Positions 1 through 64,000 of a stretch of 64,000 nucleotides of DNA are shown piece after piece. The DNA comes from Lepisosteus oculatus (Eukaryota; Chordata; Actinopteri; Semionotiformes; Lepisosteidae), in the NCBI RefSeq assembly GCF_040954835.1, contig NC_090706.1:30389148-30453147 (forward strand). Direction: 5' to 3'. Within the stretch, counting starts at the first letter, position 1. The number at the start of each line of letters is the position of its first letter. The translations under genes were made by a program, and so were the position numbers. The notes below the pieces were generated by a model. That model made no database searches, had not been told where the DNA came from, and was given only the letters and a program-made list of their open reading frames with translations.

Positions 1-2394
1 TACTTTAAACTGATGCAGTTTTTCTTCTCCAATTTGCACTTAGTAGAGAGTAGCAGGAAACTGTTGTTTTAGGATGTTCCATTTATTTCATTTAAAGCAT
101 TTAACAGAGATCTAAACATACTACCTCAGCAGGGTATGAGTCTGTGCAGATTCTAGAATTACCTTGTTTGTAAAGTATTTTGTCAAAATAAGAATGTATG
201 TTGCTCATATAACCCCTGGACAATAGGAGATATAAAAAGTGAAATAGCTACAGTCACAAAGGGCAGCTAAGCAGAATGTTAAAACACAAAACCCCAGTCA
301 TGTACTGTACATATTTAAAGTTCAAGAAAATTGTTGGCTAACTGCTGATACAAGTTACATAATAAAATATGTCATTTCTTGAAGGCTCTGTAAATAAAGT
401 GCATTGTAACTAGAGGCAGAATATCGAAGCCAAACAAAACAGCTGTCATCCGTTTTGATAAAACAGCTAAAAAACATGCCTCGTTTCTTAATAACTTATA
501 TAACTTGTCAGTGCTTACATTTGCATTGAGCTGCTGACACCTCTGAATTTTAACATAAGTCCTGAACAATTCAGCTTTAAACCTCCACTTGGGAAAAATG
601 AATACTGATGAGGTCCTTTGGAATCTTTTTTTCAAAGGAGTAGAAAGAAAAGAGCACAGCTCTGACTTGATTCAACATCATAATAAATAGCCTTCTGTTT
701 CTTGTTCAGAAATTCCTAATGGTCTTTCTCAAATGCACGAAACATCCTACATGGTGGAATATATCATTCTATGGAATAATGCTCAATTATAACTGACATT
801 TTCTTAAGATGTTCGACTTTTGTGTTGTTGGTTTTTACAGTACATTTTGCCCCCACACTTTGTCACAATGGACTCAGAATGAGCTTATTAAGGTGAAGAA
901 GAAGGTGTCACACAGTAGCTGACAAGATGATACGTCAGTACAGTAGGTAATTTTTCAAGAGATGCTGAATTAAAACTCTTATAATTGAATATAAAGAATA
1001 TTGCCTGTACTTTATTGTTCATTTTTTCATCTGTCTGAGTGGGAAAACTCTTCAGTCACAAGCTTTCCTCTGGCGTGTCTCTAATTATAGTTCAGCCTGT
1101 GAATGGGAAAAATTCTTACCCTGCTAACGTGAAACAAGTAGGACTACTTTTCACTGTTTACTGAGCTTTGGATGTCTATTTATTGTAATTTCTTAAACTA
1201 AAACACTGTGGAACATCATGGGCATTTTGGACTCTATGGATACCATTGATCTACCATTGATTTTAAGTGTCTCAGAACCCCCTTTCTTTTTAAATGAATA
1301 TATTTCTCCTTAGCTGAAATGTATTTCCTTTTATTGCATTTTTATGCATGGCACAATCTCTCATGTGGTATCTACATTGCTCTGTATATTTAACATCTTT
1401 CAAGTTTTTGTTATTGATCTCTCTCTATATACTGCATATATAATTTCCCCTCCCTCACATTTCTCTACACTGATCTTACATTTTGAATGTAGAAAAGAAC
1501 AGCATTGGATGAAGAAGCAGCCACAGATTCCCTTTCCATGTAATTGACAGGTGAGACTGATCTTACAGGAATATAATTTCATTTCCAGGGCTTCAGTGGT
1601 AGAAGGGAGTCACAGTGTGCCAGTGCAATTTCAGACTTATTTATCAGCGTTGCTCGCTCCTCTGTTTTGATATGTCATGCACAATCCTGCACCAAACTGA
1701 CATACAGTATGAGGATCAACGTTTATTGTTAATTTTTTTACAGTTTGCACTTTGTCACCAAAGATTTCATAGCGAATTAACTGACTGTCATTTCTAAATA
1801 TTGGGATTAACAGTTTAATATTTTTTTTCCTTCTACTAAAGATCTTGGGAACAAGTCTGAAAGGGTTTATTGTGTTCAAGTGATGACCCCATTCAGTTTA
1901 ACATGACTGTGCATCTGCATAAGCTTTGTCAACAGGGGGAAATTGCCTTTGATACCAAAACCAAATTTTGATATTACAGTAAGTAGAGGGGATAGAGATC
2001 TTAACATTCATTGGTACATACAGTACCCTTCTTGACGATTTTAAGGGTGACTGACAAAATAGGCTTATTTGTAAGGTAGATGGTATTATCACCACCCTTT
2101 ACTATTACCTCTGTTCTTATGAACTTTGTTTAGTCTTCCATAGTTTAACTTTGACTCTTGTTTATGTCCACAGACTAAATGCCCACATTTAGTCTGCCCA
2201 TATTCTGTCATTTCCCTCACGGGATCAATAACGTATTTATCTAAAGTAGGTATTCGAACAAATGAGTAGGTTTCTCATTTCCCATTATTAGCATTTTTTC
2301 TTTTATTGAGGAATTGAAAAACCCACATTTATTTACACTGAGGTGTATTTGCAAATTATTTTTTCTATATGCAGAGATGCTCATAGGTGCAATT

Positions 2395-3020
2395 GTGGAT
2401 TTAAACACTAGACAGTATATGACACAGGCAGATTCGTCTTCATCGGTGCATAGTATTGGCTCATCTCAAAACGGGGATCCCTGAGGGGATCTGCCAATTA
2501 CATCACCCCAATTTGTACATTGACCCCTCATCTGTGCTCTCTGTTTTCTATCCATTAGCCAGTTATCAGTCCAAATCTATATTTCCTTTGATGCCTGCTG
2601 CCTGCAGTTTGAAAATTAATCCTTTATAAGGATCCTTATGAGAACATAAATGTTGTGATAAATCCAAATATAACATATTGTATGCTTTATTTGTACCCAT
2701 TACTGGTTTTGTTTTTTCAAAGCTTGTTAATTTTAGCACATTAGTTAAGCAAGACCTACCTTTTCTCAATTCATTCTGATTATCCAGCATATTATTGCCA
2801 TACTAATGAAGGTCTAGTATACTGTAGTTCCAGTTCTCATTTCCATAACCTTACATGCAGTAGAAGTAAGATTAATTGGTCTTTTATTACTTGGCTCAGT
2901 GTTTTTTTATGAATGATTGCAACTTTAGCAGTTTTAATGAGTGACTGTTAGAAGAGGTGTGCTCACTGTCTACAGTTTTTCCTATTTCCTTAAGTACAGT
3001 GGATGAAAGTGCTTGAAATT
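2395..3020 (-). mobile_element. CR1-superfamily LINE fossil, reverse-transcriptase region
   Basis: Read on the minus strand, several frames together give the non-LTR reverse-transcriptase blocks in order. EPSNKRPINLTSTACKVME (near 2,890) matches the P-G-N-Y-R-P-V-S-L-T block. NELRKGRSCLTN and YLDLSQHLCSHKDPYKGL match the KGKSCLTN and YLDFSKAFD-PH blocks. A frameshifted NWLMDRKQRAQ follows. Stops and frameshifts show it is dead. The CR1 versus L2/L3 clade is not resolved. Confidence 0.75.
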
Positions 3021-4887
3021 GGTGTTTATCGGGTTTTTGTAACATCAGTGTAAATGTATCCCCTCATCAGCTACATAGGTATAACAATGATCTGCTACCA
3101 CAATAGCCTTCAGAAATAAAAGATTCACAAATGTCATATGTCGACGTTTTGCAATATGCGATTCACTGGGAACATTCTTTCATACCACAAATCTGGTTTG
3201 CAAGATTGGAATGATGTTCCAAGTGTGCTGAAATCCTCAATTCAAGAAATCACACTTTAAGAGAAGAACATTTGTGTTTGTTTTACTAAGATTCCATGCT
3301 TAATCCTTTCATAACTTATTTTTAGTGTGTTGAATGTTTATTGAATGTTCACTAATACAGTAAGGCATGTAAGTTACGTATGACTGATGTATTAATATAT
3401 ACGTCAGTAGATGTATAATGATGTATAATAGAATATACTTCAGTATTTTCTATTAATACACTATTGATAACTTCTGTATAAAGGTTTCTTAGGTACTTCT
3501 ATCAGTGACTACCACTACATGTTATAAATTAATATCAAGGCCTATGATAGGCATTTACTAGCTCAGTAACCTAGTTTTCCCCAATAAACTACAGTAGCAA
3601 TACCATCATATACTGTAAATGGTATCTATTCTGAAATAATACTGAAAATAGTGTTGATCTTCTACATTAAATGATGTACATTATAATGCTCCAAAATCTA
3701 AACCCTTTTTATGTTGTCTTTTCATAACATGTTGCACACCAGTATTTAACCTCTGAATATTATTTTCAATATTTCATTAGTTGGTGTATTTTTCCAGTAC
3801 AACTAAAACTCATGAGGCAAAACAGGAGGTACTGTGGGCACATATTTCAAATAAATTTGTTTTCTATTCAGTTATTATAAAGGGAGAGGGTTAACAGCTC
3901 TTTTCCCTTTAACTTCACAATGAATAAAGTGCAATGGCTCAATTTTATGGCAATATAATCGGAGCCTGCCTGGTCCAGTGTCTCATAAAATACAAGCTTA
4001 ACCAGCATTGACAGATCAATTTTTCCAGCTCCATCAAATCAAAATGATATTTTGAGATCTTCACCGCTCTTAAAAAATAAATGACAACTTTCATATCAGT
4101 CAAAGCAAGTTAGCACTTGACAAAAAAACAGACAAGCAGCAAAATGACTGTCTTTGTTAATGTGTTATTTTAAATGAGTGAAGATCTGAGTGACACTTCA
4201 GAATCATTATAGTTGTTTTGGGATGTGTTGCATTGATTCTCGCTGATAGGTTTTTTTTTTGCACGATTCAGAAGTCTGCGTTTTAGAGATACATAAAGAG
4301 ATGGGTTTTTCTCCTACCAGAGGTAAATTAGAGGTCATATTTTTCTCCCTCTCCTTCTCCTAAAGATCTTTCAAATTGTATCAATGTTTAAATGTCAGAA
4401 TAAGTTACACGTGAGTCATTTGCTTTCATTTATTCATTTCAGTTGAAGGCATAAGGGTTGGTATCTGTCAAAGATGTCAGTGACATTCTGCTGATTGAAA
4501 GGCGATTGCATTGATTAGTTATTGTATTACATCATGCCTACTACTCCCATTATGACATGTTATCCGCTGTGTAAACACCAAACCCTGTCTTATCTTAGAG
4601 GCCTTGAAACACTTGACCTACTTTTTTTGACACACCCCTTTCATCTGTCTGGGTTGAGAAGAGTTCATGGTCTTCTAACCTCTGACTTGTTTATGTCTAA
4701 CTTCTGTCATGGGCCAGGTTGCGTCAGTGGCTCCTCTTGGATGAAGGGGTCAAACCTACACAGTCCCATGCCGCATGGCATGTTCATCTGAAATTTCCAC
4801 TCACCCCTCTTAACTAACTGTTTAATAATTAAGTAGTTGATTCTTAATTAGTTGTAAAGTGGAAGTGATAAGTAAGAGGTTTAGTAC

Positions 4888-5008
4888 TCTTTGAGAAGAG
4901 AAGAAAGAAAACGCAACATTTCGGCTGTGGAGCCTTGTTCGGGTGCAAGCTTGATCCTTTGCAGCCTATGCATGCTGACGAAGCTCCAGTCCCCACCTGA
5001 ACGAAGTA
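4888..5008. mobile_element. Palindromic (foldback) repeat family C, copy 1
   Basis: It carries the family segments GAGAAGAGAAGAAAGAAAAC, ACATTTCGGCTGTGGAGCC and GCAGCCTATGCATGCTGACG. The two halves read in opposite orientation, as expected for a foldback MITE-like element with part of its centre lost. Confidence 0.7.
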
Positions 5009-5203
5009 GAAGTGATTACACATTCAGATTGTAACAATAAGATCAAAGCCGTTCACAATACTTTGAATACATTTTTTTTATAGACTGTTAATAAAGTAGT
5101 GTGGGTACTAACGCTAATTGAGACCTACAGTAACTCTAACCCCGTGGCATTTGAAGATGTTTTGACATTTTTCATAACTGTATACAAGTATTATTGTATG
5201 CTA

Positions 5204-5239
5204 GATTAAGGTTAGGCTAAGGGTTGGGTTAAGGTTAAT
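5204..5239 (+). repeat. Degenerate telomere-like hexamer array
   Basis: About six units related to TTAGGG (TTAAGG, TTAGGC, TAAGGG, TTGGGT, TAAGGT and TAATGT) run in register. Confidence 0.5.
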
Positions 5240-7584
5240 GTCATCATTGCTGTGTATCTATGGATGCTTTATTAACATTAAGCAGAACCTTCATTTTCTG
5301 TAAATTGGCCATTATTAGAATATCAATTAAACCCTTGATTGTACAGTTTAGTTTCTGATGCATGACTGTTTTTGCATCCCCAGTGCCTAACAAAAATAAG
5401 TATATGAAAGGCATTAAAAACACTACAAACACTATCCATTCCAATTATTTGCGTTGCTCATGCCATTCACTATAATTGCATTTTCCTGCTTAATTCCAAT
5501 CTTACTTGTACCATAAGGTAACTGGACGGTGGTAAAAAATATATTTTACTTTATATATATATATTACTTCATCTGTGCTGGAGTTTAATCATTCCTTCCT
5601 GTCATATTATCTGAGATGTATATGCCAGCATTGACAGATGTTTCTTGAAAGCACTACACTTTGAAGTATTACCTTACAATAAAGCAGACACAAAATCAGA
5701 AAGCTCATTAATAAATATTTATGAATAACCACTGGGTCTTTAAATGTAATTATTCTATGCTTCTCTTATCTTTTCAACCACCTTTCCATTTGGAAGATTT
5801 AAACCTCAAATCCTAAATTCAAGCAGTTTAATATCTAGTCTGCAAGAGGACTGCATAAATAGCGCGCTGATCCTCACCGATTCATAAAAATATAAGCTCA
5901 AATAAAGATTAATATCAAGAATATTTTCCCATTTTTGTCAAAATTTAAACCATTTCAGATATGCTTGTGGTAAAGTCTCTGTGATGGTATAAACATCTCC
6001 TGGTACCATCCTTATGCACAATAAGAGCACAAATTATTCTTTGAATTTATGAACATGCACATCATTACCCCCCAAAGGGAAACGGCCTTATTAATAACGG
6101 AGTTAAACCCAGAACTTGTCATGGTAATACAAATAATAATACCTAATCTACTTCTTAAAGCTTTCCGCTTCTTTCAATGTCTTTAATGTATAATTCATGT
6201 TAATTAAATACTACAACAAGGACAAAGACTTTTCAACACCATTGAATAAACCAGCAAAAGCTAAACCATTTTTTGTTGTATTGTTTCAGCAAACTAGGGT
6301 ATCCTACAGTAAACGCTATTCACATCAACACATAAAGCAATGGCGGTCATTTAAGCACTCACTGTGCAGTCCTGAAAGTAACTCGACCAAACTTGCATCA
6401 AGTACAACTTTAGACTCATTGCAGATAAGAGACTGGGTCACTGACTTGGTAATGATACAGAAGAACATTAAAAACACTGTTGTGTTATAGGTTTTACAGA
6501 GACTGCAGTGATCATACAGTACAAATAAATTACCTGCCATTCTCTAGAGCTGGATTGTAGAAACCTTCAAAAGACTGACTTGATGGTTTGTGGAAATGAA
6601 TCATTGTGAGGCCATAAATACGTAGGAGGAGCAGAATGATGGCCTCTCTTTTGGAAACTTTTATTATGCCCTTGTGTACCTTTCAAAATTCTATTTAAAT
6701 CAAATTTAGTAGGTGGGATTTTGCAGTAGTCACTGCATTCTATCTTGGATTTACAAGCTCAAAATACATTCTGACACAGAAGCTTAATGCGCTTCTGTAT
6801 TATCCCTTCCAGTTAGCACCCCAACCAGAATTGTGCAATTTTCCTCAGTCAAACTGGATTTAGTTTTTGGCTGGCAAGTGCATTGTGCTTGTTCAAGTAT
6901 GAAGTGGGTGGTGCAAAGGAGCAGTAAGATTGTATTACCAATATTATGATCTGGATAGGTGGTTCTAACCATTGGAATGCAAGAACTGATACATTTCTTG
7001 AAAGCCATACACTTTGAATCATTGCCTAAGGCAATAAAGCATGTCTAAGTAATATAGAATTTTAATAATATAGTAAGGGGAATGTCATTAAATAATATAG
7101 CAGATAGTTCAGGACATGGATAAACATGTAAAAGATGAGGTAAATCATTTCAGGAATAAAGTGAATTCAGATTTTTGGCAGGATCCTAAGACATCAGCAG
7201 TTTCTCTAAGGGTCCGAAACATTATTCATGCAGCAGTTTCTCTAGTTTTGATTAAACTGATGCCGTTCACTCACATTTCTATGTTTAACATCAATTTTCA
7301 CATCCAAATTATTGTCTTTCCATGTCACGTACCTTCTCTGATGTCTCCCAGTGGTCAGCTTCCTCACTCCAGCCTCTGTCTTCCCCTCTCTCAGTGCCAC
7401 TGCCACTGAGTTGTTTGCACCTCATAACTCTTCAAGGAGCTAACCCCTTTTTCTAACTCCTTCTCCAAGCCATTATTAATTTAATTTAATGAATAATCTT
7501 CTATATGACATTCCTGATTGTTTTTTTAGGAACTATAGCATAGTTGAGATTCCTGGTGCTTTGTACTTTTCTATTTTCTATCCA

Positions 7585-7740
7585 TGCATTTTCTAACTGC
7601 TTAATACACTTAAGGAATGGTGGGAAGCCCATAGCCTATCCCAGCAAGCAACAGGCTCAAGGCAGGATCCACCCTGGACAGCCCATCACCGTGTACACAC
7701 AGAAACACACTCTCATTCCAGGACCAGTTGTCATCTGACA
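7585..7740 (-). repeat. Interspersed repeat family B, partial copy
   Basis: This is the 3' part only, reverse-oriented: CCATGCATTTTCTAACTGCT, then CCTATCCCAGCAAGCAACAG and CACCCTGGACA. Confidence 0.75.
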
Positions 7741-8609
7741 TGCTCCTCTGTGTTGTTAGTGTTCCAAGTGATCCAAGAAGCTCATGCAACAACATCTAGT
7801 TGGGATGAGCAGAAGAGTTTGACCATAGCGTCATGGGTGGGTGGATTGTTCCAGGCAGTAATTACATCCCTATATTTTTATGGGTCAAAGGTGCCAGATA
7901 GTTCCATCCAATTTTTATGCTTTGTCACTTCTCAGTTCAAACATAGACCTAGGATATACATTTCCTCTTACAGGGCTTTAAGGAAACTTGTTTCCTGCTG
8001 AACTAATCATTTAGTCATTTAACTAACTGGTGTTTTAATATAGATGTTAGAAATGCAGTCATAAACTGGACCTTTGTCACATCATAGGCAGTTCATAACA
8101 TACCATAGATGGATTATTATTCAAATACTTTCAAAGATGGCAATCTTCATGACCTTTGGATCTGAATAATGAGTAATTAAGTATAAAATGCATATCATCT
8201 TAACCCTTTGAAAAATTTAATTGGGGGGTGCTTTAAATAGATTTAGTACAGCATGTATTAGAAATCTATTTACATTTTTTAATTGTTAATTGACTTTGAT
8301 ATGAACAGTGAATAACAAGGGATGAGCAGCAAAGTACTAAAGAGTTTCTGACTGCTATATCCCAGGCCATGAAAGTGTCCATCTGGAATGAGGGTCATGT
8401 GTTTTAATCGTTCCAGTTCATATTCAGTATATTTCTCTTGTGAACTATATTTAGGAGCTTTTGGCAGATAGCAACCGCAGGTTTTGTAAAAAGTCCTGAC
8501 TGTACACTGCAAACCACTGTTCATTTGAGCTTGAGATTAATTAGTAATGACTCTGTCAGCAGTTAAACAGACACAATGAAATGCATCCTGTTTGCAATCT
8601 GGGTTTTTG

Positions 8610-8962
8610 CTAAAATCCTAGTGAATTGGAGGGTGCATGTATGTTAAATTGTGTCTTAAAGTGACTTAAGAAAATGGAGCCATTTGTCCCCTCTACCTTG
8701 TTAAGACCCATCAGATAATCTAATGATCTGAAGATCTTATCTAGCCATTTCTTGAAGGATCCAACAGTTCCTGCTTTAGCAAAACAGCTGAAAAGTTTGT
8801 CCTTGTTCCTGACCATCAACCACTTATGCAAAGAAGCACCATCTATTTTCAGAATTCAGCCCACTTGCTCTCACTTGTGTCCAATGGTTGTGATTTTGTT
8901 TTTGTTGTTGGTCCTGATGATGTCCATAACAAAAAAAAATATTCAATTCTTATTTTATCAGA
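8610..8962 (-). mobile_element. CR1-type LINE fossil, 3' end of ORF2
   Basis: The minus strand encodes RNKDKLFSCFAKAGTVGSFK followed by KWLDKI. This corresponds to the C-terminal block of CR1-like ORF2 proteins (V-x-A-x-T-V-x-x-F-K-x-x-L-D-K). The plus-strand text, including a CACTTGTGTCC segment, matches a repeat form common in fish and amphibian genomes. It is not intact. Confidence 0.6.
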
Positions 8963-9917
8963 ATTTTTCCTTCTTTTTGACCAATACTGCCAGTTATATT
9001 CAGGTTGAAAGTGTTTGAAAATCCACCTCTTTTTAAAATCGATATCAAGATCAGGTTCCCACAAAGGAAATTAAACAGCAGTTTTTCGTCTTTGTTGCTC
9101 AGCAATTCCAGAGTTAATCAACACATCCCACAGAAATGCTGTAATTGTAAAGAGAAAAGAATTATTTAATCCTGCTGTGTTTATGTATGCTATTATTTTG
9201 TGTTCAGGGCAGCAAACAAAATTCTCTTTGGTTTTTATGACTTCTAACTTTTTTCACATATTGGTAGTTGCAGTGGTACTGTAGTTATTCTCAACTGTAT
9301 CAGTAGTAGACCTTTATGCTAAATTTAAGCTTTACGTGAGGATCATTGACATACTGAAAGCAGTTTTGAGGATTTAGAGATTTAAGATAAAACATTGGGT
9401 GATTGGTTTGCCTGTTGTCGATCAAATGTACCATGCAAATGCTGGAGAAAGAGCCAGAGCAAGATCTGAGACTTGGATCTTATAACTGCATACTTAAAAT
9501 AATGTCTCTGTAATCTGATTTGTGGTGTTATATTTTGAACTATATTTAGAATTTATATTTAGAATATAAAGTATTCTGTGCTTTTGTCAGCCATTCCTCC
9601 TGTCTTTCTTCACACCAAAACAGAGGAAACACAAAAGAATTTCCATCGATTAATTTTGTATGAAATTCATACAGACAGCCTTGTTCCAAGTAAAACATTA
9701 TTTAAATATTTAATTGATATCTCCAGATCTCTGTATTTTATTTTTAATATTCCTACATATTTTCAAAAACATACATACATACATGCATAGTATTTTATAG
9801 TCAGTATACTGTATCTAAAGAGACTGGAAGACATTTGTGTGAATAAATATCAACACTCTGGCACATTCACAACAGAAGCTCCAGGACTAAAATGTTTTTT
9901 TACTCTAGCTGAAGAGT

Positions 9918-9962
9918 GAGTGTGTGTGTGTGGTGTGGTGTGGTGGGGTGGGATGGGGGGGG
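9918..9962 (+). repeat. GT/GGT microsatellite with G8 run
   Basis: A (GT)n tract grades into GGTGTGGTGTGGTGGGG and ends in a G8 run (9,955-9,962). The strand has enough G-runs for a quadruplex. Confidence 0.8.
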
Positions 9963-11729
9963 TAGTATACATTGCTGAAGGCTCCAAAAATGGTTTCCAA
10001 GAAGTTAGGAATTAAAAATGTTATTTTTTGCAGGGGTCAGTTACTTTAAAAAATGCTGCTGCTTCTAAAATTCGCAGTGCTCCAGAACAGCCTGTTTTTA
10101 AATGTCAGAGCTATTAGTAATAACCTGTTGTCTTAGTACTGTACTGTGAAGCAGATTCAACAAGATGCTTTTAATGTATTTGGTTTCTTAAAATCACCAG
10201 CTTCTCTGACACACAGCCGTGTCATTTTTTCCTCTTTGAAAATTGTTTGACGCTCTGCACGCTCCTTTCCAGCGCGTTTCTGTTTATCCGACTTTAAAGT
10301 CCAATCCGTATGTGTGATCAAGGTTGCTAGTAGACGAGAAAAACAAAAAGCAGAAGAAAGCCTCTAATCCTTCAGTCATTCTGCCTGGTTCAACCTTCGC
10401 ATACCTAGAAAAATTCATTCATTTTACTTTCATTTACGAGTGCATTTGATATTCAAAGCAGCAAAGGCAGAATTATTTGACTTCACATCTGACCCTATAA
10501 AACTGTTTTTCAGTGCAAAACGAATGCAGTTTCCTTGGGAGTCACCTTCAAGTATTTTTCATCTTATTTTCCTTTTTCTTTCTAAATATAAAATAAACAG
10601 GATTTATTTAATTATATTAATTTTATTAGCATCTGCAGAAGATGACATAGAGTTGGCATTATTTACCATCACTGCTTTGATAAGTCAGAGATTTGAATAT
10701 AAACTAAAATCGGATATTACTGTCTTAGGAATCCAAGAAGATTCTATATTAAGATAAAATTTATATTATTTATATTTTAAAGGTTTTCTGGTATTGTGGT
10801 TATTAAGCCTTCAGTATTGTACTTCAGTAATAATATTTATGAATATTTCTTTGTGTAAAAGTACAGGCACAAATTGACACCATTTAGTAGAATAAAATAA
10901 TATATTTGAGTCTTTGATTATTTTGTTCCTGCTTCTATTACAGCCTTCATATACAGTATAAGGAACTGCTATCCACTAAAGTACCTTCAACAGTGCAGTC
11001 ATTAAATACTGCATAGCATTTTACAGCAACGTATTTTCAAGATTAAAATTCATTGTATCTCAAATGCATTTCCAAATATCTGTGTATTTTTGCCGCAGTA
11101 TTTTATTACTTAGCTAAATATTTCATAGCAGATATGAATATCGTGCAAGCTGTAAATTCTTACAAATTTCCTAAAAAACAGATAGTTGACATATTTTGAA
11201 ACTAAATCTATATTTTAAGTATGGAGCGACTGATGAAAATATGATTTTAGAAGATAAACACAACAGTGAAAATTTCAGTATCATGTCTTTCTCTGCAGTG
11301 TAAAATGGTTGCTGGTATTTCTTTGAATTTCATTTGTAAGATTCAGAATTTTGTGGGATGTGACTGCATCCCATTACCCAAGTCCTCTGATAGACTACTG
11401 TAATTATTCTGAAGGACAACACACAAAAGGAAACATAAATAGAAATCTAACTCTGGGTGATTTTTGAGCACTGTATACTTAACGTTGAGAGCTCTGGATA
11501 ATGATGGGTTTTCTTCATGGCAAAGAATTTTAAATCATACTCCCCTGATATTCATTTTCAGTTTTAAGAATATAGCACATACAGTAACCTCTTGTTTATC
11601 AGGACAGGTAAGAAAAACAAATATTTATATTTTCTACCATATTTAAGACCTTAATAACAGTGACTTTTGAAGAGTAACTCGGCAGAGGACGAATGAAATG
11701 TAACTTGAGAGCTACAGTAAAAACAGATG

Positions 11730-11748
11730 TGGCCACTAGGGGGCAGTA
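11730..11748 (+). promoter_or_regulatory. CTCF binding motif (near consensus)
   Basis: TGGCCACTAGGGGGCAGTA matches the 19-bp vertebrate CTCF core, including CCACTAGGGGGCA. It lies in the gene-poor part of the window, oriented on the plus strand. Confidence 0.75.
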
Positions 11749-13532
11749 AAACACCAACACATTGCGTGTGTTAACTTGCACGTGTCAGCTTCCCCAGTGA
11801 CCCCAAATATGTTACACCCCAAAGAAGGATGTAGATGACCCTTTAAAATGTAGGAGATTTGCCACTGCGAATTTTCTGGTTTTTCGAAGTGCGTGTTAAT
11901 GCGGATTTGTGAATTCTCTTTCCACTAGACATAAGAAAGGTTTCAAATAAGAGACCATTTTGGCCAGGTCTTCCCTGTTTGGTTTCTTAAAAGACACCAG
12001 GGTAACTTCTTCATCACCACGGCTGGGCTGCTTGATCCATCTTCCCCCCCACCCTTTGTGTTTTGAGAAGTGTTTCTGCATATTCCCTCTGGGCCATGTT
12101 GGGCTGCTGAGTTCGAAGCAGGCATACTGCAGGTTTGGCTTTGTCTGTGCCTTTGCTGTTTTCGAATGCATTCCTACACCAGGTCCCCTTGCAGTCTTCT
12201 CCGTTCAAGACTAAAGTTCATACCGGAAAGCAGAGTCTGGTGTGTGTGAGTAAGTTAATGGGGAATACTTAGAATGGCAAGAATCAGGCTGGAAGACTTG
12301 ATATTATTGCTGGAAATATGGCAAGGGGAAATTGGTGAGCCCTATTTAGCTTCAACAGTGAGTGTGTTGATGTTAGAAAAGGGAGTCTGGAAGACTGAGC
12401 AAACAGTGGAAGAGTCACCTCCCTCTACTTCCATATGTATGACTTCCATGATAAAGATCCATGATAAAAGGATGCTTGTTCCACATCATTTGGTTTATCA
12501 GCACGGAGTACATATGAAATGCAAGCAGGTGACTCACGTTTTATACTGTAGCAATTTCCAATGTAACCAAAGGTCACTGATGTGAAAACATAATGCATGA
12601 CAGGAATCTGGAGGACTGTCTGCTAATTTCCAAATGCAGTATGTACCATCGGTTTCAGAAATATTTTCATCTTGCCCTTAAAGATATTTTCAAGGTTCAC
12701 TTTTCACATGTGCCGTGCTCATTTTCTTCCCAGACCAATTGCTTCACAGTATTTGTGCTCTTAAAACTAAATGTCAGGTCTACCTTAAATGCCAGTCTTG
12801 CTGTTACCTTATTAAAATTAATCTTAATATGCAAGGCTTTTCATAATTATAATTTTGATAGTAGCTGCAGGAACTCTGTGATCCACGTTCTCCCTCCTAC
12901 TTCTTAATACACTCTCCTAAGGAGTTTTGTGAAAACGAAGGTGTAGCAAAAAAAAAATAATGAAAACGAATGTTATAAAAGGAAAACCTTAATATACCCA
13001 TTTGAAATAAATTTGATTTAAGAGTGTTTGAGCAGTCCGTCGTCTATTTAAATTGTACTTTAGGTGACAAAAGTGCTTTTCAGCTTATACTAAAAACAAA
13101 TAAATGTAAACATTGACCGTCAAAATGGATGAAAGAGGCATGTGAACAAATTCAAATATTACAGCCATGCCCAACTAGTTTTCATCTTTGTTGGGTCCAC
13201 TAAAGACGCTGTATTAACTATGATATAATATTCATCATTAAAGCTTAATATTATAATATTACCTTTTTGGTGATTAATTTTGGAGTGAGAAACAGATAAG
13301 AAATAACATTACACACAGAAATCTCCCTCATTTTTTCTACATCCTCCTCCTCCACACTAGTTGTAAGTACACTTCCATTACATCTGCCAGAGTGTGAATT
13401 CCCAGCTCAGTTCACTTGGGGAAACACAGAGGACTGTCAGATAAAAGGGCAGCATTATGAAAAATAAGTTAAAAGCGAATATTACTTTTTTCAAATTCTA
13501 ATGCACTTTGTCACTAACCCGCCAAACGATGA

Positions 13533-13982
13533 TCAGCTAAGGACTAATGGGAATAAATTGTAATGTACATTGCAGGAAATGTGAGAGTAAACTAGGTCTA
13601 TAATTAGAGTGCTCTTTTGTGGCACCCAAAACAGCATCAATGACATCCCGCCACTGCAGATCCAAACGAAACCATCATATGACAGAAGAAGAGAAAGACG
13701 CAAGAAATTAATACATATCAGCAGCAGAACTGTGTTCTGTGGCAGTAAGAGCACCATTCTGTGCCTCAGGACCAGGACTGCCATCCTTACAGATTGTATC
13801 ATAGTAGAGGGCCCTCCGAGTACATCCTCAGGACCCTGATGATGATGCTGACCATCAAAATGTACTGGCTGCCATTTCCAACCTACTGATCTGTATAGTG
13901 GTGATCGATAGAGCTTGAAAAGTAAGAGACAGTCTGCCAGATCCAGGCCCAGTGACATCATACATGTGGTGACATCTGTCAA
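13533..13982 (-). other. Open frame of 149 codons, no recognised domain
   Basis: The minus strand stays open for 450 nt in AT-rich DNA. The peptide is leucine-rich and hydrophobic with no motif I recognise, no flanking splice signals that extend it, and an equally wordy open stretch on the opposite strand. It may be a decayed transposon or chance. I do not call it a gene. Confidence 0.2.
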
Positions 13983-15986
13983 TCACAATCAAAGTCGAAA
14001 GTGAGGTCTATGGAATCGTTTAGCTTGTCCACACATTTGTTGACGTTGGCGTATACATCTTTTTTTCAGCCTGTCCTAGTTCTGTTTTCACTGCCTCCAT
14101 TGCGGGCAGTAAGAATTTTCACCACTTCTTTGCTGAGTGGTGGAATCTCTTCTGAGAGAGCAAACCACTGCACTGTTCTCAGTATGACTTGTATGGCCAA
14201 GTTGAGGGGGACTAAGCAGGCTCTACCAGAACTCGAATTACTGGCTAGATCGCAGGTTCTGGTGTGAGTGTGTGACTGTATGTGCCCTGCGTTAGACAAA
14301 ACTGTGCTGCTCCATCAAATGGGTAAACAGTGCTGGCAGGAGACCTCCATATAGATTTTAATTTAACAATGTATGCCCAGATTCCTGAGATGTTTATACT
14401 GTCTTTGTTACTCACAATAGATTCCAGTATGATATTGAAGGCTCATGTGTTCCAGCAGCATCAGCTAAGTAATAACCGAAACTCCAGAGATTGTGTCATA
14501 AAGCTTAATGGAGAAATGAAGTGAAAATGAGCTGAAATATTTCTCTTAATAGCTAGTTTAAGTTGTTTTAACATAACTTGTCTAATTCAGAAGTGCGTAG
14601 TTCAGAAGCATCTAATTATTTTTATAAAAAGCTGAAAAAAAATGGTACCAAGGGACAGTTAGAGAAAATAGTTGTTTGCTCTGCGTTAACATGTTAAATT
14701 CGAAAACCAGTGGAAAGCTTTAATTCCAGTGCAGTCTGTTCCATTGTCTCCACTCCAAAATCATCTGTCAAGTTGCAATTATTTTTAAACCAACAAACCT
14801 TAAGGATCAGAAATGTTACAGATTCATATCTGATGCAGTCTTGAGAATAATTCGGGGGCAATGGTGTTCCTCTAAGAGGAGATCTCAGGTACAGTACGGA
14901 AATGAGGTAAAATCACTCCAATCTGTTGCTCAACTTAATTGCCCTATATTGTACATATGCTTGAGCAATGCGTCTTACAATCAGGTGAGCTTCACAACAG
15001 ACATCTATGGTTAATCATGAACTTTTAAAAACCTGAACTGACTCAGAGTGTTATGGCATTCTAAGGCTCTGTGGCACCCCTGCATTCAAAGTAACAGCAG
15101 TGGTGATGGAATACACATCCATCCATGGATCAGATTGCATGTTTCTTATGAGTCATTCCCAGGAAGGAGCCAGCTTTCGAAAGTCCCCTGAATACATAGG
15201 ACCTTCTAGCCAACTGCAGACTGAAATGGGAGAAAATGAGCCTGAGAAAATAAGTCATCATCATTAATGAAAGCTTTTCTGGAGTTTTCTAAAGATTTAA
15301 ACAAAAGTTCTGGTGTTCTTAGGTTCAAAAAAAGTTTGTGGTTTAAATTATATCTCCGTTTTAAAACTGAAATTTGACTGGAAAAAAATGACAAACTATC
15401 CAGATACTAAAATATACTTTTATCTAAGATTTTTTGCTCTGTTTGTTATGGTGTTTTCCATTATCAATGGGCCGCTACCCTGACGTTATATGGCATTGAT
15501 TTTGCCTGAATATAAAACAAAGAGTTGCAGGCATGTCTTTTTCCCTGTCAGCCACGAAACATGGTCTTCAGCATACCCTAAGAAGCTAATCCTTTGTACC
15601 CCTCATATTCATTATTGTTTCCATTGCTTGTCTCCTTTTCACACAACACCAGACAGTGTGTACAGTGCAGATTGATTTTTTGTTGCTGTTTGTTCTCGCT
15701 CTCACGTTTGAGACGTTTACCAACTATCTAAGAATAAATAGAATTCAGGGAGGCAAAAAAACAAAAGACATGTTGCAGTGCACTGGCAAAGCACTGCGTA
15801 ATGGAGATGACATCTCCTTTGGGTCCAATTCAACCTTGAAGAATCTTGGAATCATCTATTAAATGATTTAAAAACAACCATGAGTCAAAATGAGCATTTG
15901 ACTTGAGCACAGGCTGTATACAGTATACATGTTCCCTATCAGAAAGTGTATCTGAAGATACGGTAATTGGTACCTTAGTTTAATGC

Positions 15987-16165
15987 CTGCAAAGGAACAA
16001 ATAAACGTTTTTCCTTGCTGAAAAGAGAAGAAAATAAACAATATTTCAGGGGAAAAAACCTGAAGAAGGCTCCACAGCCGAAACGTTGTTTTTCTTCTGT
16101 TCTGAGCATGTTCCTTTGCAGCCTACGCATGTGGACGCAGCTCCCTACTTGAACTACTTTAGTTT
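15987..16165. mobile_element. Palindromic repeat family C, copy 2
   Basis: The left arm GCAAAGGAACAAATAAACG, then CTTGCTGAAAAGAGAAG, is mirrored by the right arm CTTCTGTTCTGAGCATG, TTCCTTTGCAGCC. The centre holds CTGAAGAAGGCTCCACAGCC followed by GAAACG. Confidence 0.78.
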
Positions 16166-16535
16166 AATGACATCAACCATTAGCCACTGACCGAGCTTAA
16201 GAGGGCAGGACAGACATTGCAGCAACTGATTTTGAAGTTATATATTGTAGACTTTCACAATATTGTCGCATGTTTAAAATCACATTCCGGATATTGCTGT
16301 TCTTGGGGATCCGGACATTTTTGTATTTCCTCTCTCCGTTGATAATGGCAGCTTGTTGTGTCCAAGGATTGCTTCCAGATCAGACCACTCATGGAATTCT
16401 ATTCATTACACCTGCTTTTCATCCTTGCAAATCTGTGTGCAAGGTAGATGCTTTATGTGGTTTGCAGATACATTTCATTAAGCACCCCAGTCCTTCAGCT
16501 TACACACTTTTAATTACATTAGATCCTTTTGCATG

Positions 16536-16806
16536 TGGTGGCTCTGTGACTAATGCTCTGCGCTTGTAGATGGAAGGCTGCCTGTTCATATCCCGCAGCC
16601 GGCAGAGGAATCCTACTCCGTTGGGCCCCTGAGCAAGGCCCTTAACCCCAACTGCTCCAGGGGTGCCGTATAAATGGCTGACCCTGCGCTCTGACCCCCA
16701 GCTTCTCTCCCTGTCTGTGTGTCTCATGGAGAGCAAGTTGGGGTCTGCGAAAAGACAAATTCCTAACACAAGAAATTGTGTATGGCCAATAAAGATCTTA
16801 TCTTAT
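16536..16806 (+). mobile_element. tRNA-derived SINE, family A, copy 1
   Basis: This is about 270 nt with a tRNA-like head (degraded B box near GTTCATATCCC), a GCAGAGGAATCCTACT body and an AAGAAATTGT...AATAAAGATCTTATCTTA tail. The tail resembles L2-type LINE ends, suggesting how it was mobilised. Three further copies occur in the window. Confidence 0.85.
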
Positions 16807-17039
16807 TCGAGCCTTTTGTGAAAAAGGTCCTAAGGGAGAAATAGCTGGTTTCAAAAATGAAACGGATAACATCCTCCCAAGGAGAGCTGTCATTCAAGAC
16901 CATTTCTATTTTCTTGGGGGGGGGGTTCCCCAATTTTGAACACCACGCCATCACCTGAAAACAATGATATTGATAAAAATCACAAATAATTTAAGGATGA
17001 CAGATCTTAAATAAGAATTTAAATTGATATCTAAGCCAA

Positions 17040-17352
17040 CTTGCAGTGGTTAGCATTGCTGCCTCGTAGCACTGGAGCGCTGGGTTCGATTCCTGGGGTG
17101 CTGTCTGCATGGAGTTTGTAGGTTCCCCCTGTGCTCATGATCCTCCAGGTGATCCCACAGACCAAAGACATGCTGGTAGGTTAATTTGCTTCTGGGAAAA
17201 TTGGTCCTGGTGTGTGAATATGTGAGAGTGTGTATGTTCCCTACGATGGACTGGCCGTCATGCAGGGTGCTCCCTCTGCTTGCTGGGATAGGCTTAGGCT
17301 CCCCCGCAATCCAGTATTAGATAAAGGGGATAGAAAATAAATAGATGGATAT
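17040..17352 (+). repeat. Interspersed repeat family B, copy (full length)
   Basis: This is about 310 nt. A tRNA-like head (GGTTAGCATTGCTGCCTCG, then GGTTCGATTCC) is followed by a CTGTCTGCATGGAGTTTG body, AAAGACATGCTGGTAGGTTA, and a GATAAAGGGGATAGAAAATA end with a short A-rich tail. This head-body-tail arrangement is widespread in ray-finned fish genomes. Confidence 0.85.
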
Positions 17353-18810
17353 AAGTCAACCTTAATTCTGTTTTCCAACCAGGACTTGTATATAAGCAAG
17401 TGCCACAACATGAGGTTTCATGCTATCCCAAGTTATCATGGGAGAGTTGTGTTTATCAAAAATTACCCAAAATTAGATATGAATAAATATGGTCATCTTT
17501 CAAGTATATCAGCTGTACAGATCAAGGGAACTGAAGTGACTAACAATTTTGGTGTACTTAAGGTATCATCAATCAAAGATGTAAACTCATCTTCTATTTT
17601 ATGATGTACTTACATCATATCTAGGTTTCCTGTGCTTTGCTTCTGTCATATTGATTGCAAAGTCAGTGGAAAGAAGACAGATCTTCAGCACATTAGTGAG
17701 AGAACATTTCCATCTGCTGGAAGCCCTTTGTACTACAGATGTTGAGCTGGTCTACAATCCTTTGGTTTTTGCTTTGGATAGAAGAATCTCAACGTACCGC
17801 TAATACTGTGAAATTAATTAATAATTATTTTTTATGGAAAATGAGACATAGTGAAACATGAACTGTGTCATGCCCCAGAACCAAGGAAACTGAGAATGGA
17901 GAACAATACAGGTACAGATAATTTAGAATACCCATATGTACTTTTGGGATGAGATGGTTTCAATTTATTATCTAATGCTTTTTAAGTCTTTAATGATATT
18001 ACTCTCAACAGGTCTGCTGCTATCACTTATCCTACTCAGAAAATTGTATGTGTGCTTTTTATTTTAGATTCAGGCAGGAGACTGTGAGCTCACCATTTCT
18101 TATCTTTTTGATTTACTGCAATGAACTAGCTTGATATCTAGGGTGCAGTCTGTCTTTGAACCCTGTGCTTGCTAGATAATCTGTTGGCTTCCGTGACCTC
18201 TGTGACAATGGAAGGATGTTATTGTTGTGCATCTCGGATGAAATATCAAGAAAGTGTTGACATACCACTGATACGGCTTTAACAAGAAAAAAACATTAAT
18301 TTGACATTCAAGTAGGTGTACAAGGCAGGATTCCGTGGATTAGTCTTGTTATAGATTTTGTCCTTGAGGGGGTGGGAGCATAGATGAAGACGGTGTCAAT
18401 GCATTATCATTGTGTATATCCTGAACCCCTCCTCTTGTGCTGTTTGCCTGATTTGTCGACACCTCCACACTTCTGGCATGCTGTTTTCAGCAGGAATTTA
18501 ACTACAGCCCTGGGATTTGCCTGCTACAAGAGATAGGTTTAAAACCACTTGGCCTCGTTTATTTTGGAAACAGTAGCATCTGCTGCATATTAGAAACAAC
18601 GTATTTTTTGTATTTTTTCATCTTTCAGCTACCGGACGCATCTTGGTTCCACCGTGTGACTGAACGTTTTACACGGCTTGAACTTTGTTTTTCAAAATGT
18701 TTATCCAGTGTCCAGAATTTAAGGAAAATAAATGATTTCATTCATTCGTTTGGTTGGACATCTCAGCTTGATATCCTGATATTCTGAAGCTTGGTAACAA
18801 AGCCATGGAC

Positions 18811-19070
18811 TGGTGGCTCTGTGGCTCAGGCTCTGCGCCTGTGGCTGGAAGGTTGCCAGTTCAAATCCCACAGCTGGCAGAGGAATCCTACTCTGTTGTG
18901 CCCCTGAGCCCCAGCTGCTCCAGGTGTGCTGTACAATGGCTAACCCTGCATTCTGACCCCAAGCTTCTCTCCCTGCCTGTGTCTCATGGAGAGCAAGCTG
19001 GGGTATGCGAAAAAGATGAATTCCCACTGCAAGAAATTGTATGTGGCTAATAAAGTGATCTTATCTTACA
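18811..19070 (+). mobile_element. tRNA-derived SINE, family A, copy 2
   Basis: This is a full-length copy of about 260 nt. The B box GTTCAAATCCC is intact at 18,859-18,869, and the tail is AATAAAGTGATCTTATCTTA. A short deletion removes part of the central CCCTGAGCAAGGCCCTTAAC segment. Confidence 0.88.
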
Positions 19071-19714
19071 GGGTATTTTTTGCTCTAAATGTTGCTGTCC
19101 TCAGGCCAGAAGGCAGGTAAACATGTAGGCAAATGCAGATGATCAAAGAGAAGTCCTAATACTTTATTCAGGTTAATCAACTTCACTATAAATCATTGAC
19201 TGCCATGTTTAACAATAAATATTCAACAGTGACTGTGCCATTTCCTAGCAAGATCTTTAAACTAGGCTCCATAGGAACAGACCACAACATACAGTAAATA
19301 CAGGAACAGACGTGCATGTGAAAACAGGGAAGCAAGAAGGTAGAAGAGGTAAGAAGGAACATCACCCATCATCCTTCTTTTGCTTTTTCATCCACAGCTT
19401 GTATTGTGAGAGAAATTATACTTAAATTTATACTTGAAACCAGATTCTGTTCGGGTAATCTGAATGCTGAGTTCCGCACATTGAGCTTTATAAAAGAGAG
19501 CTTTGTCTTTTTTTATTTGGAAATTCCAATTTCCTTCATTGTGGAATTTGTATGCTAAAGACGTCTCTCACATTTCAGGAGGCCTTTGTGGAATTAGGAA
19601 ATTGGTTCCAAATTTTTTATGAGGTATCTGTTAAGAGCTGGAGAACTAGTCCAGGTTAGGACACATTTTGTTTATTAGAGCACAGGTTCTCTCTTTATGG
19701 CCTGTTAAAGTTTT

Positions 19715-19856
19715 AAAGTAGTTCAGGTGAGTAGCCGTGTCAGCATGCGTAGTCTGCAAAGGAACAATTAATAGGTTTATACCATGCTGAAAAGAGACAA
19801 CACAATGTTTTCGGCTGTGATGTCTTCTTCAGGTGCCTCAGGTTACTTGTTCCTCT
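19715..19856. mobile_element. Palindromic repeat family C, copy 3
   Basis: It starts AAAGTAGTTCAGGTGAGTAG and includes CAGCATGCGTAGTCTGCAAA, TACCATGCTGAAAAGAGAC and TTTTCGGCTGTGATGTCTTC. The right arm is mostly deleted down to a GGTTACTTGTTCC remnant. Confidence 0.75.
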
Positions 19857-21637
19857 GTTAAAGTTTTGTTGTCTTCAGATACTCAGGAAAGAATTCAGGC
19901 TTCAGAATCTCACTGAATTGTGTATACAGTATCTGTGCATGGTGTATGTTGTGTGTTTATATGGGTGTATAATTTATTGTAGTTTTATACATGGATTTAG
20001 AAGTTTGAACATAACTCTTGATGTTCCCTTACTTCAGGGGATGAAAATTATTCACCTTTATTATTTGCTTACATAGCAAGCTGGTGTAGTTATCTCTATT
20101 AGGAATTTTAACAGACCCCAATAATCCTGTAATAGAATCCTGTAAGATACAGGATGTCAGTGTTCTGAGTTCCATCTATGTCATATATATTGATTTTGAT
20201 AGTATTCTACAGTACCTGCTGCTAACATTTTTAGGGTATAAAGTACCTTAACAAGTCATGTATTGGACTTATGTTGCAATCACCTGAGCTGTTTAGTACT
20301 TCACCATTTAAATTTGTTCAACTTTATATTATAGAATAACTCAAGACATGAGGAAATCATTTCACAGGCTTGTCTACTGTAGAGTGCAGTGGAGTTTAGT
20401 TTTAATGATGACACTTGATGCAGGAATGGAGTCTCTTAAGAAAATTTTGTATGATTGAACAATAGATGTTATACAGTGCTTTGCAAAAAAAGAAGATTCA
20501 CCCCCATGATGTCCTACTTTGTTGAACTAAATTATGCATACACCTTTCTTTTAAAGTGAATGTTTTGAATAATTCAAATGCTGAAACTGAACTCTGAAAG
20601 TGGTGTTAAAAATAATTTAGCTGCTTTTGCAATTCCGTCACTGGTATGTAGGTTACTTCAGCTGAAAAGATTAGACGATACGGTATTTACCAGTAAAATA
20701 TGTCTATATCCCCTGTAGGCAAAAGAGAAACTGACTTCTGCACAAAAATACGGAGCTGCAGTGTAGTCGCAGATTAACTTTCATAGCCTTAGGGTGGCCT
20801 GGGGTCCAGTCAATGTGATTCTGGAATTCATTATTGAAAAACATGTTGGACACTCCATCACGCACGTGTGACTAGAGTATCACTGTGCATTTTGACATTT
20901 GACAGGTTACACAATTTCTGCTGTTCCATGGGAATGTTTTCAGGCATGCATAATTATGGTAAAATACAGGTATTGTTGAGTGCAGTCTGTCCTTGTTTTT
21001 GTAGAGGTGTGTTTGTACTTAAAATCTCCTTTTGTGCCATCAGCAGTAGATGTGAAATGATGTTGGGAATGTGTTTTCTATACATCTGGCTTTATTAATC
21101 CCAGGAGGCCAATATGTGAAGTAGTGCTGGCTGAATCATCATTTGGCACCGTCTGGCATCGTTAGAATATAGGATTCCCAAAACAATAACTACACATTTT
21201 AACTAATTACCAGCTTGATTGATGATCTAAACTGGTGGCTAAATGCTTTTGAAGTGGGGGCAGACAGTATACACTTCTGAACAGCTGTCACAACTACTGT
21301 AATCAAAATAAAATATTAAACTATCTGGAAAAAATGCTGCTGATCTCTCTTAAGTGTATTTCTACAGTCTCTGTTCCTTTACTTTTGTAAGTTCCTTTAT
21401 GATTGCTTATATTTTCTGTAAAACACTATAAACTCGCGCAAGGTCCGGAAGATGAACAGTTATAATCCTTGCTTGAACAGTCAAGTTCTGCCTCCATATT
21501 TCACATATTGTTATTAATAATAGAAATATTGAAATAAATACTTGTTGCAAGATAAAGATGGTAAAAATTTCAGATATTTATGTCAAGTAAATTCCGAAGT
21601 TTTTGGAAAAAGAAAACAAAACTGAATTATAAACAGC

Positions 21638-24600
21638 TTTATTATATATCATAACTAAATATTTGCAAGTCATTGTAAAACATGTTTGTGTGCAGACGTA
21701 TGTATTCCATTACAAACAAGATTTCTTCAACAGTTAGAAATATACATCTTCAGCTGACATAAAGTGAAACCAATAAATTCACTTCAACACCAAAATTTTA
21801 ATTTAAAATGTCTTATTTAGTTTCGACACACTGATATTAACAATGTGAACTATAAAGAATAACATAATACTCTAAACAGAAAAGCACTAATTGTTTCTAA
21901 TTTTTACTGTACTGGATTTGGATATGTGAAATTGGTCCAGAACACCCACTGATGCTTAAGGATGCTATACACCAAATAATGTGAAAATATTTGCAAATGC
22001 ATATCCAAAAGAAAGAAATCCCTGAACATTAATAGACATGCAAAGCATAGTTGCAGTGCAAAAATGTTGGCATTCATAAAACAAAAAAGGCATATTGTAG
22101 GTTTCAATCTGTCAGGATCGAACTAATCAGCTTTGGCCACAACCAGTAAAAAAATGAATTCTCAATTTTAAAATGTTTAAAGTGCAATGGAAACACAATG
22201 CCTACTTTTCCAAAAACTATAAAATACATACCACGTCTGAAACCAATAATACTTTTAAAGACATCCTCCCCTTCTGTAGTAATAGTACCAAGCTGATTAG
22301 TCTAACAGATTAAATACCCTTCAAAAGTTTCCCTTTTGGCTGAATAGCTTCCTCAAGATGTTCCAAATAATCTAAGTTTAATTTTCTAGATAATGTAAAA
22401 AGCCTAGTGGTGTAATTGTTTTGTTCTTTATACAATACTGTATATTTAACTATTATATTAGTCAATCATAGCATAAGAATAAAAACTTAAGCATTTCAAA
22501 TCCTAGCAATTTCACCAGTTTCTAAGTCCACACTAGAATGTATTGTAAATCTGTATAAATAATCATATATGGTTTTATTACTTATTCTAGTAAACATGCA
22601 AATAAAATAGCATAAAGTGTCATTTGTTATTTTTTTATGGCTCCAAATATCAACTGGGATATAAAATGTTTATTGATTAGCCCAGCCTTGATAATCAATG
22701 CCTTACTACAACTATGTGAAGTAGAATTTTTCCAATAGGTCTCAATTTTCTACAAAAGCATTATATGAGACTTACAGGTGGATCCTTCAACTTTAACAAA
22801 GCCAGGAAGGTCCACCACAATTCTGTTTACATAGTTATTCTATGAGGGTGCACAGTGGTCTTAGCAGTAAAGTGTTTTTAACTATGCCAAAAATAACACA
22901 AATGTGTAGTAGCAAATGGGTTACAAAAGGGAGAAGTAACAACCCAAATTAATCCTTATAAAAATGACTTATACATATATCAAAAGGTGTGACATTGTAC
23001 ATGTTCTGTAAGTGGGTGAGAAATTACATTTTGCAGAGATTTTAATAGCAATGTTGTTTTGAGGTGCTTCTAGCAAAGTTGACAATCATGTTACTTTGAG
23101 TAAAGTATCTGAAATTTTAGTCCAGCATTACATTGTAGGGTTAGCAGGAATAAAACCAAAAAATGATCCTCTGTCGTTTTAAACAGAAAAACAATGTGTA
23201 CAACCTTTAAGATTAATTTTCTGCAAGAAAGCACTACATTTCTCAAACTACAAATTCTCAAATTTTCAGTTTTCATTTTGCGGACTATGAAATATAACTG
23301 TACATGACTAAATAGCTCTAACAGAACTTACACATAAGAGAGCACAGTAAACATTTCTCATTCCACTGTCTGCTATAGTAGTCTGCTGCAGTCAGTAGGC
23401 TGTATCTGATGTTTCAGTCCTTTCCTTGGCATGTAATGAAATCTTAATTTCAAGTGCTTTAGTCTAATTTGCAATTGTGTTCTGCATTGAGTTTAACCCT
23501 TATCTTTTTTTGTGGAATTTTACATGCCATGTTCTAGAATAGAAAAAAATATATTTTTTAGAATTTGTATGCCAATGAACTACTAACAGATACAAAGTCT
23601 TTGTACATGTGTACAAACCTCGACAAATGCTTATTGAATATGTGCACTTCCGAATTGATGGTGAATTTTAAATGTCAAAATACAAAATGCTAGAATAATA
23701 TAAAAATACTTTTTTTCCAGTTCGTGGTGTCAATATGTTGAATATTGTACATGGGTCACATTTCACTTCCATAAGTACCAAAAACATACAGTAATAAAAT
23801 ACTAGGTCTTTGAATCTTAAAGTGTACCAGAAAATAAGACTTGAAACTCTCAGGCACCAAACTTGTGAAAAGGCTAAACTCAGAGTTTCCTTGAAATACT
23901 GAGTTAATGAAAAAAATCTATTTACTTAACATGTTCTTTGGATTCATGTGCTTATGTACCTTGTGTTGTAAGCCACAGGTTTAGCTTAAAACTAAAATGG
24001 TTACAACTTCATGACATGATTTAGTGTTACTGAAATATGTTTTTTTCTATGATAACTAATAATTTGCTGAAATTTTAGCAAATTATTTAAAAGTAAAATA
24101 ACAAAAACAAAAAAATACGGTGACAAAACAATCTGATCTTTTCTGGTATTCTTTAAGAGGAATTAAACTAACTTTCTGTGCAACCAAACGTTTTTTTTTA
24201 GTTACTCAAAAGTCAAAGTGCTGTGCCACACTTCACAACTTTATGCAGCAGTGGGAGATCTCTCTTCCTAACTAGTCAATAATTGATCATTAACGTCTTG
24301 TGTATGTTTTGTTTCCCAGCACTAAATAAATGTTTGTGTGAAAACATCTTGCGTTTACAGATGTTAATGGACATCAAAATAAAGGCCTTAGGAGTGCTGT
24401 TGAAATAGGCAAAACTCCACAAGTGAGATGCTATGAGCTGAATGATCTCCCAGCGCTATCTACTGAAAGGAGACGCCTGTGACACATGTAGTGATGATGA
24501 GGTCAATAAGATTACGCACAAATGCTTAAAAGCTTATCAAAACTAAGATTATTCCAAGTAAGGCAGTGTTCCTGGCGTTCGTGTGACGTTAACTTCACGC

Positions 24601-24641
24601 CAGGAGAGAGCCAGAGTAATCCAGCCTGACATTCCCTTGTT
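21638..24641 (-). other. Probable LONRF 3' UTR with candidate polyadenylation signals
   Basis: About 3 kb downstream of the LONRF stop is AT-rich, has no recognised SINE or MITE copies and no open coding sequence. On the minus strand, AATAAA hexamers occur near 22,668 and 22,571 and finally at 21,643-21,638, beyond which the sequence resembles ordinary intergenic DNA. I infer a long 3' UTR with alternative ends. The exact end cannot be set without transcript data. Confidence 0.35.
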
Positions 24642-38042
<13,401 letters not shown>

Positions 38043-38657
38043 TTTCGTCAATAAACTTTGTCAGGTTGGTTTCACTTTTAAGAGATGTCGTTGTAAGAGT
38101 CGGGAATACGCCTTTTTTAAAAGGGCAAAGAGAAAAGTTAATTGCGTGTAGTCCCAGATTGCATTCAAATGTATACTTTAAACGTACCCTAAGCACCAGT
38201 CTAGCGAGGTTTATCTGCACTTTGAGGTACTGTAGTAGTAGCCTAGATATCCTTTTAATCTGACAGCAGCGATCTCTTAGCAGCCAAGACATTAACGAAC
38301 TGTCCGTCCATCCTGGTTTCCCCAGAGTAAGAAATCCTTTCAGTGTTGCCCTTCGGATTATGATCGCCGGTCCTTGATCATTTATCCGAAATTTCGGTCA
38401 AGCGCATTGAAGAAAAGTATGTTGTATCCTCTCCTCTTCCATTGATAACCACAAAGAGAAAATTCACCTCTTCGTTACGGAGCTACTGTACTTCTTTTGT
38501 GTGTGTTAAAACGGAGCACCACAGAGAAACCACAGAGCCGAGAAAGACATTTCCTACACTTTTGCGTTATTAAATTTCCAGTGTACCTTGCTAGGCTTCA
38601 CCTGAGCATCACAAACAGTATCACAAGGATAGACTACTGTATGCATACCCCATGGGA

Positions 38658-38704
38658 TTATATAAATAGAGACCATGTGATTCGTAAGAGGCTGTGCCGA
38701 TTGG
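38658..38704 (-). promoter_or_regulatory. Candidate LONRF core promoter: CCAAT box plus TATA-like element
   Basis: On the minus strand a CCAAT box (AGCCAATCGG, 38,704-38,700) is followed about 35 nt later by TATTTATATAA (38,668-38,658). This is a sensible CCAAT-TATA order for transcription toward LONRF and would give a 5' UTR of roughly 580 nt. The same A/T box also reads TATATAAATAG on the plus strand, so its direction is not proven. Confidence 0.35.
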
Positions 38705-40084
38705 CTTGAAACAGCCGGTCCCACCCTGTTGTGAAACAGTCTCCCAACGTGTTTCATAATCCAATATCAAAGGCGGAATCGGTGAAAATGTTTCTTTCAT
38801 GGGATATTTAAATTATAATGTTGAAGTGTCTGTGCAGTTTTGTTGAACGATTTTTATCCGTAGGCTAACTGAAGAAAGCGGTCTAATTTATAATATAATA
38901 TTATTACTTACGATATTATTCACAAGCGGTGCTTGTGAAATACCCCAGTAACCTAGTTAATTTAATTGTTAAAACGTCATTCTAAGAATGTTCGTATTTT
39001 AAATCTACGGTTAAAAATCTCAAATGAAGGAGACACCCGCATAGAAAACGTTTATTGCTACCAAAAGAAAAACATTTTAAGGAGATTGCAACTGTGTACC
39101 AATGGGAAACTCCTAAAATCTCTTCGTTGTTGAAACAAGCTGTTGACTTGTAGGTTAATTTGTAACTGATTAAATTTTACTGAAATACATGTTTATAAAC
39201 CGAGTTCTTAGACGTATATATGTATAAATTATAAACATTGAAGTACACAAAACATACCTCTTTTTTGCCTTAGTCCTTGCTTTGGTCTAATTATGGAGTG
39301 TCGTATTAAGTAAAGCTTTGCACAATGATTGTTATTACTAAACATATACCTTGACTTATCCATCACCAAGAGTCGTGTTTACAAAGCAATAATTTACTCC
39401 TCAAGTACTTCGTGTTGCTGAAAGTATGCATTAATTTACTCCTTACTTTTCCTCCCAAGATACAGTATGCAGTGATTGCAGATTTAGAAAATGAGGAACT
39501 GGAAACAGTCATAAATATGGGCCTTTGGCTCAGCCAAGCCAAAAACAATAAAGTGTAATAAACTGAACAGAAAACCAATAACAAAAAAATAAATGTATAA
39601 AGTGTTGTATACAAAATACAATACAGTATATAAAGGAGCAAAATGTACAGTAACATGGTAATCTATACAAAACACTATCTGTGTCAAGATCCTAATGCTT
39701 ACGTAATGTTATATCATTAAATTAACTTTTATTGGCAGAGGTATTTCCTATGTCTTAATAGTACTTAACATAACGTACTTTAATTGTTTACATGTAAAGA
39801 TCTTTGTAGTTGTGTAGAAGTGGGTGGTTTTTGCCCCAGCCAAGTATTTAATCACATGCTGATTTTAGTTTCCAGCCTGCGACCTTTTTTAATTTGCTTT
39901 CACCTCTTAAAATCACATTTTAAATCGAGAAGCTGAATGAGGTTTAGAATTGACAAATTGAGAGTCTGCAGTTCTGCGTGCCAAAATGGTCAGAAATTAT
40001 GTACTTTAACACTTTCAGGGTATTTTTGAAACCAAGAAGACTAAACCAGAAAGCAGGTCGGTTACAGATGCCAATTAGTACTGG

Positions 40085-40455
40085 TGAATAAGGGCCCATA
40101 TGGCACAGAAGCATTGCTGTGGCCCTGGGTTCAATTCAAGACTTGGGGTGCTGTCTGCAAGGAGTTTGTATGGTGTCCCCATGTTGATGTGGGTTTCCTC
40201 CAGGTGATCCAGTTTCTTCCCACTGTCCAGAGATATGCTGGCAGGTGAATAGGCTTCTGGGAGAATTGGCCCTGGTGTGAGTGAGATCATGTTAGTTTGT
40301 CTATGTGCACACTACAGTGGACTGGAGCCCGTTATTGGCATTACCTGTTACAGTGGACTGGCATCCCATTGACTTGTGCCTGTTACGTGCTTGGATAGGT
40401 TTTAACTCCCATGCAACCCTATAATGGATAAAGCCTTTAGAAAATGGATGAATAA
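40085..40455 (+). repeat. Interspersed repeat family B, copy
   Basis: It has the same body order as the full copy (GGTTCAATTCAAGACTTGGG, CTGTCTGCAAGGAGTTTG, TATGCTGGCAGG, GGATAAAGCCTTTAGAAAAT). About 60 nt carrying the GTGGACTGG segment is internally duplicated. Confidence 0.82.
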
Positions 40456-41471
40456 GAGCCCTTTTAGAACAGTAACCTGCAGACACAAGTGGTCTTCAGG
40501 TCCAAGACTGAGAACCATCAACATAACCAATCCCACAGTTTAGAAATGATTTTTTTATGATTTCTGGTATTGTACTTTGAATCATCTTCCTTCTGAAACA
40601 TCCTGCTGTGTCTGTGAGCCTAATGTAATCTTTCTGGAATCTTTCTGGCGAGCAGGCATACATTTTAGTTGATATAAAATGTGCTTGAAATGCCCCGTAG
40701 TGTGTTTATCAAAAGGCAAGCTACCAGTTACAGATTAAATTTGGCATTTCATTCTCAAAGCTCAAGAGTGAATGTGTACGAAACCTTTTGCCATCCACTG
40801 GTGTTTAATGCTTATCTAACAAACAGCCATTTTGTAATATCATATAAGAACACATCTGAATCATTTTCATGTTTACCTTAAGACATGGTTATAGAAAGCT
40901 AGCCTGTTGATACTACCAAGATGCTTGTTTATTGTAGTTGTTTTCAGAATATAGTTATTATGGCCCTTGGCAAAACTGAGCCCAAGTAGAAACTGAAAGT
41001 GATTATTTTTGTTTTTGTATAAAGGTGAGGATATATTGCATTAACAAACTAACCTAATACTGTTTAGTTCCTAATTCTATGACATAATACTATTGAAGTT
41101 ATCACTAAAGGACTGGGAACTTTCATAAGATTATAAACTAGTAAACAACATTAAATCTCAAAGAATCTGGTAAATATTTTGCATTCAGCACACCAGGAAA
41201 TGCCTCACCTGGATAATATTCTTATGTCATAAAACTAAAGTGCACTTGTATAACAGAATACATCAGCCCAGCCCATATTGTATAATATTTTCAGTTTCTT
41301 AAAATGAGTTCTTCTGATCCATGACAGCAATGGCATAGCTTTGTAATTTCTCTTTTTAAGTGGCTCAATTAGCTAAGGCTGTAATTGTTTTAAATGGGAT
41401 TTTACGGACATATTTTTTAACGAGATAAAATCACGCAAGGCATGCGACTTTTGTTAACCCTTTGATTACAG

Positions 41472-41760
41472 TACATCCATGCATTTTCTAACCACTTCTT
41501 CTAATTTCAGGGTTCCAGGGGAGCTCAGCAAGCAATGGGCACAACGTGGGGGTACACCCAGACACACAGCAGGCCCAGTTTTCCCAGAATCCACTAAACC
41601 TACCAAAATGTTTTTGTCTGTGGCATGAAACCCACACAGACATGAGGGAACATACACCATCTATGCAGATACTGTAGTATCGCAGGAATTGAAAACCCAG
41701 GGCCCCAGCACTGAAAGGTAGCAATTTATACCAGTGTACCACTGATCCCCTCACTTTGAT
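41472..41760 (-). repeat. Interspersed repeat family B, copy
   Basis: Reverse-oriented copy beginning CCATGCATTTTCTAACCACT, with CAGTTTTCCCAGAATCCAC, GAAACCCACACAGACATGAG and a degraded head near 41,700. Confidence 0.8.
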
Positions 41761-42631
41761 TACAGCATATTCAAATTCAAATCCTAAATAAATGCAGTGT
41801 TTGGTGAAAATCATCATCATAACTTCCCCACACTAAGAACACACTTGATCTTATCCATAACTAATGTCAATCACACAACAGCAGTACGTTCTGTGAAGAT
41901 TCACACTGGCCTCCTTGGGTCCTTTCATGCTCCAGCAGAAGTTTTCATATGAGTCCTTGAAGAGAGCAGCTACTGTATCTACTTTGTTGAAACAGCAACA
42001 GTTTCTGAATGGATCCTGTGATCAGAGGAAATACAACAGGTTCAATAAAGTAAGGTAGGCCTGGTATCTGGAGAACCATATTCAAACTATCGGTGACACT
42101 GACCCACTGCCTTTAAGACATGAAAATTCTAGCTACATTGTGTGCAAAAACCTAAAGGACGTGTAACCTGCAAGAAATTAAGGATGAGTAAGCAATTTTA
42201 AGTCACATCTGAAATAGACAGCTTATTTTAGACAGGTATTTTTACAGTGTGAGCCAACATGTTGCTCTCTTCCCATAGTAACAGTAGTCTGCAGAGGCTT
42301 CACAAAGGTGGTCAGTTATTCCAACAGCATTGGAGGTTCTGTGTAATCATCTACCAAAAGTAATTTCATCGACAGATACTGTGCGGAAAGATCAGCATAT
42401 TCGCAAAGGGACAGCCATCTACACTAACAGATTCTTGAAATTAGAAAATTATTAGACCCCTCTTTTCCTTTTTGTTTTGAAATGTTACTGGCAGAGCTCC
42501 GAAGAGTAGGGGTCGTATTTCCACTTTCTACTCCTAATGTACAAGGAATGTGTCGATTATTCTTTGATCGAAAGTAACAGGCATCAATCTGTGTGAAACA
42601 ACGACCGAGTCTGTCATGCGTTTAACGAAGA

Positions 42632-42666
42632 ATCTCGGAAATCTCCGAAATCTCGGAATCTCGGAA
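42632..42666 (+). repeat. Tandem 9-mer (ATCTCGGAA-type) x4
   Basis: ATCTCGGAA, ATCTCCGAA, ATCTCGGAA and TCTCGGAA follow head to tail, about 420 nt upstream of the tRNA-Ser gene. Confidence 0.85.
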
Positions 42667-43082
42667 AGGTAGCAGAAAATGTCACAGTTCTTTAGACTTC
42701 ATTTAAAATAACATTTGCATTCTCCCTTTTTAGTATACGTATGTAACGCATCATCTATGTATTTACCATAAAGCACCTTAACTCAGATACAAATATTTCA
42801 ATTTTTCATTTAAAATGAAAAAATATTCGTGCCTTGAAACATGCGGCATAAACTACGCGGAACACGGATTCGTCGACTCAACTAGTTTAGCTGCTTTACC
42901 TGCAGTTCTGCCTTGGCCGGGTTAAAATAATGTTCTGGTATTTGCTAGTACTATGCATTTGTTTTTTAACTGATAAACTGGTGAAATCGTTACTAACCGA
43001 TTGAAACATTTTAGGTACTTTTAGTGTCCATGAACCGTAATGCAGTCTGTAAAAGAGATATTCCTGTCTTTTAAAGCGGCGT

Positions 43083-43164
43083 GCTGTGATGGCCGAGTGG
43101 TTAAGGCGTTGGACTTGAAATCCAATGGGGTCTCCCCGCGCAGGTTCGAACCCTGCTCGCAGCG
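43083..43164 (+). tRNA. tRNA-Ser (anticodon TGA)
   Basis: This 82-nt gene folds as a class II tRNA. The acceptor stem GCTGTGA pairs with TCGCAGC (one G-T wobble), with discriminator G. The A box is TGGCCGAGTGG. The anticodon loop is CTTGAAA, flanked by TTGGA/TCCAA. The long variable arm TGGGGTCTCCCCGC is typical of tRNA-Ser, and the B box is GGTTCGAACCC. No intron is present and no other tRNA is visible nearby. It decodes UCA. Confidence 0.97.
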
Positions 43165-43173
43165 ATAAACTTC

Positions 43174-43178
43174 TTTTT
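43174..43178 (+). terminator. RNA polymerase III terminator of tRNA-Ser
   Basis: A run of five T residues begins 10 nt after the tRNA 3' end, the usual Pol III stop signal on the transcribed strand. Confidence 0.8.
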
Positions 43179-45287
43179 AAAAAAATGCATCCAGCTATTT
43201 ATAGTTACGTATTTACAGTACGGAACATAAGAATTTGTTTTATAAAACATCTCAATAATTTAAAGATTATTTTCTAACGTCGGAAACGTGGAAATCGGTT
43301 GCCGGTTTTAAAAGGCGCCGCTAGATGACACTAATTCTACATTCATTTTTAATTTGTAATCGACTGCTGCAGAACGTGGCTTGCTTGGTTGTTAAAACAA
43401 CACCGGAAAATACGTTAAAAAAAGAAAAGGTTACGAAGGCGCTGTATGTGTACTTCCAAAAATGTATGGAGTTTGGAGACTTTTTTTATTTTAAGAATCA
43501 AATATTCTAAAAAAGTAACGCAAGACTTCAACAAGAAAATAATGAGTTTGTGATGGGTGTCATTAGTCTGCGTTAATGATCTGTTGATCAGTCTAATTGA
43601 TTTGCGTTAATGAACCACTAACAACGTTCAATTGCAACCTTTTGAAAAGATTAAAGTGTCTGTTTCTACAGTAAGTTACTAGGTCAAGAAATACTCAGTT
43701 TTCCTGATGATATGATTGATACGTTATTTATATTCAATTAGATATTAGTTTACAGATGGTTTTAATTTTTAATTTTGACTCCTTAAAAACGTATTCTATT
43801 CCAGAAGAGCTGGTTCCAAAATCTCCAAAACACGATTCGTGTAAAACTTGCCGTGTTGTTCATTATATACACACAAATACGTTTTTCAAAACATACTGTT
43901 TAATTACTTTTTCTGAAAAGAAATCTTTGTGTTCAATAGATTTATACAATACACTTTCAAACAAATTGTTGCAACCTTTAAATCGGTTAAAAATTTATAT
44001 AGTTTAACAGACACATTAAGAACTATTGAGGATGTGTACTTAGAGAGCCAAAGTGTTATTTTATATATGATATATACTTGTGAATAAATACATTAAAATA
44101 GTGGACACTTTCAGTTTTTGGCTACTTTTGGGAAAATGTGAAACTGTTATAAGTGGACAATACCAGTTCATTGTTCCCAGTTTCAATATCTACAATATTC
44201 ACTTGCTACAAAAATAGGACATAGGAACTAGAATAATAGTGAGACATCAATTCTAATACTTCAAAAGCCCTATAATTTTTTGTGGTAACTAAAATGCTTT
44301 ATTATCTTAGACCTTTCAAATGTGTTACAAAATGTAATAATTTGAAGTATTTTTTTTAGAAAATTCGATGGGGAAAAAAAAAAAACAATTAATAACTGTA
44401 GCTCCACTGACTGAATCAGTCTGAGACCACACTACATCTAATCCTGCAAAACTGAAATAAAATTGGTGCTAGAACAGGTGCTAAAGCATAAGTTTAAAAT
44501 GAGAATCTAAAAAAAATGGAATAAAAAGGCTGCGATATTAAAAGCAAACTGCAACACTATTTTTATATTTCGTGGTTACAAAGAATAAGCACAGAAGAGT
44601 GCATTTCAAACCTTAATAAAAGTAAGATATACAGAGTAACATGTGATACCTCTAATTTACATCTCAAAATAGGCAAAATTTCCAGGTATGTGCAGCACTA
44701 TATTCGGCGATTCAGAACAAGACATCAAAACGTCCAGTGATGTGAAGCTGCCTTATCACATTGTAAACAAGCAGACTTGTGAAAACATCTCTTGTAATCC
44801 CATAGAAATATTACTGTCGACTTCAAGATGGTTTTCCTTTCAAATACTACTTACTAACTCTGCTTGCAGATCACGTTGGAACGTTTCTGGGGTGAAACGT
44901 CTGCTGCACAACCTGCACTTATTCGCTCGGAAATCACATCACATTACATACAGTACTGTACAGTCATGACAGGGACTAGTGACCAGGAAGGGCCACCCCA
45001 CGTCACAATTCACGCAGTTCTCGAGAACTCTCACCCGTGACGAGACCAAGGGTTTGTGACAACAATGGAGATTACACAGTCATTTCACAAAGTTCACGGT
45101 TCTGTGCTTGATTTGGAATTTGTCAACTATTTCTGTGCCAGCAATTATTTTGTTACAGAGATCTAATAACCGGTCTGGGAAGTTGGAACTGCAGTTCCCC
45201 CTTAAGCTTGCTTTGGTCAACTGGATACCAAACCTTTCTTAAGCTTGCAGCGCAATGAAAAGAGAAATGTCCACTCAAAAGTGTGAC
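43179..45287. other. Intergenic region between tRNA-Ser and MED7
   Basis: Mostly AT-rich and without coding signals. A partial CTCF-like CCGCTAGATGACAC lies at 43,318-43,331. The block 44,950-45,070 is GC-richer with a CCACGTCAC (CRE/E-box-like) element, function unknown. Confidence 0.55.
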
Positions 45288-45293
45288 TTTTAT
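45288..45293 (-). promoter_or_regulatory. Candidate MED7 polyadenylation signal (AATAAA)
   Basis: The minus-strand hexamer AATAAA lies about 290 nt after the MED7 stop. A second AATAAA at 45,487-45,482 is only about 95 nt after the stop; either or both may be used. Confidence 0.4.
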
Positions 45294-45581
45294 TTCCGAA
45301 AGGTTCCTGAGATATTTTCCTGCTTGAACAACAGCATAGCCTCAGATAACACAATACTCAAACTGTTCATCCCCTAGACACTTGTGACTTCTGCTTATTT
45401 TTGCTCTCAACATGCAGCCAAAGAGGACATCAACATTTTAGCATACAGTACACAGCCCCTTTAGCCACACAATATCATATCTTTATTCTCACAACTCCTG
45501 ATGTTGCAGCTTCAATGCGGTGTCGCATTGCTTTGAGAAAAAACACCCATGTGGTATTTGAAAGTACAAGGAAAAGTCAGT

Positions 45582-46280
45582 TTATGTCATTTCGTCAATG
45601 ATGCTGCACATGGCCGCATCCTTGTCCCACGTTTTGTCCCTTTTGTCCTTTTCTTTGTCCGCCTGTCCCACCATGCAGCCGCCACCGGCCTCGTCCACGT
45701 CCATGGGCTCCGATTTCAGCCGGGGGTGCCCCCCGGTGCCCGCCTCGGGCTGGGGCAGGTCGTCGGGGAGGGAGGCCAGGCAGCCCTGGATCACCTCCAC
45801 CACCCGGTCCAGGTGCTTCTGGAAGCGCTCGGCCGTCTCCAGCCGCTGGCGCTTCTGCACCTCCATCATCACGCGCAGGGTCTCGCGGGCCTGGTGCGGC
45901 CGGTACTCGTTGATCAGGTGGTGCATGTGCACGAAGAGCAGCTTGAGGTCCTCCAGCTTCTCCTCGCGCTTGATGCTGCCGGGGCTCTTGATCAGGATGT
46001 CCAGGAGGTCCAGGAAGTTCACCAGGATGGACATGTTGAGCTTCTTCAGCTCCTTCTTGTGGTCAAACTGAACAGGGTGGAGGCGCTCGATGCCCTGGCT
46101 TTCCAGGGGGCGGATGATGAGGTCGTCGCACTGGAACTGGTTGCCGAACATCATGTAGGTGTCCTTGATGGGCGGCGGGGGCTTGGGGGCGAGGGCCTTC
46201 CGGACATTTTCGTCCGTATACTCCTTTATGTACTGCATGGGTGGCGGGGGGAGGGCACTGACCTGCTGTGGCTCGCCCAT
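45582..46280 (-). CDS. med7: Mediator complex subunit 7 (single coding exon)
   Basis: An uninterrupted frame of 232 residues starts [14 protein letters not shown] and is nearly collinear with human MED7 (233 residues): [20 protein letters not shown], a [11 protein letters not shown] segment, then long helices ([31 protein letters not shown]). These pair with MED21 in the Mediator middle module, which bridges transcription factors and RNA polymerase II. The C terminus ([11 protein letters not shown] to IDEMT) is shorter and divergent, as is usual. The start ATG at 46,280 lies in CCACCATGG. A splice acceptor (CTCCACAG, first exonic base 46,288) sits just upstream, so the 5' UTR is spliced. Base composition is strikingly GC-rich against AT-rich flanks. 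Confidence 0.98.
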
Positions 46281-46287
46281 GGTGGAA

Positions 46288-47204
46288 CCTGTGGAGACAG
46301 CAGCTTTTTTTTTAAAACTCTGCTATGCAACTACATAACTCATTCTCGTGTTGCTAAACAGCACTAGTTTACCACGTTGTTATGCAGATCGGTTCTGAAA
46401 TAACTTGCTTTAAGACAAAATACAGTGTAAAAAGCTGTTTTGGAATAAAAAACACACAATGCTCATGGAAAATGCAACTAAACATAAACGTATGTGCAAA
46501 GTTGTTGCACAAACCTAATAAAGATGGAGAAAAATTAACACTTTCTGATCAACAGTTGCCAATAGCATAAATGTACTCCATAACATTAAACCCAAACGTA
46601 TGGTAAAGTAAAACTCCAATGTATGAGTATTGGGCGTGTGATTATTTTAACGAATAATCAGTTCATATTGACAATAAAATGATGAGAAAAATGTTTCAGC
46701 AATCGGCTCTGACCATCTATCTACAACAATTTTTTTTTAGGTTATATTTAAGTCCCGGACGATCTAAAAAAACCCGCAGAATGTAGCATTTACTTTTGTT
46801 TATACTACGTTGAAAATATTTGAAGTTACAACACTTGCCAAATAAGACATGCCTGCATCAAAATATTAATCTTCGAGACCAATCCAAAAGCATCTTGCAG
46901 GATAAGGACACACTGTACACCACATTCGTTGTGTAGCGCTCACGAAAACAAGGGGCTTACAACATCGCATATTTTTGTTAAATGTACCTTATAAACATTA
47001 CAACTAGCCGTATGGACCACGAAGACACCAATGTGCCAAATTTAAAAATGAAATGTATTTACAGCGAACAGTTTACAAAAGTAAAACAGGGACTGTGCTG
47101 GTGCTGTTGATATGACTGCTATTCAGTGGGACACGCTCCATTCACCCACACTACCTGTACATATGTCACTTTTTACAAAAACGCAGGGTAAACTCCTACC
47201 TACC
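46288..47204 (-). other. MED7 5' UTR intron and end of inferred non-coding first exon
   Basis: A good acceptor precedes the MED7 start (46,288), and an AACG|GTAGGT donor lies at 47,204/47,203. I infer a non-coding first exon ending at 47,204 and an intron of about 915 nt. The intron is AT-rich; I see no other feature in it. Confidence 0.5.
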
Positions 47205-47345
47205 GTTCGTCGACTTTATAATTTTCTATTTCTGAAGCATTCACAAATGGGTATTGAATCCCTTGAATATATTAGATGAAGACATCTAGCATTCTCTCAA
47301 CAACGCTCGGTTCTCTTCCTGCACAACAGGGGAAGCCCAGGCGCC

Positions 47346-47460
47346 ATTGGCTGGAAGCCGTCTCGATCCTCTTTGGATCTCATTGGCTTTTCCAGTCTCT
47401 CCAGATTCATCAGCAAAGTCTATTGGACGTAACGCGTTTAATAACGTAAAATCCGATTGG
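47346..47460 (-). promoter_or_regulatory. MED7 promoter with four CCAAT boxes
   Basis: Four CCAAT boxes, all reading on the minus strand, lie at 47,350-47,346, 47,386-47,382, 47,426-47,422 and 47,460-47,456 (spacing 36, 40 and 34 nt). CCAAT boxes are NF-Y sites typical of TATA-less housekeeping promoters. The cluster sits just upstream of the inferred non-coding MED7 exon in a locally CpG-richer stretch that also holds an ACGCGT box near 47,432. Confidence 0.7.
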
Positions 47461-48399
47461 CTACGAGAGTACCTCCCTCTCGCGGGCGTAGGCGGAGAAG
47501 TAATAGTAGGGTAATAGTTTGCAATACTTTACTAATAGTTTGCGATCGGAAGGGAATGTATTTAAATTGACAACTAATTATATGAAATGTCTAAAAAAAT
47601 TGATAAAATAAAAATGGAAGTTTATTCTACTGCTTTTCAGCCTGGCCCAAGCGTGGGTTTCAGTTTAGAAGTGCTGTCTTTACTAATTAAATTATAAATT
47701 GATATCACCCTCCACCCCGAGAAAAATACACAGTGCAGGGTTTCATAGGAGAAGCGGTCCTATGAAGGAACTGAATAACTGAGTTTAACCACCCTTGGAA
47801 AGAACCTGGTTATTCCGACACTGGTTTCCGAAAAAAAAAAACTATTCGAAATTGTCTTCTGTGTAGACTAGTGCCACGATCTGACAAACCCTACATGAAA
47901 AGAAAAATCAAACCCACTTCTTCGGACAAATGTGCTGGACCATATCACTGAGTCTTGCTTGTTTAAGCTCTCTCGACCACAACTGGGTCAAGGTCTGTGT
48001 CAGTTCTGCATGTTGCTGTTTGAACTATGTAATTCAGGGTTCCATTTATGATTTTCTTATAGGAGCTGCACATCCCAGTGGATCTGGTGTTTGGGGGGCT
48101 ACCAAAACGTGGACATTCAACTTTGAGAGTTTGTGAACTTGTCTCAGGACTGGGTGAAACAGAAACAGTATAATTTATTTATTGTCTGGACATGCTTTCA
48201 CTGCTTATTATTTACTGTTTTGTAATGTACTGTCCACATTGTGTGGTGTTGTCGGTTGCACTGTGCATGTCCTAAGAGAACTGAAGTAAGAATCCCAAAG
48301 TACACGTACATATGGCAAAGAAACTCCTCTATTTATCTAATCATGGGGGCCAGAACTCTACTCTTTGTGAGCAGGTCTAGGTGTACTGCTTCACAGGAA

Positions 48400-48660
48400 G
48401 CAGGAAGGAGGGGCAATAGCCCGTGTTTGTGGCATTCTGGGAGGGACCCACACTGAACAGCTGTCCAGTGTGGTTTATGGAGAGTTCTGGGATGTGTTGC
48501 CTTATGAGGTGTGGGGTTCTTGGGGTCTCCGCCCTAGCCGCTCCTGACCTGCCAGTTGGTCCCTCACTGCCTGGGCGCGAACCCGTGTCTCTGGTGTCAC
48601 ACTAAAGGGAACTTGCCAGCTGAGCTAAAGGAGACTTCCCCCAAACCTGGGCAGCTAAGA
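48400..48660 (-). mobile_element. Second tRNA-derived SINE family (single copy)
   Basis: On the minus strand, a tRNA-like head has A box TTAGCTCAGCTGGC (48,628-48,615) and B box GGGTTCGCGCC (48,584-48,574), followed by an unrelated GC-richer body. The spacing of the boxes fits a tRNA head. The 3' boundary is uncertain. Confidence 0.6.
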
Positions 48661-48824
48661 TCCCTGTTATATGGACATTGGCTCCTCCACCAAGAGCAGG
48701 GGTCAACAGCTGGACTCCAGCTTATAGGACTTCTAGGTCCAGCAGACCACGTGCAACACCTGCCACCAACCACTTCTGTATCCTGGTTGTAGCAGTTATG
48801 CACCAAGACCTCTAATCCAACTGA

Positions 48825-48843
48825 TTGCCAGCAGGGGGATGGC
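48825..48843 (+). promoter_or_regulatory. CTCF-like motif between MED7 and ITK
   Basis: TTGCCAGCAGGGGGATGGC fits the CTCF core with one unfavourable base (A for C after the G run). It sits between the two divergent promoters. Confidence 0.4.
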
Positions 48844-49834
48844 TATCTCAACAGCGGGACTAATGAAGCAGGGAACCTGCAAACTGGGAAAAACCTGGCT
48901 TGGCTCTAGAGTCAGGATCTAGAGAGATGATATAACTAAGTACCTACAGGAAGATTCCATGGACTGATTCTTGTTCAGTAACTTTTAATGCATTTATGTC
49001 GACTTGATCAGTTCTGTATGCATGTCAATGTGTTTTATAAGACCGTGTGTGAGTCTGGAAGAGGGAATCCAATTGGAGGAGAGACCATCAAGGTTGAGAC
49101 TGGGTAAGTGAGAGCTGTTGCTCTGCTGCAGACTTCTTCTTGGTAGAGAAGCTATCTTATACTTACAGTATGCCAATAAGAGAGCTAAAGAGTAAGTCCC
49201 TCGCCTCTTTTTTTTCTGAGCCTAAATGGGAACATGCCAGAATTACAATATTAAAGAGTTAAGCCCAACGCTGATATACTTATTTAAAACAAGCCCAATG
49301 CACTTTGGCAAGAGAGCCACATCTTCAAGACATGGTTATAGATTCAGATAACTGATTTGATGCTTTTGAGTCTGACGAACCAGGAGTACAAATGTTGACT
49401 TTCACATTACCTGGGAAGTGGTTAATTTGTAGATTTTTTTTTTCATTTTGTCTGTGTAAACTCTTTAGTGTTCATAAAGTAAAAAAAAAATGCTAACCTT
49501 TTCTTAATTTGTGAAATATAAGAAACAAAACACGTCTTCAGTTCATTTGTGGGAAGACAAAAAGTATACGCGAGGAGATTTCATTTTAAAAACATAATTT
49601 ATTATCCCCGTTTTATTTATTTTTTTACCTATTTATATCATTAAATGTGTTTAAATATTCGTGGGATACATAATTGTGTGATGCAAATCAGTGGGTGGAC
49701 AGATGACTCATAATCCAAGGGATTATTTATAATTTAAGATGTCTGTACTGTCACTACTGTACGTAGCACGGATATAATTTAAAGTGACAAATGTATTCAT
49801 ATGTTACAGCTTTCAGTTCCACTCCCAAAAATTG

Positions 49835-49840
49835 TATAAA
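49835..49840 (+). promoter_or_regulatory. Candidate ITK TATA box
   Basis: TATAAA lies 294 nt before the ITK start codon and would place transcription start near 49,865 with a 5' UTR of about 260 nt. AT-rich DNA makes chance TATA boxes common. Confidence 0.3.
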
Positions 49841-49939
49841 CTCTAGTTCTGTACGTGTATATTTGGATTTGTAAATGTATATATACATTTAAAAACTCGG
49901 TTTATTTCTGGAAAGATTTTAATTTACGAACAGAATTCA

Positions 49940-49951
49940 GAAGGAAGTGGT
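49940..49951 (+). promoter_or_regulatory. Composite ETS-RUNX type site upstream of ITK
   Basis: GAAGGAAGTGGT combines an ETS core (GGAAGT) overlapping a RUNX-like half (GTGGTTT), about 180 nt before the ITK ATG. ETS1-RUNX composites are typical of T-cell genes. This is a motif match only. Confidence 0.4.
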
Positions 49952-50106
49952 TTTGCCTGCTGCCTTGCCGGAAACTAAGTACCTCATATACTTCTTGATT
50001 GTTGTGAAGATAGTGCATTGCATTTTTTTTATTGTGTAAGCACCATACCAAACTAACAGTACACTGTCTCGGTTCTTCTCTTTCGACTCTAGTAAAAGGT
50101 TTCTCC

Positions 50107-50127
50107 ATGAAGGATCATTTTCTTTAG
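50107..50127 (+). promoter_or_regulatory. Six-codon upstream ORF ending 1 nt before ITK ATG
   Basis: ATG AAG GAT CAT TTT CTT TAG is followed by a single G and then the ITK start. It would be in the 5' leader unless TTTCTTTAG is itself used as a splice acceptor, which its pyrimidine tract allows. Confidence 0.45.
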
Positions 50128-50128
50128 G

Positions 50129-50266
50129 ATGAATAGACAAATCATTTTAGAAGAGTTTCTTTTCAAGAAATCCCAGCAGAAACGAAGAACCTCACCTTGC
50201 AATTACAAACAAAGATATTTCGTTTTAAGTAAAGATGAACTGGCTTACTTCGAACATCGCCCTGGG
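50129..50266 (+). CDS. itk: ITK exon 1: start of PH domain
   Basis: This exon is 138 nt, phase 0 donor CCTGGG|GTACGT. It encodes [35 protein letters not shown] and AYFEHRPG. The ATG lies 1 nt after the stop of a short upstream ORF. No in-frame alternative start looks better. Confidence 0.96.
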
Positions 50267-53200
50267 GTACGTAACGTCATTTCACTCTTACTTTCAATGA
50301 TAAAAGTAGAATTACTGTAATACAAGTGTATTTTATACAAGAACCTAATGCTTCCAAGAGAGGCACCTGAAACGAGCACGATATGTCTTCAGCACTGTTT
50401 AGCGCGATGTAGTTCCACAACCGCGGTTATCTTGGAAAAAATAAATAAAACAGCAATTAGAGTTACGCCAAACTTCATAGTCTTCTGCTTTAATTTATCC
50501 TGAAACCATCGCCTGTGGCATCCAGTAATGCAGTTAGATCATTGATATAGCGGCGTGAGTTAAAACGGGTTTCTTTTGGTTCTGTGTTATTGCAGCGTAT
50601 AATGCACAAACATTTCAAAATGTCAAAAGGATTTTATTTTTTAGTAAAGCATAAAATTAATAATTTGCCATTTCAGGCACTGTGAGTTTCAAGGATTAAT
50701 ATCTTATGGATGTCAACATGTAGTAAACAGCTATGATGGTCTACGTAAATGTATTACTACATACAGTTCAATTTTTAAAATTACGTTTGATATATGCGTT
50801 ACATCCACCCCCAAAAATTAAATAAAAAGATGCACATCTACTAATATCCATGAAAGGCTAGTTTTAGAACTAAAATAATTGGATAAGCATATGTAAGACT
50901 ATGTTAAAACAGTATCACATTAAATAACTTAAAACAAAGTTTTTACAGTATACAGTACAGTATATTCCCAAACAATTCCATCGTGGTAAATATCTAATAC
51001 AGACACAACATTCATAATTTACAATTATTCCTCCGCCTGTGAGTTTGATGTCATTTTTATGTAGTATTTTGTGTTTAAATTTATTGAATCAACATGTCTG
51101 TTTTCTGTTCGTTTGAGGCAATTCTTATGGGGAGTTAGTTGTATTGTACTTGCCTTGGACCTCAGTTGCTCCTTTTTATGTGTATTTTAAGAGCAATATT
51201 ACAAGATTTGTAAGCCTGAAATACATTTTTGGTTTTACACAATGTTGGGAGTTTTAGCATATATTTAATTCAGTTGTTTTGTTAAATATGGGAATTGTTG
51301 TTGGCCAACATGGAAACCTTCAGATAAAAACATAGCCCTCCCTGCCTTTAATCTTCAAAGTTACAGCTGAACAGGCTACATGTTGAAGTTCTTGTTTATT
51401 TGTCTTTGTACTTTGATTAGTGTTTTGTGTAGTAGCAATATCATGATCCACACCCCAGGTGGAATCAAATTAGTCTGTCTTATTTGTCGACTCATGTTTA
51501 ACTGATTTTTACAAAACAAGCTATAGCTTTGCTTTTATCCATTTAAAAGTAATAAACAAGTGAACTCTAACATCATTGCTAGAGAATGGTTGTTTCAGAC
51601 ATCGATAAATTGTATTAATCTTCTTGCCTTATTTTGCAGGTCTAATTCATACGAGGTTGTTAAATTTATATTTCAAAGTTGAATGTCCTTTTCCCAATAT
51701 ATATATATATTTGTGTAAATTCCACAGTTCAACTTTTAAAATAGATTTGAGAGTGCATTTTTTGTATGTATTGTAATATGGATATAATGTTATAGTCATA
51801 CTAATATAATCATATAATAAAGAGTAAGCAATTGCACGTGAACAGCAGATATTTTTCTGTATTTTTTTCTATTAACCAGTGTCACAATTAGCAATACAAT
51901 ATGTGTAGATACTTTATAAAGCCTGTAGAATAAGGTGTTTCTGATTAGTCTGTTAACAGTTACTTATCTTTGGCAAACAAAGTATTGAAGTGATGGAGAA
52001 GTCTTCTGCCCATGGTGAAAAATCTCTTTTTTTTTTTTGTTTGAGGTAGTCTTTTTAAAGTAAAGAAAAAAAATTGTGAGCTAAAATGTTATTAGAATGT
52101 AATAGAATTTGTAAAACAGCTTTTGAATAGTATTTAATCTATATTCATTACCTGCTGTATATACATTAGTTCAGTTCAGTTTATTGTCATATGCACTGAA
52201 ATGTGTATTTGCATGTGTGCTCCAATACAAAGAATACACAGATATTAACAGCGCACAGAACAGCAGCACCACCAACAACAAGTTAAATAACATACATATT
52301 AGAATAAGTTACATGTAGTTGATTAAAAGTTTTTCTTTAAAAATAACTTTGTCTTTCCCCTTAAAGATCATGTCTCCTGGTACAGAAGATGCCAAGTAAA
52401 TTTGTCAGATGATTTAGAAGCATGATAAATCTGTGTAGACATCACAAATGTAGAAGGTCCACCCGGTCTTTTATGTTATAATAACTTGAAAATAATCCAT
52501 CCATCAGTTGTTAAAGATTTTTTATTTGAAATTCCATATCTGTTCATATTTCTATGAAAACTGTTCAGGGAACGCCACATAATGAGCAACAATTATGTTC
52601 AGGCACAAGTATTTAACTGAATTTAACAAAGACTGCTCTTAAAAAACATTTCAACCATATTTAAAGTTTTTTTTGTCCGCAACAGTTTTTCACAGAAGCA
52701 CCTTTGAACTGGGAACTTCAGAGATTCACAGAAAATCCATAACATTTTACAAACAGTAACCTCGTAGAAATTAGAAGGAGATATATACATATATACATAC
52801 TACTACTATACATATATACATATTATTGGGATCTTCGATTAAACAGGAGCTTCGGAGCTGGAGGAACACTCCATGCACTTTCATGAAGCAGTGATGTTTT
52901 GTTGTCTATGTGCTGTATAAGGATTATTGTATAATCCGTACAGTGCAACAGGCTATGCTATCATTTCATAAATAGAATTTTATATTCAAAATGTATAATT
53001 AATTGCCTAAACCTTTCAAAGGCAAAGGGTGATGACATCATATGTCATGGATGGCCCTCTCTTTATCATCAATGCTGTTTCCCAGGCATGGGTTAATTAA
53101 TGTCAATTCTAAGATCTTGTAAGACTTTCTTGTCCTCTTGTCGCCTGTATTCACTTTTAACTATTTTTAAAAACAGTACAAAAATACTCAAAGGAAAGTC

Positions 53201-56200
53201 ATCATTCCTGGAAAGGGAGAATGAGGGATATCGGGACCAGATGGTTATCCCCTCAGGGATATTGGGAATCTGTGTCTCCTGATTAATGCTGGAACATTAT
53301 ACATTATTTTAATGTACTTATTCTGTGTATTTGAAGCCCAAATATCTTTTTAGCGACACTGTTGCTAAGTGGGTTCCATTTTCAATGCACTACACATGTG
53401 CATTGGGGTCCAACATAGCCTACAAACTGCAAAAACCTTCTTCACTAAGTCTTTTCAAAGGATGAAAAAGATATTTGATAGGACCGATGCAGGAGGGAAT
53501 GTGTGTTTATCTAAACTTACTTTTTCATGTCTGTATGAAATTCTGTTTATCTGTTCATCTGTACTGCTTAGAATCAGAATCTACATTCTACATGAGGAAA
53601 AAAATATCACACAGATAATGGTTTAAATTGCACAAGTGGTTAGACATGCTTTTGGGTATTGCAGAGTGCGAAGTAGAAGGTGAAGAGTTGTGTTTCTTAT
53701 GTTTCTCAGAAAAAGCCGACACTGAAAGGCTCCATTGAGCTCTCAAGAATCAAGTGTGTCGAGATTGTTCGAAGTGGCTGCTCAATACCATGCAGTTTTA
53801 AATATCCTTTTCAGGTGAGTGTAACTCTTCCCATTGGATACTGTATGTTATGTATGGGTTTTGATGCTCAGGTAAACAATACCATAGCATGTGCAATTAG
53901 TGCCTACTTGTGCAAGAAATGTTCTTACATATTTTTCAATACGTAATCTTTAATACCTTCTTAAGGTTCAAGAAATGCTTAAGTTGGGATATTTCTCTTA
54001 CGAAAAAGCAATATCTAGCAATAATTTAGTTTAATTGCATGCCCCTGACAATTATGAGATCAAATAATTATGTCCAATGAAAGCATTCAAGAATTGTCTT
54101 AGATACCACTGACTTAGATGTTTGATCATTGCACAGTCACATGGGCACAGAGCATGACCTTTCCTACTGCACTGAGCTGGGCACCATCAGCTGTTACCTT
54201 TATCTCCTCTCTGTGCAAATAACTGCAATATCAGTCAGATAGGGTTGAAAGGAGCTCTTGGATTTCTTCATTAAGGGAAATAGCAGGTGCATTAAAGCTT
54301 ATCTCTCTTACAAGTTTTCAGGATTTCAAGAGATAATAAAGTAATACAGTTGTGTTATCTCTAGGTTGTTCATGACAACTACTGCTTGTATGTTTTTGCA
54401 CCCGATAAAGAAAGCCGTCATAGATGGGTATCTGCATTGAAAGAGGGTAAGTGAAGTGTTTTTTTCCAAATATTTAAATGAATGGGCATAATACGTTAAC
54501 AAATTCACGTATTAATAATTATATTAATATCCTTTGTGTTTCTTAGTTTCTCTTGATCATGCTGATGATGATTGAGGATTATTGGAAGGCAGTGACATTA
54601 ATATTTTCACTCCATATTAAGTTGTTGTATTTAAAATCTATTATATATATTTTTTTTCTTTTCAAGAAACAAAAAATAATGTTTTAGCTCACAAATACCA
54701 TCCCAACTTTTGGGTGGATGGAAAGTGGATCTGCTGCTCTCAGGCTGACAAGCTGGCTACAGGCTGTGATGAATACGACCCCACCACACCGAGTAAGTAT
54801 TAACAGGTTTCCTCTCTGGGGTTCTGGAGAAAATGCTCTGTATTGTGTTCAGTTAATAACTTTTAGAACAGTTTTTGAATTGGAATGGAATGTTTGCATT
54901 CTGTAACGGCATTGGGAAGCTTCTTCTGTTATTCGTTGATTTGGCATTTATAGATTTTATTATAGAGTATTTGCCACTTTAAGAGAGTACTAGAATAGTG
55001 TCTACTACTCTCATTAAGAGAGTACATTCTACATTCTACATTCTACATTCTACATTTTACTTAATAAAAGCCTTCCTTCTTAAGAAGAAAAACGCACAGA
55101 GGCAAGTGAAGATGGGAAAGAAATCTTCAACATCACTGTCAAATTCTATATATCACTTAATGTTATCAAGCTCCTGAACACTTTGCCTGACCTCACCCAG
55201 TATGGGGAGCCAGAGTCTATCCCAGCAAGCAACGGGTGCAAGGTGAGGTCCACCCTGTTTTCCCAGAAGCCAATTTACCCACCAGTATGTTTTGCTCCAC
55301 CCAGAATAAACCCACGCAAACATGGGCAGAGCATACAAGCTCCACACAGATACTGTAACACTCCAGGTCTGGAATTGAATCTAGACCCCAGCAATGCAAG
55401 ACAGCAGTGCTGAGCATCCGTGCCTTCCAGTGAAATATAGGTAGCCCCGCTTTTCTATGGGAACACCTACAGACTACACACTTGATGAGTTCAGTGAAAA
55501 CTGAAAACACGATTAGCCATAACTTCAACTGGCAGTGGTCCAAGTAAACAATATGCATTGCACACAGATCTATCGGTAGTTGATTTTAAGTAGGACATCC
55601 ACCCATATGGATGATGTGAGTTCCCAAAACATTCCCATTTTTTTAACAAAAGAAGGTATTTTTGCCATTTTTTCACCATATACTTAATGCATCCTCACAT
55701 TCATATAGTATTTTCCACACCCAAAGGATCCTGAAGTATTTCACATATAGAAGGGAACCTACTTCATTTGATAAATTGATCTTTCACCCACAGCTGACCA
55801 GGTGACCAGGTGGGAGACATTATTTCACCAGTTGAAAGAAAGGGGTGATTCTAGCAGCTTCGTCCAGTTCAAGGTTGCAGGGGATCAAGAGCCTATCCTG
55901 GCAAGGCCTAGACGCAGGACAGGACACCAGTCCATTTCAGGGCACACAGAGACACAGACCCAGACAGAGACTCACACCAGGGCCTGTTTTCCCAGAAACC
56001 AATTACTCTACCAGCCTGTTTTTGGACTGGGGTGGCGGGGGGGGAGACTGGAGCACCTAGAGGAAACCTACACGAACATGGGGGGAGAACATATAAACTC
56101 CACACAGACAGCACCCCAGGAACTGAACCATGGGCCCTAGCTTTGCAAGGTAGCAATGCTGATCAATGTGATGCCCTTTCTCAAAACGTAATGAAACCAA

Positions 56201-59200
56201 AATAAAACGAAAGCAGATTCTTAATCAGTTGAGATAACCTTCACTAGCATATACAGAGTTTGAGATCCAGCTCTCAGAAATGACTTTCAGTAATATTTTG
56301 TTTTATTTTGCAGCTCCCAAGCCACTACCTCCAACACCAGAGCTACAAGTGAGTTTTTTTTTTTTTTTTTCCCCCAAAGAGGACATATAAGTACATATAC
56401 TCTCCCCCCCTTGAATTTTAAGAAATGGTTGAAATACATTAGTAGTAACAGAAATGCAGTAAATGACTGCATCTGCAGAGAAAGTGAATGCACCGTGTTT
56501 TTAGAAGATATGTAATGTTAGCTGCTTTTTGCTGAAAACCAGGCGGTTCATTTTTATCAATATGAAGAACAACATACAGAGAGTGTGATTTTTTGAAGCC
56601 ATAAATAAAAGGTATTTAAATTCCGATTATATTGCAGTCTAGCAGGCTAACATTTGAAATCTTTATTGTGGTACAGTATACTGTCTTTTATAATAATAAT
56701 AAACTTTATTTTATATAGCGCCTTGCAACTCTTACTCTCATGCCTTTAGCTAGAAGCTGTAATATGACAACATTGCACTTTGCCTCTGGACTTTCGTGTC
56801 TTTCAACATCTTCTTAAAAATTTCTGAGACACATTTTCAAACATACATTTTCAAAGTTAGTTGAAGTTGGTCTGAATGATTTTTTCAGTGAAGACTTTTG
56901 AGTCTAACTGTGAACTGTGTGTGGTGAGAGTCACCGTGAGAGAGATTACTGCTGTAATCGTATGACCACAGTATAAGTGGCACTAAGGTGTTAGTGAGAA
57001 CTATAAAAACTATATAAAACCAAAGAACTCTTGACCACTGCTTCTGTTAGAGACCTGTTTTATTTTCAGGATGCGTGCATTATATATATTTACTTTAAGA
57101 AGCCAGACAATGACTAGACAAGACTTATGGGTAGATTATCCTCTTATCCTTATTATCCTCTTGGTAGAGAATTTTTCTGTTTTTGTATATATTTATTTTT
57201 ATAGACACGATTTAAAATAATGCAGTCTGCAGTCTTTGTAGCCGAAACCTTCCTTCACTGTGAGTGACGTGATTCCAATATATAAGATCAGATCACTTTA
57301 TTGGCCATATACAATTTCTTGCATTAGGAATTTGTCTTTTCGCATACCCCAGCTTGCTCTCCATGAGACACACAGACAGGGGGAGAGAAGCTTTATTGGC
57401 AGAGCGCAGGGTCAGCCATTTATTTGAAATGGCAACCTTCCAGCCACAGGTGCAGATCCTTAGCCACAGTGCCACTGCTCCGCCCTTATATGGAAGAGAT
57501 TCCCTTATATAATTTCCTCTCTCTTTTTCCCCAGAGGTGCTTCTCTGATCCTGGGGAGCTTGTCGTGGTCGCCGTCCACGACTTCTCACCAGCAAGAGAG
57601 CAAGATCTTCCCCTGTACAGGAATGAGGAATATATTGTCATAGACCAGTCAGACCCATACTGGTGGATTGTTCAAGACACAAAAGGGTAAATGACACATC
57701 ACACCCTTGAAAGTAGGTCATTGCTGAAAGCTGATTTATTCAGTGACTTAGGTGTTTGCCATGCTAGCCAGCCACTGGTATTGTATGATCAATGTTAAAT
57801 TCTCTCAAAATATTTCATTTTGTGTTTTGAGGGCTCTGATAACTATAATATTGAAAGCCTAAAACTTCATATCTCAAAAGGATTTTGTATCATTCTTGGC
57901 CCCTGAGTTTAGCTGATCATGAATATTTCAAACGCCTGTTGAACTTTGTCACTTTAATGGTAAGGTAATTTTTTTTTTCACTTCCCCAGTGACCAAGGTT
58001 ATATTCCAAGCAGCTACGTCATTGTGAAGTCACCGGAAGGCATAGAACATCATGAGTAAGTTCAGCATTCTATTCATTCTACAATTTTAATTAATTTTAA
58101 AGTACTTTGTTAGAATTTTTTCCCTTGACAAAATTTCCCATCTCATAAAAAGTATTATTGCATGCAAATATGGTTATCACAAAAAACTCAAAATATACCA
58201 GGTTGTGAGTTTTGTATGTGTCACTCCTTTTCATTGATTTATATACAGTGAATACAATATATGCGTGTTTGTGAATGGAGTTTCATGTTTGTGCCCGTTT
58301 GGTTTTAGAATAACCCTAAACCAAGGCTTGGTTTTCTGTTATAGATGGTACAACAAGGATATAACCAGAACAAGAGCTGAGCAACTGCTCTTCAAAGAGG
58401 TACAGCCATTCGAATAGAAAAAAATGTTTCTCTGAGATTTGCTTTAATTCTTAGATGTATGAACGGGACCATTTCTGCCTGCTGCACAATAAACTCCAAC
58501 TCTTACATGCGCTGCAATCTTGCTTCTTGACATTACGATACCACAGATCCAACAGGTCTTGTAAGCTTTCAAGCAGATGCACATTAAACCAGGACAGCAC
58601 TTCATTCTGCAGAGGTGAAAGCCACATTTGCAGGATGTGCAGTTGCAAGAAACTTAGTTTTCTACATTCAGGCTTTCAAGCCACACTTCTGGTTGGGGAT
58701 TTCCTGTCTGCAGCCTGTAGTGTTTTTTCTTCAGAACCTGCACGGCAAAGGTCTATAACATTGTGAACGTTTCATAAATGAGATACAGTACATCTCCCTT
58801 GTTCCCCAAATCCAAAAATACAAATTGCTCTTCCACTCTGAAGATAGATTTAGTTTGCTGTTGCAGTGGTACTCCAAGTAACACACAGTGGCCAAATACA
58901 AAGAGCATTGGGTTTATTTGACTAATAAGGTGAAACTGCAGTGCCTTTTGATTTAAAGCCGTTTTACATGTTATTAGAATCAAATAAAACTCAAAACATG
59001 AGTACGTTTGTAGCATGTACTTTCCTTTTCCCACCCGAATCAGTTTAATTTCCACCAACACAGTGCCGATGAATAAAAGTGTTGTTTTCTGTCTATACAT
59101 CGGTTTTCGCTAAGGTATTATTCTGCTTAGTCCGTGTTGTGACTTATGTATATTGAGAGGCCTTGAACATAAACAGGAGTTTAGCATTAGAATTGACTAA

Positions 59201-62200
59201 AAAACAAAAAAACAAAACACAGATTCATTTATTTCTTAGGCAGAAACAATACACATATGAACATATTGTCAGGACATGCTGCATGTACATTGTCACATAA
59301 ATGTGATATTGTCAGCTGGTGCGTATCTCCAGGTGACCCTGGACAATGAGTTTCCGCCCTCAGCTTTACAATGACCACTTCCCTTCTGCTTTGTGGCATT
59401 TTTCAGCGCTCATTACCCCCAGCTTTTTCATACCCACACTCATTAGGAGTGGTAACATGAATATGTTACATGCCACACTCCCATCCGCATTTGCGCATCT
59501 GCAGACCACAATTCCTTACATGCAGGGTAACAAATCTGGAAGTAAATGAGATGAGATCTTCATGTTTGGTTAATTGATTGTTTGGAAATGAAGTGAGTGA
59601 AATGATTTCTGGCAATAATTTGTGGCTAATTGCATTTGTATTTTTAATGCCTCTCAAAATATGTCAAATATTATAACAGGTTGTATTGTATGCACTGTGT
59701 TATTTAAATTAAATGCTGTATTTTGAGGCACAAATATTGAAATATTTACAGGACAAGGAAGGAGCTTTCATGGTGAGAGACTCACGGCACGCTGGAGTGT
59801 ACACTGTGTCTGTGTTAACAAAAGCTCTTGGGTAATTATTACTGAGACTCGAGACATACTGTACAGTATCTGTTCAGTCAGGTTTTCAATCATTGTCTAC
59901 CTTTTCTGCCCTTTGCACTTTTGCATCTCTATTTTTATGTCTTTATTTCTCCTTCATGTTATTTTGACTTTTTTCTCTTTTTCGTGTGGTTTTGTTTTTA
60001 CCCTGTGAAGTGCTCCAGACACTGTTGGTGTACATAGGCACTGAAATAAATCCTTCCAGTTGTTGTTTTATCATTTTGTAGTTAGCATGGGTTTTTAATG
60101 CTCCACCTTCCGTGGTTTCGAAATGTCCAGTTCTTTATTTGGTGTATTTTAAATGAATCCTTTTTCAATTTACACTCTGCTCCATTGTGAATTATTTAAA
60201 TTTCAGATCTAATGGCGAAAATAATCCAAGGGTAAAACATTACCAGATCAGAGAGACCACAACAGGAGAAACAAAATATTACCTGGCAGAAAAATACCTC
60301 TTCAGCTCCATTCCAGAACTCATATATTACCACCAGCACAACGCTGCAGGTATGTAACACTATATTTATCTCTTGAATACATGATCTAACAACAAGAGCT
60401 CCTAAACATCCTCATTGCTTTCCTGGAAATGTTTTGAGAAAATGTATTTCTTTGTGCCTTTGATCTTAAAAGCATACTTTGTAGCTTCGTCTTTTTCCTG
60501 TTGTTAAACTTATTTCACACCTTGTACTTACAGTGTGTACTTTGTAACTCACTTTGCTGCTGCTGGTGGTCCAGCTTCCTAAAACAACCCCTGAAAAAAA
60601 TAAGATTTTAAGTAAAAAGAAAACTGCACCTGTTGAAAATGATCGTGGTAGTATTTATTTTATTGCAAGGCATGTCACAAAAATAAAATGAGATATTATA
60701 CTTGACAAAACATTTACTTCCAGTTGATTTTACCTAGTATATATTCATCATATTCTAAAGGCTAATACACAAATAGATCATAAAATTAATATTAATTCCC
60801 TTGTTACCAGCGTAGCAAGTGTGTCAGGTGTGTTCTCCCTCTTAAGAGTGACCAATGTAGCAGACAGGGAGAATTGATCTACAGTATTTAATATTTTATC
60901 ATCTGTATAAACAGCTTTCATTGAAAATGAAGGAGAAAGGAGTTTGAATCTCTGGTGCTCAAGGGCATCATGGGTTGTGTGCAATCATTTTTATTCCTAT
61001 AACTAAATTGACTTCAGCTCAACAGATTTCTTGATGTGACGTATGTCCTCCTATACTAGGAGATGCAACAAAATAAAATGCATAAAAAAGACTTAGTACT
61101 GTAGCTCAAAATAGCTCAACACTCATCAAAAACTTAGCAGAAAGAACGTTTTGGCATCTAAACATCATTATAAATGTCAAGGTATGTTGAAATACCATCC
61201 TTCAACACACAACCTTTCAACAGATGATTTGAATTTGAGTTTGTCTTACAATTTGAGTTTTGGAATATTTAGAAATTGCAACATCAGTCACAATTCAGAA
61301 ACAGGAATTCCAAATGCAACAAACAACTATCCTACACTATATGCAGTACTTTATACAATTAGATAATATGGTATTTATGCAGTGCTCTTTCTATTGCCTA
61401 GTGCAACAATACTTGTTTTTCTCTTTGTGTCTTCGTTAAATGGCATGAGCGTGACAATCACACATTTGTGTGGCAAAGGTCTTAAGAAAATGAACTTATT
61501 AGCTTATAACAAGTTTGCGTTGTCACTGAAGTCTGCGTACACTAAAGAGTTCATGATTCTTTTATCTGTAATCTCAACAGGTCTCATTACAAGACTGAGG
61601 CATCCTGTTTCTACAAGGAGAGAAAGAGCTCCGAGACCAGCAGGTTTTCCAGCTGGTAAATATTGCTTCATGCGGTAGATTACTGGACTTTGTGGGGTGG
61701 TGTTCAAAGAAGGGGTGATAAAATGTTTAAGTAAAATAAAGCTGTGCATAACATTTATGTTTTCAGACATACTGGCGATGAGAAAATAAGCTTCTTTGGA
61801 AGGGTGAATTACACTAAGGGAAAATTACTAGCCAATATACTAGTACAGTATGTGCATGCAAAGAAATCCAGAGCTAACAAAAGGAAGGAAGCTTAACCTG
61901 AATTATTAGCTACAGAACTTTGTGATCCATTTCGTCTCAAAAGCCTAACGAATGAGCAGCAAACAACTGTAATCCAGAGAGAAAGTCCCTCTGCTCGGGG
62001 AGACAACTGAGGGGGTTATTATTTCTACAGATGGAGCCTATGGGTTGAAAATCTACCCTCTGAGCTCTCTCAGCTCAGTTGCGTTCTTTTTAGAAAAGAA
62101 AGACACATAGGAATCCAGACCTGAGTCCTTTCTGCTTAATTGTTATCGCAACAAAGAGTAAGAGTAAGCTGGAATGAGTGTTTCAGCTTGCTTAGGTGCT

Positions 62201-64000
62201 GAATCACTCAAGTTTCACAACAGAGCAAGTCTCAGCTCTTCAGTAACGTTCTTCGGTTCCTCAGAAAATTGAAAAACATGAAAATTTCAGAGTAATGATT
62301 CCGCCTTGTGTTCAGACACCTGTTAGGGAGTATTAATTCATAAATTCAAGTGGGTCAGTTTATGAAGGCTGCAAAGGAACAAGTAAAGGTTTATTCCGTG
62401 CTGAAAAAAGAAAAGAAACACAACGGAGCCTTCTTCAGGTGTGACATCTGAAGAAGGCTTTACAGCCGAAATGCTGTGTTTCTTTTCTTCTCTTTTCAGC
62501 GTGGAATAAACCTTTACTTGCTGCTTTTAATCCATAAATTGCTGTCTAAGTAATTGTATGTCTCTTAAATACATGTTTTAGATCTTTGTAATGTGACACA
62601 TGTATATGTTTTAGCAAACCATTCCAATAAGATTATATTTTGTGGGATACCTCACCTCTGAAAAGTGTAAAACTGGTTATACTGTATAGGCTTGTGCGCT
62701 AAAAAAAGACAAGAGTTTCCAGTGCTGAAAAAAACCTCTGTTTCGGTGTGTGCAACTGCTAACAGGTCCTAAGAAAAAAAGGCTTTTACAAAATTTAACT
62801 TTGTATTCCTTTTGGAAAATGCTACATATTGTATAGTTGAAACAGTAGTGATGGTTCTTTCAGAAAAAAATCACCATTAAACTTTCTGCTAGAGAAACAA
62901 ACAAAACTGTGTTAAATCAGTTCTTTCGAATATCGGAGGATGGATTCTCAGTGAAAATAAAAATGTTAGGAGGGTAAAGGCACTTCTAATTAAAATTCAC
63001 GCTGCTTCAAAAGGGTTAATATCACATAGAGGATCTGCTCTATATCTGCTCTATCTAGCCATTTTCCAAACTGTTTTCCGGTTCATTTTTTTTAACCAGA
63101 CATATTGGAGATCGAGCCGTCGGAGGTGAGCTTTGTTGAAGAAGTGGGGAGCGGCCAGTTTGGGGTGGTGCAGCTGGGTTACTGGCACAGCAACGACAAC
63201 CTGAAAGTCGCCATCAAGATGGTGCGGGAGGGGGCGATGTCTGAAGAGGAGTTTAAAGAGGAGGCAAAAGTCATGGCGTGAGTCCTTTCTTAATAATTTC
63301 ATCATCCATGTTCTTCCAAAAGAACACTTTGTAGAAGAGATTTAAATTGCTTTTGGAAACGTGTAGAGAAGGATAGGTAGCTGAGCTGTTGTTTCTGCTC
63401 ATTTTACACTGATTTTACCCCAGAGTGACCTCAATCTAAAGAGGAAAAAGCAACAGTTTCACGTTTCTTGACAAATATTAAGTTCAGTAGTTCTTGCTTG
63501 TTTTCAGTAGCATTTGATTTACATTTGTACTTAGAATGCACTATTTTGATGAGGAATAAATTAGATTCAGTGATGTGAATTCTAATATCCAGGCCTGTCC
63601 TTAAAAGAAGACAGATCACTATGCTTTTAGAAATACTGTGAGAGTATTTCTCATGTGCAAGTGAATGTATGTGCTAAGAGGCAGAAAATGATTTGAAGGG
63701 TTGAGGTGAAAACAAACTTAACCGATCAGTAAATAATAGCTAAAGCAGTTTTCCTAATGCTTTTAAAAAATGAGAAGAATTATGTTTTCTTTGTGATTTT
63801 TTGTTTTGGAACAGTAAAATGTCTCATCCAAAGTTGGTTCAGCTCTATGGACTGGTTACCCAGACGGCTCCCATGTGCTTAGTGTTTGAGTTCATGGAGT
63901 ACGGGTGCCTATCCGACTACTTGAGGAATCAGCGGGGGAGTTTTTCCCAGGATACTCTGCTGGGAATGTGTCTGGATGTTTGTGATGGAATGGCCTACCT
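50129..64000 (+). CDS. itk: ITK, Tec-family tyrosine kinase (exons 1-13, 3' part beyond window)
   Basis: Thirteen GT-AG exons in consistent phase encode the first 473 residues of a protein closely matching human ITK (620 residues). The PH domain (about 4-110) keeps R29, used for phosphoinositide binding. The BTK zinc motif uses H120, C131, C132 and C142. A KPLPPTP proline-rich motif follows (153-159). SH3 is about 170-228. SH2 is about 236-335, with R262 in FMVRDS and the NNP segment whose proline isomerises in ITK. The kinase N-lobe has GSGQFG (369-374), VAIK lysine K392, gatekeeper F436 and C443. ITK acts at the T-cell membrane downstream of the receptor, phosphorylating PLC-gamma1. [16 protein letters not shown] and the MED7 neighbour mark it as ITK rather than TEC, BTK or TXK. 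Oddities: H177 and F179 in SH3, L355 in the linker, and a two-residue beta2-beta3 insertion. Confidence 0.97.
50267..53709 (+). other. ITK intron 1
   Basis: The largest ITK intron in the window (about 3.4 kb) is strongly AT-rich. It carries a family D repeat fragment and a TA-rich block around 52,780-52,830. No coding or RNA feature is seen. Confidence 0.75.
52168..52310 (-). repeat. Interspersed repeat family D fragment (ITK intron 1)
   Basis: CAGTTCAGTTTATTGTCATA and an ATACAAAGAATACACAG segment resemble, in reverse, the conserved 3' tail of fish SINE/LINE elements ending in TGACAATAAA. It is a single copy here. Confidence 0.5.
53710..53814 (+). CDS. itk: ITK exon 2: PH domain
   Basis: This exon is 105 nt, phase 0 to phase 0, with a TTTCTCAG acceptor and a CAG|GTGAGT donor. 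It contains [16 protein letters not shown] and FKYPFQ, nearly identical to human ITK. Confidence 0.97.
54365..54446 (+). CDS. itk: ITK exon 3: end of PH domain
   Basis: This exon is 82 nt, phase 0 to phase 1, with a TCTCTAG acceptor and a GAGG|GTAAGT donor. The peptide [20 protein letters not shown] runs into WVSALKE, the last PH helix. Confidence 0.97.
54667..54792 (+). CDS. itk: ITK exon 4: BTK zinc motif
   Basis: This exon is 126 nt, phase 1 to phase 1, with a TTTTCAAG acceptor and a CCGA|GTAAGT donor. It contains [17 protein letters not shown] and LATGC, with the H-x10-CC-x9-C zinc ligand spacing of Tec kinases intact. Confidence 0.97.
55026..55060 (+). repeat. Tandem heptamer ACATTCT x5
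   Basis: Four exact ACATTCT units plus a fifth with one change (ACATTTT) lie in ITK intron 4. Confidence 0.9.
55190..55425 (-). repeat. Interspersed repeat family B, copy (ITK intron 4)
   Basis: Reverse-oriented copy: CTATCCCAGCAAGCAACGGG, TTTTCCCAGAAGCCAATTTA, CAAGCTCCACACAGATAC and GGAATTGAATCTAGACCCC (head). Confidence 0.8.
55845..56175 (-). repeat. Interspersed repeat family B, copy (ITK intron 4)
   Basis: This is a second reverse-oriented copy in the same intron, near full length: GACACCAGTCCATTTCAGGG, TTTTCCCAGAAACCAATTAC, GGAGCACCTAGAGGAAAC and ATAAACTCCACACAGACAGC. An internal G8 run occurs near 56,038. Confidence 0.83.
56314..56348 (+). CDS. itk: ITK exon 5: proline-rich motif
   Basis: This 35-nt micro-exon runs phase 1 to phase 0, with a TTTTGCAG acceptor and a CTACAA|GTGAGT donor. 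It encodes [11 protein letters not shown], the ligand for intramolecular or intermolecular SH3 binding. A T17 tract starts 6 nt after the exon. Confidence 0.9.
56690..56732. repeat. TAA microsatellite joined to a TATATAGCGCC repeat end
   Basis: A short TAATAATAATAA run followed by ACTTTATTTTATATAGCGCC is a junction seen repeatedly in fish genomes as the end of an interspersed element. It is in ITK intron 5. Confidence 0.45.
57285..57486 (-). mobile_element. tRNA-derived SINE, family A, copy 4 (ITK intron 5)
   Basis: This reverse-oriented copy ends about 50 nt before ITK exon 6. About 80 nt of the centre, including the B box, is missing compared with the other copies. It supplies sequence close to the exon 6 acceptor but not the acceptor itself. 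Confidence 0.83.
57535..57686 (+). CDS. itk: ITK exon 6: SH3 domain
   Basis: This exon is 152 nt, phase 0 to phase 2, with a TTTCCCCAG acceptor and an AAAGG|GTAAAT donor. It contains [12 protein letters not shown] and WWIVQD, typical of Tec SH3. The usual ALYDY motif is AVHDF here. Confidence 0.95.
57990..58055 (+). CDS. itk: ITK exon 7: end of SH3
   Basis: This exon is 66 nt, phase 2 to phase 2, with a TTCCCCAG acceptor and a CATGA|GTAAGT donor. It encodes [20 protein letters not shown], the last SH3 strand and the SH3-SH2 connector. Confidence 0.96.
58345..58399 (+). CDS. itk: ITK exon 8: start of SH2
   Basis: This exon is 55 nt, phase 2 to phase 0, with a TTATAG acceptor and an AAAGAG|GTACAG donor. 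It encodes [19 protein letters not shown], the first SH2 helix. Confidence 0.96.
59752..59831 (+). CDS. itk: ITK exon 9: SH2 phosphotyrosine pocket
   Basis: This exon is 80 nt, phase 0 to phase 2, with a TTTACAG acceptor and a CTTGG|GTAATT donor. It contains GAFMVRDS with the phosphotyrosine-binding arginine R262, then [10 protein letters not shown]. Confidence 0.97.
60207..60349 (+). CDS. itk: ITK exon 10: SH2 core
   Basis: This exon is 143 nt, phase 2 to phase 1, with an ATTTCAG acceptor and a GCAG|GTATGT donor. It contains [14 protein letters not shown] and [19 protein letters not shown]. The Asn-Pro bond that undergoes cis-trans switching in mammalian ITK SH2 is conserved. Confidence 0.97.
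61581..61655 (+). CDS. itk: ITK exon 11: SH2-kinase linker
   Basis: This exon is 75 nt, phase 1 to phase 1, with a CTCAACAG acceptor and a GCTG|GTAAAT donor. It encodes [20 protein letters not shown] and the rest of the basic linker before the kinase domain. Confidence 0.95.
62346..62527. mobile_element. Palindromic repeat family C, copy 5 (ITK intron 11)
   Basis: This is the best foldback in the window. The left arm AAGTAAAGGTTTATTCCGTG, then CTGAAAAAAGAAAAGAAACA, and GAGCCTTCTTCAG, mirrors CTGAAGAAGGCTTTACAGCC, GTTTCTTTTCTTCTCTTTTC and GTGGAATAAACCTTTACTTG around a short GTGTGACAT spacer. Confidence 0.82.
63100..63277 (+). CDS. itk: ITK exon 12: kinase N-lobe
   Basis: This exon is 178 nt, phase 1 to phase 2, with a TTAACCAG acceptor and an ATGGC|GTGAGT donor. 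It contains the glycine-rich loop [13 protein letters not shown], the catalytic lysine in [17 protein letters not shown], and the alpha-C glutamate region. It begins [10 protein letters not shown], where other Tec kinases have a tryptophan in place of the leucine. Confidence 0.96.
63815..64000 (+). CDS. itk: ITK exon 13 (cut by window end): hinge region
   Basis: The acceptor is TTGGAACAG. The exon encodes [14 protein letters not shown], then [15 protein letters not shown] with gatekeeper F436 and C443 (equivalent to human C442), and runs to GMAYL at the window edge. The HRD, DFG and activation loop lie outside. Confidence 0.96.

Follow-up and report, generated by a model that had tools for sequence, protein, structure and literature searches.

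A possibly reset regulatory core in a gar ITK gene with histidine at the SH3 autophosphorylation site and leucine in place of the linker tryptophan

Tec kinase regulation has been described for both the SH3 domain and the linker that joins SH2 to the kinase domain. ITK Y180 and its BTK counterpart Y223 are given as an autophosphorylation site in PMC3116522, which also reports that Y180F impairs Itk. PMC3352900 places this switch tyrosine in the ligand groove, reports from a survey that phosphorylation of SH3 tyrosines generally lowers ligand binding, and puts the share of human SH3 domains with ALYD(Y/F) at only 12-15%. However, published reports conflict over how much the Y180/Y223 site matters: phosphorylation of BTK Y223 had no apparent influence on catalysis, and Y223A led to approximately sixfold faster BTK autoactivation (PMC4384635). 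The tryptophan of the SH2-kinase linker has been termed “invariant” across Src and Tec kinases, and mutation of Trp356 inactivates Itk (PMC5727165); in Btk, a Trp-to-Ala change showed it to be “absolutely required” (PMC4807093). In active Lck, K293, which lies five residues beyond helix-C Glu288, stacks on this tryptophan (PMC5727165). The BTK linker is held at P385 and T387 by the SH3 residues Y223, W251, and Y268 (PMC8260988). Jointly introduced, the linker changes A384P/S386P/T387P/A388P/L390F lowered BTK autophosphorylation and raised its melting temperature, and L390F, which is present in other TEC kinases, left BTK activity unchanged on its own (PMC10945472).

The window analyzed here, by which is meant the whole stretch of 64,000 nucleotides of gar (Lepisosteus oculatus) DNA, contains an ITK gene whose exon borders were placed manually by homology and splice sites (Table 1). 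All 12 introns of this model are GT-AG and none of its 473 codons is a stop, which upholds the view of the initial annotation that a pseudogene is unlikely; a pseudogene reading of the AVHDF motif in particular is disfavored by the open reading frame. In the spliced protein, a PH domain (Pfam, 2.7e-18) is followed by the BTK zinc motif (4.7e-15), and then by the proline-rich motif, SH3, SH2, and tyrosine kinase, the last incomplete at the window end; SH3_1, SH2, and tyrosine-kinase matches also exceed the Pfam cut-offs, and the order is that of the Tec family. ITK, as opposed to BTK, TEC, or TXK, is indicated by its being closest for SH3 and kinase, by a Phe gatekeeper, and by the adjoining MED7 frame, MED7 being the neighbor of ITK in mammals too. 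The SH3 exon finds its best PDB match in the ITK SH3 domain 2lmj (E 3.7e-10), and the solved kinase domains nearest to the kinase part are those of ITK; for the whole protein, the top match is full-length BTK (8gmb), with no full-length ITK among the 60 PDB matches listed. The kinase region read ends at 64000, before HRD, DFG, and activation-loop Tyr511, and within it the VAIK lysine K392 and helix-C glutamate E407 of kinase exon 1 are kept, as are gatekeeper F436 and C443 of kinase exon 2; an I404K change (human numbering) falls in kinase exon 1. The Trp/Tyr of the hydrophobic stack and the zinc motif are retained, and so is the proline-rich motif, where the PLPPTP ligand said earlier to remain can be seen. 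Relative to human ITK, two-residue insertions precede the SH2 NNP motif (60207-60230, GSNGENNP) and VAIK (63198-63203, NDNLKVAIK). Elsewhere in the window, open stretches on the minus strand at 26330-38060 presumably resemble a LONRF-type RING/Lon-domain gene, and ARAGORN places a tRNA-Ser (TGA) gene at 43082-43165 on the plus strand.

Table 1. Gene model, exons, and key codons in the window, with their human ITK and BTK equivalents
Feature	Position	Strand	Equivalent or content	Basis
MED7-matching frame	45582-46322	-		Pfam/sequence match
ITK gene, ATG to window end	50129..64000	+	13 coding exons, 473 codons	Splice/homology model, Pfam
Proline-rich exon	56314..56348	+	KPLPPTP motif	Gene model
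SH3 exon a	57535..57686	+		GT-AG boundaries; PDB ITK SH3 match
CAC, His177	57577..57579	+	Human ITK Y180 / BTK Y223 (SH3 autophosphorylation site, first ligand pocket)	
TTC, Phe179	57583..57585	+	Human ITK Y182	
SH3 exon b	57990..58055	+	Continues into SH2	Gene model
SH2 end and SH2-kinase linker exon	61581..61655	+		Gene model
CCA, Pro347	61637..61639	+	Human ITK T348 / BTK T387	
TTT, Phe350	61646..61648	+	Human ITK L351 / BTK L390 (hydrophobic stack)	
Kinase exon 1	63100..63277	+		Gene model, residue table
TTG, Leu355	63105..63107	+	Human ITK W356 / BTK W395 (linker Trp)	
Kinase exon 2	63815..64000	+	Incomplete at window end	Gene model, residue table

The CAC and TTC codons to which the initial annotation had drawn attention do lie in the SH3 frame of this intact gene, each one base off TAC/TAT, in an exon with good splice sites (acceptor ctttttccccag, donor AAAAGG|gtaaat). 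Its description of the first SH3 tyrosine as an autophosphorylation site within the ligand groove agrees with PMC3116522 and PMC3352900. However, ALYDY is not universal in Tec kinases, as had been supposed: the TEC chain 1gl5 reads AMYDF. Because TEC thus carries Phe at the second tyrosine, Y182F is ordinary, and the notion that this second substitution is remarkable was ruled out. Position 180 is another matter, since a histidine there makes phosphorylation impossible, and chance is of no concern, since the protein is plainly related to ITK and a single residue is at issue. The remaining groove residues examined (W205, P219, Y222, and RT-loop D186) are kept, so that the domain has the tryptophan, proline, second tyrosine, and acidic RT-loop residue expected of a canonical polyproline-binding SH3 groove. 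In solved SH3 structures of BIN1/amphiphysin-2, a non-kinase protein unrelated to ITK, the chains read QAQHDY, with a native His at the first ALYDY tyrosine; by this analogy Y180H probably leaves SH3 ligand binding intact. Taken with the retained groove residues, the likely effect of Y180H would be loss of the phospho-switch and not of the ligand groove.

An alternative exon carrying ALYDY had been named as one observation that would overturn this reading; a six-frame scan of 46.5-64 kb for A[LMVIK][YFH]D[YF], a pattern that would miss a motif interrupted by an intron, matched AVHDF alone and found no second ALYDY-like exon. Among the open-access listings and passages surveyed, no report of a natural ITK with His180 or Leu356 was found, and listings on fish or evolutionary comparisons of this kinase contained no ITK alignment. 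The 34 stretches of viral contigs that matched the SH3 exon included no relative by tblastn. Tyrosine turnover goes beyond Y180: new SH3 tyrosines occur at 57616-57618 and 57658-57660 (R193Y and H207Y, human numbering), and tyrosines are lost elsewhere at Y237 (His), Y336 (His), and Y353 (Ala). A dispersed repeat at 57282-57475 is SINE-like by eye and recurs in incomplete form near 16.5-16.8, 18.8-19.1, and 25.3-25.6 kb (78-91% identity). It stops some 60 bases short of the acceptor of the SH3 exon and could affect inclusion of that exon; skipping SH3 exon a would shift the frame, because it is 152 bases long.

That phosphorylation-dependent regulation of SH3 is lost or rewired, as the initial annotation concluded, stands insofar as the site itself cannot be phosphorylated, but that account overlooked the larger change of the linker Trp to Leu. 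This Trp (BTK W395), conserved in the published Tec members without being family-defining, is replaced by a TTG codon that lies one base from TGG. Neither of two linker-Trp patterns found a match in a six-frame scan of 46.5-64 kb, and those alternative donors and acceptors tried near 61655 and 63100, as read by eye, leave the kinase frame. The neighboring linker stretch reads APRPAGF here versus APVTAGL in human ITK, and the residue five beyond the helix-C Glu is Ala412, where human ITK (M411) and BTK have Met. Counting positions from Lck, we infer that the M411 equivalent would stack on the linker Trp; both the Trp (W356L) and this presumed contact (M411A) are changed. The linker and helix-C changes weigh more on regulation than does the change at the SH3 site. 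By analogy with BTK, Y180H alone could loosen the SH3 clamp, and the linker changes could re-tighten it in compensation.

These observations allow the construction of a model, to which we give roughly even chances, in which an intact ITK gene has had its regulatory core reset in its lineage and dispenses with the SH3 phospho-switch. This model proposes that SH3 would keep binding polyproline, with His playing a role much like that in BIN1, but could not be released or re-targeted via phosphorylation at position 180. The SH3 clamp on the linker would be held by the added Pro (T348P) and Phe (L351F), and a smaller, re-packed contact would take the place of the tryptophan that caps the regulatory spine. 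Activation might then proceed via ligand or PIP3 engagement, membrane recruitment, and loop phosphorylation, without the SH3 phospho-switch; the output of the kinase may be reduced or set differently. The open frame, the regular introns, the Pfam domains, and the adjoining MED7 frame favor such resetting, as do the natural T387P and L390F equivalents of the engineered BTK construct known as 4P1F. However, the 4P1F effect is that of five joint changes, of which gar ITK carries two, and the published inactivating change in Btk is Trp to Ala, whereas the residue here is Leu. As judged from its sequence, gar ITK is most likely functional and clamped on a proline-richer linker. A further-reaching proposal, which we hold only tentatively and consider rather unlikely, is that of an ITK without both the SH3 phospho-switch and the linker Trp, its contacts re-packed so that it would be naturally clamped and differently capped, and either activated without both elements or serving mainly as a scaffold. 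If true, a natural vertebrate ITK lacking both elements would offer a ready test of which elements the switch cannot do without and of whether T cells can be served by an ITK with little kinase activity.

The pattern of substitutions bears on an alternative in which the changes are tolerated drift, His binding polyproline adequately, the phosphosite being dispensable, and Leu still supporting the spine. Conservation was scored at the 244 positions identical in human ITK and BTK, with a numbering that agrees with the printed W208, L351, and W356. The window protein keeps 203 of these and changes 41, a whole-protein count not significantly raised over the 27 of the human branch (p = 0.11). Changes amount to 15/38 in SH3 plus linker versus 26/206 elsewhere (p = 0.0002), with region bounds and pooling chosen post hoc, the alignment having already been seen. 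The same comparison on the human branch gave 6/29 versus 21/201 (p = 0.12); contrasted directly, the two branches did not differ significantly (p = 0.29). The concentration of changes in regulatory regions is thus visible, but its specificity to the gar branch is not shown by this contrast; because the human branch is also somewhat faster there and the contrast is non-significant, it may be the ordinary looseness of SH3 plus linker. Compared with human ITK, SH3 is 49% identical, PH-TH 76%, and the kinase part 73%, so the earlier description of the flanking exon as well conserved was overstated. Besides the overall rate, drift would be consistent with the His of BIN1 at the same SH3 position and with the scarcity of ALYD(Y/F) among human SH3 domains (PMC3352900). 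However, the impairment of Itk by Y180F (PMC3116522), the inactivation of Itk by mutation of Trp356 (PMC5727165), and the joint alteration of the linker Trp and its presumed helix partner all argue against it, and we regard drift as possible but unlikely.

Relaxed constraint is a less probable explanation, in which the gene, either an ITK in early decay or one member of a duplicate pair in a polyploid fish, would be losing kinase activity with its frame still open. The loss of one of seven Trp and five of 21 Tyr among the residues shared by ITK and BTK, together with altered conserved helix-C residues, would fit such decay. However, the 473 codons without a stop, the 12 GT-AG introns, the PH domain, zinc motif, and SH2 still recognized by Pfam, and the retention of the catalytic Lys/Glu, gatekeeper, and Cys speak against it. 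It is doubtful, too, that loss of the Trp has left a largely inactive enzyme in which SH2, SH3, and PH do the work, a reading that overlaps with both resetting and relaxed constraint. Mutation of the Trp inactivates both Btk (PMC4807093) and Itk (PMC5727165), and PMC3116522 reports that Itk acts with Vav1 and actin in ways that do not depend on its kinase activity; a kinase-weak ITK is therefore conceivable. However, the catalytic residues within the window are retained, the substitution is Leu and not Ala, and adjacent positions are changed as well. An artifact of sequencing or assembly at any of the key codons, each of which is one base from that expected (TAC to CAC, TAC to TTC, TGG to TTG), is very improbable in view of several separate substitutions at functionally linked sites and of coding exons free of frameshifts.

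Returning to the preferred reading of a reset regulatory core, gar ITK may be set beside four described systems. It shares with human ITK the order of PH, BTK zinc motif, KPLPPTP, SH3, SH2, and kinase, but differs from it by Y180H, Y182F, T348P, L351F, W356L, I404K, and M411A. Of the autoinhibited SH3-SH2-kinase module of BTK (4xi2, 8gmb), the equivalents of linker P385, of the stack residues W421/Y461, and of SH3 W251/Y268 are kept, whereas those of Y223 and W395 are His and Leu. With the SH3 domain of BIN1/amphiphysin-2 it has in common the His at the first ALYDY tyrosine. Finally, the T387P and L390F equivalents of the engineered BTK 4P1F (PMC10945472) occur naturally in gar ITK, but the equivalents of A384, S386, and A388, which are Pro in that construct, are here Ala, Arg, and Ala.
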